This document shows, piece by piece, positions 1 to 64,000 of a stretch of DNA of 64,000 bases. The notes under the pieces were generated by a model, which saw only the letters and a list, made by a program, of their open reading frames with translations, did not search any database and was not told the origin of the DNA. Position numbers and translations under genes: made by a program. Each line of letters starts with the position of its first letter. Positions within the stretch are counted from its first letter, which is position 1. The stretch lies in NCBI GenBank assembly GCA_027943885.1, contig AP027078.1:248001-312000 (forward strand), read 5' to 3'. Origin of the DNA: Candidatus Tyloplasma litorale (GTDB lineage: Bacteria; Bacillota_I; Bacilli_A; Mycoplasmatales; Hepatoplasmataceae).

Positions 1-232
1 AAAAGAGGATCCATTAATGATTAAATATTCAAATGGTATTTGAACAATATCTAATGATTTTACTAAATATTGAGCAAATAGAATTCCTTTAAATTCTTCA
101 GAAAATTCATGAAGATTAATGTCAAAATTTAAAACAAAAGGAATTATTGATAAATTAATTACAGCAGGAATTAAAGATGGCGATATGATAGCTGTTAAAA
201 ATTCTCCATTTATAATAAAATATAATAAATAA
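1..232 (+). CDS. obgE: GTPase ObgE/CgtA, C-terminal end (partial)
   Basis: Only the last 76 or so codons lie in the window; the reading frame is open at base 2 and stops at 230-232, with three TGA codons read as Trp. The visible part resembles the Obg C-terminal (OCT) domain: a WTISNDFT-type strand, a RIPLNSSENSWR helix, then GIIDKLITAGIKDGDMIAV, which matches the family pattern of a helix followed by 'aGikdGD'. Obg is an essential ribosome-associated GTPase that takes part in large-subunit maturation. The GTPase and Obg-fold domains are upstream of the window, so they cannot be checked. The call rests on the OCT pattern only. Confidence 0.75.
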
Positions 233-240
233 TAATTAAT

Positions 241-1404
241 ATGAAAAATATTAGAAAATATCATACTGATGTAAAATATTTAACAAAAAGTGAATTTGAT
301 AATGAAGAAATAAATCATAAAGATGTTAAAAATTGAGAAGAAGTATTGGAATATAGAAAAAAATATTCATTTGAAATTCCATTAATTCAAGAAAATTATA
401 AAAATGTTTTTTTAACACAAACTCCTTGAATACTACAAAAAGAAATAAAATTAATTTCAAAATTTTCTGAATTACAACAAAATGTATTAGTTAATATTTC
501 TTGAAAATATAATTCAGCAATTTTAATGAATGATATTTCTTTAAAATCTTTTGTAAATGATATTCATTGATTACTTAATGAATATAAATTTTCTAGAAAA
601 ATTATTGAAAACTTAATTTCAAATAATACTTTAGAAAGAAATGAAAAAGATGAAGACGAAGAAAAAATAATTTTTATTTATAATAATTTAGAAAAAATAA
701 TTTCTAAATTATGTATGCCGATAGAAATTTATAAAATATTTTATTCTGATAAAACATTTAATCAAAAAAAATTTGGTGATATTCATACTTCTTTAGTTAT
801 GACATTAAAATCTAATAAGATAAATTCTATTTTAACTAAATGTTCAGCAATTTTATATTCCATTTTATCTACAAAAATGTTTGGTGATGTTTCTTATGAA
901 ATAGCTTTATTATCTCTACTATCTTTATTAAGAAATTCATATAATGGTGAATTATTTAAAGGAATATCACTTTTTAAAACATTGGACTATTTTAAATACC
1001 GAATTATTCAACTTGTAGATGAGGTTAAAAATTCTGATGGTGATTTAACATTTTTGACACAAGAATTTTCTAATATTTTAATTTATTGTGGTGATTTAGC
1101 AACTGATCAAATAAATGATTTTATTAAATATAGTGAACGTTATAATATTTTGAGTGAAAAAGATAAAAACAAAAATTATGTAAATATTTTAAAAAAGTAT
1201 CCTCAATTATCAAAAATGCAAGCTAGATTTTATATTGATAATAGTAAAAAAAATTATAAATATACAATAAAAGATTTTAAAGAATATTCTAAATCCTCAT
1301 ATGAAACTTCAAGATATTCACTTGAAAAATTAGTGAAAGTTAATTTATATTCAAAAGAAAAAGTTGGCAAAAAATATATTTATATTCCAAAAGAAAAAAA
1401 ATAG
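241..1404 (+). CDS. Conserved hypothetical protein, possible degenerate Fic-like protein
   Basis: The gene encodes 387 residues and starts 8 bases after obgE, so the two are probably co-transcribed. I do not recognise it with certainty. The middle (about residues 195-290) is all-helical, and the stretch GISLFKTLDYFKYRIIQ followed by a short loop and GDLTFLTQEF resembles the part of Fic proteins that follows the active site. The Fic signature HPFxxGNGR is absent; the equivalent stretch reads ILSTKMFGDVSYE. The last 50 residues look like a winged-helix module. If this is a Fic relative it should lack AMP-transferase activity. It could equally be an unrelated helical protein. The stop codon lies inside the terminator stem that follows. 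Confidence 0.4.
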
Positions 1405-1434
1405 CAAAAAAAATAACTTTTTGCTATTTTTTTT
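1394..1434 (+). terminator. Intrinsic terminator after the 241-1404 gene
   Basis: The arms AAAAAATAGCAAAAA (1396-1410) and TTTTTGCTATTTTTT (1418-1432) are perfectly complementary around a 7-base loop, and the 3' arm ends in a T run. The TAG stop of the upstream gene (1402-1404) is part of the 5' arm. Confidence 0.85.
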
Positions 1435-1435
1435 G

Positions 1436-1474
1436 TATAATAAAAATGTAGCAAAAAATATGTTGATTTGCTAA
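1436..1474 (+). promoter_or_regulatory. clpB promoter -10 box and CIRCE-like HrcA operator
   Basis: TATAAT lies at 1436-1441, preceded directly by TG; no good -35 box is visible. Seven bases further on, 1448-1474 has the geometry of a CIRCE element: two 9-base arms (GTAGCAAAA and ATTTGCTAA) separated by exactly 9 bases. The inner TAGCA and TGCTAA parts match the consensus TTAGCACTC-N9-GAGTGCTAA, while the central-facing three bases of each arm differ. The repressor gene hrcA is the second gene of the operon that follows, which fits autoregulated heat-shock control. The match is imperfect, so binding is inferred. Confidence 0.6.
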
Positions 1475-1485
1475 AAAGGAAAAAA

Positions 1486-3618
1486 ATGTTTAATGCACAA
1501 TTTACACCCAATCCTTCCAATGATCCAAAGTTATTAGAAAAATATGGACGTAATTTAACTGAATTAGCTTTAAAAGGAAAATTAGATCCAGTCATTGGAA
1601 AAGAACAAGAAATAAGAAGAATTATAAGAGTTTTATCCAGAAGAACTAAAAATAATCCTATTCTTATAGGAGAACCAGGAATTGGAAAAACTGCTATTGT
1701 TGAAGGCTTAGCTTTTAGAATAGTGAAAAATGAAGTTCCTGATAATATAAAAGAAGTTGAAATATATGAATTAGAAATGGGTTCATTAATAGCAGGTGCT
1801 AAATTTCAAGGTGAATTTGAAGAAAGACTTAAAGCAATAATTAATAAAGTTAAATATTCTCAAGGAAAAATAATTTTATTTATTGATGAAATACACACTT
1901 TAGTTGGAACAGGTCGAAATCAAGGATCTCTTGATGCTGCTAATATATTAAAACCTGCTTTGGCAAGAGGTGATTTTAGATTAATTGGCGCAACAACTCC
2001 AAAAGAGTATAAGGAATATATTGAAAAAGATGCAGCTTTAGAAAGAAGAATGCAAAAGATAAATTTAATAGAACCAAGTGTTGAAGATACAATCAATATT
2101 CTTAGAGGTATTAAAAATAGATATGAAAATTATCATGGTGTTAGAATCGATGATGAATCATTAATATCAGCTGCTCAATTATCAGATAGATATATTCAAG
2201 ATAGATTTTTACCAGACAAAGCAATAGATTTAATAGATGAATCTTGTTCATTAATAAGAACACAAATTAATTCAAAGCCTGAAATTTTAGAAGATATTTT
2301 AAAAGAAATACATAATTTAAAAATTGAAGAAGCTGCTATTTCTAGACAAAAAACAAAACAATCAAAAGAAAGATTAGTAGAAATAAAACAAAGATTAGCA
2401 AAAATTGAACCTGATGCACAAAAATTAAATGATAAATGAAATGAAGAGAAAAGTATTTTAACTGATTATAAAAATTCTCAAAAAAAATTACAAGATTTAA
2501 ATGTTAAACTTGAAAGAACACAATTAAACGGAGAATATGAAAAAGCAGCAAAAATTCAATATGAAACATTGCCTAATGTCAAAGAACAAATAAAAGAATT
2601 AGAAATTAAAGTAAAATCTATTAATATGATTAAAGAGGTTGTTACTAAGGAAACAATTGCAGATGTTATTTCTAGATGAACAGGAATTCCTACTGAATCT
2701 CTTGTAAAAAATGATATTGATAAACTTAAAAATTTAAAATCTTCTCTTAAAAAATATGTAAAAGGACAAGATGAAGCAATTGAAATTGTATCTAATGCAA
2801 TAAGAAAATCAAGAATAGGAATTAATGATCCTACAAAACCCATTGGTTCATTTATTTTTATGGGTCCTACTGGTGTGGGTAAAACTGAATTAGCAAAATC
2901 ATTGGCAAAGATTTTATTTAATTCTGAAAAAGAATTAATAAGATTTGATATGTCTGAATATAGTGAAAAACAATCAATTGCAAAATTAATTGGTTCTCCT
3001 CCAGGATACATAGGTTATGAAGAAGGTGGGAGATTAACTGAGGCAGTTAGAAGAAAACCTTATTCTGTATTGCTTTTTGATGAAATTGAAAAAGCTAATT
3101 ATGAAATATTTAATATTTTTCTTCAAATTCTAGATGATGGTATATTAACTGATTCACAAGGAAGAGTTGTTAACTTTAAAAACACAATAATAATCATGAC
3201 TTCAAATATAGGTTCTGATAAAATAATTAAAGGAAATGTTAAAAACCAAGAATTGTTTAATGAATTATATAAAATATTCAAACCTGAATTTTTAAATAGA
3301 GTTGATGAAACTGTTGCTTTTAATAAACTATCTAAAAATGATGTGTCTTTAATTACTAAAAAAGAATTAAATGATTTATCTGATAGACTAAAAACACAAG
3401 ATTATTATTTTTCATTTGGTGAAGATGCTGTTTTAAAAATTTCTAAAGAAGGTTTTGATGAAGAGTTTGGTGCCCGTCCAATTAAAAGATATATTTCTAA
3501 AAATATTGAGAATTTAATAGTAGATAAAATATTGGATTCAAAAATTAAAAAAGATGTGAGATATGAAATTATTTTAAATAACAATAATTTTAAAATAATA
3601 AAAGAGGTGATCGATTAA
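1486..3618 (+). CDS. clpB: ATP-dependent disaggregase ClpB
   Basis: The protein is 710 residues. ClpB is a hexameric AAA+ unfoldase that works with DnaK to resolubilise aggregates. The first AAA+ module has Walker A GEPGIGKT near residue 61 and the pore/sensor region [17 protein letters not shown]; the second has Walker A GPTGVGKT near residue 460 and Walker [11 protein letters not shown] coiled-coil middle domain (about residues 300-400) is present, which marks ClpB rather than ClpC. The N-terminal substrate-binding domain of the 850-residue bacterial form is missing, as in other mycoplasma ClpB proteins. The ATG at 1486 was chosen over the in-frame TTG at 1468 because AAGGA sits 6-10 bases before it. 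It is the first gene of the heat-shock operon and overlaps hrcA by one base. Confidence 0.93.
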
Positions 3619-4637
3619 TGGCCACCGAAAGACAATTAGAACTTTTAAAAATTATAGTATCTATTTATGTGAAAAATGGAGATCCTGTTTCTTCACAAGC
3701 AATTTTAGAAATTGATGATAATCATATAAATTTATCTTCAGCAACAATTAGAAAAGAAATGTTAGAACTAGAGAATGAAGGTTATATTTATAAACTAAAC
3801 TCTTCATCTTCAAGAACTTCTGGAAGAATACCAACAAATAAAGGTTATGAATATTATCTTTCTAAAATAGAAACAAATCCAAATACATTTTCTTCAATTA
3901 AATCAAAATTGGATAAAATATTAAAAGATAGATTTTATGATATTGAAGATACTTTAAATAAGGCAATGTCATTGATAAATGATGCCACTAAAACATTAAC
4001 TATCTCAAAGGAATTTAAAAATAATACTTCATCTACAATAATTGATATTAATTGTTATAAAATAAATGATGAAAAGGCAATAGTTGTTTTAATAACTTCA
4101 AATGGCGAAGTTGTTAAAAAAGAAATACAACTAAATTCAATTTCTTTTGAAGAATTCGAAAAATCTTTATTATCTTTTAGTAAAAGGGTAATTGGAACTT
4201 CAATTAATGAAATTGAAAAATCTTTAACTAATTTAAATAAAATTCTTTCAATTAAATTGAAGGGGATGGAAGAACAATTTCAAAATATTATTAAATTTCT
4301 ATTTGAAAAAACAGTTGTTGAAAATACCACTTTTCAAGGAATGAATAATTTGGTTTTATATGAAAATCCTAATGTAAAAAAACAAATTGGATTAATATTT
4401 AAAATGATTGAAAATAATTCTATATGAGATTTTATTCATGATGATGGTAAAATATTTAATAATTTTTCAGGAGTAACAATTGACATGGATACGGTTGAAG
4501 GATTATCAATTGTTAATAAATCTATTGCAATTGGAGAAAATAAACATAAACAATTTAAAATACTAGGTGAAAAAAATCAAGATTATGTTAAATTATTTTC
4601 AATGTTAGAATATTTAGAAAAAAAACTTAAGGATTAG
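3618..4637 (+). CDS. hrcA: Heat-shock repressor HrcA
   Basis: The protein is 339 residues. HrcA binds CIRCE operators and represses chaperone genes until the folding machinery is overloaded. The N-terminal winged helix starts [29 protein letters not shown] and includes SSATIRKEMLELENEGYIY, the classic HrcA recognition helix, followed by a GRIPTNKGYEYYL segment. The C-terminal GAF-like/dimerisation part is recognisable only by position. One TGA Trp codon (4425-4427) interrupts a code-11 reading. Its ATG overlaps the clpB stop (TAATG), so translation is likely coupled. A CIRCE-like site before clpB is its probable target, closing a feedback loop on its own operon. Confidence 0.93.
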
Positions 4638-4643
4638 AAGAAA

Positions 4644-7101
<2,458 letters not shown>

Positions 7102-7111
7102 TTTTAGATAA

Positions 7112-7981
7112 ATGGCTCAAAAAAGAGATTATTATGAAGTTCTTGGCATTAATAAAAATTCTGATGCTGCAACAATAAAAAAAGCGTTTAGAAAATTAGC
7201 AATGAAATATCATCCAGATGTCAATAAAGATGATTCAAGTGCTGAAGAAAAATTTAAAGAAATAAATGAAGCTTATGAAGTTCTTTCAGATCCACAAAAA
7301 AAATCTATGTATGATAGATTTGGACATCAAGGTGTAAATGGTCAACAAAGTGACGGATTCCAAGGTTTTGGTGGATTTGAAGATATATTTAGAGGAGCAA
7401 ATAGTGGCTTTGGTTCAATATTTGAAGAATTCTTTGGTGGAGCAATGGATCCTAATAGACCAAGAAGAGGACAAGATATTGTACAAGAAGTTGTTATATC
7501 TTTAGAAGATGCTTTCTATGGAACAGAAATTAAAGTAAAAATGCCTCAAGGTAGTTATCATACATTTCATGTTCCTAAAGGTGTTTATAATGGCAATGAA
7601 TTAAGAATGGTTGGTAAAGGTCATCCAGGTATAAATGGAGGACCTAATGGTAATTTTTATCTAAGAATTTTTATTAAAGAAGAACAAGGTATTGAAAGAG
7701 ATGGAAACAATCTTTATTATTCATTAGATTTAAATATTTTAGATATTATTTTAGGGACTAAAATTGAATTTAATTTATTTAAAAATGAAGTTGTAAATTT
7801 TAAAGTGCCTGCACTTTCAAATATTAATAAATTATTAAGAGTTAAAGGAAAAGGTTTTCCAAATATTAGAAAACCCGAAACAAGAGGAGATTTATATATT
7901 AAACTAAATCCTTTAATGCCTAAAAAATTAAATAAAAAAGCAAAAGACTTAATTACAAAACTTAAAAAAGAAACAAAATAG
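7112..7981 (+). CDS. dnaJ: J-domain co-chaperone DnaJ, zinc-finger-less
   Basis: The protein is 289 residues against about 370-390 for standard DnaJ. The J domain is intact (residues 1-75, with HPD in KYHPDVNKD), followed by a Gly/Phe-rich linker (about 83-115, [12 protein letters not shown] type) and the two C-terminal beta-sandwich domains. The four CxxCxGxG zinc repeats that normally lie between linker and sandwich are missing; there is no cysteine at all. The domain layout is that of a class B J-protein (CbpA-like), although its place directly after dnaK is that of classical dnaJ. It starts 10 bases after dnaK and ends in a large palindromic terminator whose 5' arm encodes its last five residues, KKETK. 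Confidence 0.9.
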
Positions 7982-8013
7982 AACCTTCAAGGTTCTATTT
8001 TGTTTCTTTTTTA
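7963..8013. terminator. Bidirectional palindromic terminator between dnaJ and the convergent gene
   Basis: This is a perfect 25-bp inverted repeat around a single central base (7988). Each arm carries AAAAAAGAAACAAAATAG when read from its own gene, so both strands give a hairpin followed by a U run. The stop codons of both convergent genes (7979-7981 plus, 7995-7997 minus) lie in the arms. Confidence 0.9.
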
Positions 8014-8405
8014 TTATCATTTATAAGAATTAATACTCCTCCAATTATTCCATTAAAGATAATAGCCAAAGCACCAGCCATAGCTCTATTGTCTTTTCCA
8101 TTTTTAAATCTAATATTAGAAACAATTGCACAAATATCTCCAATTAAAAAAGGAATTCCTATTAAAAAAACACTTAAAAATATTCATATTGGAATACTAG
8201 CTGAACCTATTAAAATATTTATTATTACTCCTGCTCTATCTAAATCATTTTGTTTTACATTTTGATTACTTTGCTCTACATGTTCATCTACACTTTGTAA
8301 TAGTTGAATTATTTGATCTCTTGTTCATTCTTCCTGAAAATCAATTTTTTTATTTATAAGTTCTTCTCTTAGACTTTCATCATTTCATTTACTATATTCG
8401 TTCAT
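7995..8405 (-). CDS. Small membrane protein of unknown function
   Basis: The gene encodes 136 residues on the minus strand, with three TGA Trp codons. The first 60 residues are hydrophilic and acidic (starts MNEYSKWNDESLREELINKK), followed by two hydrophobic segments (about residues 60-95 and 108-128) separated by a short basic stretch RFKNGKDNR. It resembles small two-helix membrane proteins with a cytosolic head, but I do not recognise a family. It is convergent with dnaJ and its last five residues (KKETK) are the same as those of DnaJ because both are encoded by arms of one palindrome. It is transcribed away from the metK leader. Confidence 0.7.
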
Positions 8406-8442
8406 AATTATTTAAATTTTAACTTAAATTTATTTTTTTGTA

Positions 8443-8448
8443 TATAAT
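8443..8448 (+). promoter_or_regulatory. -10 box of the metK transcription unit
   Basis: TATAAT preceded by a T-rich tract and TGTA; transcription would begin near 8455, giving a leader of about 200 bases before metK. Confidence 0.5.
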
Positions 8449-8452
8449 TAAT

Positions 8453-8624
8453 TAGAAACTTATTTCGAGTGTTCTAGGTTAATCCCAAGGAGAACACACC
8501 AACCTATCGTTTTGAAAAAGGTGGTTAGATGAGGCTTTTTAAAAGTAACAATAAGACTTTAATTTAAAGAACTCAAGCTATCAATTTAATAGTTGGAGTT
8601 TTTTTAATATAAAATAAGTTTCTA
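8453..8624 (+). promoter_or_regulatory. Structured metK leader with intrinsic terminator (candidate SAM-responsive riboswitch)
   Basis: A possible aptamer has P1 CTTATTT (8459-8465) pairing with AGATGAG (8527-8533), a perfect 7-bp P2 GTGTTCT/AGAACAC (8469-8475/8491-8497), and P3 ACC..CC/GG.GGT (8498-8504/8520-8525). The P2 loop AGGTT (8476-8480) could pair with AACCT (8501-8505). A terminator follows: a 12-bp stem with one mismatch (8570-8581/8589-8600) and a T run to 8606. The P1 5' strand region (8453-8465) is also perfectly complementary over 13 bases to 8612-8624, just before the metK ribosome-binding site. The CTTAT...GAG...CAACC...GGTG...AGATGAG order recalls the S-box (SAM-I) class, but conserved core elements are missing. 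The ligand is inferred from the downstream gene. Confidence 0.5.
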
Positions 8625-8652
8625 TTAGTAATAATTAAGGAGAAATAATAAT

Positions 8653-9633
8653 ATGGAAATAAATAATGAAACAATAGAATTAGTTGGTTATGGTCATGCT
8701 GATAGATTTTCAGACTATCTAGGTGAATTAATTTTAGAAAAAAATCTTGAACAAGATCCAAATGCAAAAGTTGCTTTAGAGGTTTTAGCAACTGGTAAAA
8801 CAATTTCTTTAGGAGGAGAAATAACTTCTGATGCAAATATAGATTATGAAGAATTAGTTTATTTTGCTATTGAAAAAATTTATGGTGAAAAATGATGACC
8901 CAATTTTAGGCAAAATGTAAAAATATACAATCATATAGTTGAACAATCAATAGAATTAAAGGAAATTCAAAATGAAGATCAGGAAATAAAAGCTGGAGAT
9001 CAAGGAGTGATTTATGGATTTTATGATAAAGAAAGATTTGAAAAAATTAAAAAATTATATAAATTAATGGAGAAAGTTAGAGAGAATTTTGATATTGCTC
9101 CTGATTGAAAATTATTATATAATGAAAAAGAAATTTCAATGTCTGTTTGTGGAAAAGTTAATCATTCTTCAATTAAAAAATTTATTGAAAAAGAATTAAA
9201 TAATAAAAAAACAAATGTAATTATTAATCCTAAAGGTGAGTGATTAATAGCTGGTCCTTTAGGTGATACAGGTGTTATAGGTAGAAAATTAATGATTGAT
9301 ACATTTGGAGCTGGCATCCCTCATGGAGGAGGAGCCTTTTGTGGTAAAGATCTTTCCAAAGTTGATAAAACAGGTATTTTATGAGCTACAAAAATAGCCA
9401 AAAAATATAGTATTGCAAATAAAATTAATACTGTCATAGTTGAATTAAATTTTAAAATAGGTGATAATCATCCTAAAATTTTTATTAATAATGAAGAAAT
9501 AGAAATTTCAAAACTTAATTTAATTAATTTAAGTTTGGATCAATTTATTAAAACAGAAAATTTAATTAATGAAAAATGATCTAAACATGTAATTAAAGGT
9601 AGTTCAGTTTTATCTTGATTAGAAGAACTTTAA
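8653..9633 (+). CDS. metK: S-adenosylmethionine synthetase, compact divergent form
   Basis: The protein is 326 residues, about 60 shorter than typical MetK. It makes S-adenosylmethionine from methionine and ATP for RNA and other methylations. Signatures in order: GHADR (residues 14-18, family GHPDK), GGEIT near 56, AGDQG near 115, [12 protein letters not shown] near 201 and the phosphate-binding [15 protein letters not shown] near 225-239. The catalytic His and the first metal-binding Asp are kept, while Pro and Lys of GHPDK are changed to Ala and Arg. The shortening is spread through the central and C-terminal parts. AAGGAGAA lies 9 bases before the ATG. An attenuator-like leader precedes it, so it is probably regulated by feedback. 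Confidence 0.88.
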
Positions 9634-9651
9634 AATTTTTTAAATTTAATA

Positions 9652-9781
9652 TATAATTTAAATATTAAAATACATTTATTTTGTATTTGCCTCGATATGT
9701 TTAGATTAATTTCGACATAATACATTTGTAATAAAAGAGGTATTGATTATTTTAATATATAAAATAATTTTGGAGGACAAA
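9652..9781 (+). promoter_or_regulatory. Promoter and structured leader of the symporter gene
   Basis: A TATAAT box at 9652-9657 would start a leader near 9664. The leader can form AATACA/TGTATT (9669-9674/9682-9687), then a three-way junction: closing stem TGCCTC/GAGGTA (9688-9693/9737-9742), TATGT/ACATA (9696-9700/9715-9719) and TACA/TGTA (9721-9724/9727-9730). The ribosome-binding site GGAGGA is at 9772-9777. I do not recognise the class; the loops are too small and the core bases wrong for a purine riboswitch. No good U-tailed terminator lies in it, so any control would more likely be on translation. Confidence 0.35.
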
Positions 9782-11254
9782 ATGAAAGATTTGTTTTGAG
9801 CATTCTCCCACTTTTCAGAACATATATATGCTGGTTTAACATTAATAATGTTAATTCTAGGATACATTTTAATATTTATTTTACAAATTTTAAGAAAAAA
9901 AAATATTATCCTAATAACATTGATAATGGGTTTATTAATAGGTTTTTATTACTTATTGGTGACTAGTCTAATGGTTTCTGATGATTTAGGAGGTGTTGAT
10001 CAAACACAAAAATTTATAGATAGTATATATTTATGGTTAACAATGGCTTGAACTATATTTATGATGCTTATATTGGTGGCTTTACCTATATATGTATTCA
10101 CTATGGTATCAACTGCTTTTACACATACAAGGCATGTTAAAAAAGATAAAAAACTTATAGCAATATCATTTTTATCATTGTTAAGTATGACTTTATTAGG
10201 TATTTTTGTTGCTTTATGTTTTTTCCCTTTTATTTGATTATTGCAAGATCAAATGCAAATAAGTGTTATTTCAGGGGAAGAATCAACTAGTATTTTTGGA
10301 GGAATTTGACCTAATTTAGAAAATGTTATTAACCAATTTTTAAAAAATTATGGTTTTATTGTTATTGGATTTATTTCTCTTGCTATTATATTTGCTTTAA
10401 TCATGAATATCTTACATTTATATATTCATGATTGAGGTGAAAAGCTTATTTCATTTGTTGAAAACATAAAAAAAGTAATAAAATTTTATTTATCAGGCAT
10501 AGCTAAAATGGTTCCATATGTTTTTATGGGAATGTTGATAGTTTTATTTACTAATTATGAAAATATGTTTTTATCAACTTTAGGAAGTTTAATTTTATTT
10601 ATTTTATTTTTCTTTTTAGGATTGGCTATTGTTTGAGGAATCGAATTTTCATTTGTTGTTAATTGAAGAAAAACAAAGGATACCATTAATAAAAAAGAAT
10701 TTAATAAATTAACAAAAGAATATGCAATCAATGATTTCGCAATTCAATCAGCTCCTATTTTATATCCAATTACAGTTTCCTATGTTAAGAAATTAGGAGT
10801 TCGAAAAGATGTTCTTGAAACAACCCCTAGATTAACAACTTTTATGGGATATAGTATGTGTGGCGGATTTTATCCAACATTAATTGTTATATTTACATTA
10901 ATTCAACCTAATGCTATTTTAATTAATAATGATGCTGCTTCAATTGAACAAATGCTATTTACGTTATTAGCAACAGTTCCATTAATTATGTTTATGACAC
11001 TTGGTATGACTGGTGTTCCAGGTGCTGATGTTGCCATTATTATTGCTTTATTATCAGCCTTGGGATTAAATCCAGGATATTTCTTTACAATATATTTAAT
11101 AGAACCAATGTTAGATAAATTTAGAGGTGTTGGTAATTCAATGGGATTTGCTGCTGCATCATTAATTACTGATAGAATATATCAAAAAAGTATGGATAAA
11201 AAAGAATTAAAAATTAAAAATGACGAAATTAAAAAAGAAAATAGTAAAATTTAA
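9782..11254 (+). CDS. Dicarboxylate/amino acid:cation symporter (DAACS family)
   Basis: The protein is 490 residues with about 8-10 membrane segments. The C-terminal half carries the family pattern: a TTPRLTTFMGYSMCGG region in the place of the usual NMDGT loop, then TLGMTGVPGADVAIIIALLSALGL and an IEPMLDKFRGVGNSMG segment with the conserved Asp, Arg and Asn of the transport site. The N-terminal half is less conserved and ends in a charged loop. DAACS proteins take up acidic amino acids, C4-dicarboxylates, serine or cystine with Na+ or H+; the substrate cannot be told here. The loss of NMDGT suggests a non-standard substrate or ion site. It follows metK with its own promoter and leader; a sulfur amino acid substrate is possible but unproven. 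deoC follows 14 bases later. Confidence 0.8.
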
Positions 11255-11268
11255 TATAAGGAGATATT

Positions 11269-11940
11269 ATGGAAATAAATAGATATATTGATCATACTTT
11301 GTTAAAAAGAGATGCAATAACAAAAGAAGTTGATAATTTAATTGATGAAGCACTTAAATATAATTTTCGAACTGTTTGTATTCATCCAATTTGAATCAAA
11401 CATGCAAAATCTAGATTAAAAGGAACAGATACTAATATTACTGCTGTTATTGGATTTCCATATGGAACACAAACAACAGAATCTAAAATTTTTGAAGCAA
11501 AAGATGCAATTAAAAAAGGTGCTGATGAACTTGATTTTGTTTCTTGTGTTTCAAGAGTGCATGAAAGAAAAACTTCCTATTTAAAAAAAGAACTTAAAAA
11601 AATAAGAAAAGCAACTAAGTCAAAAACAATTAAGTTAATTCTTGAAACTGGATTACTTACAAAAGAAGAAATAGAATATATTTCTAAACTAGCAATTTCA
11701 GCTAAATGAGATTTTATTAAAACTTCAACCGGTATTGAAACAACAGGTGCTACTTTACCAAATGTTAAATTAATGGTAGAATTAGCAGGTAATAAAATTA
11801 AAGTTAAAGCCGCTGGTGGAGTTAAAACTTTAAAAGATGCTCAATCATATATAGATGCTGGTGTTAAAAGAATTGGTACATCTAATGGTGTTGCAATCAT
11901 GGAAGGTAAACCAGCTTCTGCAGCTAAATCTGATTATTAA
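11269..11940 (+). CDS. deoC: Deoxyribose-phosphate aldolase
   Basis: The protein is 223 residues, the length of the Bacillus enzyme. It cleaves 2-deoxyribose 5-phosphate to acetaldehyde and glyceraldehyde 3-phosphate, which feeds the sugar of salvaged deoxynucleosides into glycolysis. Seen: YIDHTLLK at the N-terminus, [11 protein letters not shown] (catalytic Asp region), LILETGLLT, the Schiff-base lysine in DFIKTSTG (about residue 150) and [13 protein letters not shown] near the C-terminus. A ribosome-binding site AAGGAGA precedes the ATG. It lies directly downstream of the symporter and upstream of a terminator. The gene pairs functionally with the deoxynucleoside kinases at 32-34 kb. Confidence 0.95.
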
Positions 11941-11953
11941 TAATATAATTTAT

Positions 11954-11979
11954 AAATCACTTAAATAGTGATTTTTTTT
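11954..11979 (+). terminator. Intrinsic terminator after deoC
   Basis: AAATCACT/AGTGATTT stem with a 4-5 base loop and a following run of T. Confidence 0.85.
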
Positions 11980-11995
11980 AATATAAAATTTACTT

Positions 11996-12853
11996 ATGAA
12001 TAAAGAAATTTTAATAGGTGCACATTTATCTTATAAAAAAGATACTCAATTATTAGGTACAATAAAAGATGCTATTGAAATAGGTGCTACTTCTGGTGCT
12101 TTTTATATTTCTAATAGTAGAAGTTACAATAAGTTTGAACAAAATTTAGATTTAGTCAAACAAGCAAAAGAACTTGCTTTAAAAAATAATATTAATTTAA
12201 ATAATTTTATTGTTCATTCACCATTAGTTGGAAATTTAGCAAATACTGTAATCGATTCAGATATTTATGAAAAAACTTTTAATTCTTATTTAGCTGATTT
12301 AAAAATGATGGAAAAAGCAAATATAAAATATTTTAATTTTCATCCTGGTTCATCAGCGGATAGAATAAAAGGAATAAAACAAGTTGCGAATGCTATTAAT
12401 GATTTACATAGTAAAACAAAAAATGATTCAACAATCATTTTATTGGAAACAATGATGAAAAAAGGAAATTTTATCGGTGTTAATTTTGAGGAATTGAATG
12501 AGATAATTTCATTAGTAAAAGACAAAACTAGAGTTGGTGTTTGTATTGATACTTGTCATGTGTGGGATGCAGGTTATGATATTAAAAATAATTTAGATGG
12601 AGTTTTAAGAGAATTTGATAATACAATAGGTTTAAAATTTTTGAAAGGTTTACATATAAATGATTCTAAAAATAAATTAGGTTCCCATGTTGATCGTCAT
12701 CAAGCAATTGGCAAAGGTTATATTGGTTTAAAAGCTCTAAGAGAATTAGTTCACCATCCTAAATTATTTCATCTACCAAAAGCTTTGGAAACTCCTTATG
12801 GAAATGATGATTTTAGAAGATGAAAAGATGAAATTGAATTATTAATTGGTTAA
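11996..12853 (+). CDS. nfo: Endonuclease IV (AP endonuclease)
   Basis: The protein is 285 residues. It cuts DNA 5' of abasic sites in base-excision repair and uses three zinc ions. Metal-ligand motifs are visible in order: GAHLSY (residue 8 on), FIVHSPL, FHPGSS, LLETM, CIDTCHVWDAGYD, LHINDSK and DRHQAIGKG near the C-terminus. The last Trp (12821-12823) is TGA, so the standard code would truncate it by ten residues; CHVW uses the rare TGG. The start is 11996; the ATG follows a short AT-rich spacer with no strong ribosome-binding site, and the preceding terminator makes it a separate unit. Confidence 0.95.
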
Positions 12854-12903
12854 TTTAATATATAATTTGAATGTTATATTGAAAAAATATGTGAAAGGAA
12901 ATT

Positions 12904-13857
12904 ATGAAAAAAACGTATAATAAAATAGTTCTTATTGGTGCAGGAGCTGTTGGTACTTCATTCTTATATTCTGCAATATCACAAGGAATTGCAGAACAAT
13001 ATGGAATTATAGATATTAATACTGAAGGTGCATTTGGAAATAAGTTAGATTTAGAAGATGCATTTGCTGCTTTACCATCAAATGGAGAAATTACTTCAGG
13101 AGGATATGAATTAGTTAAAGATGCAGATGTTGTTGTCATTACAGCAGGTAGACCACAAAAACCTGGTGAAACAAGATTAGAAATGGTTGCTGATAATGCT
13201 AAAATTATGAAAACAATTGCAAATCAAATTAAGGAAAATGGTTTTAGTGGAATAACATTAATAGCTGCTAATCCAGTTGATGTTATGACAACAGTTTATC
13301 AACATGTAACGGGATTTGAAGCTTCTAGAGTTATTTCATCATCATGTGCTCTTGATACATCAAGACTAAAATTAGAATTATCTAAAATTTTTGGTTTAAA
13401 TCCAAAAGAATTTGGAGTGTTTGTTTTAGGTGAACATGGTGATTCTTCAGTTTCTACTCTTTCTTTTGGAACAATTCAAGGCATTCCAATGAAGAAATAT
13501 TATGAAGAATATGGATTAACTGATGAAAAATTAGAGGAAATGCATACTAGAGTTTATAAAAAAGCTTATGAAATAATTGATAGAAAAAGAGCAACTTTCT
13601 ATGGAATTGGTGCAGCACTTGCTGAAATTACAAAATCAATTTTAAGAAATGAAAAAAAAGTGTTTGCAACTGGTGCCTTACTTTCATACGAATATGGACA
13701 AGAAGGTGTTTATGCAGCGGTTCCTTCAGTTATTGGTTCAGAAGGAATAATCAAAACTTTTGAATTTCCACTTTCAAAAAATGAGAAAGCTAATTTTATT
13801 AAGTCAGTTACAACTTTAAAAGAAGCTACTAAAATAGCTTTAGATGCTATAAAATAA
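12904..13857 (+). CDS. ldh: L-lactate dehydrogenase
   Basis: The protein is 317 residues. It reduces pyruvate to lactate and regenerates NAD+, the main redox outlet of a glycolytic mollicute. The Rossmann start reads IVLIGAGAVGTS; the substrate loop has RPQKPGETR, with Gln where lactate dehydrogenases have it and malate dehydrogenases have Arg; NPVDVMTT follows; the active-site His is H178 in GEHGDSS. No TGA codons occur in this gene. The upstream region has TATAAT at about 12863-12868 and a GAAAGGAAA ribosome-binding site. It is a single-gene unit between two terminators or promoters. Confidence 0.96.
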   Translation: MKKTYNKIVLIGAGAVGTSFLYSAISQGIAEQYGIIDINTEGAFGNKLDLEDAFAALPSNGEITSGGYELVKDADVVVITAGRPQKPGETRLEMVADNAKIMKTIANQIKENGFSGITLIAANPVDVMTTVYQHVTGFEASRVISSSCALDTSRLKLELSKIFGLNPKEFGVFVLGEHGDSSVSTLSFGTIQGIPMKKYYEEYGLTDEKLEEMHTRVYKKAYEIIDRKRATFYGIGAALAEITKSILRNEKKVFATGALLSYEYGQEGVYAAVPSVIGSEGIIKTFEFPLSKNEKANFIKSVTTLKEATKIALDAIK

Positions 13858-13870
13858 TTTTAAATAAATA

Positions 13871-13903
13871 ACAAAACTACAATTATTGTAGTTTTGTTTT
13901 TAT
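13871..13903 (+). terminator. Intrinsic terminator after ldh
   Basis: ACAAAACTACAA/TTGTAGTTTTGT, a 12-bp perfect stem followed by T residues. Confidence 0.9.
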
Positions 13904-13967
13904 AATTCTTAATTTTAATTAATGTATAATTATAAATGTATTTATTACACAATAAATAGATATTTGT

Positions 13968-16754
13968 ATGAAAAGAAATTTAAAAAATATTAAAAAAATA
14001 TCATTTATCATCCTAACTTTTTTTATTCTTTTATTAGTATTTGTTAGCACTGCTTTTGGATTTTATTATTCCTTTACAAATTCAGGTGATATTGATTCAA
14101 GATATAAAGATCAACTTCAGATTGAAACTAAAGTTAATTTTTTGGATAAAACAAAGGATGTTAATGTTGCGGCAGATTCTATTGTTGAGTCTTTTGAATT
14201 TTTAGGAATTCAAAATTATCAAATAAGCACATTAGGAGATGATGAAATAATTTTATCATTTCCTATTGATTCTTATCAAGATCCAGATAATGAAAAAACT
14301 AATATTGAATTGATGAAAAATTCAACTAATAATAGTAATTATTTAAGTGAAATAGAAAATACTTTACTTCCAATTTTGTTTAATGGAACATTAGATTTTA
14401 GAACTGTTAAAGGTAATAAAATTATTGATATGGAAGAAGAAAATGGAATGTATGATTTTTATTTTGATCAATCAACAATAGAATCAGATAATGAAATTGA
14501 AGATTCTTCAACTCAAACTGAGAATTATAATATAGAACCATCATATATAACTATTGATGAATCAGATAAACCATGAAATTTTTTTGGTGATGCAGAAATT
14601 AAATATGAAAATGGTTCACCATATATTAATATTGAATTAAAAGAAGAAGGTACTAATGATGATGAATATTTAAATGTATTCAAAGATTTTGATAATTGAA
14701 TTGATGAAAATTCTTCTTCAGAAGAATCATTTACAACAGATTATGTAGTTTGATTTAATTTTGCTTTAGTAAGTGAAATCTTACAAATTATGAATCCTTC
14801 TGAAGTAACTTCACAAGAAGATGTTTGAACATATGTTTCTTCTAATGAAAATTTAAGACCACTTTATTTAACATATAATGATATTTCAATAATGGATACA
14901 AAATGAGATTCATCGATTGTTTTAAAAGGTGATTTTACTGAAAGACAAGCGAATTATTTTGTTAATAAAATAAATAATTCTAATTCATTTAGATACAGCC
15001 AAATAAATGCAATGTTAATAACAAATAATCAAAATGCTATTATGATTTATGTTTTATTGCTATTATTCATCTTATTTATAATAATTTCAATTTTCTTATT
15101 TTGTTATTACTTTGGATTATTAGGTCTTATTGCATCAATTGTTTATGCTTTCACAAATATTGTTGTTTCATTAATTTATTCAAGTATAGGTGTTATGGTT
15201 ACTGGATTAGGTATTATGACATTAATATTAATTTCTCTTTTTACTGCTTATTTAATTTACTTATTTGTTAAAAAATATAAAGAAAATGAACTTGAAAAAA
15301 ATATTTCAAAAAGTAAAGTTCTTAATATTAAATTTAAAAAAATTAATAATATATTATTAGTTCCTCTAATAAGTTTAATTTTAATGCTTTATTTTGCTAG
15401 TTTATTAGTTAATACATTAATTTCTGTTCCTATTGATTTAATTTTAATTTCAATTGTTTTAGTTTATCTTATTTGTACAATTATTCTTTTACCATCCATA
15501 TATTTACTTGATATTTTTACTAATTTTTCAAATGAAACATATTCTCAAAAATGAGAGGTAAAAATAGGTCTTAATAAAGAATTATTTACTTCTAAAAATA
15601 ATATAAACACAGAAGTTAAAAATATTAAACAAAAAACCTTGTCATCAATATTAATTGGTGTAATATTATTGTTTTTATCATTAATATTTGGTGCTTTTTC
15701 TGTAAGTATGACATCAACATCAATTAATTCCAATTTATATGGAACTAGAAATTATGCTTATAATGTTCAATTGGTTTCTGGCGAAATGAATATGTTGCCA
15801 AATCAAGAACCAGAATTTGGTGGAATAGATTATTATTATGCTGAAGAAGAGTATGAATTAGTTTTGGAAAATGAAGATAAAATTATTGATATTTTTGAGG
15901 ATAATAATATAAAAGTAAACCAAATTTCAATTGTTAGGGAAGATGATTTTTCAATTGATCAAAATAATGAAATTAATTTTACTTCAAAATTTGGTTTTAT
16001 AATTTATTCAAGAGATGCTATTTCTAGTTCAATTGCTTCAAACATAAATGAAAATCTTTCTGAAGTTACTATTAATATCCAAGATGGATTAATAAAATAT
16101 GATACTAGTTTTGAATTAACAAATGATTTATCTTTAAGTACAGAAAATGCAAGTAAAATTATTTCTTTAAATGAAAAAAATTCATTTAATAAATTAATGA
16201 TTTCATTATTAATAATAGTTCTTATTGTAACTATAATTTCATTATTTATTGGTAATTGAGGAATAGCACTTTCAACTTTAATAACTTCATTATTAGAAAT
16301 AGTATTCATTGTATCTCCTTTGGTTATTTTATTTATTCCTTTTGGAACATTAGTTCTTTTACCAATAATATTATTTTTAGCAATTTCATCAGCAATTAAA
16401 ATTTCAATAATTAATCATGTTAAAAATGATGAAATTGAAAATGATAAATGAATAAGAAATTCTAAAAAACATATTTTAATAGTTCCTATAATGGCTATGA
16501 TGATGTTTGTTATTGGATTATTTTTAATAGGTGCTTATAGTTTTGTTATGATTATTCCATTTCTTATTGTTATTCTAATTGCTCCTTTTGTAATATTTGT
16601 TATCCAACAATTTACATTTACTTATTTATCAAAAATGTTTGGTGAATTTAGGGATAGAGTAAAGAAAAATAAATTAAATGATGACATTAGAAAATCTAAA
16701 GAAAATAATGATAATCAATCTAGAGAAGAATACATTGAAGGGGTGAATATGTAG
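13968..16754 (+). CDS. secDF: Fused protein translocase SecDF (variant type)
   Basis: The protein is 928 residues and joins SecD and SecF in one chain, continuous across about nine TGA Trp codons. SecDF assists Sec-dependent export using the proton gradient. There is a first membrane helix (residues 10-40), a large extracytoplasmic P1-like domain to about 345, a five-helix block (about 350-510), a second single helix near 560, a second soluble domain and a final five-helix block ending in a charged tail. Residues are strongly diverged: the helix corresponding to SecD TM4 (GLGIMTLILISLFTAYLIYLF) lacks the Asp used for proton coupling. The call rests on architecture more than sequence. It overlaps the hisS GTG by one base. 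A TATAAT (13925-13930) lies upstream. Confidence 0.75.
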
Positions 16755-18004
16755 TGATTAAAAAAATTAAGGGAACAAAAGATTACTATGGAAATGATTC
16801 ATTAAAATTTCAATTTTTAATTAAAACTTTAGAAAAAATATCATATGAATATGATTTAGAAAAATTTATCACTCCAACATTTGAAGAAACTCAATTATTT
16901 TCAAGAACAGTTGGAAATGAAAGTGATGTTGTCAATAAAGAAATGTATACTTTTTTTGATCGAAAAAATAGATCAATTTCTTTAAAACCTGAAGGAACTG
17001 CTTCTATAGTTAGATCTATAATTGAAAATAAATTAGTTTATAATAATGAAAAAAGAAATTATTATTACATAACACAAATGTTTAGATATGAAAGACCTCA
17101 AAAAGGTAGACAACGAGAGTTTTATCAATTTGGAGTTGAAAGATTTGGTGAGGATAATTCTTATTTTGATGTAGAAACAATTTTAATTGCAAAAAGAATT
17201 TTGGATAAATTATCAATTTCTCAATATGAATTACATATTAATACAATAGGTTCTTTTGAAGATAGAAATAAATATAATAAAGTTTTGAATAAATTTATTA
17301 ATAAAAAAATTCAAATTTTATCAAAATATGCTCAAGAAAAATTTCATTCTGGAAATGTTTTTAGAATATTTGATTCTAAAGATGAGCAAGATTTAAAAAT
17401 TTTAAAAAAAGCTCCTTTAATTTATGATTTTATTTCTAATGAATCTAAAAAAAGATTTGTTGAATTAAAAAAAATATTAGATAAATTACAAATTAAATAT
17501 TATGTTAATGAGAGATTGGTTAGAGGTTTAGATTATTACAATGATGTTGTTTTTGAATTTATATCTACAGATGAAGAAAATTTAGGATCTAAATCCACAA
17601 TCATTGGTGGTGGTAGATACAATCATCTTATTAATAAATTAGATAATAATATTGATGTTCCAGCAATTGGGTTTGCTTTAGGAATTGAAAGATTATTATT
17701 GGCTTCAAATGAATTTTTAAAATTAAAGATTGAAAAAGAACTTGATTATTATATATTTGTAATTTATGATGAAATTGAAATGAAATTAAAAGCTTTAACT
17801 ATTTCTGAAAAATTAAGAGAAAAAGGTTTTAGTGTAAAAGTGAATTATACAAATGAAAAAATTTCAAAAAAATATAGTTTAGCAGAGAAAGAAAAAGCAT
17901 TAAATGTTATTGTTATTGGTAAAGAAATATATGATAATGAAATAACAATTAAAAATTTGAAAAATCAAAAAATAGAAAGAAAAAAAATGGAGGAAATATT
18001 ATAA
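16754..18004 (+). CDS. hisS: Histidyl-tRNA synthetase
   Basis: The protein is 416 residues, a class II synthetase charging tRNA-His. Motif 1/2 features include KGTKDYYG at the start, PTFEETQLFSRTVG, LKPEGTASIVR, MFRYERPQKGRQREFYQFGVE; the histidine-specific RGLDYYNDVVFEF and GGGRYNHL follow, with motif 3 IGFALGIERLLL near residue 312. The C-terminal anticodon-binding domain is short but present. The start is a GTG whose first base is the last base of the secDF stop; AAGGGGTG lies about 9 bases before it, and no ATG fits. The gene has no TGA codon. Confidence 0.95.
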   Translation: MIKKIKGTKDYYGNDSLKFQFLIKTLEKISYEYDLEKFITPTFEETQLFSRTVGNESDVVNKEMYTFFDRKNRSISLKPEGTASIVRSIIENKLVYNNEKRNYYYITQMFRYERPQKGRQREFYQFGVERFGEDNSYFDVETILIAKRILDKLSISQYELHINTIGSFEDRNKYNKVLNKFINKKIQILSKYAQEKFHSGNVFRIFDSKDEQDLKILKKAPLIYDFISNESKKRFVELKKILDKLQIKYYVNERLVRGLDYYNDVVFEFISTDEENLGSKSTIIGGGRYNHLINKLDNNIDVPAIGFALGIERLLLASNEFLKLKIEKELDYYIFVIYDEIEMKLKALTISEKLREKGFSVKVNYTNEKISKKYSLAEKEKALNVIVIGKEIYDNEITIKNLKNQKIERKKMEEIL

Positions 18005-18005
18005 A

Positions 18006-18350
18006 ATGAACACAAATAGAATAATTGGTAAACATGCATTAATATTAACTGGAAGAGGGAAAACTGAAATAGCTTCACAAATTTTCGTTTATGATCATAT
18101 TCGTGAAGTTAGAGTTGATATTGAAAAATTAGAAGTTAAAGTTTTAATGAATTATGATGAAGCATATTTTAGAGTTTATAAAGTTGAAATAACAAAAGAA
18201 CTAAATAAAGAAGCAGCTGTCAAAATGGTTCTTGATTTTTATTCTAAATTATTAAATGCAAGTATGAAATTTTCTAAAGAAGAATTAGAAAATCTTGAAA
18301 AAAATAGAAAACAAATAATTGAAAAAACTAAAAAAAATGGAAAACAATAA
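18006..18350 (+). CDS. Hypothetical protein between hisS and aspS
   Basis: A 114-residue soluble protein I do not recognise. It begins MNTNRIIGKHALILTGRGKT, has an alternating beta/charged middle (REVRVDIEKLEVKVLMNYDEAYFRVYKVEI) and ends in a Lys/Glu-rich helix. It starts one base after the hisS stop, with GGAGG inside hisS as ribosome-binding site, and overlaps the start of aspS by 14 bases, so all three are translationally coupled. The context suggests a role tied to translation or expression of its neighbours, but nothing in the sequence proves a function. Codon use and composition match its neighbours, and it is certainly in a protected position for a real gene. Confidence 0.75.
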   Translation: MNTNRIIGKHALILTGRGKTEIASQIFVYDHIREVRVDIEKLEVKVLMNYDEAYFRVYKVEITKELNKEAAVKMVLDFYSKLLNASMKFSKEELENLEKNRKQIIEKTKKNGKQ

Positions 18351-20046
18351 TTTTAATTTAAACAAAAAAAATATTGGTAGTGAAGTTGAATTAAAAGGTT
18401 GAATAAATAAATCTAGAAGAATGGGCGAATTAATTTTTTTTGATATTAGAAATAAAAATAAATTAATTCAAGCTGTTGTTTCTTCTCAATCAAAATCATT
18501 TAAAATAGCAAATTCATTAAGAAATGAATTTGTTGTTTTAGTTAAAGGGAAAATTATTAAAAGAAAAAAGCCTAATCCTTTAATGGAAACAGGAGATATT
18601 GAAATCGATGTTTCAGATTTAAAAATTATTAATAAATCAATACAAACTCCAATGTTGATAAAAGAAGAAACAGATGCATTGGAACAAAAAAGATTGCAAT
18701 ATCGATATTTAGATTTAAGAAGATTTAGTAATCAAGAAATGCTTATTAAAAGATCTAATTTTAATAAATTAATAAGAAACTTTTTCTATGAAAATGACTT
18801 TATTGAAATTGAAACACCAATTATAACTAAACCTACTTTTGGTGGTGCGGGTGAGTTTAAAGTGATTTCAAGTACAGAAACAGATAAGTATTATTCGCTT
18901 GTTCAATCTCCACAATTATATAAACAACTATTAATGTATGGTGGTGTCAATAAATATTTTCAAATTGCTAAATGTTTTAGAGATGAAAAATCTAGATCTG
19001 ATAGACAAATAGAATTTACACAATTGGATATGGAATTATCTTTTACAAGTCAAAAAGAAATAATAAATCTTATTAATTCTTTAATGATTAAAATATTTAA
19101 GGAATTTAAAAATATTAATTTATCTAAAATACCTTTGATGACTTATAAAGAAGCAATTAATAATTATGGTAGTGATAAGCCAGATATAAGATTTGAAAAT
19201 AAAATATTTGATTTAACAACAATTTTTGAAAATACTTCTATTGAATTTATTAGAAAAGAAATTAATAAAAAGAAATTTATAAAAGCTGTTTTTTTTGAAA
19301 AAGAAATATCTAATTCAGAAATTAAAAAAATTCAAGAAATAATTAAATCCCAAGGTGCAAAAATATTTGCCTGAGGAAAATTAAAAGATGGTAAAATCAG
19401 CGGTTCTTTTAAAGATGCTTCTAATGAAGAAATTAATTTAATAATTGAAAAAATGAATATCAATAAAAGTGGCACTTTATTTACTATAATTGATGAAAAT
19501 AAAAATGCATTAGAATTTATTGGAAGAATTAGACTTTTAGTTGCTGAAAAATTAAATATGTTAAATCCAGAAGAATTTGCTTTATTATGAGTTATTGATT
19601 TTCCTTTATTTGAAAAAAATTCAGATGGAAAAATTGAATCAGTACATAATCCCTTCACTTCTATAAAAGAAGAATTAAGAAATGAACTTTATGAATTAGA
19701 ATTTTCTAAAAATTATGATTTAAGTAAATTAATTTCTAATTCATATGATATTGTCTTAAATGGTACAGAAATTGGTGGCGGAGCCATTAGAATTTCTAAT
19801 AAATTAGATCAAGAAAAAATATTTGAAATTTTGGGACTAAATAAAGAGGAAATTCAAGAAAATTTTGGGTGATTTTTAGAATCTCAAGAATATGGAATAC
19901 CTACTCATGGAGGAATTGCTTTGGGAATAGATCGTATTTTATCTATAATTTTAAATAAGGAAACAATTAGAGATGTTATTGCATTTCCTAAAACTTCTCA
20001 TGGAACAGATGAACTAACTAATTCACCAATTAAACTTAAAAAATAA
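18337..20046 (+). CDS. aspS: Aspartyl-tRNA synthetase
   Basis: The protein is 569 residues. The ATG at 18337 lies inside the end of the preceding gene and gives the full OB-fold anticodon domain (ELKGWINKSRRMGELIFFDIRN). Class II motifs follow: RYLDLRR, FIEIETPIITKPTFGGAGEF, SPQLYKQLLMYGGVNKYFQIAKCFRDEKSRSDRQIEFTQLDMELSF, the GAD insertion domain (about residues 265-400), and motif 3 GIALGIDRILSIIL. Several Trp residues are TGA. It could in principle be non-discriminating (also charging tRNA-Asn), which would fit with GatB/GatA in this window, but that cannot be read from the sequence. It is followed after one base by the patatin-like gene. Confidence 0.95.
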
Positions 20047-20047
20047 C

Positions 20048-21025
20048 ATGGCAATTTGAAATATTAAAGAAAAAAGAAAATATAGAATTTTATCTATTGA
20101 TGGTGGAGGTATGAAAGGTATCTTCACTGCTTATGCTCTTTGAAGATTAGAAGAGGAATACAATATTAAAATTATTGATTATTTTGATTTTATAGTTGGA
20201 ACTTCCACAGGAGCTCTTATTTCAGCAGGTATTTTATCAGGAATTTCTGGAAAGGAAATTTATGAAACTTATGTAAGTAAAAATAATCAAATCTTTAGTA
20301 ATAAAAAATCTTTTAAGAAACAATTCACTTCAACTTTTTTTGCTGCTTATCCTGAAGATGGATTAATGGATTATTTAAAAAAAGAGATTGGTGACCATAG
20401 TTTGCTATCTTTATATAAATTATCTAATAAAAAAGATTTTGCTTTTTTTGCTTCTAACTTTACTAAAGCAAAACCAATTATATATTCATCACCTACTTAC
20501 AACAAATCTTCTCTTACGAAAAATAATGTTTCTTTAATAGAGGCATTGAGAACTACAACAGCTGCTCCTTTTTATTTTGAACCACTAAAGAATAATGAAG
20601 GTCACTTAATTCTTGATGGAGGATTATGAGCTAATAATCCTTCTTTGGCAGCTTTAAATCTTGCTATTTCAACTAAAAAATTAAATTTAGAAGATATTGA
20701 AATTCTTTCTTTTGGACAATCTTTTACAACTGATTTAGATTTTACTTTCTTAAAGGGCGCAGAAATGCTTAGAAAACCAATGAAAAACCAATTTGTTCAA
20801 CTTTTAATGTCTGTTCTTGCATTGAATCAAAATTCTCAAACTTCTTTAGTTAAAAATTTATTGGAAGATAAAGTTTATCGTTATGCTCCAGAGGTTTTAC
20901 AAGAAGGAGTATCGGTTGATAAAGTTGATACTAAATTTCTTAATTATACTAAGGTATATTGACAAAAAAATAAAAAAACACTTGTAGAATTCATTAAAAC
21001 AGGTGTTAATAAAAGGTATAATTAA
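20048..21025 (+). CDS. Patatin-like phospholipase
   Basis: The protein is 325 residues. Patatin-type enzymes hydrolyse acyl groups from phospholipids or other lipids with a Ser-Asp dyad. All motifs are present: oxyanion loop IDGGGMKG near residue 17, nucleophile elbow GTSTG near residue 55, and the catalytic Asp in LDGGLWANNP near residue 199. The start MAIWNIKEKRKYRILSIDGG begins one base after the aspS stop and lacks its own clear ribosome-binding site, so translation is probably coupled. No signal peptide or membrane segment is seen, so it should act in the cytoplasm or on the inner membrane face. The role may be membrane lipid remodelling; no partner gene points to anything more specific. 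Confidence 0.88.
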
Positions 21026-21033
21026 TTTATATT

Positions 21034-21579
21034 ATGAATATTTTAATGAAATTTCAAAATACATCTTTAACATCTTTAAACACAAAAAGTTCTTCATTAT
21101 CAGATGGTTTAAATTACTTTTTGTTATTTGCTTTATTTTTTTTAGTAATATTATTTATTGTTGTAATTATATATTTTGCTAAATGATTAACATTGGGTCC
21201 TGGCATCAAAAGATTTTGAGGTAGAATTACAGGTAAAAATAAAGACAAGAAAATAATTGATGGTGTTTATGTTAAGGGAAAAGAAGTAGTTGTTGATGAT
21301 AATTATTTAAATGAAATTGATCAAGGGATAGAAAATGCTAGAACTCCTCAAGAATTAATTGATTATCAATCTAAAAAAGAAAAACATGAAAAACAAAAAG
21401 AATTAGCTATTGCTGAAATTAGAAAAAAAGAAGAAGCTAAATTAGCAAAAATTGAGTTAAAAGAAGAAAGAATAAAAATTGCTAAAGAAGCTAAACAACA
21501 TTCTAAAAAAGTTAAAGAAGAAGCCAAAAGAGTTAAAAGAGAATTAAAAGAAAATAAGAAAAAAGAGGGAGATAAATAA
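21034..21579 (+). CDS. Membrane-anchored coiled-coil protein, unknown function
   Basis: A 181-residue protein with one membrane helix at about residues 28-50 (FLLFALFFLVILFIVVIIYFA), followed by an amphipathic KWLTLGPGIKRFWGRITGK stretch and, from about residue 100 on, a long Lys/Glu/Ala-rich helix that reads as a coiled coil. I do not recognise a family. The N-terminus is Ser/Thr-rich without a cleavage site. It overlaps the next gene by one base (TAATG), so the two are translated together and may function together. Two TGA Trp codons are in the juxtamembrane segment. Confidence 0.7.
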
Positions 21580-21824
21580 TGAGTGCTGGAGATATTGCTG
21601 CTATTGTTCTTGGAGTTTCTATTCCAATTATTATTTTCTTAACATTTTACATAACTAGAAAGTTAATAGAAAAACAATTAAAACAAAATCCACCAATTTC
21701 TGAAGCTCAAATTAGAGCAATGTTTGCTTCTATGGGTAGAAAACCTTCTGAAGCTCAAATTAGAAATACAATGAATTCTATGAAAAATGCTAAGAAAAGC
21801 AATCCTTATAAAAAACGTAAATAA
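21579..21824 (+). CDS. UPF0154 (YneF-like) membrane protein
   Basis: The protein is 81 residues. It has one N-terminal membrane helix (about residues 6-28) ending in TRKLIEKQL, then the UPF0154 signature KQNPPISEAQIRAMFASMGRKPSEAQIRNTMNSMKN and a basic tail. This matches Bacillus YneF in length, topology and motif. The biochemical function of the family is not established. The ATG overlaps the stop of the previous membrane protein gene; a GAGGGAGA ribosome-binding site lies 6-10 bases upstream. The stop codon sits at the foot of the terminator that follows. Confidence 0.88.
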   Translation: MSAGDIAAIVLGVSIPIIIFLTFYITRKLIEKQLKQNPPISEAQIRAMFASMGRKPSEAQIRNTMNSMKNAKKSNPYKKRK

Positions 21825-21857
21825 AATGAGTCATTGTACTCATTTTGTGTTTTTTTA
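21823..21857 (+). terminator. Intrinsic terminator after the UPF0154 gene
   Basis: AAAATGAGT/ACTCATTTT, 9-bp stem with a 6-base loop and a T-rich tail interrupted by GTG. The stop codon 21822-21824 overlaps the first arm. Confidence 0.8.
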
Positions 21858-21884
21858 ATTAATTTTTAGTAAAATTATACAAAT

Positions 21885-22364
21885 ATGAAAAAAATAGATA
21901 ACAAAAAAATATTAAAAGAAGATTGAAAAAATTTTATAAAATGATCAAAAACTTATCCAATTTTATTTGGTAATAATAATTTTTATTCAAATCTTTTTTC
22001 AATAAATTCAATTAAATTAGAAGAAAACATTATTGAATTTTTTATTTATGATAATCTTATTTTGAATAAAAAATATTCTATAAATTTACCATCATTTTTC
22101 AAAAAAACAGATTCTAAATTAAAAGTATTAGATGTAGAAGATTTATTAAGAAATTTATTTAATGAATGATTTCTTGAATTTAATTATGAATTTTCTATTT
22201 TATTTGAATTTTTAATGATGATAAAAGAAAATAAATACACAAGAAAAGAATTATTGAATAAATATTGAAAATTTATGGAGTTAATAAAAAATAAAAATAT
22301 TGAATCATATTCTAATTGAATAAGATATATAAATTTAAATATAAATTTAAAAGAAAGAAGTTAA
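21885..22364 (+). CDS. Hypothetical protein upstream of parE
   Basis: A 159-residue protein with several TGA Trp codons, rich in Asn, Lys, Phe and Leu. It starts MKKIDNKKILKEDWKNFIKW and has aromatic-rich helices but no clear membrane segment and no motif I recognise. A weak promoter may lie in AAAATTATAC at 21871-21880. The stop is 3 bases before the parE ATG and an AAAGAAAG ribosome-binding site for parE lies within its last codons, so it is probably the first gene of the topoisomerase IV operon. I could not assign a function. Confidence 0.65.
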
Positions 22365-22367
22365 TTT

Positions 22368-24326
22368 ATGACAAAAAAAACATATGATGCATCTTCAATA
22401 GAAGTTGTTGAGAATTTAGAAGCAGTTAGAAAAAGACCTGGTATGTATATTGGTGATACAAATTCAAGAGGTTTACACCATTTAGTTAAAGAAATAGTTG
22501 ATAATTCAATAGATGAACATTTAGCTGGGTTTGCTGATAAAATAATTGTTACTCTAGATTCTAACAATTCTATTTCTATAGAAGATAATGGTAGAGGTAT
22601 TCCTATTGATATTCATCCAAAAACTAAAAAAACTGCTGTTGAAACTGTTTTTACTGTTTTACATGCAGGTGGTAAATTTGGTGGAGAAAATTCTGGATAT
22701 AAAGTATCTGGTGGATTGCATGGTGTTGGTTCATCAGTTGTTAATGCATTGTCAGAATTTTTAGAAGTTTGAATTTGAAAAGATAAAAAAGAATATTTTC
22801 TTAAATTTTCAAATGGTGGTTCAAATGTAACTAAATTAAAAGAATTGGGGAAAACTTCTAAAAAGGGTACTAAGGTAAAATTTAAACCTGACAATAAGAT
22901 TTTTTCTACTATTAATTTAAAAGGAAAAATAATTGCTGAAAGATTAAAAGAATTGGCATATTTAAATCCTGGATTAAAAATTAAATTTATAGATAATAAA
23001 AATGAAATTAATGAAACATTTCATTATCCAGAAGGAATAAAAGCATATGTTGATTTAATTTCAAAAAATCAAAAATCAATTACAAAAGTAACTGGATTTG
23101 AATCTGCAAATAGTAAAATAAAAATTAAAGTTGCTTTTAAATATACAACTTCATCACAAGAAAATATTCATTCATTTGTTAACAATATAATAACGATAGA
23201 TGGTGGATCCCATGAAACAGCTTTTAAAACATCATTAACAAAATCAATAAATGAATATGCTTCTATAAATAAATTACAACAAGGTGGTAAACCTTTAGAA
23301 GGAACAGATATTAGAGAAGGTCTTTATGCTGTTATTTCAATTTATGTAGTTGAAGAACTTTTACAATTTGAAGGCCAAACTAAATCAAAACTTTCTTCAA
23401 ATAAAGTAAGAAGTTATGCCGAACAAGTTATATATGAAAATATTAAACATTATTTAAACTCAAATAAAAATGATGCTACAGAAATAATTAAAAGAGCTTA
23501 TTCTGCAAAAAGAGCTAGAGAAGCTGCAAAAAGAGCTAGAGAAGTAACCAAGCAATTAAAAAATAATAATACAAGGTCATTTGCTGGTAAATTAGTTATT
23601 GCTCAATCTAAAAAAGCAAGTGAAAGGGAATTATTTATAGTAGAAGGTGATTCAGCTGGTGGATCTGCAAAATTGGGAAGAAATAGAAAAATACAAGCTA
23701 TTTTACCACTTAAAGGTAAAATAGTGAATACTGAAAAAGCAAATTTAAAATCTATATTATCTAATGATGAATTATCAACTATGATTTATGCAATTGGTGG
23801 TGGTTTAGGTGATGAATTTGAAAGAAAAAAAGTTAATTATGGAAAAATAATAATCATGACTGATGCTGATACTGATGGTGCACATATTCAAACCTTGCTT
23901 TTAACTTTCTTTTATAGATTTATGAAAGAACTTATTGATGAGCGTATGATTTATATTGCTATGCCACCTTTATTTAAAATAACTTCAATTTCAAACAAAA
24001 AAGAAATTATTTATGCTTGAAGTAATGAGGAAATGAATAAAATAAGAGCAAAAAAAGAAAAAATTGAAATTCAACGTTATAAAGGTCTTGGTGAAATGAA
24101 TTATGAACAATTATGAGAAACAACAATGAATCCAAATACTAGAACATTAATTCAAGTTACAGCAGAAGAAGCAGAAGCAGCTAATAGAATAATTGAAACA
24201 TTAATGGGACAAGATCCAACAATTAGAAGAGAATGAATTGAAAAACATGTTGAGTTTTCTTTGGAAGATGATTATGCTAAAGACGAAAATACTATTAATA
24301 ATAAGGAGTTAATTGATGAAAGATAA
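22368..24326 (+). CDS. parE: DNA topoisomerase IV subunit B
   Basis: The protein is 652 residues. With ParC it decatenates daughter chromosomes, using ATP. The GHKL ATPase has [36 protein letters not shown] and the glycine-rich lid [15 protein letters not shown]; the TOPRIM domain has [17 protein letters not shown] and [10 protein letters not shown]. The tract [16 protein letters not shown] and the words [24 protein letters not shown] are ParE-like rather than GyrB-like, and parC follows directly. Its end overlaps the parC start by 11 bases, coupling equal synthesis of the two subunits. Several Trp codons are TGA. Confidence 0.93.
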
Positions 24327-26856
24327 TAAATCTTTAATTCACTTTGAAAAGGAAAAAATAATCAAAGAAAAGCTTGATTATTTAATTGGTGAAAAATTTG
24401 GTAATTATTCAAAATACATAATTCAAGAAAGAGCATTACCAGATTTAAGAGATGGATTAAAACCTGTTCAAAGAAGAGTTTTGTATGCAATGAATGATTT
24501 AAGATTAACTCATAAATCTTCTTATAAAAAATCAGCTAGAGTTGTTGGTGATGTTATAGGTAAATACCACCCTCATGGCGATACTTCAGTTTATGATGCA
24601 ATGGTAAGATTATCTCAAGAATGAAAAGTTAATATGCCTCTTGTTGATATGCATGGAAACAAGGGATCTATTGATGGTGATTCACCAGCGGCAATGAGAT
24701 ATACAGAGGTTAGACTTGCTAAAATATCTTCTGAATTATTATTAGGAATAGAGAAAAATTTGGTTTCTTTTTCACCTAATTTTGATGATTCAGAGTTAGA
24801 ACCAACAGTTTTACCTGCAAGATATCCTAATCTTTTAGTTAATGGTGCTACAGGTATAGCTTCTGGATATTCAACTAATATTCCTCCTCATAATTTAAAG
24901 GAAGTTATTGATGCTCTTATATATATTCTAAGAAATGATCATGTCACATTGTCTAATATAACTAAATTTATTAAAGCGCCTGATTTTCCAACAGGAGGTA
25001 TTATTTCTTCTAAAAAATCAATTAGAAATGCATATAAAAATGGTAAAGGGAAAGTTATTATTGACTCTAAATGAAAATATGATTTTAAAAATTCAGAAAT
25101 ACATATATTTGAATTACCTTATGAAACAAATAAATCTGAAATAGTTAAAAAAATAGATGAATTAATAAGAGAAAACAAAATACCAGGAATTAAAGAAGTT
25201 AGAGATGATACTGATAGAACCGGACTTAGAGTAACTTTATTATGTAATGATAATGTTAATGTTGAATTAGTGATGAATTTTCTTCTTAAATCAACTGATT
25301 TAAGAAAAAGTTATTCATTTAATATGGTTTCTATTAAAGATAAAAAACCTGAATTATTAGGTTTAGTTGATATTTTGAATTATTTTGCTGAATTTCAAAT
25401 TGATTTATATACAAAACTTTATAATTTCGAATTATTAAAACTAAAAAAAAGATTGGAAATTGTTAAAGGATTAATTAAAGTTGTAGATATTATTGATGAA
25501 ATTATAGAAACAATAAGAAAATCAAAAAACAAAAGTGATGCCAGAAGAAATATAATTAATGAATTTAAATTTACTGAAAATCAAGCTGAAGCAATTGTTA
25601 CATTAAGATTGTATAGATTAACTTCAACAGATATAAATGATTTAAAAAGAGAAAAAACTTTGTTAAATTCTTCAATTAAAAATTATCAAAAATCACTTCA
25701 AAATAAAGAATATTTAAAACAAAATATAATTACTGAATTAGAAGCTATTTCAAATGAATATGGAATTGAAAGAAAAACAGAAATTAAAAATGAAATAAAG
25801 GATATTAAAATTGATGAAAAAGATTTAATCCAAGAAGAAGAAGTATGAATTTCTGTTACACATCAAGGTTATATTAAAAAAATATCACTTAAATCAAAGG
25901 AGGCATCTGCTAAAGGAACTTTTGGAAAAAGAAAAGATGATATTATTATTTCTCTAAATAAAACATCAAATTTAAATAGCTTAATTATTTTTGCAAGTAG
26001 TGGAAAATATTTTTCAATTCAAATTTATAAATTATTAGATTCTAAATATAAAGATATTGGTGAACATATATCAAAATACACAACTTTAGATGCATTAGAT
26101 AGAATAGTTTCAACTGCTATAGTTTCTGATTTTGATAAAGAAGGAGAATTGATAATCTCTACAAAAAAAGCTATCATTAAAAGATCCTTAATAAGAGAAA
26201 TGAATATAAATCAAACAAAAAGAGGTTCTAAATATATTAATTTAAAAAATAATGATGAAGTTGTTAGTGTTTCGATTCTAAAAGATGAAAGATCTTTTTT
26301 AACAACAGTTACTAAAAATGGATTTTCATTAAGATATACAGCTAATAATTTATCTACAACTTCTCTTGCCTCTGGTGGGGTTAAAAATTTAAATTTAACT
26401 ATGGATGATGAAGTTATATCTACTATAGTTAATGAAATAGATGAAGTTGATAAAGGAAAATCACAAGCAATTTTAATTGCTAAAAGCGGAAAAGCAAAAA
26501 GAATTAAAATAAATGAAATTAGAGCTGTTTCAAGAGGATCTATTGGAAGTATTATAGTTAAAAAATTTAAAAGTACAAATGATCAAATAATAAATGCATT
26601 TAATATTGATATCACAGATAAAATTTATATTTTAACAGATGAAAATAAAAATATAAATTTAAAACCTAAAAGTGATTTAATCCTTTCTGATACTTCTACA
26701 GGTTTAAATAAATTAATTGATAGTGGAATAAAATTAGTTTTTAATGATGTTGATTTAAATATTGTAAATTTAAGAAAATATGATGAAATTCAAGAATTAA
26801 AAAAAGAAACTAAAAAAGCACAAATGAATTTAGATGATTTGCTAAATGAATTTTAA
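24316..26856 (+). CDS. parC: DNA topoisomerase IV subunit A
   Basis: The protein is 846 residues. It holds the breakage-reunion centre: [24 protein letters not shown] at the start of the domain, the quinolone-region motif [21 protein letters not shown] and the catalytic Tyr129 in MRYTEVRL. A coiled coil runs through about residues 330-500, and the C-terminal part has repeated beta-blade-like strands of a pinwheel domain (about 510-830), ending in a charged helix. The ATG at 24316 was preferred to the TTG one codon earlier because AAGGAG is correctly placed at 24303-24308 and it is the first ATG. It overlaps parE. Confidence 0.93.
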
Positions 26857-26921
26857 TATAAAAATATTCTTTATTCAAGTTTTTATTATAATTACTAAGT
26901 AAAGGAATAAATTATAATATT

Positions 26922-27077
26922 ATGAGAACAAAATTTACATATAGATGTTCAGTTTGCAAAGAAGAGAATTACATTGGCAAAAGAAACAAAACAAAAAATC
27001 CAGATAAAATGGAAACAAATAAGTATTGCCCAAAATGTGATGCTAAAACTTTACATAAAGAAAAATCAAAAAAATAA
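26922..27077 (+). CDS. rpmG: 50S ribosomal protein L33
   Basis: A 51-residue basic protein with both zinc-binding CxxC pairs (CSVC and CPKC), the beta-ribbon YIGKRNKTKNPDKMETNKY and a basic tail, which is the complete L33 pattern. It has its own promoter (TATAAT at 26886-26891) and an AAAGGAA ribosome-binding site. The stop codon lies in the 5' arm of the terminator. Retention of all four Cys marks the zinc-binding version. Confidence 0.94.
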   Translation: MRTKFTYRCSVCKEENYIGKRNKTKNPDKMETNKYCPKCDAKTLHKEKSKK

Positions 27078-27103
27078 ATCTAAATATTTAGATTTATTTT
27101 TTT
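27069..27103 (+). terminator. Intrinsic terminator after rpmG
   Basis: Palindrome AAATAAATCTAAAT/ATTTAGATTTATTT (centre between 27085 and 27086) followed by T residues; the rpmG stop codon 27075-27077 is inside the stem. Confidence 0.85.
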
Positions 27104-27122
27104 ATAATTTATTTAGTTAGAT

Positions 27123-27755
27123 ATGACTCAAAAATTTAAACATGAAAAAAAATATAGCAAACAAGAATCTTCCAATTCCTTTATTCTTGGTTTTTTTGTT
27201 AATTATTTAAAACCTTCAGCATATGTTACCTCTATAAGTGAAATTGATTTAGATTCATTGAAGGAACAAGGTATTAAATTAATTATTTGTGATTTAGATA
27301 ACACTTTAGTTCCTCATTATACAAAATTTCCAACTAGAAAATCTAGAGAATTTATTGCTGAAGTTAAATCTAAGGATTTGGATTTTATTTTAGTCTCAAA
27401 TAATGTTAGTAAAAGGGTTTCTTTCTTTGCAGAAAAATTAGGTGTTAAAAAATACATTTCTAATGCTAAAAAACCTCTACCCAAAGCAATTAAAAAATCT
27501 ATGATTGAAAAAAATGTAAAACCTCAAGAAACAGTTATTATTGGTGATATGCTTATAACAGATACATTGGCTGCTAATTTTGTTCATGCTGAATCAATAT
27601 TAGTTCAACCATTAATAGATCCTGAAAAAACCCTAGATAAATTTTTATCTTGAATGGAAAAATTTGTTTTCAAAAGATTAACAAAAGATAATTTAATAAT
27701 TAAATCAGAAACAATCAAAAAAACAATTTATAGTGAAGATTATGAAATTTTATAA
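27123..27755 (+). CDS. yqeG: YqeG-family HAD phosphatase
   Basis: The protein is 210 residues. HAD motif I is LIICDLDNTLVPHY (about residues 55-68), motif II VSNN, the lysine KKPLPKAI and motif III VIIGDMLITDTLAAN. It matches the HAD-IIIA YqeG family of Firmicutes, located as usual before yqeH. The substrate is not established. An N-terminal extension of about 30 residues is basic and polar. Its end overlaps the yqeH start by 14 bases. A Trp near the C-terminus is TGA. A TATAAT-like box at 27102-27107 within the rpmG terminator tail could drive this operon. Confidence 0.88.
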
Positions 27756-28764
27756 TAGTAATAAATGTGAAGGATGTGGTCTTCCAAAACAAAATAAAGA
27801 CATAAATAAATTGGGTTATACAAGTAAATTAGAAAACAAATTTTGTCAAAATTGTTTTAGATCTAAAAATTACGGAGAATTCTCTAATGATTTTAGTTCT
27901 TTTAAAAATGAAAAAAAATATTTAAATGAAATAAGTGGAAGTGTTTTGATGGTTATTGATGTTTTAAATCCTTATGAAACAATAATTCCTAATATAAATT
28001 TTTTTATAAATAAAAAAAACTTAACAATACTTGTTAATAAAATAGATATTTTACCTAAATCAATTTCTCATGAAAAAATAATTAATTGAATAATTGATAT
28101 TTTATATTTAAAAAAAATAGAATTTTCACAAATATCTTTAATTTCTACAATTAAAAAAAATAATATTGATGCTGTTGCTAATTTTATTTTAAAAAATGAA
28201 AATGAAATTTCGGTTATAGGTTATTCTAATGTTGGAAAATCTTCTTTTATAAAAGCTTTATTCAATTCATTAAATGAAGATGTTGATAATTTAATAACTA
28301 ATTCAATAGGGACAACAAAAAATACTTTAGAATTAAATTTTCAAAATAAAAAAATAAAGGATTATCCAGGTTTTTATCTTAAAGGTAATTATCAAAACAT
28401 AATGACTATAAATCAATTAAAGGAAACCAATCCTAACAAAGAAATAAAAGTTAAAAGTTTTCAATTGTCTTCATTTCAATCAATATTTATTGGAGATTAT
28501 GCAAGATTTAATATTAAAAACTCTGATTTTAAAAGTGGTTATCAATTTACTTTTTCTAATTTAATTTTATTAAAAAGAAAAAAATATGTAAAAAATAATG
28601 ATAAAAATTTTATAATTCATAATATTAAGCATAAAAATAAGATTCGTTATGATTTAATAATATCTGGTTTAGGAATAATACATTTTAAATCAGAACAACA
28701 AGAACTTGAAATTGAACTTCCTAAAGGTGTAAATTTCAATTTAATAAAAAGTTTATATCAATAA
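27742..28764 (+). CDS. yqeH: Circularly permuted ribosome-biogenesis GTPase YqeH
   Basis: The protein is 340 residues. Homologues act in assembly of the 30S subunit. An N-terminal zinc ribbon (CEGCGLP and CQNCF) precedes the GTPase whose motifs appear in permuted order: VIDVLNP, then NKID (G4) near residue 94, then P-loop GYSNVGKSS (G1) near 165, then IGTTK (G2) and DYPG (G3, usually DTPG). The ATG at 27742 gives the zinc ribbon directly; a GTG three codons earlier is possible but less likely. It overlaps yqeG and is followed one base later by nadD, the same order as in Bacillus. Confidence 0.92.
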
Positions 28765-28765
28765 A

Positions 28766-29917
28766 ATGAAAATAGGAATTTTTGGCGGTACTTTTAACCC
28801 TATACATAAAGGTCATATTAATGTAGCTAAAGAAGTTAAGGTTAAATCTGGCCTTGATGTTCTTTACTTTGTTCCTAGTTACAAAACTCCAGATAAGAAA
28901 TTTGAAATAGAAGTTATTGAACCTAAACATAGATTTAATATGGTTAAAAAAACTTTAAAAGCTAAAAACTTAAAATGACTTAAAGTTTCCAATTTTGAAT
29001 ACTCACAAAAAAAGGTTTCCTATACTTATAAGACTATTGAATATTTTAAAAATAAATTTCCTAATGATGAAATATTTTGAATAATGGGTGAAGATAGATA
29101 TTTTGGCTTTGATAGATGAGAAAATTATGAATATATTGTTCAAAATGCAAAAATAATAGTTTATAGAAGGAATCAAGCAATTAATCCAGAAATAAAAAAA
29201 GATAAAAATGTTATTTATTTAACTGATAATTTTTTTAATTTTTCTTCAACGGAAATACTTAATAATTTAAGATGAGATTGAATTCCTTTGGAGGCAAAAA
29301 AATATATTTCAAAAAATAAATTATATTTAAAGACCATAGTTTTTAATGTTTTAAAAGGTAAAAGATATCAACATTCTGTTGCTGTTGCTTCACATTCTAA
29401 GAGATTATCAAATTATTATAAATATTTAGATTATAAAAAGGCATGATATGCAGGTTTAGTTCATGATTTATTCAAACTTCATTCAAATGAATTTTTAAAA
29501 AATTATTTGAAAAAGCATGATGAAGAAATTTACAATAAGAAAATTCCTGAACCTGCTCTTCATGGTTATGTGTGTGCTTTATGAATAAGAGATGAATATT
29601 TGTGGAAAGATAAAGAACTTTTTAATGCAATCGCAGGACATACATTATCAACATCAAACCCTGGTAAATTAGACAAAATAATTTATTTAGCAGATAAAAT
29701 ATCTACAGATAGAAAAGGAGACAAAATTGGTAAACTAAGGAAATTAGCTTATAAAAATTTGGATGAAACATTTAATAAAGTTTTAAAACAATCTATAAAA
29801 AAATTAAATAAAAGGAAAATTCCAATTCATGAGTTTACAATTGATGCTTATAGAAATTCAATTGATCCAAGGTTTATGAAAAATAAATATGAAAACAATC
29901 TTAAAAGAAATAAGTAA
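28766..29917 (+). CDS. nadD: NadD-YqeK fusion: nicotinate-nucleotide adenylyltransferase with HD phosphohydrolase domain
   Basis: The protein is 383 residues, continuous over several TGA codons. Residues 1-190 are NadD: GIFGGTFNPIHKGHINVA with the HxGH motif, VPSYKTPDK and FSSTEIL near the end; it makes nicotinate adenine dinucleotide for NAD synthesis. Residues about 200-375 are a YqeK-type HD domain: QHSVAVASHSKRL, GLVHDLFK and AGHTLSTSNPGKLDKIIYLADKIS; members hydrolyse dinucleoside polyphosphates. In Bacillus nadD and yqeK are separate neighbours, whereas mycoplasmas often fuse them. nadE lies at 51.6-52.4 kb. The 3' end overlaps pepP by 29 bases. Confidence 0.93.
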
Positions 29918-30941
29918 TAAATTTAATAATAAAAATATCTTTTTTAAAAATGCAAAAGATGTTTTTTATTTAACTAGATTTAAGTCCTCTAATTTAATTG
30001 TTCTATTAATTAATGAAAATTGATATGCAGTGACTGATCAAAGATACTTTCAACAAGCTAAAAAAGAAATTGTTGGAATGGAAGTTTTAGACATGGGTCA
30101 AAAAGAATGATTTAAAAATTTATTAGAAAAAAATAAATTTGAAAATATTTTTTTTAATAAGAATGATTTCACTATTTCAGAATATGAAATTTATTGTAAA
30201 AACTTTGAAAAATATAATGTAAAAATAAATCTTTTTGAATATGGAAATTTAACAATTTTTAATAATGAAAACGATATAAACTTATTAAAAAAATCATCTA
30301 TTTTAAATGATAAAATTTTTCAAAATTCTTTATCAAAATTAAAATTGGGGATGACAGAAAAGGATTTTCAAAAAGTAATTTTAAAGGAAATTATAGATTC
30401 TGAAGCAGATGGATTTTCTTTTGAACCAATAGTGGCTTCTGGTGTTAATTCTTCAAACCCTCATTGATCAGCATCTGATAAAAAAATAAATAAAAATGAA
30501 TTAATAACGATAGATTTAGGTGTTTATTTAAATGGTTTTGCTTCTGATATGACTAGAACATTTGTTTTTGAAGGAGAGATAAGTGAAGAGGAAATTAAAA
30601 TATGAAATTTAGTGAAAAAGGCTCTTGAGGAAACAACAAATTTACTAAAACCAGGAATTAAATGTAGTGAATTACACACAAAAGCAATAAAAATTTTTGA
30701 AAAAGAAGGTTATTCCAAATATTTTGTTCATGCTTTAGGGCATGGATTAGGTGTTGATATTCATGATTATCCTAATATAAGTATTTATTCAAAAAGTATT
30801 TTAAAAGAAGGTATGGTTATAACTATTGAACCAGGTATTTATATTCCTAATAAATATGGTGTTAGATTAGAAAATGCAATTTTAATAACAAAAGATGGTT
30901 ATGAAATTTTAAATAAAACAAATATGACATTATTCATATAA
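29889..30941 (+). CDS. pepP: Xaa-Pro aminopeptidase (M24 family)
   Basis: The protein is 350 residues. It removes N-terminal residues that precede proline and so helps use imported peptides. The creatinase-like N-terminal domain covers about residues 1-125. The pita-bread catalytic domain shows all five metal ligands: ITIDLGVY, ASDMTRTF, FVHALGHGLGVDIHD, ITIEPGIYIP and VRLENAI. Although nested with nadD by 29 bases, the ATG at 29889 is the only one that gives the full N-terminal domain. It ends 68 bases before efp, a pairing often seen in Firmicutes. Trp codons are TGA. Confidence 0.93.
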
Positions 30942-31009
30942 ATAAAATATTTTATAAAAACAAAATAACAATTAAAGTAAAATATATATGTAAATAATAA
31001 GGAGAAATT

Positions 31010-31576
31010 ATGGCAGAACAAATTAATGTTAATGAATTTAGGCCTGGAATAACTTTTATTCATGAAGGTGATGTTCATATTGTTTTGGATTCTACACATT
31101 CAAAATCAGGTAGAGGTCAAGCACATGTTAAATGTAAAACTAAAAATTTATTTACTAATGTTACATCTTTGATAACTTTTACTGGTGGTGAAAAAGTTGA
31201 AAAGGCTTTTGTTTCAAAATCAAAAATGCAATTTTTATATATTGATGGTGAAAATGCAATTTTTATGAACACAGAAACATTTGAACAATTGGAAATTAAA
31301 TTAAAAAAATTAGAAGAGGAATTACAATATATTACAGAAGGTTCAGAAGTTATGGTTATTAATTATGAATCTAGAATATTAGGTATTGAAATACCAAAAA
31401 ATGTAGAATTAAAAGTTATTGAAGCAGCTGATGCTGTTAAGGGTGATACTGTAACAAATGCTACAAAAAAAATAAAATTAGAAACTGGCATTGAAATAGA
31501 TGCTCCTCAATTTATCAAAGAAGGTCAAACAATAATTGTTAACACTTCAAATGGTAAATATGGTGGTAAAATTTAA
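31010..31576 (+). CDS. efp: Elongation factor P
   Basis: The protein is 188 residues with the usual three beta-barrel domains. EF-P binds between the P and E sites and relieves stalling at consecutive prolines. Domain I loop reads HSKSGRGQAHVK, so the position that carries the modified Lys in Escherichia and Bacillus is Arg35 here. The C-terminus keeps GIEIDAPQFIKEGQTIIVNTSNGKYGGKI in place of the usual 'vPlFi..Ge.i.vdT..g.Y..R'. A good AAGGAGA ribosome-binding site precedes the ATG. It overlaps the next gene by one base. Confidence 0.95.
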   Translation: MAEQINVNEFRPGITFIHEGDVHIVLDSTHSKSGRGQAHVKCKTKNLFTNVTSLITFTGGEKVEKAFVSKSKMQFLYIDGENAIFMNTETFEQLEIKLKKLEEELQYITEGSEVMVINYESRILGIEIPKNVELKVIEAADAVKGDTVTNATKKIKLETGIEIDAPQFIKEGQTIIVNTSNGKYGGKI

Positions 31577-31944
31577 TGAATTATTTTTTAGGCATATTAA
31601 CTTGAATATTTGTTTTTGTTTGTTATTTTAGTGTTGAATTTATAATTAATATTTTTTTTACTTATAAAATAAAATACATTTCAAAAGATGATTATAAAAA
31701 AGCTGCTTTTGCAGGTTCTACTTCAACATTTTTATTTATGTTTTCAACATTATTAGCAGCTATTTTAGGATCTAATTTAGTAGATGGTAATACAAAATTT
31801 TCACATTATTTTTTAGATAAATGAGTTGTCTTTTTATTTTGAACAACGTTCTCATTATCTATGGGTAATTTTTGAGCAACATTAACAATTCCAATTCTAG
31901 ATAGAAAATTTAAGAAAAGAAAAGAAAAGAAAGAAGAAAAATAA
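31576..31944 (+). CDS. Small membrane protein of unknown function
   Basis: The protein is 122 residues with three probable membrane segments (about residues 4-28, 46-66 and 82-108), a short charged loop KIKYISKDDYKKAAF and a strongly basic, Lys/Glu-rich C-terminal tail (KKRKEKKEEK). It has several TGA Trp codons. I do not recognise a family. The ATG overlaps the efp stop (TAATG) and the stop is 4 bases before the first deoxynucleoside kinase, so it links efp and the kinases in one transcript. Confidence 0.7.
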
Positions 31945-31948
31945 TATT

Positions 31949-32593
31949 ATGAGAATAGTCATTTCAGGAACTGTTGGAGTTGGTAAATCAACTACTTCAG
32001 AAATTCTTATCAAAAAATTAAAAGAAAAAGGATTTAAAGTTAATTATTTAAGCGAAGAAACAGTGAATTCTCCTTATTTAAAACATTTTTACTCAAAGCC
32101 AGCCGAATGAGCATTTGTTGCTCAATTAGATTTTTTAATGGAGAGATTTAAACAGTGACTTATTGATGAAAAAGAAAGAGAAAATTCATTAGAAGAAATA
32201 ATAACTGTTTATGATAGACATTTCATTGATGATTATATTTTTGCTGAGCTACATTCAATAAAAGAAAATATTTCACAAATAAATTCAATTGTTTATCAAA
32301 CAGTTTATAAAGAATTACTAGATAAATTAGTTGAAAAAGAAACAAAACCAGATTTTTTATTTTTATTAGAAGCTGATCTTGATACTATTGTTGAAAGATT
32401 AAATAAAAGAGGAAGAGAAGCTGAAACTAAAACTAACACTTTATATTGAAAAGAACTTTATGATAGTTATTATTTAAAACCTAAATTTAAGCATCACTTT
32501 AAAAAATATTCAAAAAAATTTATAAAAATAGATACAGAAAATAAAAATCCTGAACAAATTGTAGAAAACATTATTTCTAAAATGAAATTATAG
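31949..32593 (+). CDS. Deoxynucleoside kinase, copy 1
   Basis: The protein is 214 residues of the deoxyadenosine/deoxyguanosine kinase family. It phosphorylates salvaged deoxynucleosides to monophosphates. Seen: P-loop SGTVGVGKST (residues 6-15), the glutamate in LSEE near 40, substrate-site PAEWAFVAQLDFLMERF, the catalytic DRH motif YDRHFIDD near 90, LLEADLDT and the lid arginines in RLNKRGREAE. All catalytic elements are present, so it should be active. It is the first of three tandem paralogues, 3 bases before copy 2. Base preference cannot be predicted from what I see. Confidence 0.9.
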
Positions 32594-32596
32594 ATT

Positions 32597-33265
32597 ATGA
32601 AAATTGTAATTTCAGGAACTTCTGGTGTAGGTAAATCAACAACAGTAAAGCTTGTTAAAGAATATTTTGAAAAAAGTGGAAAAGAAGTTGTTGTTTTAAG
32701 TGAGATGGTTTTAGAAAGTCCTTTTTTTGATTTATTTTATGAAAGCTTAGAAGAATGAGGGTTTTTAGGTCAAATAGAATTTATTTTATCAAGATTTAAA
32801 CAATGAGTAAAAATTGAGGAAGAATTTAAAAATAAAAATAAAAAAAAATATGTAATTATATATGATAGGCATTTTTTAGAAGATGTTATATTTTCAGAAC
32901 TTAGGAGTGTTAGAAATGCTGTTCCTCAACCAATATCAAATGCATATAATGTTATTTATAATGATTTAATAAAGAAAATTGATATTTATGAAAAACCAGA
33001 TTTCTTTATATTATTAAGAGCAACTTATGATACAGTTGTTGAAAGACAATTTAGTCAAAGAGGAAGAACACAAGAAATGAATGAGGAAAATAATATTAAT
33101 AATAAATTTTGACAAGATTTATATTATAGATATTATGGTTCTAAAAAATATAGAAAATTATTTCAAGATAATTCTAAAAAATTTGTTCAATTAGATACAG
33201 ATGATTGTGAACCAAAAGAAGTTTTAAATAAAGTAATAAGATATGTTGAAAAAAGATTTAAATAA
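32597..33265 (+). CDS. Deoxynucleoside kinase, copy 2
   Basis: The protein is 222 residues and clearly paralogous to the preceding gene. It keeps the P-loop SGTSGVGKSTT, a glutamate in VVLSEMVLES, LEEWGFLGQIEFILSRFKQW, the DRH motif YDRHFLEDVIF, LLRATYDTVVERQ and the lid pattern QRGRTQEM. Relative to copy 1 the loop after DRH is different (RSVRNAVPQPIS), which lies near the base-binding pocket and may alter nucleoside preference. It overlaps copy 3 by 23 bases. The last codons contain the start of copy 3. Confidence 0.9.
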
Positions 33266-33899
33266 TAATATAAATATAGTAATTTCAGGAACAATTGGTG
33301 TTGGAAAAACAATTGTATCTAAAAATCTTTTTAAAAATTTAAATAAAAAAAGAAAAATAAATGAAATCTATTTAATCGATGAAATAAAAAATAAAGATCC
33401 TTATCTTGAACTTTATTATAAAAATAGAATAGAATGATCTTTTTTAACACAAATGAATTTTTTATTAAATAGATTTAAAGATTCTTATTTATTTACTGAA
33501 AAAAATGGAATTAAAATATTTGATAGACATTTTTTAGATGATTATATTTTTTCTAGTGCAGAAATTATAAAAGAAAGTATTCCTAACTTTCTTTTGGAAT
33601 CTTATTTTTTAATAAATAATGAATTAAATAATAAAATTAATAATTTATCAAAAGTTGATTATTTATTTCTTTTAAAAGCTGATTTTGATGTTATTTATGA
33701 AAGAATTAAAAAAAGAAATTTGAATTTTGAACAAGAAATAAATATTGAGTATTGAAGAGATATTTATAATCAATACTATAATAATAAAAATATTTTTAAA
33801 TATTTAAAAGAAAATTGCAAAAATTTTAATATTATTAATACTAATAATAAAAGTGTTGATAAAATAACAAAAGAAATAATAAAGACAATGAATTTATAA
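33243..33899 (+). CDS. Deoxynucleoside kinase-like protein, copy 3 (divergent)
   Basis: The protein is 218 residues, the most diverged of the three tandem copies. It keeps the P-loop SGTIGVGKTIV (residues 13-23), EWSFLTQMNFLLNRF, FDRHFLDDYIF and LLKADFDVIYER. The lid has lost the RGR-E pattern (KKRNLNFEQE), and the glutamate of the LSEE/LSEM motif corresponds to LIDEIK. These changes suggest altered specificity or reduced activity, although the frame is intact and conserved core residues remain, so it is not a pseudogene. The ATG at 33243 lies within copy 2. The stop lies in the loop of a terminator hairpin. Confidence 0.85.
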
Positions 33900-33912
33900 C
33901 ATTGTCTTTTTT
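33881..33912 (+). terminator. Intrinsic terminator after the kinase cluster
   Basis: AAAGACAAT/ATTGTCTTT stem with the stop codon of kinase copy 3 in the loop, followed by T residues; a TATAAT box (33914-33919) for dinB begins immediately after. Confidence 0.8.
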
Positions 33913-33928
33913 ATATAATTTATGTGTT

Positions 33929-35179
33929 ATGGATAGATTAATATTTACAATAGATTTAGATGCTTTTTTTGCTTCTTGTGAAGAAATTAAAAATCCATTA
34001 TTAAAAAATAAACCTATGGTAGTTAGTAAACAAATAAATGGAAAAGGTGTTGTAACTACTAGTAATTATCAAGCGAGAAATTTAGGTGTAAAAAGCGGAA
34101 TGCCTTTATTCAAAGCTAAAAAAATGGTTCCTAATATTTTTATAGTTGAACCAGATTATGAATTTTATCAAAAAAAAGCTAATCAAGTTTTTAAAATAAT
34201 AAATAATTACTCTAATATTTTAGAAATAGCATCAATAGATGAATGTTATGTTGATTTAACTAGATTAGCAAAAAAATATTCTCCAATTTTAATTGCTAAA
34301 AAAATTAAAGAACAAATTTTTAAGGAAACAAATTTAATAGTTTCAATAGGTATTAGTACAAACGTTATTTTATCTAAAATAGCTTCTTCTTTAGATAAAC
34401 CTAATGGTATAACTACTATTTATAAACATGAGATACCTCATAAATTATGAACACTAAATATAAATAAGTTGTATATGGTTGGCAAATCTAGTTCAGAAAT
34501 TTTATATAAATATAATATTAATAAAATAAGAGATTTAGCAAATTTAAAATTAAATAATGAAAAATATAATGAAGTTAAAAATTTTATTGGAATAAATATT
34601 GATAAACATATTGAACATGCTAATGGAATTGGAAGAGATAAATTATTAGTAAAAGAAGTTTTAGTTAAATCTTTAAGTAAAGATGAAACTTTTGAATTTT
34701 CGATAAAAGATTATAAAATATTTAAAGAAAAAGTTTATGAAATATTTAATAAATTATTTTTTAGATTGAACATAAGAAAATTGAGTTGCAAAACAATTAA
34801 TGTTTCTATTAAATTAGATAAACAACTTAATAAAAAAGGAGTAAGTCAAACTTTAAAATATCATAGTAATAATAAAGAATTATTATGAAATTCAGTTAAT
34901 GAATTATCAGATAAAATATTTAAAGAAAATTTTTCAATAAGATATATAAGTATTTCTTTTAGCAATTTAATTGAAAGAGATAAAAATTTTACACAATTAA
35001 ATATTGATCAAATGAATAAAAAAACAAAAATTGATAGAATTGAAAAAATAATTAGTGAAATTAATGAGAAATTTAATATAGAAATTTTCACTGGTGAAAA
35101 AATGAAAGATAATAGATTTTTCAATAAAAAGAAATATGTTGATAATGATAAAATTAAGTTTAAAATTTGAGATAAATAA
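33929..35179 (+). CDS. dinB: DNA polymerase IV (Y family)
   Basis: The protein is 416 residues. It performs error-prone synthesis past DNA lesions. The palm motifs are intact: FTIDLDAFFASCEE with Asp9 and Asp11 region, YQARNLGVKSGMPLFKAKK, and the SIDECYVDLT block near residue 105; the helix-hairpin-helix region follows and a little-finger domain is at about 230-340. A basic C-terminal tail of about 50 residues is present; no clear clamp-binding motif stands out. The ATG at 33929 was chosen because an upstream in-frame start (33902) would lie within the preceding terminator. It is a separate unit with its own -10 box. Confidence 0.93.
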
Positions 35180-35205
35180 TAAGTTATAATTAAAAAGTAA
35201 ATACT

Positions 35206-37818
35206 ATGGATTATAAAGATACTTTAAATATGCCAAAAACAAAATATGAAATGAGAGGTAATCTAAAAGAAAAGGATCCTCTCTTTATAAAGGCATGAAA
35301 AGATAAAAAAATATATAAAAAACTTTCTAATAGAGAAGGAGAAGAATTTATTTTACATGATGGACCACCATATGCTAATGGTGATATTCATGCCGGACAT
35401 GCTTTTAATAAAATATTAAAAGATTTTATTATTAGATATCAGTCACTAGAAGGCAAAAAAATTAATTGATTCCCTGGTTGAGATACTCATGGTTTACCTA
35501 TTGAATTAAAAATTCAACAATTAGGTATTAATTTATCGAAAGTAGATAAAGAAAAATATTTAGAAGAATGTAAAAATTATGCTTTATCACAAGTTGAAAA
35601 ACAGCAAAAACAATTTGACAAATTAGCATTGCTTTTAGATTGAAATGAAAAATATTTAACATTAAATCCTAAATTTGAATCAAATCAAATAAAAGTTTTT
35701 AATGAAATGTTAAATAAGAAAATAGTGTATCAAGATTTAAAACCTGTTTATTGATCTTGATCATCAGAAACTGCCTTAGCTGAAGCCGAAATTGAATATA
35801 AGGTTTCAATAGATGATTCCATTTATGTTACTTTTAAACATGAAAATTCTGATGTTTATGTTGTTATTTGAACAACAACTCCATGAACATTACCTGGTAA
35901 TGTGGCACTTTCATTTGGTAAAGAAATTCAATATTCTTTAATTAAAGTTGAGAATAAAATTTTATTAATAGCTAAAGATTTAATAAATAAATTTACTGAA
36001 AAAACTGGTTTAAAATCAAAATTTATTAAAGATATAAAAATTGATAAATTTATTGGAGATTTTTGTATAAATCCAATAAATAATAAAAAATCACAAATTG
36101 TTTGAGGCCATCATGTAACTACAGAAGGTGGAACTGGTATAGTACACACAGCAGGTGGTCATGGTCATGATGATTATTTAATTGTTAAAGAAAATAATTT
36201 AGAATTATTTGTTGTCATGGATGACAAAGGTCATATGATAAATTCAGGAAAATATGATGAATTATTTTATTTAAAAGCAAATAAAATAATTATTGAAGAT
36301 TTAGTTAAAAATAATTCATTAATTTTTAATGAAAAAATAGAACACTCTGTTCCTATTGATTGAAGAACTAAAAAACCAGTTATTTATAGAGCTACAAAAC
36401 AATGATTTGTTTCAATAAATAAAATAAAAGATGGTTTAATAAAAGAAATAGAAAATGTAAATTGATTTCCTACTTGAGGTAAAGATAGATTAATTGGAAT
36501 GACAAATAATAGAAGTGATTGATGTATTTCAAGACAAAGATTATGAGGAGTTCCAATTCCAATAATTTATGATGCTAATTCTAAACCAATAATTGATAAA
36601 GAATTACAAAAAAATATTGAAGAATTAATATCTAAAAAGGGAATTATAGCTTGACATAAAATTGATATTGAAAAAATACTTCCTCCACATATTCCTTATG
36701 ATAATAAAATGAAAAAGGAAGTAGATATATTTGATGTTTGATTTGATTCAGGTTCTTCTCATATGATGTTAGAGGGTAAAATAGCAGATGTTTATTTAGA
36801 AGGAACTGATCAATATAGAGGTTGATTTAATTCTTCTTTAATCACTTCATATATAATGAAAGAAAAATCCCCTTATAAAAATGTCATAACACATGGTTTT
36901 GTTAATGATGCAAAAGGTAATAAAATGTCTAAATCTGTTGGTAATACAATTGATCCCATTAAAGTTGTAGAAAAATTAGGAGTTGACATTTTTAGACTTT
37001 GAGTAGCAAATACAGATTATCAAGATAATGTTAAAATATCAGATGATATTTTAAAGCAAGTTTCTAAAGATTATAGAAAAATAAGAAATTCTATTAAATT
37101 TATATTAGGTAATTTATATGACTATGAAGAAAAAGATAATATAGAATTATCTATTTTATCAAAATCTATTTTAAATGATATTAAAAATTCTAATGATAAA
37201 ATAATAAATAAATATAATGAGTTTAATTTTATATATGTAATGAAGGAAATTATGCATCAATTAACTTCTGGGTCAATAAGTTATTTACTTGATTATTATA
37301 AAGAAATTGGTTATATTGTTGATAAAAAAGATATAAGAAGAATTGAGCTACAATACACTTTAAAAGAGATTTTAAAATTTATTTTATATAATATTGCTCC
37401 AATTATCCCTGTTACTGCAGAGGAAGCATGAGGTTTTATTAATAATAAAAATTCAATTTTTGAATCTAAAAAAGAAGAATTTATAAAATATAATGATATT
37501 CCTTTATTTAGTGAATTTTTAAAAATTAGAGATGTTGTAAATAAAGAAATTGAAAAACTGAGAGAAGAAAATAAGGTAAATAGAACTAATCAAGTATTTG
37601 TAAAATTAAATTTACCTGATAAATTAATTCATTGAAAAGAAATTTTAAACAAAAAGCATTTTATGATTGCGAAACTAGAAATATCAAAAGGAGATTTAAG
37701 TTGTTTAGTTGAGAAATTTGATGGAATTAAATGTGAGAGATGTTGAAATTATTTTAGCAAGCAAAATATAAAAAATAACATTTGCATAGAAGAATGTTCT
37801 AAGATAATTAATAAGTAA
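35206..37818 (+). CDS. ileS: Isoleucyl-tRNA synthetase
   Basis: The protein is 870 residues, a class I synthetase. The HIGH motif is [18 protein letters not shown] near residue 50, the editing domain carries [14 protein letters not shown] and [16 protein letters not shown], and the KMSKS motif is [13 protein letters not shown] near 570. A C-terminal zinc site CERCWNYF...CIEEC closes the protein, shorter than in many bacteria because spacing between the Cys pairs is compressed. About 20 Trp codons are TGA, which makes this gene the clearest demonstration of the alternative code in the window. It is followed by a terminator. Confidence 0.95.
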
Positions 37819-37820
37819 TT

Positions 37821-37854
37821 AAAAGACACTAATAATAATTAGTGTCTTTTTTAT
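37821..37854 (+). terminator. Intrinsic terminator after ileS
   Basis: AAAAGACACTAAT/ATTAGTGTCTTTT, a 13-bp perfect stem with a 4-base loop and T tail. Confidence 0.9.
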
Positions 37855-37875
37855 TTTAATTGTTAATTTAAATAT

Positions 37876-39201
37876 ATGAGTAAAAAATATTTCTTTTTAA
37901 ATTCTCTTTTTATATCAATGATTATTTTCTTTATTTTATATAATGATTCTTTTTGAATGATTCCTCTTTTTATTTTTTATTTGGTTTTTTATTTAATGAA
38001 ATATAAGTTTTATATTTTTATAATTATTTTTATTTTTTCATTTATGTTTTTATTTAATTTTGATTTGCATAAAAACATTTCAAATGATTTTCATCATATT
38101 GCAATAGTGGAAAAAACTTATAATTCATCAATTTTAGTTGAAGAAAATGATGAAGAATATTATTTGATGGGAATTGAAGATGATCCTTATATAAAGGGAG
38201 ATATTATTGAATATGATACTTATTATTATGAATATAATAATTCGAATTCAAACCAAAAAAATACATTTGATATTTTTTATAAATCCACAAAAGCAAGTGC
38301 TTATGGATATCCGAAAAATATAAATATAATAAAAAGTCAAAAAAATATAAGATCTAATTTATATCATAATGTTTATAATAGTCAAGGATGGTATAGAGAT
38401 TTTTCTTTAATTATGCTTTATGGAAAAACAGATGAAAATAATCAATTTATTAAAGAAAAAATATATGAAATAGGAATTCCTCATTTATTTATTATTTCAG
38501 GTTTTCATATAACAATTATTTATTTTATAATGAGCTGATTTTTATCAAAAATTATAAGAAATATAAGCAAAATAAAATTTCTTTCAATGATTGTATCTTT
38601 ATTTTTCTTATTTTTAGTTTATTTTCCTTTGACTGGTGTTAGATCTTTTTTAACATTAATAATTTCAAATTATAGTAATTTAAATAAAATTGAATCACTT
38701 TCTTTAGTAGGTATTATTTTTTTAATTTTTAATCCATGGATGATGTTTACTAGTTCAATGATTTTATCCTTTTCAATAACTTTTATGATATATTTTTACC
38801 AACCAAAAAATAATTCATTTATTGATAAAGTATTAATTGCTATTTTTGCATTTTATATTTCATTACCTACAATTTCTACTTGAGAAAATAGTCATAATAT
38901 TTTTGCTCCATTTTTATCAATTATATTAACTCCCATAATATCCTTTATTTATATAATTTCTATATTTGCATTGCCATTTAGCTTTTTATGATCTATTTTA
39001 GATGTATTGTTTTATTTTCTATGATTAATAATATTTATTTTATCTTTTTTATATTTACCTATGGAATTATGTTTGATAGGATTTTATGAACAAATATTTT
39101 TAATTTTAATATCAATACTTTTTATATATCAATTCAAAGAATATAAATGATTCTTATTAAATAATTTCTTTTGAATTTCAATATTGCTCTTTCTTATATA
39201 A
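37876..39201 (+). CDS. comEC: ComEC/Rec2-family membrane protein, short form
   Basis: The protein is 441 residues. ComEC is the DNA-uptake channel of competent bacteria. The N-terminal part has three membrane helices and a beta-rich OB-like stretch (about residues 75-135); then the family signature HLFIISGFHITIIYFIMSW (family H-l-aISGlHv) and PLTGVRSFLT; about seven further helices follow. The C-terminal metallo-beta-lactamase domain of full-length ComEC (700-800 residues) is missing: the chain ends in a membrane helix. Position just before holA is the same as in Bacillus. With no other competence genes visible here the present function is unclear. Confidence 0.82.
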
Positions 39202-39212
39202 TTTATTTAAAT

Positions 39213-40190
39213 ATGTTATTTATAATAAAAAGTGATTCATTTTCAATTAGAAAAAAAATAATTAATAAATTAATTCAAAAAAATCAAATTTCAACAGATG
39301 ATATTTTTTCTTTTGATTATGAAGAAAAAAATAAACTAAATGAAGCTTTTTCTGAGTTTTTTTCTTTTGATATTTTTAATAATAAAAAATGCATTATTGT
39401 TAATAATGCAAATTTTATTAATTTTAGTAAGATGGACAAAAATATTAATAAAAAAGTTAATCTTATAAAAGATAAAAATATTAATAATATACTTATTTTA
39501 ATTCCTAATAAAATAAATAAATCTAGTAGATTTTTAAAAAAATATAATGTAGATTTTAATATTTTGGAAAAAGATTCCCCTTCTAAAAATCAAATAGAGA
39601 AATTTATATTCGACTTTTTTGATAATAAATCAATAAGAATCAATAAAAAGAATATTAAAAATATTTTAAATAAGTCTTCTGATAATTTTGATATTTTATT
39701 AAATGAACTTAATAAAATAAGTATTTTAAATATTAGTGAAGTTACTGAAAAAATAGTAGAAGAAACAATGTTTGATTTTTCAAGAGAAAGATTATATAAA
39801 ATTTCTGATTATGTATTAAATTTGGATATTGAAAAAACTAATAGAATTTTAAAACAATTTAAATCTGAAGGAGAATCCATTTATTTAATTAATGAATTTC
39901 TTCTGAAAGGTTTTTCAAAATTCATGAGATATAAAATTCTTTTGAAAAAAGGTTTTTCAAAAAATGAAATATTAAAAATGACAGGATGAAACTACTGAGA
40001 GATAAGTAATTTTGATAATAAGATTAGTATTTGAAAAGATGATCATTTATTAAAAGAGTTCTTCTATGAAGTTGTATTAGATAAATGTTTCTTTAATATA
40101 GGATTAAATAATTATGAGTTATCAATGAATTCATTTGAAAAAGTTTTAATTTCAAATATGTTGATTTACAAAAATACACTAAATAAATAA
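39213..40190 (+). CDS. holA: DNA polymerase III delta subunit
   Basis: The protein is 325 residues. HolA opens and loads the sliding clamp. The family is poorly conserved; support comes from the start MLFIIKSDSFSIRKKIINKLI, a FNNKKCIIVNNANFI strand (typical of the AAA+ like domain), LLNELNKISIL and FDFSRERLYKISDYVLNLDIEKTNRILKQF with the following helices, all in HolA order, and from the conserved comEC-holA neighbourhood. It starts 11 bases after comEC. The ATG at 39213 was preferred over an upstream TTG because the latter lies inside comEC and adds an unrelated tail. Trp codons are TGA. Confidence 0.82.
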
Positions 40191-40241
40191 AATTACCACT
40201 TTTTAAGTGTTTACTAAAAATATATGTTATATTTATATATG

Positions 40242-40272
40242 TGAAGCAAATTTAAATATTATATTTGTTTCA
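40242..40272 (+). promoter_or_regulatory. Inverted repeat in the pepV leader
   Basis: TGAAGCAAAT (40242-40251) and ATTTGTTTCA (40263-40272) form a 10-bp stem with one G-U pair and an 11-base loop, just before the AAGAAGGA ribosome-binding site of pepV. It has no U tail, so it is not a terminator. It could be an operator or an RNA hairpin; I cannot tell which. Confidence 0.35.
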
Positions 40273-40288
40273 TTAAGAAGGATTTGAA

Positions 40289-41551
40289 ATGAATTACTTA
40301 AATAAAAATATTAAAGAATTTAAAAATGATTTAAAAAAATTAATTGGTTTTAAAACATTTTTAAAAGATGTGTATCCTAATCAAGAGATGAAGAATGCAC
40401 TTAAATTTATGCAAGAATTAGCTGAACGTGATGGAATGAGATCGTATATTGATCCTGAAGGTTATTATGGCTATATTGAAATTGGTTTTGGAGAGGAATT
40501 AATTGGTATATTAACACATATAGATGTTGTTCCTCCAGGTAATAGTGAAGAATGAAATACACCTCCATTTACATTAACTGAAAAAGATGGAAGATTGTAT
40601 GGAAGAGGAACTTCAGATGATAAAGGTCCTTTAATGCTTCTTTATTATTTAATGAAAGATCTTAATGAAAATAGAAAATTAAATAAAAGAATAAGATTAA
40701 TTTTCCCTACTGATGAAGAATCAAAATGAAGAGGAGTAGAAAAATATAATAAATTAGAGGAAAAAATTTCTTTTGGAATTACTCCTGATTCTCAATTTCC
40801 TCCAACTTTTTTAGAAAGAGAAATATTACAAGTAGAATTAACTTCTAAAAAGGGAACTAATGGATGAACTATTAATGCTGGAACAGCTGCTAATGTTGTG
40901 CCTGCAAAAGCTATTTATAATGACGGAAAAGGAAAAGAAATAGTTGTAGATGGTCGGTCATCTCATGCTATGAAACCTGAATTGGGTGATAATGCAATTG
41001 TTAAATTAATGAAAAGAATTGAAACATTAGAACATCCAATGCTAGATTTCATTCGTAATGAAGTTAAAGATGAAACAAATGGAGAAACTTTATTTAATGG
41101 TTTAATAAAGGATGAATATGCTAATATAACTTTAAATTTAGCTATGGCTAACTTTAATGAAGAAGGTTCAAGATTGGTTTTAGATTCTAGAATTCCAATT
41201 ACTTCTAATGCAAAAGAAATAGAAGAAATTTATAGATCTAAAGCTGAAAAATATGGATATGAATTTAAAGTATTTAAGCAAGCTAAAAGTGTATACTTTC
41301 CTTTAGAACATTGATTAATAAAAGATATACAAGACTCTTATAAAGAAGTTATGAAAGAAGAAGTTGCTCCAATAACTTCAGGTGGTGGTACTTATGCTAA
41401 ATCTATGGATAATGTTATTGCATGTGGTGCATTAATGCCATGATCAGAACATACTGAACATCAATATAATGAAAACATCAAAATAGATGATTATTTAAAA
41501 GCATATGATGTTTATAATAATTTATTTAACAAATGATTAAATAAAGATTAA
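40289..41551 (+). CDS. pepV: M20 family dipeptidase (PepV/Sapep type)
   Basis: The protein is 420 residues. It hydrolyses dipeptides with two zinc ions and supplies amino acids from imported peptides. Motifs: GILTHIDVVPPG (first His ligand), GRGTSDDKGPLMLLYY (bridging Asp), PTDEESKWRG (catalytic Glu pair), FGITPDSQFP (Asp ligand) and HTEHQYNENI near the C-terminus (last His). The lid-domain repeat has VDGRSSHAMKPELGDNA. It precedes a YfcC-type carrier by 28 bases, forming a probable two-gene peptide/amino acid unit. Confidence 0.92.
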
Positions 41552-41579
41552 AATCATATTTTAATTAAGGGAGACAAAT

Positions 41580-43421
41580 ATGAATATAGATAATATAAAT
41601 ACTACTACAGAAACTGAATTAATGCAAATTGAAAGTACTGTAGTTAGTAATGAAAGTGAGAAAGGCGAAAAGCCTCAAAAAAAGAAAAAAAAATTACGGT
41701 TGTCAATGCCTTCAGCAACCACAATTTTAATAGGTGTAGTATTCTTTGCCATATTCATAACATGAATTGTTCATTTTATGACAGTTGGAGATTACATAGA
41801 AGGAACAGATGCAATTCCTATCATATCAGATGGTAATTTATCAGGTTATTATGATGGTGGAATGAACTGATATATATCAGAATTTTCTAAAGCATATCCA
41901 GAAGGTGATGGTTGAATTGCTGTAGTAGATGGAACTTGAATGATGGGTTCAGGAACACTTGATGCCAATAGTATTGATTCTAATATTATTGAATCAGGGC
42001 AAGAAATTATTGATTCAAGTTGATTTAACTTTAATAATTCAAACTGATATGTTTCAAGTAATGGTATGTATGGAATAGGTAATGCTATTTTAGCAACTAT
42101 TGGTGGAGTATTCTCAGCCTTTGACTTAATATTCTTTACAATTGCCATTGGTGTAATGATCGATTTATTAATGGAAACTGATGTTTTAAAAGGTGTTGTT
42201 AATTCACTTATTAAAGGTTTAGGAGATAAAAGATTATTACTTGTACCAGTATTATTCTTAGTGTTTTCAATATGAGGAACAGTCCTAGGTACACAAGAAG
42301 CAACATTGGCTATGATGCCAATAGTTATCCCTGCATTAATTGTTGCAGGATTTGATGCAGCAACAGGATTTATGGTTGTTTTAGTTGGTTGTACAACAGG
42401 TATTGCTGCATCAGTTTTAGAACCATTTGCACTTGGTACATTAGCAGGTGAATTTAATAAAATTTGACAAGAAGCTGATGGAGCAGGAAGTATTGGTATT
42501 GGAACAGGTATTGTATTAAGAATTGTTCTATGAATTATTTATACTTCAATTGGTATGACTTTTGTAACTTGATATGGTCATAGAGTTATGGTTAAAGGTA
42601 AATCATTTGAAGATGAAAAAATGATTGAAGATAATAAAAAATGAGCTGCTGAAGCTTTTGGAAAAGTGGAAAGTAAACAAATGACAAAGCCACAAAAATT
42701 ATCATTAGTAATTCTTTGTTTTGTAATGGCATGAATGGTATTTGTTTTATTACCATGAGAAAACTGATTCTCAGGGTTAGAAACAGCTAATTGATTCCAA
42801 ACAATGTCACATATGTTCTTCTTCTCTTCAGTTATAGGTGAATGATCATTCTTACAATTAGGATTCTTATTTGTATTCGGATGATTCATATCAGCAAAAG
42901 CCTTTGGTTATAGTTGAGATCAAATGAGTAATAACTGAAAATCTTCATGAAAAACATTTAGAACTGTTGCTGCTATTTTAACTCTTTCAAGAGCTACATC
43001 AATAGTATTAACAAATTCAGGTTCAGCTTATTTCTTAGCTAATAACTTGTTTATGCAATTATCTGATGGATTAAGTGCAGGGGCATTATCATTATGTATT
43101 TTCCCAATATATGTACTTATGGCTTGTTTAATACCTTCAATGTCAGGTCTAGCAGGAATTTCAGCACCTATAATTGCACCTATAGTTAGTGGTTATGGAA
43201 CTCCTGAAGCAATGCTACCTGCTATTGTAGGAATTATGGCTTTATATCCTTTAGCACAAGGATTAGTTAATATGACAGTTCCTACTACAGGATTAGTTAT
43301 AGCTCAAGCAGAAGCTTCTAATACTTCTTATGCAAGAGTTGCTCCTTATTTATTTAGTTATGCTGGAGTAATAGCTATTGTTGGAGTAATAGTTGTCGGT
43401 GCTTCATTTACATTAATGTAA
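41580..43421 (+). CDS. YfcC-family carrier (basic amino acid/dicarboxylate type permease)
   Basis: The protein is 613 residues with about 12 membrane segments and several TGA Trp codons. After a charged N-terminal tail of about 45 residues and one membrane helix there is an external domain of about 110 residues rich in Trp, Gly and Ser, followed by the transporter core: AIGVMIDLLMETDVLKGVV, VFSIWGTVLGTQEATLAMMPIVIPALI, TGIAASVLEPFALG and MSGLAGISAPIIAPIV. These match the YfcC family (related to ArcD-like and C4-dicarboxylate carriers). The substrate is not predictable; neighbouring pepV suggests an amino acid or peptide product. GGGAGA is its ribosome-binding site. Confidence 0.82.
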
Positions 43422-43433
43422 ACAAAATAATTT

Positions 43434-43470
43434 TAAAAAAGTAATATTTAATATATTACTTTTTTTTATT
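43434..43470 (+). terminator. Intrinsic terminator after the YfcC-type gene
   Basis: AAAAAAGTAATAT/ATATTACTTTTTT stem with a short loop and T tail. Confidence 0.8.
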
Positions 43471-43471
43471 A

Positions 43472-43509
43472 ACAAAAAAAACACATGTTTAAATTAAACA
43501 TGTGTTTTA
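43472..43509 (-). terminator. Intrinsic terminator of rpsT
   Basis: AAAACACATGTTTAA/TTAAACATGTGTTTT with T run on the minus strand (43473-43480 as A on plus). It ends transcription coming from rpsT. Confidence 0.85.
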
Positions 43510-43529
43510 ATGTAATGATCTATTATTTT

Positions 43530-43760
43530 TTATTTTAAAGAGTGCATTTTAGATTTAAGTCTAGAAGCTTTATTAACATGAAATACACCTGAAGTAACAG
43601 CTGAATCAATTAATTTAACAGCATTATTTATTGCTTCATCTGTTTTAGTTTCTTTTGCTTTTTTCATTGCAGTTTTGATTTTTGATTTTGTAGATTTATT
43701 TCTTAATTCTCTTTTATCATCCTGTATTCTAGATTTTGTGTTTGCTTTAATATTTGCCAT
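43530..43760 (-). CDS. rpsT: 30S ribosomal protein S20
   Basis: A 76-residue, very basic helical protein: MANIKANTKSRIQDDKREL, then NKSTKSKIKTAMKKAKE and the conserved GVFHVNKASRLKSKM near the C-terminus. It is a single-gene unit on the minus strand with a CAGGAGAAA ribosome-binding site and a promoter-like TATAAT on the minus strand upstream, facing the DUF2779 gene, which is transcribed divergently. Confidence 0.95.
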   Translation of the reverse strand: MANIKANTKSRIQDDKRELRNKSTKSKIKTAMKKAKETKTDEAINNAVKLIDSAVTSGVFHVNKASRLKSKMHSLK

Positions 43761-43861
43761 AATTTCTCCTGTGTATAATACTTAATAATTATATAATATT
43801 TTTAAAATATTATTGTCTAATAAATTTTATATTTTTTGAGTGTTATAATTTATGAAAATAA

Positions 43862-45829
43862 ATGAATAATAAAAAATTAAATTTATCTAAATATGCATAT
43901 CTTGATTATTTAAAAGGAGATATTTTTGCTTGATTGAATTGTAATGAAAATTTTCAAAAAGCAGCAAAAAAAAATAAACAATTACGTGATGCTACTCCTT
44001 GAAGATATGAAGAAGAAACTGAAGAAATAGAGTTTAGTGAAATATTAACTAGTGAAAGATATGATATTCCTGATCAAATTAAAGCAGGTAATGAAGTTGG
44101 AGAATTTGCTAAAATTTGAGCAAAAACTAAATTTCCTAATCATAAAATATTTGATTTAAGTAATGAAAATATTAATAATAATATTAAAAAAGTTAATGAA
44201 ATAATAAATGACAACAAAATAAAAAATCTAATAATATTTGAGGCTGGATTCATATTTAATGATTTTAAAATAAAAGTTGACATTTTATTAAAAACAAATA
44301 ATGAATTTAAAGTAGTAGAAGTTAAAGCTGTGACATATCCAAAACCTATTCATGGTATTGATCTTTTATTTCAAAAAATAATAATAGAAAAAAATAATAA
44401 AAAATATAAAAATTGAGATTATAGTTTATTAATATTAGACAGTGAATATAAAAATGATTTAAAATTAACTGATGAGGAGAAATCTCAAAAAGTTTTAAAA
44501 AATATTAATTATATTGGATCATCAAGTACTAAACCTCAAAGGACAATAAAATTTGGGGAAGTGAAAGAAAAAATAAAATGATCTATATCTCAAAATCATT
44601 ATTTTTACAGAAATTTAACAATTGAAGAAATTAATATTTTTAATTTTGATTCAAACAATAAGAGAATTCCAAGACCAGCAATAACATTTCCAATAAAGGA
44701 TTTTTTTAAAACAAATTATTTTAATGAAATTTTTTTAAATTTTGAAAATGATTTAAAAAGAATAAAAGAAATACAAAAACTAGATATTCCTCCTAAATTA
44801 GAATTTACAAAAAATAATAATGATTATATGAAATCTGATTATTTAAAATGAGCAATAACAGAAGCAGGTGGATATAATTGTCAATATGATTCAGTTTTTG
44901 ATGTAGCTAGACTAAAATTTGATATTAAAGCAGAATTATTTAAAAGTGGAATTATTAGTATAAAAGATATACCTAATAATTATTTAACTCCTAAAAAATT
45001 TAATTCAGATTCTAGTTTAGATGCCACAAAATATGTTGTTGACTTTTATACTAAAGTTTCTTTAGGTTCTAAGGAGATTTCTTCATATGGTAAATTAATT
45101 CAAAAACATGCTGCAGATAGCAATGAAAGTTTTATGAATAAAGAAAGTTTAAATAAAATACTTTCTGATTATAAAAAAGGTCCAATATATATGTATGATT
45201 TTGAAACTGCAAATCTTGCAATTCCTTTGACAGATTATGCTTCACCTTATGAACAAGTTGTTTATCAATACTCTATACATATAATTACAAATCCTAATGA
45301 TTATGATTTTAAAACTATGAAAAATATAGTTCATAAAGAATGGTTGGCAGAAAATAGAAATGGATTTGAAAAGGAAGTTTGAAAAGAATTTATTAAGGTT
45401 TTTAAGGAATTTGGTCCAGGAAAATATGTTGCTTGAAATATGTCTTTTGAAAAAGGATGTCTTGAACGAGCACAAAAAGATTTTTTAACTGTAGAAGAAT
45501 CATTATTATTGGAAAAAATAAAAGAACAAACCATTGATTTAATGATTCCATTTAGAGATAAATTTTATTATCATAAAGATTTACATGGATCATATTCTAT
45601 AAAATATGCTGGTCCACATTTTGTAAAGGAATTAGATTATAAAAAATTAAAAAATGTGCAAAAAGGTGATCAATCAGCTGGTTTTGCTAAAGCTTGATTA
45701 AGAAGAGAGGGAAGAAATCCAGATAAACAATGAAAAAGAATGAGGTTCGATATGCTTAAATATTGTGAATATGATACATTATTAATGGTTGCTATTTTAC
45801 AAAGATTACAGGAGAAATTAAATGATTAA
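43862..45829 (+). CDS. DUF2779 protein: RecB-like nuclease joined to DnaQ-like exonuclease domain
   Basis: The protein is 655 residues, continuous across many TGA codons. The N-terminal part has the Cas4/RecB pattern: AGNEVGEFAK, then FEAGFIF, KVDILLK (Asp near residue 139), VVEVKA (Glu/Lys near 153) and DLLFQK. The C-terminal part is DUF2779 with an RNase H-like 3'-5' exonuclease pattern: YMYDFET (about 446), AWNMSFEKGCLE and YCEYDTLLMV. A HGSYSIKYAGPHF block is typical of the family. The biological role of DUF2779 proteins is not established; a nucleic-acid repair or turnover role is inferred. Its promoter (TTATAAT near 43846) lies in the gap facing rpsT; it overlaps fmt by 8 bases. Confidence 0.82.
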
Positions 45830-46745
45830 TGTTGCTTTTTTAGGAACTCCAAAAATAGGTGCTGCTGCTTTAAAATCACTTATTAATAGTAATAGAATAA
45901 ATGTTGTTGTTGTTGTAACAAATGAGGATAAAGCAATAGGTAGAAAACACTCCAAACTACAAGAAACACCAGTTGCAACATTGGCAATTCAAAATAATAT
46001 AAAAGTAATAAAAACAAATTCGATAAATAAAGATATAAATAAATTAAAAGATTTTACATTTGATTATATAGTAACTTGTGCTTTTGGCCAATTCTTGAAT
46101 GATAAGGTTTTGGCTTTACCCAAAGAAAAAGCAATAAATATACATGGATCACTTTTACCAGAAGGCAGAGGTGGTGCGCCAATACATTGAGCCATAATAA
46201 AAGGGAAAGAAGAAACAGGTATTTCAATGATGGAAATGGTTTCTAAGATGGATGCTGGTAATTATTATGATCAATTTAAAATTCAAATAAACAAAAATGA
46301 TAATGTAGATACTTTATTTGAAAAAATGTCTAATTTAATTGAGGAAAAAGCTGCAATAGGATTAATAAATATTGATAATGGTTTAAAATCTACAAAACAA
46401 GATGAATCAAAAGTTGAGTTTTGATTAAATATCAAAAAAGAAGATGCAAAAATTAATTTTAATCAAAACAATATATCTGTCAGAAATCAAATAAGAGGTT
46501 TAACTTCTAAGCCTGGAGCTTGAACAATAATTGATAACAAAATTATAAAAGTACATAATTCTAAATTGATTAATAGAAAAACAAATAAAAAACCCGGAAC
46601 AATAATTGATGTTAATGATTATGGAATAATTATTGCAACAAAGGAAAAATGTATTGCAATTTTTGATATAACAATTGAAGGATCAAAAAGAAAAATAATA
46701 ACATCAAAAGATAAAGAAAAATTTATAAATTCAACTATAGAATAA
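45822..46745 (+). CDS. fmt: Methionyl-tRNA formyltransferase
   Basis: The protein is 307 residues. It formylates initiator Met-tRNA. The catalytic motif NIHGSLLPEGRGGAPIHWAI near residue 105-125 contains the Asn, His and SLLP loop; FLGTPKIGAAAL at the N-terminus and the C-terminal OB-like domain with IRGLTSKPGAWT are also typical. The ATG lies in the DUF2779 gene and is preceded by a GGAGA ribosome-binding site. Trp codons are TGA. Its stop is directly at the foot of a terminator. Confidence 0.95.
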
Positions 46746-46782
46746 TCACTCATATTTATGAGTGGTTTTTATTTGGTATAAT
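46745..46782 (+). terminator. Terminator after fmt and extended -10 promoter of lepA
   Basis: CACTCATATTTATGAGTG forms a 7-bp hairpin with T tail (46748-46772). The extended -10 box TGGTATAAT (46774-46782) follows at once and should drive lepA. Confidence 0.75.
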
Positions 46783-46793
46783 ATTAAAAGTTA

Positions 46794-48617
46794 ATGAAAA
46801 AACAAAATATAAGAAATTTCTCTATAATAGCACACATTGATCATGGTAAGTCAACTTTAGCAGATCGTATTTTAGAAATGTCAAATTCTGTTGTTGAACG
46901 TGATATGAAAGCTCAACTTTTGGATACAATGGATTTAGAAAGAGAAAGAGGAATAACAATAAAACTTAATTCAGTTCAAGTTAAATATAAAAGAAATAAT
47001 GAAGAATATATATTAAATTTAATTGATACACCAGGACATGTTGATTTTACTTATGAAGTATCAAGATCATTGGCAGCTTCAGAAGGGGCTATTTTACTAG
47101 TTGATTCAACACAAGGTGTTCAACCTCAAACTATTGCAAATATGTATTTGGCATTGGAAAATAATTTAGAAATAATTCCTGTTATTAATAAAATTGATAT
47201 GGAAGCTTCTGATGTTGAAAAAACAAAGAGAGATATGTTAAAAACATTAGGTATAGATGCTTCTAATGCTCCATTGATTTCTGCAAAAACAGGTCTTAAT
47301 GTTGAAAAAGTTTTTGATCAAATTATTGATTTAATTCCTTATCCAAATAATGCAGATGATAATGCGCCATTAAGAGCATTAGTTTTTGATTCTTACTTTG
47401 ATTCTTATAAAGGAATAATAATATTTGTTAGAATTGAAGAAGGAATATTAAAAAAAGGGGATAAAATTAAATTTATTCAACATAATAAAGAAGTTGAAGT
47501 AGTTTCTGTGGGAATAAATACCCCTAAAGAAGTTGAAAAGGAATATTTAGAATCTGGAGAAACTGGTTGGGTAATAACTAATGTTAAAGATATAAAACAA
47601 GTAGCCATTGGTGACACAATAACTCATATTGAAAATACTAATATTGAACCATTACCAGGTTATAAACCTTCTAAACCTATGGTTTTTTCAGGGTTTTACC
47701 CAATAGAAACAGAAAAATATCAACAATTGGAAGATGCTTTGGAAAAAATTTCTTTATCTGATTCTTCATTAGAATATGAAAAAGAAACTTCACAAGCCTT
47801 AGGATTTGGATTTAGAGTTGGCTTTCTTGGATTGTTACACATGGAAATAATTCAAGAAAGAATACAAAGAGAATTTAATATTAGTTTAATCGCTACTGCA
47901 CCATCTGTTATATATAAAATTAATAAAAATAATGGTGAAAGTTTATTTGTTCAAAATCCATATCAATTTCCAGATAGAAGTATAATTAAAAATATTGAGG
48001 AACCATATGTTAGAATGTCTATTTTTTCTCCACAAGAATATATTGGTAAACTTATGGAATATGTTCATAAAAAAAGAGGAAATTATATAGGTTTAGAAAT
48101 ATTTTCTGATTCAATGAACTCATTGATATATGAAATACCTATGGGAGAAATAGTTTTTGATTTTTTTGATACAATAAAATCAATATCTAAAGGTTATGCT
48201 TCATTTGATTATGAGCAAATAGGTTATAAAGTAGGTAATTTAGTTAAAATGGATATATTAGTGGCTGGTGAACCTGTTGATGCTCTTTCTTTAATAATTG
48301 ATAAAAATCAAGCATATTATTCTGGAAGAAGTTTAACTCAGAAATTAAAAGATATTATCCCTAGACAAAATTTTGAAATACCTGTGCAAGCTGCCATTGG
48401 TGGAAAAATTATAGCAAGAGAAACAATCAAAGCATATAGAAAAGATGTTACAGGACATCTTTATGGTGGAGATGTTTCAAGAAAGAAAAAACTTCTTAAT
48501 AAACAAAAAAAAGGGAAGAAAAAAATGAAAATAATTGGTTCTGTAGAAGTGCCTCAACAAGCATTTGTAGCTGTTCTTAAAACTAATAATGAAAATAAAG
48601 AACCAACAAAAAAATAA
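46794..48617 (+). CDS. lepA: Elongation factor 4 (LepA)
   Basis: The protein is 607 residues. This translational GTPase is thought to help back-translocation or 30S biogenesis. GTPase motifs: AHIDHGKST (G1), RERGITIK (G2), DTPGHVDF (G3) and NKID (G4). Domain II, the EF-G-like domains III and V, and the LepA-specific C-terminal tail ([22 protein letters not shown]) are all present. It uses no TGA Trp codon, and GWVI uses TGG. It lies 11 bases after its promoter with little space for a leader, so the transcript is nearly leaderless. Confidence 0.97.
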
Positions 48618-48638
48618 GGAAAAAGGAATTATAAAATT

Positions 48639-49406
48639 ATGGAATTTAATCAAATTGGCCACTATTGATATAGTGGAATGTTTATAGAACCAAGTTTTTG
48701 AATAGGTAGTTTAATATTTTGTTTTATTGCATATATAATAGGATCGATAAATTCAGCTCAAATACTATCTATAGCTGGTTCTAAAAATATTGGTGAAACT
48801 GGAAGTAGAAATTTTGGTGCTACAAATGCTGGACGTGCATATGGAGTTAAAGGGTTTGTTTTTGTTTTCTTATTTGATATGCTTAAAGCTGTTTTTGTGG
48901 CAATTATTTTAACTATGATAGCTACAAAAGGAACTTTTGATTTAAATTCAATTGATCCTAATTATTTATTTGCTTATGCATCAATACCTGGAGCAATTGT
49001 TTTTGTTATAATAGGTCATTCATTTCCTATATTTTTTGGTTTTAAAGGTGGTAAAGGTGTTGCAACAGCTTTTGGTTCTATAATTGTCCTTAATTGAATT
49101 TTTGCAATTATAGCTATATCAGTTTTTCTTTTAACAATAAAATATATGAGATGAGTATCTTTAGGTTCTATCTTTGGAACTATAGTGGGTTCTATGTTAG
49201 TTTGTTTTGCTCACCCATTTTTATATACAACTTGCCCTAATTTATTCTTCTATTGAACATTTAATTGAATTTCATCAATTTCTTCTCTTTTTGTATGTTT
49301 ATTTGTGATTGTTAGACATAGAAGCAATATAATTAGAATATACCAAGGAAAAGATCCTTTAATAAAACCAAAAGGATATGTACCATCAGATGTTATTAAA
49401 CAATAA
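48639..49406 (+). CDS. plsY: Glycerol-3-phosphate acyltransferase PlsY
   Basis: The protein is 255 residues, membrane-embedded, with about seven hydrophobic helices. It transfers acyl from acyl phosphate to glycerol 3-phosphate, the first step of phospholipid synthesis. The three family motifs are recognisable: GSINSAQI plus GETGSRNFGATNAGRAYG, IGHSFPIFFGFKGGKGVATAFG, and a C-terminal IVRHRSNIIRIYQGKDP. A slightly long N-terminus (about 20 residues before the first helix) carries several Trp codons written TGA. The gene ends by overlapping a small unknown gene by 17 bases. Confidence 0.93.
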
Positions 49407-49806
49407 AAATAATGATTACTATGTAATACAAAGTAATAAAGATTGAAATAATTTAAAAGAAAAAGAAAAATTAGTTTATATTTCCAATGATGCTTATTTT
49501 GGATACCGAGCAATGGAAAAAAAATCAATAAAAATTTTATATGATCCTTTTATAATTGATAATTTGGTTAGACTTTGCAAGGAATCTAGAAAATTTCCTC
49601 AAACTTCACATGTTTTAATTTTTAATTCTAATAATATGGGTTTTGATTCTGAAATTTCAGAAAAATTCTTTTTAAAAATAGCCACTAGAAAAATAGAAGA
49701 AATTTTAAATTTAAACAAAAATATTAAATTATTTTTTAAAATTGAAACAGAAAAATTAGATAAAAAAATAATCATTAGTATTCTAAATAAAATATATAAA
49801 AATTAA
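49390..49806 (+). CDS. Hypothetical protein after plsY
   Basis: A 138-residue soluble protein starting at an ATG within plsY, giving MLLNNKNNDYYVIQSNKDW. It has IKILYDPFIIDNLVRLCKESRKFP and a Lys/Asn/Ile-rich C-terminus. I do not recognise a family; a mixed alpha/beta fold is likely. The upstream part needs TGA read as Trp (49444-49446 region). The overlap with plsY suggests coupled translation. The alternative start at 49513 would remove 41 residues. It ends about 70 bases before the next gene. Confidence 0.55.
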
Positions 49807-49875
49807 AAAAAATAATATTTGTTATAATTTAGTTATATATTAAAATTTTAATTTAATTTCGTAAGGAGGGAATTT

Positions 49876-50250
49876 ATGATAATGAAATTTTTTTGAACAA
49901 TTGTTGTTGCAATTGGTGGTTTTGCAGGACTTACAGCAGTTGGAGAAGCTATAGGTCATTTGACAAATAATGTAGATGATACTAGCACCGCTTGAGAATG
50001 AATTGTTTTAATTATTGGATTTTTTATTGCTATTGCACCAGCATGATTTATGTGAAAAGGTACAAAATTAATACCTATAGTATCTAATATAATAATTAGA
50101 ATATTAACAATAATTATTGTTTATGGATTAGCAGCATTTGGTATGTATTTTGCAAGTAATGATAATCTTTCAGATGCAGCTTGAATTTGTAGTATGGTAT
50201 CTGCAGCATTGATTGTTGCATTCTCATTAATTGGTATTTGATTGAAATAA
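49876..50250 (+). CDS. Four-helix membrane protein of unknown function
   Basis: The protein is 124 residues, almost entirely made of four membrane helices (about residues 5-28, 40-60, 68-90 and 98-122), with short loops and many Gly/Ala/Ile residues. The second loop is NNVDDTSTAWEW. It has five or more TGA Trp codons. A near-perfect AAGGAGG ribosome-binding site precedes the ATG, which predicts efficient translation. A -10-like TATAATTT lies at about 49821-49828 upstream. I do not recognise a family. Confidence 0.72.
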
Positions 50251-50287
50251 TCAAATATTTTTTTATTTTATATTATATAATTTAAAT

Positions 50288-50989
50288 ATGAACAATGATA
50301 TTTATGAAAAATTATATACAATAGCTAAAAAAAGAAGAGCAATAAAGATATATGATGAAACAAAAGATATTTCAACAGATGATTTATACAAAATTTTCAA
50401 ATTTACTAATTCTTCTCCTTCATCAATGGGCATAGAAGCATGAAGAGTCCTAAATATTAAAAGAGGAAATTTAAAAAAAGAAATATCTAATGTATTTGAA
50501 AGTTATAATATCCAAAGAGTGGATCAAGCTTCTGTTATTTCAATATTTATAGTAAAGAAAGAAGAATGATTTAATCCTAATAATTCTATTTTATTTGAAA
50601 GATTAAAAAGAAAATTAAATGTTATTCAACCAAAAATTGATGAAAATAAAATAAAAGAAATGGTATTAAATTCTTTAAAACATATACAAGAAACATATGT
50701 TGAAAATAATAAAATTGATGCAACAGAATGAGCTAAAAAACAATCATACATAGCAATGGGTTATATGATGTTAGCAGCACAATCATTAAATATTAGTACA
50801 ACACCAATTGAAGGATTTAAAGAAGAATTATTAAATGAATTCTTATTAAATAAAAATTTAATTGATGAAAATGAAACTACTTCAGTTGCTGTTGCAATGG
50901 GTTATTCAGATTCAGAAAAGAATGAGCCAATAATAGGAAAAGAACAAATAAGAATTGATGTAGATGATCAATTTAAAATAATAGAATAA
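50288..50989 (+). CDS. Nitroreductase-family protein
   Basis: The protein is 233 residues. Members are FMN-dependent NAD(P)H oxidoreductases. It has the flavin phosphate-binding start KKRRAIKIYDETKDIS, TNSSPSSMGIEAWRVL, and the second-half signature WAKKQSYIAMGYMMLAAQSLNISTTPIEGF followed by VAVAMGYSDSEKNEP. Those are diagnostic of NfsB-like nitroreductases. It has its own promoter (TATATAAT just upstream) and a following terminator. It might contribute to redox balance or oxidative defence; the natural substrate is not known. Confidence 0.9.
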
Positions 50990-51002
50990 TAGATATTATA
51001 TA

Positions 51003-51045
51003 AAAAAACTAGAGCATAAAAAACTCTAGTTTTTTTTTTTTTTTT
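51003..51045. terminator. Terminator between the nitroreductase gene and the convergent DJ-1 gene
   Basis: AAAACTAGAG/CTCTAGTTTT stem with a 9-base loop, followed by a run of about 16 T (51030-51045). The A-rich left side allows a weaker terminator for the minus strand too. Confidence 0.85.
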
Positions 51046-51583
51046 AATTTTTACTTTCGATAAATTTTGCTAAATTTTCAGCATATTCAATAGAAATTTG
51101 CATTTTTGTGCCTGTAAAAATATTTCCATCACCTATGTAATTAACATCATTAATATAATCAGCTTCATTTTTAATTAATATTTCAATTAATTTTTTATCA
51201 GGGAAAACAACAGATTTTTTATTTTTTAATAATCCTCTTTTGGCTAGCAAAGAAGGTGCTGCACAAATAGCTGCAATTATTTTATTTTCAGATGAAAAAT
51301 GAAATAGTATTTCATCAAATTTAATATTTGAATCTAAATTTTCAACTCCAATTGTTCCACCAGGTATAAATAAAGCATCATATTCATCGATATATCCTTT
51401 TAAATTTTTATATATACTATCAGCACCTATGATAGTATTGTGATTAGCTACTATCATTTTTGAATCAGTTAAAGAAACAGAATCAACATCTATTCCTTTT
51501 CTAATTAATATATCTCTAACTGCAATATATTCTGTTTCCTCAAATCCTTCAATTAAAGGAACTAACACCTTTTTATTTGACAT
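51044..51583 (-). CDS. DJ-1/PfpI family protein
   Basis: The protein is 179 residues from the chosen ATG (51583); an ATG 21 bases upstream gives 186. Signature elements: LVPLIEGFEETEYIAVRDIL (conserved Glu), ALFIPGGTIGVENL, and the nucleophile Cys in IIAAICAAPSLLAKRGLL. Members are glyoxalases, deglycases or redox-responsive chaperone-like proteins; function here is not predictable. The start choice: the upstream ATG has its AAGG too close (2 bases), whereas MSNKKVLVPLIEGF is the usual family start. It overlaps the end of nadE by 11 bases. Confidence 0.9.
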   Translation of the reverse strand: MSNKKVLVPLIEGFEETEYIAVRDILIRKGIDVDSVSLTDSKMIVANHNTIIGADSIYKNLKGYIDEYDALFIPGGTIGVENLDSNIKFDEILFHFSSENKIIAAICAAPSLLAKRGLLKNKKSVVFPDKKLIEILIKNEADYINDVNYIGDGNIFTGTKMQISIEYAENLAKFIESKN

Positions 51584-52370
51584 CTTTATATTTATATACT
51601 CCATCCTTTTTATGATTATTTTTATTAATTATTTCTTCTATTTTTTCAACAGATTTTTTATTTATTTTTTCATTTTTATTATATTTTTCTAATTCATCAT
51701 AAGTGAATCCTAATTCTTCTTCATCTGTTTGACCTTCTCAAAGATCTGCTGATGGAGAAGAATTTATTATCATTTCAGGAATATTAAGTTCTTTAGCCAT
51801 TTTTTTTACTTCACTTTTATAAAGATCACTAATTGGAGCAATATCACCAACACCATCTCCTCATTTAGTGTAATATCCAATTATCATTTCAGATAAATTA
51901 GATGTTTCTAAAACTAAATAATTTAATTTTTGAGCATGAGCATAAATAGCAATCATTCTTAATCTAGCTTTAATATTACCCTTTATTTGATTTAAATTAT
52001 CTAAATCTAAATATGATTTATCAATGGGAGCATTCCCTGTTTTTTCATATTCTTCATATGTTTCTAATGAAGCATATTTATCTTCAATTTCAAATATATT
52101 TTTCACAAGGTTTTCAAAAGAGTCAGTTAAATCTATTGATTTATCTTCTATATTAAGAAAATTAATAGTTCTTAAATAGTTTCTTTTGGCATTTGTTGAA
52201 GAATTAATACCTATAAAAATACCAAATGTATTATTTGGGAATGCCTTTTTAGCTAAGGCTGCAGTTACTGCAGAATCAACACCTCCAGATATTGCAACAG
52301 CAAGACCATCTGCATTGGCTTCTTTAACTTTATTTTGTAATCATTTTATTCTTTTTTCAATTTCTAACAT
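51573..52370 (-). CDS. nadE: Ammonia-dependent NAD synthetase
   Basis: The protein is 265 residues. It amidates nicotinate adenine dinucleotide to NAD, the step after NadD. It has the PP-loop [13 protein letters not shown] near residue 24, [52 protein letters not shown] and PSADLWEGQTDEEELGF. No glutaminase domain is present, so it uses ammonia. Four TGA codons specify Trp. A promoter-like minus-strand TATAAT lies just upstream of the start (near 52377-52383). Confidence 0.95.
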
Positions 52371-52402
52371 ATAAATCTATTATATCACTCCACAAAAAAT
52401 AA

Positions 52403-52430
52403 ATAAAAAAAGAGCAATGCTCTTTTTTTA
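52403..52430 (-). terminator. Terminator of the rplU-prp-rpmA operon
   Basis: AAGAGCA-A-TGCTCTT perfect stem with flanking A and T runs; on the minus strand it follows the rpmA stop codon. Confidence 0.85.
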
Positions 52431-52712
52431 TTTATTATTAGGAATCACGTTAACTAACTTTCTTCCTCTTTTTTTATCATATTTAACTATTCCGTCAATT
52501 AATGCAAAAAGTGTATCATCAGAACCTTTTTTAACATTTAATCCTGGATGTATTTTTGTACCTCTTTGTCTAAAAATAATCATTCCTGCTTTGCATTCTT
52601 GACCATCAGCTATTTTTTGTCCTAATCTTCTACCTGCAGAATCTCTTCCATTTTTTGTAGAACCTACACCTTTTTTATGAGCAAATAATTGCAAATTTAA
52701 TTTAAAATTCAT
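52428..52712 (-). CDS. rpmA: 50S ribosomal protein L27 (with cleavable N-terminal extension)
   Basis: The protein is 94 residues. It begins with [25 protein letters not shown]: the [11 protein letters not shown] stretch is the Firmicutes-type extension that the protease Prp removes before L27 can work at the peptidyl-transferase centre. The rest ([27 protein letters not shown]) is standard L27. The gene encoding Prp lies immediately upstream. An AAGGAG ribosome-binding site is at the end of prp. Confidence 0.96.
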
Positions 52713-52715
52713 TAT

Positions 52716-53021
52716 TTATATCTCCTTAATTTTGATATGTTTTTCGTTATTTTCTTCAATGGTTTTTAAAGAAATTTCTAATGTGTTAAGAATAATTTCA
52801 TTTTTATTTGAAAAACTATTAACAATTATATTAACATAACCATTTTTTATTTCAATATTTAAAAAATCTAATTCTAATGAATTTAAAATACCATAAACAA
52901 CAGAACTAACACCAGCACAAACAAGATCAAATTTACTATTCCCTATTTTTGCATTAGCATGTCCTTTAATACTAAACTCTTTTATTTTATTATTAGATTT
53001 TAAAATATCAACTTTAATCAT
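52716..53021 (-). CDS. prp: Ribosomal-processing cysteine protease Prp
   Basis: The protein is 101 residues. It cleaves the N-terminal extension of L27. The catalytic pair is visible in IKGHANAKIGNSKFDLVCAGVSSVVYGIL: His in GHA and Cys in VCAGVS. The ATG at 53021 gives the usual MIKVDILK start; the ATG seven codons upstream lies deep in rplU and has no support. It overlaps rplU by 8 bases and precedes rpmA by 3 bases, the conserved L21-Prp-L27 arrangement. Confidence 0.94.
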   Translation of the reverse strand: MIKVDILKSNNKIKEFSIKGHANAKIGNSKFDLVCAGVSSVVYGILNSLELDFLNIEIKNGYVNIIVNSFSNKNEIILNTLEISLKTIEENNEKHIKIKEI

Positions 53022-53337
53022 TTTCAACAATAATTTTCTCAATTAATAATCTTGTGTATGGTTGTCTATGACCTTGTTTTTTAGATCAATTTGATTTAGC
53101 CTTTGTTCTAAATATAATAACTTTAGGACCTTTACCTTGTTTTTCAACAATAGCTTCTACTTTACCTTTTAAAATAGGTTTTCCATATGATAGTTTTTTT
53201 CCATCTGAGTAAGATAAAATTTCAGTAAAAATTACTTTTTCTCCAACTTCATTGTTAAGTTTCTCTACTCAAATAGGTTCACCGACTTGAACTTTCAATT
53301 GTTTACCACCGGTTTTTATAATAGCATATTCTGCCAT
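53014..53337 (-). CDS. rplU: 50S ribosomal protein L21
   Basis: The protein is 107 residues; it is split in a standard-code reading by two TGA Trp codons. It starts [27 protein letters not shown] and has the conserved [34 protein letters not shown] near the C-terminus. TATGGAGGT lies 6 bases before the ATG. It is the first gene of the L21-Prp-L27 operon and sits behind a structured leader. Confidence 0.95.
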
Positions 53338-53425
53338 ATTATTACCTCCATAGACTCGCCTTAATAGGTGGTTTATCTCTTAAGAACCTATTAAAGTGCG
53401 GTTGCTGTGATAATATAATTATCAC
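53338..53425 (-). promoter_or_regulatory. L21 ribosomal protein leader
   Basis: On the minus strand the leader has CTTTAATAGGT/ACCTATTAAGG (plus 53362-53372 and 53386-53396 region) closing an AAGAGATAAACC-type loop, followed by GCGAGTCTATGGAGGT before the rplU start. This agrees with the L21 leader element known upstream of rplU in Firmicutes, thought to mediate feedback by a ribosomal protein. Recognition is from the pattern and position, not a covariance search. Confidence 0.65.
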
Positions 53426-53465
53426 TTTATAATTTTAACAAATTTATATTATTTATTTTTAAAAA

Positions 53466-53495
53466 ATAAAAAAAACTAGTATTAAACTAGTCCAA
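53466..53495 (-). terminator. Terminator of greA
   Basis: ACTAGT-TTAAT-ACTAGT hairpin followed by eight T on the minus strand, directly after the greA stop. Confidence 0.85.
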
Positions 53496-53497
53496 TT

Positions 53498-54010
53498 TTA
53501 ATGAGATACAGAAATTTTTAGAATTTTTATTTTATATTTTTTATCTGTATTTATAGTGATTTCAGATCCTTCTTTAGAACCCATTATTGATTTTGCAAAT
53601 ATAGAACTCGCACTTATTTTTGGAACTTCGAAAAAAGGATTATATTCTGAATCAGGAACAATCACAACTTCAAATTCCTTTCCATCTTTTTCATACTTAA
53701 CTTTAGAACCTAAATGAACTTCAGAAGTATTTTTATCAACTTTAATAATTTTAGCTCTTACAAGAATGTCTTCAATTTTAGCTATTTCTGCTTCAATTTC
53801 AACTTGCTTATTTTTAGCTGCATCATATTCAGCATTTTCTGATAAATCACCTTGTGCTCTTGCTTCAGCTAATTCAGCTTGCATTTTAGGTCTTTCAACA
53901 TTAATTAATTCACTTAATTTTTCTTCTAAGTCTTTCTTACCTTCAGATGTTAACTCAATTTTATTTGAATCATCCAAATTAACACCAATATTAAATTTAT
54001 TTTTTGCCAT
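53498..54010 (-). CDS. greA: Transcript cleavage factor GreA
   Basis: The protein is 170 residues. GreA rescues backtracked RNA polymerase by stimulating cleavage of the transcript. The coiled-coil tip motif is present: AEARAQGDLSENAEYDAAKNKQ, with the acidic DLSENAEY residues that reach the active site. The C-terminal domain has VHLGSKVKY and SSIFAKSIMGSKEGSEI. The N-terminus is about 12 residues longer than usual. It is probably transcribed with the upstream udk-ruvX-alaS genes, 21 bases from udk. Confidence 0.95.
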   Translation of the reverse strand: MAKNKFNIGVNLDDSNKIELTSEGKKDLEEKLSELINVERPKMQAELAEARAQGDLSENAEYDAAKNKQVEIEAEIAKIEDILVRAKIIKVDKNTSEVHLGSKVKYEKDGKEFEVVIVPDSEYNPFFEVPKISASSIFAKSIMGSKEGSEITINTDKKYKIKILKISVSH

Positions 54011-54031
54011 ACTTAAATTTCCCTAATATAA

Positions 54032-54664
54032 CTATTTTACCACTATTGAGTTTAATAAGTTAATCATTCTTTCTTTTTCTTTGTCCACAAATTCCTCATT
54101 GTTTTTAATAATAAAATCTGCAAAATCATTTGTAATCTTAATGTATTTGTTATGCATTGGTTTAATATCATTTATTCATCTTTTTAAAAAGAAATCAAGT
54201 TCAAAAATTTGTTTACTTCTAATGGAAGAATCTCTTCTAATTCTTCTTACTAATCTAACATCATCATCAGCATGAATAAATATTTTAGAATGAGATATTT
54301 CTCTTAATTCTTTATTTGCTAGTGCAAACAATCCTTCTATTATAATAACTTCATTAGAAGTATATTTTATTTTTTCACCTATATGCTTATAAAAATTAAA
54401 ATCATAAGTTTTTTTAACTATATTTTTTCCTGCCATTAATTTTTTAATATCAGAAATAAATAATTCTCAATCTACTGTTTTTGGGTCATCTCAATTTACA
54501 TCTAGACCATTATTTTCTGGTAATTGATCAATAGATTTGTAATAATTATCCATTGTAACAAGAGTAGATTTAATACCTCTATTTAAATATTCTTGAGATA
54601 TTATTTTAGCAATCATTGTTTTTCCAGATGCCGTCCCACCAGCAACAAGTATTAATTTTTTCAT
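54032..54664 (-). CDS. udk: Uridine kinase
   Basis: The protein is 210 residues. It phosphorylates uridine and cytidine for pyrimidine salvage. P-loop GGTASGKTMIAK, VTMDNYYKS, VNWDDPKTVDWELF, KTYDFNFYKH, VIIIEGLFAL and RLVRRIRRDSSIRS are all in the right order. Four Trp codons are TGA. The start at 54664 is 12 bases after the ruvX stop and preceded by an AAAGAGAG-like site. It belongs to the alaS-ruvX-udk run on the minus strand. Confidence 0.94.
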
Positions 54665-54676
54665 AATCTCTCTTTT

Positions 54677-55099
54677 CTAAAAATGATGATTTAAATAATC
54701 AACTAACATAACATAAGAAGCAGCCATATCTTTATATTCATTTATATTTTTTTTATATTTATTATTCATTTTTAATAATTCAATCCCTCTTTTTGTAGAA
54801 AATCTTTCATCAAAGAGTTTAATTATTATTTCATCATCTAAAATTTTTTTCAATGCTTCATTAAATTTTTCAACAGCAAAAGTCATTTCTGATTTTTTTC
54901 CATCTGTTCTTAATGGATAACCTAAAAGTATTTTATAAATTTTATATGTTTTAGTTAAATCTAATATTTTTTTTAAAGCAGATTGATAATTATTTTTTTC
55001 AAAAGTAAAATTCTCCAATGGAATTGCTATGATGTTTGATTCATCAGAAATAGATATTCCTAATGATTTACTTCCTAAATCTAAACTTAAAATTCTCAT
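54677..55099 (-). CDS. ruvX: RuvX/YqgF family RNase H-like protein
   Basis: The protein is 140 residues. The family has been proposed to act as a Holliday-junction resolvase or in 16S rRNA 5'-end processing. It has the RNase H-fold start [18 protein letters not shown] (Asp), ILLGYPLRTDGKKSEMT, KLFDERFSTKRG (Asp/Glu) and DMAASYVMLVDYL (Asp). It follows alaS with overlapping ends: its ATG is inside the last codons of alaS. This alaS-ruvX order is conserved in Firmicutes. Confidence 0.93.
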   Translation of the reverse strand: MRILSLDLGSKSLGISISDESNIIAIPLENFTFEKNNYQSALKKILDLTKTYKIYKILLGYPLRTDGKKSEMTFAVEKFNEALKKILDDEIIIKLFDERFSTKRGIELLKMNNKYKKNINEYKDMAASYVMLVDYLNHHF

Positions 55100-57735
55100 T
55101 TTTTTATTCCTTCAATACTCTTTTTATTTATATTACTTGAACCACCAAATATATAAAGTTGTTTTTGACCATTGCCTCTTAAATTATTTTCCTTAGCAAA
55201 TTCTCTTATTAATTTAATATTATAATCATTAATTTTATCTTTTTTTATAATAAATCCAAAAGTAACTTTTAATTTATTTTTTATGATAATAACAACTAGA
55301 TAAGCGTTACTTTGATCAATAATTGATAAAGTTGGTTTTGCTATTTCTTGAATATTAAATTCCTCTAAATTTATTATTACAATTTTATTTTGATTAATTT
55401 TATTTTTTAAAAATAATGAAATTTCTTTTTCAAGATTTCAAGATTCTTTTTTTAATTCGCTATTAATAAAATTATTTAATTTTTTAAGATTGTCTCTATA
55501 TTTTGAAGAAGTTATATCTAATTTTTTTATTTCATTGTCAAAATTTATTTTTTTATTAATATTTAGTAATTTATATTTTTTATTTATTAATGCTATTTTA
55601 TTCAATGTAGGATTTAAATTTTCTTCTTTAAGTTCATTATTAATTTTTTCAAAAACATTTTTAATCATTTCATGACCTGTTATTGCTTCTATTCTAAAAA
55701 TACCTGAACCTTTTTTTTCAAATTTTATAATTTTTAAATCTTCTATTTCTGATGTATTTTTAACATGAGTTCCAGCACACAAATCAATAACTTCATCATT
55801 AAGTTTCACAACTCTCACTTCATCACCATAATCAAAATTATTCATTCTAGAAGTAGCCATTTTTTTAGCATCATCAATATTAGTGACTATTGTTTTTGAA
55901 TTTGTTGAATTATCTATTCATTTTTTACATCTTCTTTCAATTGATTTTAATTGTTCTTCATTAAATTTATTTGTTAAAGCAAAATCGAATCTCATATAAT
56001 TCTCTTCTATTTTAGAACCTTGTTGTTCTTTATCTTCCCCAAGTTCTAATTCTATTGCCTTAAATAATAAATGAGCGCCAGAATGATTCATTGTTAATTT
56101 TTTTCTTCTTGATTCATCTACTTTCAATGAAACTAAATCACCTATTTTAAAATTATGGTTTGGAATTGTATGTATAAAAGTTTTATTATTATTTTTTATT
56201 ACATAAGTTACTTTAAATTTATTAGCAAAACCAAAATCTGATTCTTGTCCACCAGCAGTAGCAAAAAAAGGAGTTTGATCAAAAACTACTTTATCATCAC
56301 TTACAAAAACAACTTTTGATTTGGATGTTAATTTTTCATATCCTAAAAATTTTGTTTCTTTTAAATTATTAAATTTATCATCTTGAATATTCATTGCATC
56401 AATATTATTTTTACTTCTAGAAATATTTTTAAAATCTTCAATTAATTTATCTATTTTTTTTCAATTTAAATTATTTTTATTTACAACATCTTTTAATATT
56501 TCTATTGGTAATCCATAAGTTTCATGTAATTTAAATGCATTTTCTTCATTAAGTTCATTATTTTGAATTAAAAATTTTAACTTTTGATTTACTTCAAAAA
56601 GAGTTTTATTAAATTGTTCTTCTTCTTTTCTTATAAAGAACTCTATATTATCTTTTTTTTCTATTAATTTTGGATATGTTTCACCCATTATTTCAATTAT
56701 TGGTTCAATAAGTTCATGTAAAAAATTTTCATTTATCTCTAATTTAGATTTATATATTTCAGATTTTCTAATTAACCTTCTTAAAATATAACCTCTACCA
56801 GAATTGCTTGGAGAGGCTCCATCTGATATAGCAAAGGAAATAGCTCTAACAAAATCAGAAATAGCTTTAAAATATGAATTTATTAAAAATTGTTTTTTGT
56901 TTTTTAAAATTAATTTTGAAGGAACATAATCTCATAAATATTTATATTTTGTTTTTGTTTCAATTTTTCTTATTATTTTTTCAAATAAATCAGTTTCAAA
57001 ATTAGAGGGTTTTTTTTGCAATAAAGAAGCAAGTCTTTCTAATCCACAACCAGTATCTATATTTTTTTGTGGAAGTTTAGTATAGTTATTTTTACCATCA
57101 TTATTAAATTCTGAAAAAACTATATTTCAAATTTCTATATAACGATCATTTTCAATATCTTTTCCTATTAATTCTTCAGCTAGTCTTGAATCATATTTTT
57201 TTCCATTATCAAAGAAAATTTCTGTTGAAGGTCCGCAAGGTCCCTTCCCCATATCTCAAAAATTAGTATCTTTTCCTAATTTAAAAATTCTTTCTTTTTC
57301 TACTCCAATATCAACTCAAAATTTTATTGTTTCTAAATCCTCTTCATAAACAGTTATATAAAGAAGTGATTTATCAATTCCAAAATATTTTTCACTAGTT
57401 AATAATTCTCAAGCCATTTCAATAGATTCTTTTTTAAAATAATCACCTATGGAGAAATTACCTAGCATTTCAAAAAAAGTATGATGTCTAGTTGTTATAC
57501 CAATATTTTCAATGTCTCCTGTTCTAATTGCTTTTTGAGAATTTGCTAATTTTTTACTTGGAGGTGTTTGACTTCCATCAAAATAGTGCTTTATAGAAGC
57601 AACTCCGGAATTTATTCATAAAAGTGATTTATCATTTTTAGGTATCAAAGATGCAGAAGGTAAAATCATATGACCTTTTTCTTCAAAAAAATTTAATCAA
57701 GTTTTTCTTATTTCATTAGATGTTCATTTTTTCAT
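55087..57735 (-). CDS. alaS: Alanyl-tRNA synthetase
   Basis: The protein is 882 residues, read continuously across about 15 TGA codons. The class II core has [32 protein letters not shown] near residue 60-90 and the [14 protein letters not shown] block near 230; the editing domain has [18 protein letters not shown] (HxxxH) and [14 protein letters not shown] (CxGTH, both conserved). A C-Ala domain with [22 protein letters not shown] ends the protein. It shares its last 13 bases with ruvX. Its promoter may be the minus-strand TATAAT at 57745-57750 in the gap facing tmcAL. Confidence 0.95.
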
Positions 57736-57817
57736 AATATATATATTATATAAAATTAATAAAATGAAATGTTCACATAATAAAGTTTAGTTAATATTAT
57801 ATATAATTTAAATAAAT
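57736..57817. promoter_or_regulatory. Divergent promoter region of alaS and tmcAL
   Basis: TATAAT on the plus strand at 57802-57807 and on the minus strand at 57745-57750 face opposite genes. No inverted repeat or T-box-like leader is visible in front of alaS; the space before its start is only about ten bases. Confidence 0.5.
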
Positions 57818-58831
57818 ATGAAAAAGCAAATAATAGGAATAATAGTAGAATTTAATCCATTACATAATGGTCATTTAAAGTTAATTTCTAAAATAAAGAA
57901 TAAATATCCTAATAGTATTATCGTTGCTGCTATGAGTGGTAATTTTGTTCAAAGAGGAGAATTAGCAATTTATAATAAATGAGATAGATCACAAAAAGCT
58001 TTAGAATATGGAATTGATTTAGTTATTGAAATTCCACCATTTTATGTTTTAAATAATGCTAATATATTTGCAAAAGAATCCGTAAGAATTTTATATAAAT
58101 TTAATGTTGAAAAAATATTTTTTGGAACAGAAAGTTTATCTATAAAAAAAATAAAAAATATAGTTAATTCCATAAATCAAAATGATTATAAAATTCAAAA
58201 ACTAAAAGAAAAATATCATTCATTTCCTAAAGCTTTTGAAGAATTTGTTAAAAATAAATTTAATCCAAATGATATATTGGGAATATGTTATATTTTAGAA
58301 GCTGAAAAAAACAATATAAATATGAAATTTGAGAGAATTAAAAGAATTAATAATAAAAAATATTTATCAGCTTCAGAAATAAGAAAAAATATAAAAAATA
58401 ATATTGATTTAGAAAATGATTTAATAAAATCAAATAATAAATTTAATATTGAAGATTATTCTAAAATTTTAATTAGTAAATTAATAACTTCAAATCCAGA
58501 AGATGCTACTTTAAAATATTTAAAAAAAATGGCTATAAATAATAAAATTTGATCTTTTAATGAATTAATTGCAAAATCCAAAAATTCTTCTTATACCTCT
58601 TCTAGATTAAGAAGAGAACTAATAAAATTCACTCTTGAATTAAGAGGTAATTTTAATCATATTGTGTTAGCAACAAATAAAAAAGGCAATGAAGTTTTAA
58701 AATTGACAAACAATTATTATTTTAGGCACACAAAAGAAAATATCGATAACTTAAAAGTGGAAACATTTATAAATTCAATAAATGATATTGATATTGCGGA
58801 TTCTTTAGCAATGTCAACTATAAAAAAATAA
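57818..58831 (+). CDS. tmcAL: tRNA(Met) cytidine acetate ligase TmcAL
   Basis: The protein is 337 residues, shorter than the 400 or so of Bacillus TmcAL. It attaches acetate to the wobble cytidine of elongator tRNA-Met. The nucleotidyltransferase signature is IVEFNPLHNGHLKLI (HxGH), followed by [47 protein letters not shown] occurs near residue 187. The C-terminal substrate domain is present but compressed. Two or three TGA Trp codons occur. Function is by family knowledge; the motifs make the assignment secure. Confidence 0.9.
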
Positions 58832-58856
58832 AATGACAATTGTCATTTTATTTTTA
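58828..58856. terminator. Bidirectional terminator between tmcAL and the HAD gene
   Basis: AAAATGACAATTGTCATTTT (58830-58849), a perfect 20-base palindrome flanked by A and T runs on the two sides; it also ends the convergent minus-strand operon at 58861. Confidence 0.85.
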
Positions 58857-58860
58857 GAAT

Positions 58861-59682
58861 CTAGATTGAACCAAATGATTTTATTGCATTTGCAACACCT
58901 GATTTTTTAACTGATGAAGTTTTATATGTTGCCATTTTTTTAATATCTTTCATAGAATTACCCATAGCAACACTAGCCCCCACAACTTTAAATGCAGAAG
59001 CATCATTCATAGAGTCTCCTATATGCACGCTATTTTTAATATTAAAATTTAGTTTATTAGAAAGAAATTTAATTGCAGAACCCTTTGAAATTCCTTTTTT
59101 ATTTACCTCAATATAAATTCCTGATCCTGAAACAGAAACATCAACATTTTTAAATTTATTTTCTATATCTTTAGAAATTTTAGAAACTTTCTTTTTACTA
59201 TAATGACAAATTATTCCTAATTTTTTTGCACTTTCATTATTATAATCTATTTTATTAAAATCATGTTCAATAGAAATATTCTTATTTTTATTTAAGACAA
59301 AAGAAATTATTCCAGGCTTAACATAAAATTGTTTTTTATCAGAAGATCTTATTGCATAGTTTTTATTTTCAGCATATTTAAAAATATTTTCAAAGTCTTC
59401 TTTTGAAATTCAATCTTCAAATAAAATTTCATTAGTTTTTAAATTTCAAATAGCAGAACCATTATTAACAATTACATAAGAGGTAAATTTTGTTTCATCA
59501 TATATTTGTTTTCAAATAGATCTAACATCAGATAACGACCTCCCTGTACAAAGTACTATATATATTCCTTTTTTAGAGGCATTTTTAATTGCAAATTTAT
59601 CATCTAAATTTATTTTTCCCATTGTTCCACTTCTAAGAAGAGTTCCATCAATATCTATAAAATAAGCTTCTGGTTTAATCAT
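58861..59682 (-). CDS. Cof-type HAD-IIB hydrolase
   Basis: The protein is 273 residues. HAD motif I FIDIDGTLLRSG (residues 8-19), motif II LCTGRS, a Cof-type C2 cap in the middle and motif III KGSAIKFL followed by SVHIGDSMNDASAFKVVGASVAMGNS. Such enzymes dephosphorylate sugar phosphates, FMN or nucleotides; no specificity can be given. The start MIKPEAYFIDIDGT (59682) was preferred over one 13 codons earlier, which lies inside the neighbouring gene. It overlaps the membrane-protein gene by 8 bases. Confidence 0.9.
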
Positions 59683-60469
59683 TTTTCTTTCTCTTTTCTT
59701 TAAATTTTTTGAATAATTCATTATTTTTTAATATGTAAATTTTTTCATTTTCACCTTCTATAATAGGTAAAATGTTAGATAAATAAACTATAGCACCAAT
59801 TTGATCATTTTTTAATTTTTTAATTATTTCTTCAATAATTTTAGAAGGTGATTCATTAGAAATGGAAATTTTTCTAGAAATTTCATCATCATCTATAAAT
59901 TTAACTATTAAATCTAAATCTTTGGATTTTAAATGAGAAAAACCTTCATATTCATAATGTTGAATACTTATTCTATTTAAAAATAAATTCATGAAATTTG
60001 AATATTCTCATTCATCTGATCTTCTTTTAGAAGTTGAAGATAAAATAAATTTTGTATTAAAATAGGTTTGCAATAATATTAATAAAATAGATGCAATAGA
60101 AAATAAGAAAGCTAAACATCCTGTAAATATGGGTTTAGTGGGTGTTTGTTTTCCATACATAAAATAAAAACATCATTCTATTATTGCTATAATCAAAGAT
60201 AGTATTATTGTTGAAATAATTATTGGAATTATTGTTTTAATAATTTGCTTATCATTAACAAATAAGAATATCATTAATGAATAAAATAATATAAAAATTA
60301 ATAGAGAAAAACCAAATGTTACTCCTGCTGATTTTGAAATTGTCATATTATTTGCAAATTCTGAAGTATCATTAAAAACAATTAAAAGAATACTAAAAAG
60401 CATAGTTGATAAAATTGCTAAAATAGAACTTAAAAAATAATGAAAGAAAGCTTTATTTTTATTTAACAT
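59675..60469 (-). CDS. Membrane protein with cytosolic C-terminal domain, unknown function
   Basis: The protein is 264 residues. Four to five membrane helices occupy residues about 8-155 (HYFLSSILAILSTMLFSILLIVF at the start; CLAFLFSIASILLILLQTYF near 125-150), then comes a charged soluble part of about 110 residues (IVKFIDDDEISRKISIS, IGAIVYLSNILPIIEGENEKIYILKN). Two TGA Trp codons split it in the standard code. I do not recognise a family. It lies between mnmA (2 bases away) and the HAD gene, so it belongs to the gatAB-mnmA operon. Name and role remain open. Confidence 0.7.
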
Positions 60470-60471
60470 AA

Positions 60472-61611
60472 TTATTTAATTTGACCTCCGCCAATACATA
60501 TTCCATTAAAGTATACTACCAATTCTTGTCCAGGTGTAACTGCTTTTATCTCTTCTTTAGAATCTATTCTAATTTCATTTTCTCCAATATGATTTATAAT
60601 ACCATCATAAATAATTTCGGAATGTCTAGTTTTAAATTTAATTTTCATTCCATCATTAATTATGTTTTCATCAACAAGAAAATTAAATTTTTTCGCAAAA
60701 ATTTCCTTTGTCAATAATGCTTCATTATTTTTTCCCTTTGAAACATAAATAACATTATTTTCAATATCTTTTTTTGAAACAAAATATGGATTATCAAAAC
60801 CACCTAAATTTAATCCTTTTCTTTGCCCAATTGTATAAAATAAAACTCCACGATGTTCACCAAGAATTTGTCCAGTTTCTAAATCAACTATTTTTCCTGG
60901 GTTTTCTTTTAAATAATTAGAAATAAATTCTGGAAAATTTCTTTTACCAATAAAACATATACCTGTTGAATCCTTTTTATTTGCAACAGGGATTTTTAAT
61001 TCCTTTGCAATTTCTCTAACTTCATCTTTTTTTAAATCTGCAAGAGGGAAAATAACTTTATCTAAAATATCAATATTAATTTCAGCTAAAAAATAAGTTT
61101 GATCTTTAAATGAATCTTTGGCTTGTGCTAAAAGTTTTTTATTTTGTCTTTCAACTATTTTGGCATAATGACCTGTCGCAACATAAGAAAATTCTGGAAA
61201 ATATTCATTAACATAAGAAACAAATCTATCAAATTTAATATGTCTATTACAAAGTATATCTGGATTAGGAGTAAGTCCTTGTTCAATTTCCTTTAAAAAA
61301 ACCGAGAAAACATCATCTCAATATTCTTTAACAAAATCAACACGATGTAGTTTAACACCTAAAAATTTAGATACCTTTTTAGCATCTAAATAATCTTCTT
61401 CTTGTTGACATATTTCATCTTCAGTTAATATGTTATTTAATTCTAAATTAGTTGTGGAATCTCAGTTTCTCATAAAGAAACATTCTATTTCATATCCTTG
61501 ATCAATTAATAATTTAGCAACAACTGCAGAATCAACACCACCAGAAAGCATAACTGCTATTTTTTTATTTTTATCTGGCATAAAGTTTTTTTCATCTTGT
61601 AAACTTAACAT
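60472..61611 (-). CDS. mnmA: tRNA-specific 2-thiouridylase MnmA
   Basis: The protein is 379 residues from the ATG at 61611. It thiolates U34 of tRNAs for Lys, Glu and Gln. PP-loop [17 protein letters not shown] near residue 18; the catalytic Cys pair in [12 protein letters not shown] and [26 protein letters not shown] and the C-terminal beta-barrel ending in [22 protein letters not shown]. The ATG at 61611 is preceded by AAGGAG at a good distance, supporting this start. However, the frame stays open upstream for 66 more codons (see the neighbouring entry). Three Trp codons are TGA. Confidence 0.93.
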
Positions 61612-61809
61612 TTTATTGTTCTCCTTAATATTTTTATATATTTTTATAATATTACCTTGTCATGGAATAAAAATTAGAAAAATCAAAATAATAAATAAAA
61701 TTAAAGTTATAAATTCATTAAGTCATTCAATATTGTTAAAATTCACAAAAGCAAAGACATATATAGCAATGAAAAGAATGGATAAAATTACTAATTTTAT
61801 TCTTCCCAT
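61612..61809 (-). other. In-frame membrane-spanning upstream extension of mnmA
   Basis: From the ATG at 61809, 66 codons run in the mnmA frame without a stop. They encode two strongly hydrophobic segments, VILSILFIAIYVFAFV and ITLILFIILIFLIFIPW, then a short basic linker. It overlaps the end of gatB by 13 bases, like a normal translationally coupled gene, yet has no stop of its own. It could be a small membrane-protein gene that lost its stop, or a genuine N-terminal anchor giving a 445-residue MnmA. A strong internal ribosome-binding site at 61617-61628 argues that free MnmA is also made. Confidence 0.5.
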
Positions 61810-63218
61810 AAAATTTCTCTTATCAATTTACTTATCATTTGTGGGCTTGCTTTTCCTTTTGTTTTTTTCATAACTTCACCCATTAAAAATTTTTCAATTC
61901 TTTCCACTCTAGTTTCTAAATTATTATCAATCATTTCTTTGTTTTCAATTATTAATTTTGAAATTAAATTTCTTATTTTAGTATCAGATAACATTACTAT
62001 TTTACCTAATTTTTCTAATTGATTTGATATATTGTTTTCAAACATATCATTTATCAATTTATTTGCTTTTTTATTATCAATTTTTCCTTCTTTTCTTAAT
62101 TTTATAATTTGTAAAATTTCATCATAATTAATCCTATTTTTTTTAAGCTTGGAATTATTAATTGAATTTTTAACATTATTAACAATAAAGTTAACTAATT
62201 CATCAAAATTTATTTTTTTAAATAAATTTTGAAAAATATCAAAATAGATTTTTTTAGAAGTTATAATACTTAAATTAGTTTTATTAATTTTATCTTTTCA
62301 AGTATTTCTAAATTCAAAAATAGAAATATCTTTTTCAGAATTTTTATCAAATTCTTCTTTTAAATTTGTAGTTAATATTATTGGATTAATATTTCCTTCA
62401 GGAATAAAATTATAATCATATTGATTATCTTTTTCTCTCATTGGAATCGTCATATTTTTATCTTCATCAAATTTTACTGTTGTTGATTTTACTATATTTC
62501 CTAAACTATATTCTTTTATATGTCTATTTATTTCTAAATATAATGCTCTTTCAATATTTTTAAAGGAGTTTAAATTTTTTATTTCTGTTCTAATTCCATA
62601 ATCCATTTTTTCAGAATCTCTTATAGAAACATTAACATCAACTCTAAATGAACCATTTTCCATTTTTCCATCATTTATTCCTAATATGATCAATTGCTCT
62701 CTTATTTGCTTTACATATTCAATAACTTCTTCAATAGAAGATAATTCTTTATGATCAGAAACAATTTCAATAAGCGGAATTCCTGCTCTATTAAAATCAA
62801 ATAAAGTACCTTCATCTGTTTTAATTTGTTTTGCAGTATCTTCTTCCATATGAATTTCTGTTATTGTTATGTCTTTAGAATAATCATTAACAAAAATTTT
62901 AAACTTTCCATTTTTACCAATAGGTTTAAAATATTGAGTTATTTGAAATCCTTTTGGTAAATCTGGGTAAAAATAATTTTTTCTATCAAAAATAATTTTT
63001 TCTTCAATTTCCATTTTAAAAATTTTAGCTAATCGATATGCATACTCTATCATTTTCTTATTAACTGTTGGTTTAGCACCAGGATAACCCATATCTATAG
63101 GACTAACATTTGTATTTGGTTTAGAATCAAAATTAACTTCACTAGGTGAGAATGCTTTTGTTTTAGTTAATAATTCTGCATGTATTTCTACTCCAAAAGC
63201 TGGTATTCATTTTTTCAT
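61797..63218 (-). CDS. gatB: Asp-tRNA(Asn)/Glu-tRNA(Gln) amidotransferase subunit B
   Basis: The protein is 473 residues. GatB binds misacylated tRNA and activates its side-chain carboxylate in the GatCAB complex, replacing missing Gln- or Asn-tRNA synthetases. The start MKKWIPAFGVEIHAELLTKTKAFS, MGYPGAKPTVN, DRKNYFYPDLPKGFQITQY, DFNRAGIPLIEIVSDH and MENGSFRVDVNVSIR are classic. The C-terminal tail has the YqeY-like helical domain with MKKTKGKASPQMISKLIREIL. It begins at the base after the gatA stop (TAAATG), so the two are coupled. Confidence 0.95.
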
Positions 63219-64000
63219 TTATTTTATCAACTCCTCTAATCTATTAGCTATTTTAAAAATTTTTTTATCATTAAAAGGCAATGAAGAAAAATTAATGGCA
63301 GTTGATAAATGTCCATTTTTTGTTATTGGCATTGTTAAAGATGGTGATCCATTGCTATTAAATAAAATTAAAAAACTATTTAATAAATTATTAAATTTGA
63401 TTTTATTTAAATTATTAATATTATTAGCTAAATTGGGAGTTGAAGGGATTAATAAAACATCTCCTTTAGAAAGGATTCTATTTATCTCTTCATTTACTTT
63501 CCTTCTTAATTTGACAGCTTTTAAATAATAATTTTTATCATTATATTTTGCTTCTTGAGAAAATAAAAATCTTTTTTTTACTTCATAACCAAATCCTTTT
63601 GTTCTAGCATGAATTACCTTATCTTCATAATCTCCTTCTTTTCCAAAATTTGCTCCAAAATGAAATCCAGTTAAATTAGAATTACATGAAAAGGCCTCTG
63701 TTGAAGATATAACCTTATAAATAACCAAAATAGATGATAAAAGCTTGTAGTCATCATCTAGAATTTCAATTATTTCATGTCCATCTTTTCTTAAAATTTC
63801 TATTGCCTTTTTATAATCTTGAAGTATTTCTTCATCAAGAATATCTTTTTCAAGAGAAGGGATAGTTATTATTTTATATTTTTCATTATTCATTTCAATA
63901 TTTTCGAAATAATTTTTATCTTTTGGATGCATTGAAGATTGATCTAAAGGATCAAAACCTTGTAAAATATCCAATAAAATAGCTGATTCTTTAATGTTTT
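63219..64000 (-). CDS. gatA: Amidotransferase subunit A, C-terminal part (partial)
   Basis: About 260 residues of the C-terminal half are visible; the frame is open at the window edge. GatA supplies ammonia from glutamine or asparagine for GatB. Visible are LDILQGFDPLDQSSMHP (family GxDPkDsTs), SFLILFNSNGSPSLTMPI and a helical end. The Ser-cisSer-Lys active site lies outside the window. An EAFSCNSNLTGFHFGANF segment matches the region around the 'E..SNLaRydGvryG' loop, with R and Y changed. The adjacent gatB makes the assignment safe. Confidence 0.92.
   Translation of the reverse strand, partial: NIKESAILLDILQGFDPLDQSSMHPKDKNYFENIEMNNEKYKIITIPSLEKDILDEEILQDYKKAIEILRKDGHEIIEILDDDYKLLSSILVIYKVISSTEAFSCNSNLTGFHFGANFGKEGDYEDKVIHARTKGFGYEVKKRFLFSQEAKYNDKNYYLKAVKLRRKVNEEINRILSKGDVLLIPSTPNLANNINNLNKIKFNNLLNSFLILFNSNGSPSLTMPITKNGHLSTAINFSSLPFNDKKIFKIANRLEELIK

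What the first reader, a model, noticed from the sequence alone, without database searches (positions are those of the whole stretch)
8453..8624. Structured metK leader with terminator: a possible SAM-responsive riboswitch in a mollicute
The leader has a 7-bp P1, a perfect 7-bp P2, a short P3 and a possible loop pseudoknot, then a U-tailed terminator directly before metK. The order of elements echoes S-box RNA (CTTAT, GAG, CAACC, GGTG, AGATGAG), but the full SAM-I core is not there, so it is either a reduced S-box or a different class. GAG at the 3' side of P1 can pair with CTC of the terminator arm, giving an antiterminator. Also, 13 bases including the P1 5' strand are perfectly complementary to bases just before the metK ribosome-binding site, so a second level of control is possible.
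Basis: partly seen in the sequence, partly recalled or inferred. Interest (0 to 1): 0.62.

Follow-up and report, generated by a model that had tools for sequence, protein, structure and literature searches.

The report
SAM riboswitch with two-stage metK control
The RNA in front of the SAM-making gene of an isopod gut mollicute is a divergent SAM-sensing switch with a stop hairpin and, behind it, a probable second switch in which the RNA's own 5' end frees the ribosome-binding site; the same two-part design recurs in other mollicutes.

Summary
The genome is Candidatus Tyloplasma litorale (615,622 bp). Window 8454-8652 is a metK leader with a SAM-clan aptamer: Rfam SAM-I/IV gives 39.1 bits (cut-off 41.1), and a model built from 38 other mollicute S-box leaders, without the window, gives 45.4 bits (E 6.9e-7 genome-wide). 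The positions that never vary in those leaders are all kept, so 'the full SAM-I core is not there' is wrong.

The RNA 5' end (8453-8465) is perfectly complementary to 8612-8624, between the terminator and the Shine-Dalgarno (SD) sequence. A genus mate has an 18-bp helix at the same place with compensated changes. The pairing is partner-specific in three mollicute families and absent in Spiroplasma-like leaders. The same downstream segment folds over the SD when the 5' end is unavailable.

Best reading: SAM ends transcription and, in read-through mRNA, ties up the 5' P1 strand so that the SD is hidden. P1-based riboswitches are usually described as switching with the 3' strand. Nothing was tested at the bench.

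The parts
8443..8448 (+). TATAAT -10-like box; inferred RNA start at 8454-8455
   Evidence: sequence; start site inferred, not measured
8453..8465 (+). RNA 5' end = 5' strand of the long-range helix; contains the P1 5' strand
   Evidence: 13/13 complementary to 8612-8624
8459..8465 (+). P1 5' strand (CUUAUUU), with A6-U7 equivalents at 8462-8463
8467..8468 (+). J1/2 core G11-A12 equivalents
   Evidence: invariant columns of the mollicute alignment
8469..8497 (+). P2: 8469-8475/8491-8497, without a recognisable kink-turn
8479..8484 (+). L2 candidate pseudoknot strand UUAAUC (partner 8528-8533)
   Evidence: 5/6 pairs; genus mate has UGUUGA/UCAACA 6/6 at the same place (read by eye)
8499..8524 (+). 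P3 with the SAM-pocket bases CAACC and GGUGG
8527..8533 (+). AGAUGAG: P1 3' strand in register (i), or PK-1 strand in register (ii); also antiterminator strand
8534..8546 (+). Short A+U hairpin: P4 (register ii) or SAM-IV-like hairpin outside P1 (register i)
   Evidence: similar hairpin in genus mate
8550..8555 (+). AAUAAG: P1 3' strand in register (ii)
   Evidence: AACAAUAAGAC motif shared with mollicute S-boxes
8566..8580 (+). Antiterminator 3' side: AAAG 8566-8569, CUCA 8572-8575, CUA 8578-8580
   Evidence: fold series
8566..8604 (+). Intrinsic terminator hairpin and U-run
   Evidence: -11.5 kcal/mol
8612..8624 (+). Anti-P1 segment: pairs with the RNA 5' end (ON) or, through 8618-8629, with the SD region (OFF)
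8618..8646 (+). SD-covering hairpin GUUUCU-A-UUAGU / AUUAA-GG-AGAAAU
   Evidence: fold of the region after the aptamer alone
8637..8642 (+). Shine-Dalgarno AAGGAG
8653..9633 (+). metK, code 4, 326 aa, divergent Hepatoplasma type
   Evidence: Pfam S-AdoMet_synt_N and _C; 56-58% identical to Hepatoplasma MetK

Best explanation
It is a SAM-sensing OFF switch of the SAM-I/SAM-IV clan on metK, with two stages in series. Stage 1: SAM holds the aptamer (P1, P2, P3) closed, GAUGAG cannot reach CUCA, and the terminator at 8566-8604 stops transcription; without SAM the antiterminator forms and polymerase reads on. Stage 2, in read-through mRNA: if the aptamer is empty, the 5' end including the P1 5' strand pairs with 8612-8624, which leaves the SD free; if SAM closes P1, 8612-8624 is released and folds over the SD. 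Shown by computation: aptamer homology, terminator and antiterminator folds, the two mutually exclusive pairings, and covariation of the long-range helix in relatives. Inferred: SAM as ligand, the start site, and any effect on transcription or translation.
For: Aptamer: RF01725 39.1 bits, E 2.1e-5 genome-wide; mollicute model built without the window 45.4 bits, E 6.9e-7 genome-wide. P1-P3 covary over 57 leaders: 90.8% of cells paired against 69.2% shuffled, covariation score 0.56 against 0.18, and at most 0.13 for slid versions. metK downstream in the window and in most relatives by sequence. Stage 1: fold series. Stage 2: 13/13 complement, reached by 4 of 20,000 shuffles; genus mate G009 18 bp at the same place, with 4 two-sided and 3 one-sided pair-keeping differences from the window over 13 positions; own pair beats 70/70 foreign partners in both directions in the window and in G009; mean fractional rank 0.007 in genus g14, 0.044 in g20, 0.064 in g42, against 0.55-0.60 in Spiroplasma-like g31 and in f9. 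Modelled SD accessibility .50 to .96 (window).49 to .99 (G009).08 to .97 (L072), median .06 to .71 in family f6. In 15 of 18 such leaders the SD pairs with bases of the anti-P1 segment when the 5' end is absent.
Against: The Rfam score is just under the RF01725 cut-off, and RF00162 finds nothing in this genome at E <= 10. The window's SD hairpin is weak: two G of AAGGAG sit in a bulge and the SD is only half closed. The long-range helix is modelled as more stable than aptamer plus SD hairpin (-41.1 against about -35), so stage 2 needs ligand and tertiary energy, or slow kinetics, to be reversible. With 20 coding bases added, the 5' helix probability in the window falls to 0.71. The P1 register is unresolved. 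Ligand binding is untested.
Confidence: 0.68

Rival explanations
1. Same SAM riboswitch and terminator, but the 5'-end helix stabilises or locks read-through mRNA (base-paired 5' end, aptamer kept open) and does not regulate translation.
For: The helix starts at the inferred RNA 5' end in the window and in G009; it forms only after the terminator; it is stronger than the alternative; the window's SD hairpin is weak.
Against: In 15 of 18 leaders the partner of the 5' end is also the partner of the SD, which a plain stabiliser does not need. Family f6 metK leaders with only 30-57 nt between aptamer and start show the same arrangement.
Confidence: 0.2
2. Plain SAM-I/IV-like terminator riboswitch in the reader's P1 register; the downstream complement is a chance by-product of A+T-rich sequence.
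For: RF01725 aligns in this register; thermodynamic weight 0.75 against 0.19 at 8560; its P1 3' strand is the antiterminator strand, as in standard S-boxes.
Against: The 13/13 match is rare, recurs with different sequence in the genus mate and is partner-specific in three mollicute families.
Confidence: 0.09
3. The aptamer has changed its ligand, as spermidine-sensing SAM-I variants have.
For: Such variants exist, some on metK (PMC10853860).
Against: Those variants change bases in J1/2 and in the P3 internal loop; the window keeps G-A of J1/2 and the CAACC/GGUG pocket.
Confidence: 0.03

Closest known systems
SAM-I (S-box) riboswitch, RF00162
   Same: P1/P2/P3 core, invariant pocket bases, terminator/antiterminator OFF logic, metK target; mollicute S-boxes are the nearest relatives (model R1, 45.4 bits)
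   Different: No RF00162 match in this genome; no clear P2 kink-turn; PK-1 weak; two P1 registers; extra SD switch run by the 5' strand of P1
SAM-I/IV variant, RF01725
   Same: Single uninterrupted P2, no clear PK-1, hairpin 3' of P1 in register (i); 39.1 bits
   Different: 2 bits under the gathering score; J3/1 shortened by 4 positions; relatives in the same genus and family are SAM-I-like, not SAM-I/IV
SAM-IV, cryo-EM description in PMC6890682
   Same: Hairpin outside P1 (register i) and a possible L3 to 3'-tail pairing (GUUUUG with UAAGAC, by eye)
   Different: No clear P2a/P2b with PK-1; the L3 pairing was not tested statistically
Translational SAM-I of Xanthomonas campestris (PMC7270179)
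   Same: SAM-I aptamer that controls SD access
   Different: There an anti-SD stem in the expression platform and uncharged tRNA-fMet act; here the RNA 5' end is the proposed release strand and a terminator comes first
P1-switched riboswitches in general (review PMC11477058)
   Same: P1 helix is the switch
   Different: The review defines them by the 3' strand of P1 in the competing structure; here stage 2 uses the 5' strand

Membership tests
SAM-I (RF00162) | Rfam score at or above gathering (44.4) | tested here: not met
   no match at E <= 10 in own genome
SAM-I (RF00162) | Conserved core: A6-U88/U7-A87, G11-A12, CAACC, GGUG | tested here: met
   invariant columns of 38 mollicute S-boxes present; aligned by R1
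SAM-I (RF00162) | P4 between P3 and the 3' strand of P1 | tested here: inconclusive
   present in register (ii), outside P1 in register (i)
SAM-I (RF00162) | Kink-turn in P2 | tested here: not met
   P2a followed by a 1-nt/4-nt loop and a 2-bp P2b; no tandem GA pairs seen by eye. Also missing in some mollicute S-boxes (family f9)
SAM-I (RF00162) | PK-1 (L2 with J3/4) | tested here: inconclusive
   UUAAUC/GAUGAG 5 of 6; genus mate 6 of 6 at the same position (by eye)
SAM-I/IV (RF01725) | Rfam score at or above gathering (41.1) | tested here: not met
   39.1 bits
SAM-I/IV (RF01725) | P2 without internal loop, PK-1 absent (PMC2864571, PMC6890682) | tested here: inconclusive
   7-bp uninterrupted P2a, but possible P2b and PK-1
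SAM-I/IV (RF01725) | Hairpin 3' of P1 | tested here: inconclusive
   only in register (i)
SAM clan (superfamily of the above) | Shared SAM-binding core of P1, P2, P3 before a SAM-pathway gene | tested here: met
SAM clan (superfamily of the above) | Binds SAM | not testable with these tools
   needs in-line probing or ITC
Transcription-terminating OFF riboswitch | Mutually exclusive antiterminator and terminator | tested here: met
   fold series only; no transcription assay

The most novel reading that the evidence does not exclude
In mollicutes, and now and then elsewhere in Bacilli, S-box leaders carry a translational switch in which the 5' strand of P1 (the RNA's own 5' end, whose J1/2 AAGAG resembles an SD) is the anti-anti-SD strand. 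In some, including the window, it stands behind a transcription terminator, so one aptamer controls two steps of expression through its two P1 strands.
Probability: 0.45. Interest if true: 0.7.

Novelty: new variant of a known kind. Interest (0 to 1): 0.55.

Why it matters
P1-regulated riboswitches are usually described as working through the 3' strand of P1. Here the 5' strand has a conserved, covarying partner next to the SD, so one aptamer could gate transcription and then translation of the same mRNA. That would show how a very small genome gets tight control of SAM synthesis from one RNA, and would mean that expression platforms read from the 3' side alone are read incompletely. It also shows that some mollicute metK leaders sit just under Rfam thresholds and are missed by standard annotation.

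Tried and rejected
Rejected: a new riboswitch class (the core aligns to known models). Rejected: that SAM riboswitches are foreign to mollicutes (RF00162 in 55 of 320 genomes of the order; model R1 in 71). Rejected: a leader shared with Hepatoplasma metK; those four genomes have the nearest MetK but no such leader. Left open: choice of P1 register; PK-2-like pairing of L3 with 8552-8557. A set of 95 leaders from other Bacilli was meant as a negative control and was not fully negative: 22 of 95 have fractional rank <= 0.05 (about 5 expected), with 5 of 6 in family f20, so the arrangement is not confined to mollicutes; in some of these the match overlaps the terminator. Literature searches found no description of a 5'-strand SD switch in S-boxes, but the library lacks most subscription journals and ten queries are few.

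Full report
What is there. The window lies in a 615,622-base single-contig genome. That length and the family (nearest named MetK hits are Candidatus Hepatoplasma) match Candidatus Tyloplasma litorale, AP027078.1 (PMC10928387). The ORF at 8653-9633 in code 4 is MetK by the Pfam N- and C-terminal domains. The leader runs from a TATAAT box at 8443-8448 to the ATG at 8653; the RNA start at 8454-8455 is inferred.

The aptamer. At the curated Rfam thresholds nothing is reported for the leader. With the permissive threshold 8455-8562 matches SAM-I-IV (RF01725) at 39.1 bits, cut-off 41.1, E 7e-5 in 501 bases and 2.1e-5 genome-wide, the only match in the genome. RF00162 finds nothing in this genome at E <= 10, although it finds S-boxes in 55 of 320 genomes of the order, among them the genus mate G009 (44.3 bits) and the family mate G007 (34.5 bits), in both cases directly before metK. 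I built a covariance model, R1, from 38 of these mollicute aptamers, without the window. It scores the window 45.4 bits, E 6.9e-7 genome-wide. On 57 leaders aligned to R1, 90.8% of pair cells are standard against 69.2% in shuffles, the covariation score is 0.56 against 0.18, and slid versions reach at most 0.13; the alignment is fitted to that structure, which favours it. The ten positions invariant in the 38 leaders are all kept in the window.

Two registers of P1. R1 pairs CUUAUU with AAUAAG (8550-8555), which puts the hairpin inside as P4, as in SAM-I. For the first: ensemble weight 0.75 against 0.19 at 8560, and its 3' strand is the antiterminator strand. For the second: the AACAAUAAGAC motif is shared with other mollicute S-boxes, G009 has an 8-bp P1 only in that register (by eye), and GAUGAG then falls where G009 has its pseudoknot strand. 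I lean to the second, about 60 to 40, and do not file the RNA in either Rfam family; it is a member of the SAM clan with its class unresolved.

Stage 1. In a series of folds of growing transcripts, P1 dominates up to 8560, an antiterminator (UAG/CUA, UGAG/CUCA, CUUU/AAAG) dominates from 8575 to 8590, and the terminator from 8600 on. This is the usual S-box OFF logic. It is a thermodynamic calculation, without ligand or kinetics.

Stage 2. This is exact (8453-8465 with 8612-8624); 4 of 20,000 dinucleotide shuffles and 2 of 5,000 random placements reach it. In G009 the same two places form 18 continuous pairs. Over the 13 window positions the two genomes differ at 4 pairs on both sides and at 3 on one side, and every pair is kept. 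I then compared each leader's 5' segment with its own pre-start segment and with those of other genera. Own pairs win over all 70 foreign partners in both directions for the window and for G009; mean fractional ranks are 0.007 in genus g14, 0.044 in g20 and 0.064 in g42, but 0.55 in the Spiroplasma-like g31 and 0.60 in g47. In g42 the match often overlaps the terminator. Ten f6 leaders (L103-L112) were found only after the hypothesis had been formed, so they are a partial held-out test; of these, four reach p <= 0.01 against shuffles, six p < 0.05, and four do not.

Why a translational switch. When the part after the aptamer is folded alone, the SD is paired with bases of the anti-P1 segment in 15 of 18 leaders of this kind. 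When the whole leader is folded, the 5' end takes that segment and the SD is free in most of them: modelled SD accessibility goes from .50 to .96 in the window.49 to .99 in G009.08 to .97 in L072, and from a median of .06 to .71 in family f6; there is no such change in f7 or f9. In f6 metK leaders only 30-57 nt separate aptamer and start, so there the switch may be the only stage. The window's own SD hairpin is weak, which keeps the lock or stabiliser reading open.

How far it reaches. In 95 leaders from other Bacilli 22 have own pairs ranked in the top 5% (about 5 expected), most consistently family f20 (5 of 6). So this is neither universal nor restricted to mollicutes. I did not map terminators in that set, and in several cases the match overlaps the terminator.

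Literature. The SAM-I/IV variant was described mainly from metagenomes as lacking the internal loop of P2 (PMC2864571). A structure paper says SAM-I/IV has an undivided P2 and lacks PK-1 (PMC6890682). A 2024 review defines P1-regulated riboswitches by the 3' strand of P1 forming the competing structure (PMC11477058). A translational SAM-I is known in Xanthomonas, by another mechanism (PMC7270179). I found no account of the 5' strand acting on the SD in S-boxes within the held library; the search was limited. The T. tengcongensis numbering of pocket bases used here is from my own knowledge of the SAM-I structure.

Verdict. A known kind of riboswitch in an unusual variant, missed by standard thresholds, with a probable second, translational stage operated by the 5' strand of P1. 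The aptamer and terminator are close to certain as sequence features; the second stage rests on covariation and folding and awaits a reporter test.

Noticed in passing
53342-53413 (-): Ribosomal protein L21 leader (RF00559), 46.7 bits, the only Rfam match over threshold in the window.
   Followed up: no
8653-9633: MetK is of a divergent type, 56-58% identical to Hepatoplasma MetK but only 36% to that of the genus mate G009; Pfam shows no middle domain. Hepatoplasma has this MetK without the leader, G009 has the leader with a standard MetK, so the gene may have been replaced under a kept riboswitch.
   Followed up: partly
L072, L013, L014, L015, L016, L017, L043, L071: S-box leaders in families f6 and f8 stand before genes that do not look like metK (proteins of about 130-390 aa, not identified); G094 has three S-box leaders.
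   Followed up: no
L020, L024, L028, L029 (family f8): The complement of the P1 5' strand and J1/2 lies in the loop and 3' arm of the terminator, which suggests an antiterminator made by the 5' side of the aptamer.
   Followed up: partly
L139, L141, L142, L144, L174 (other Bacilli, family f20): The same 5'-end complement before the SD, outside the mollicute order; in L139, L141, L142 and L144 it follows the terminator.
   Followed up: partly
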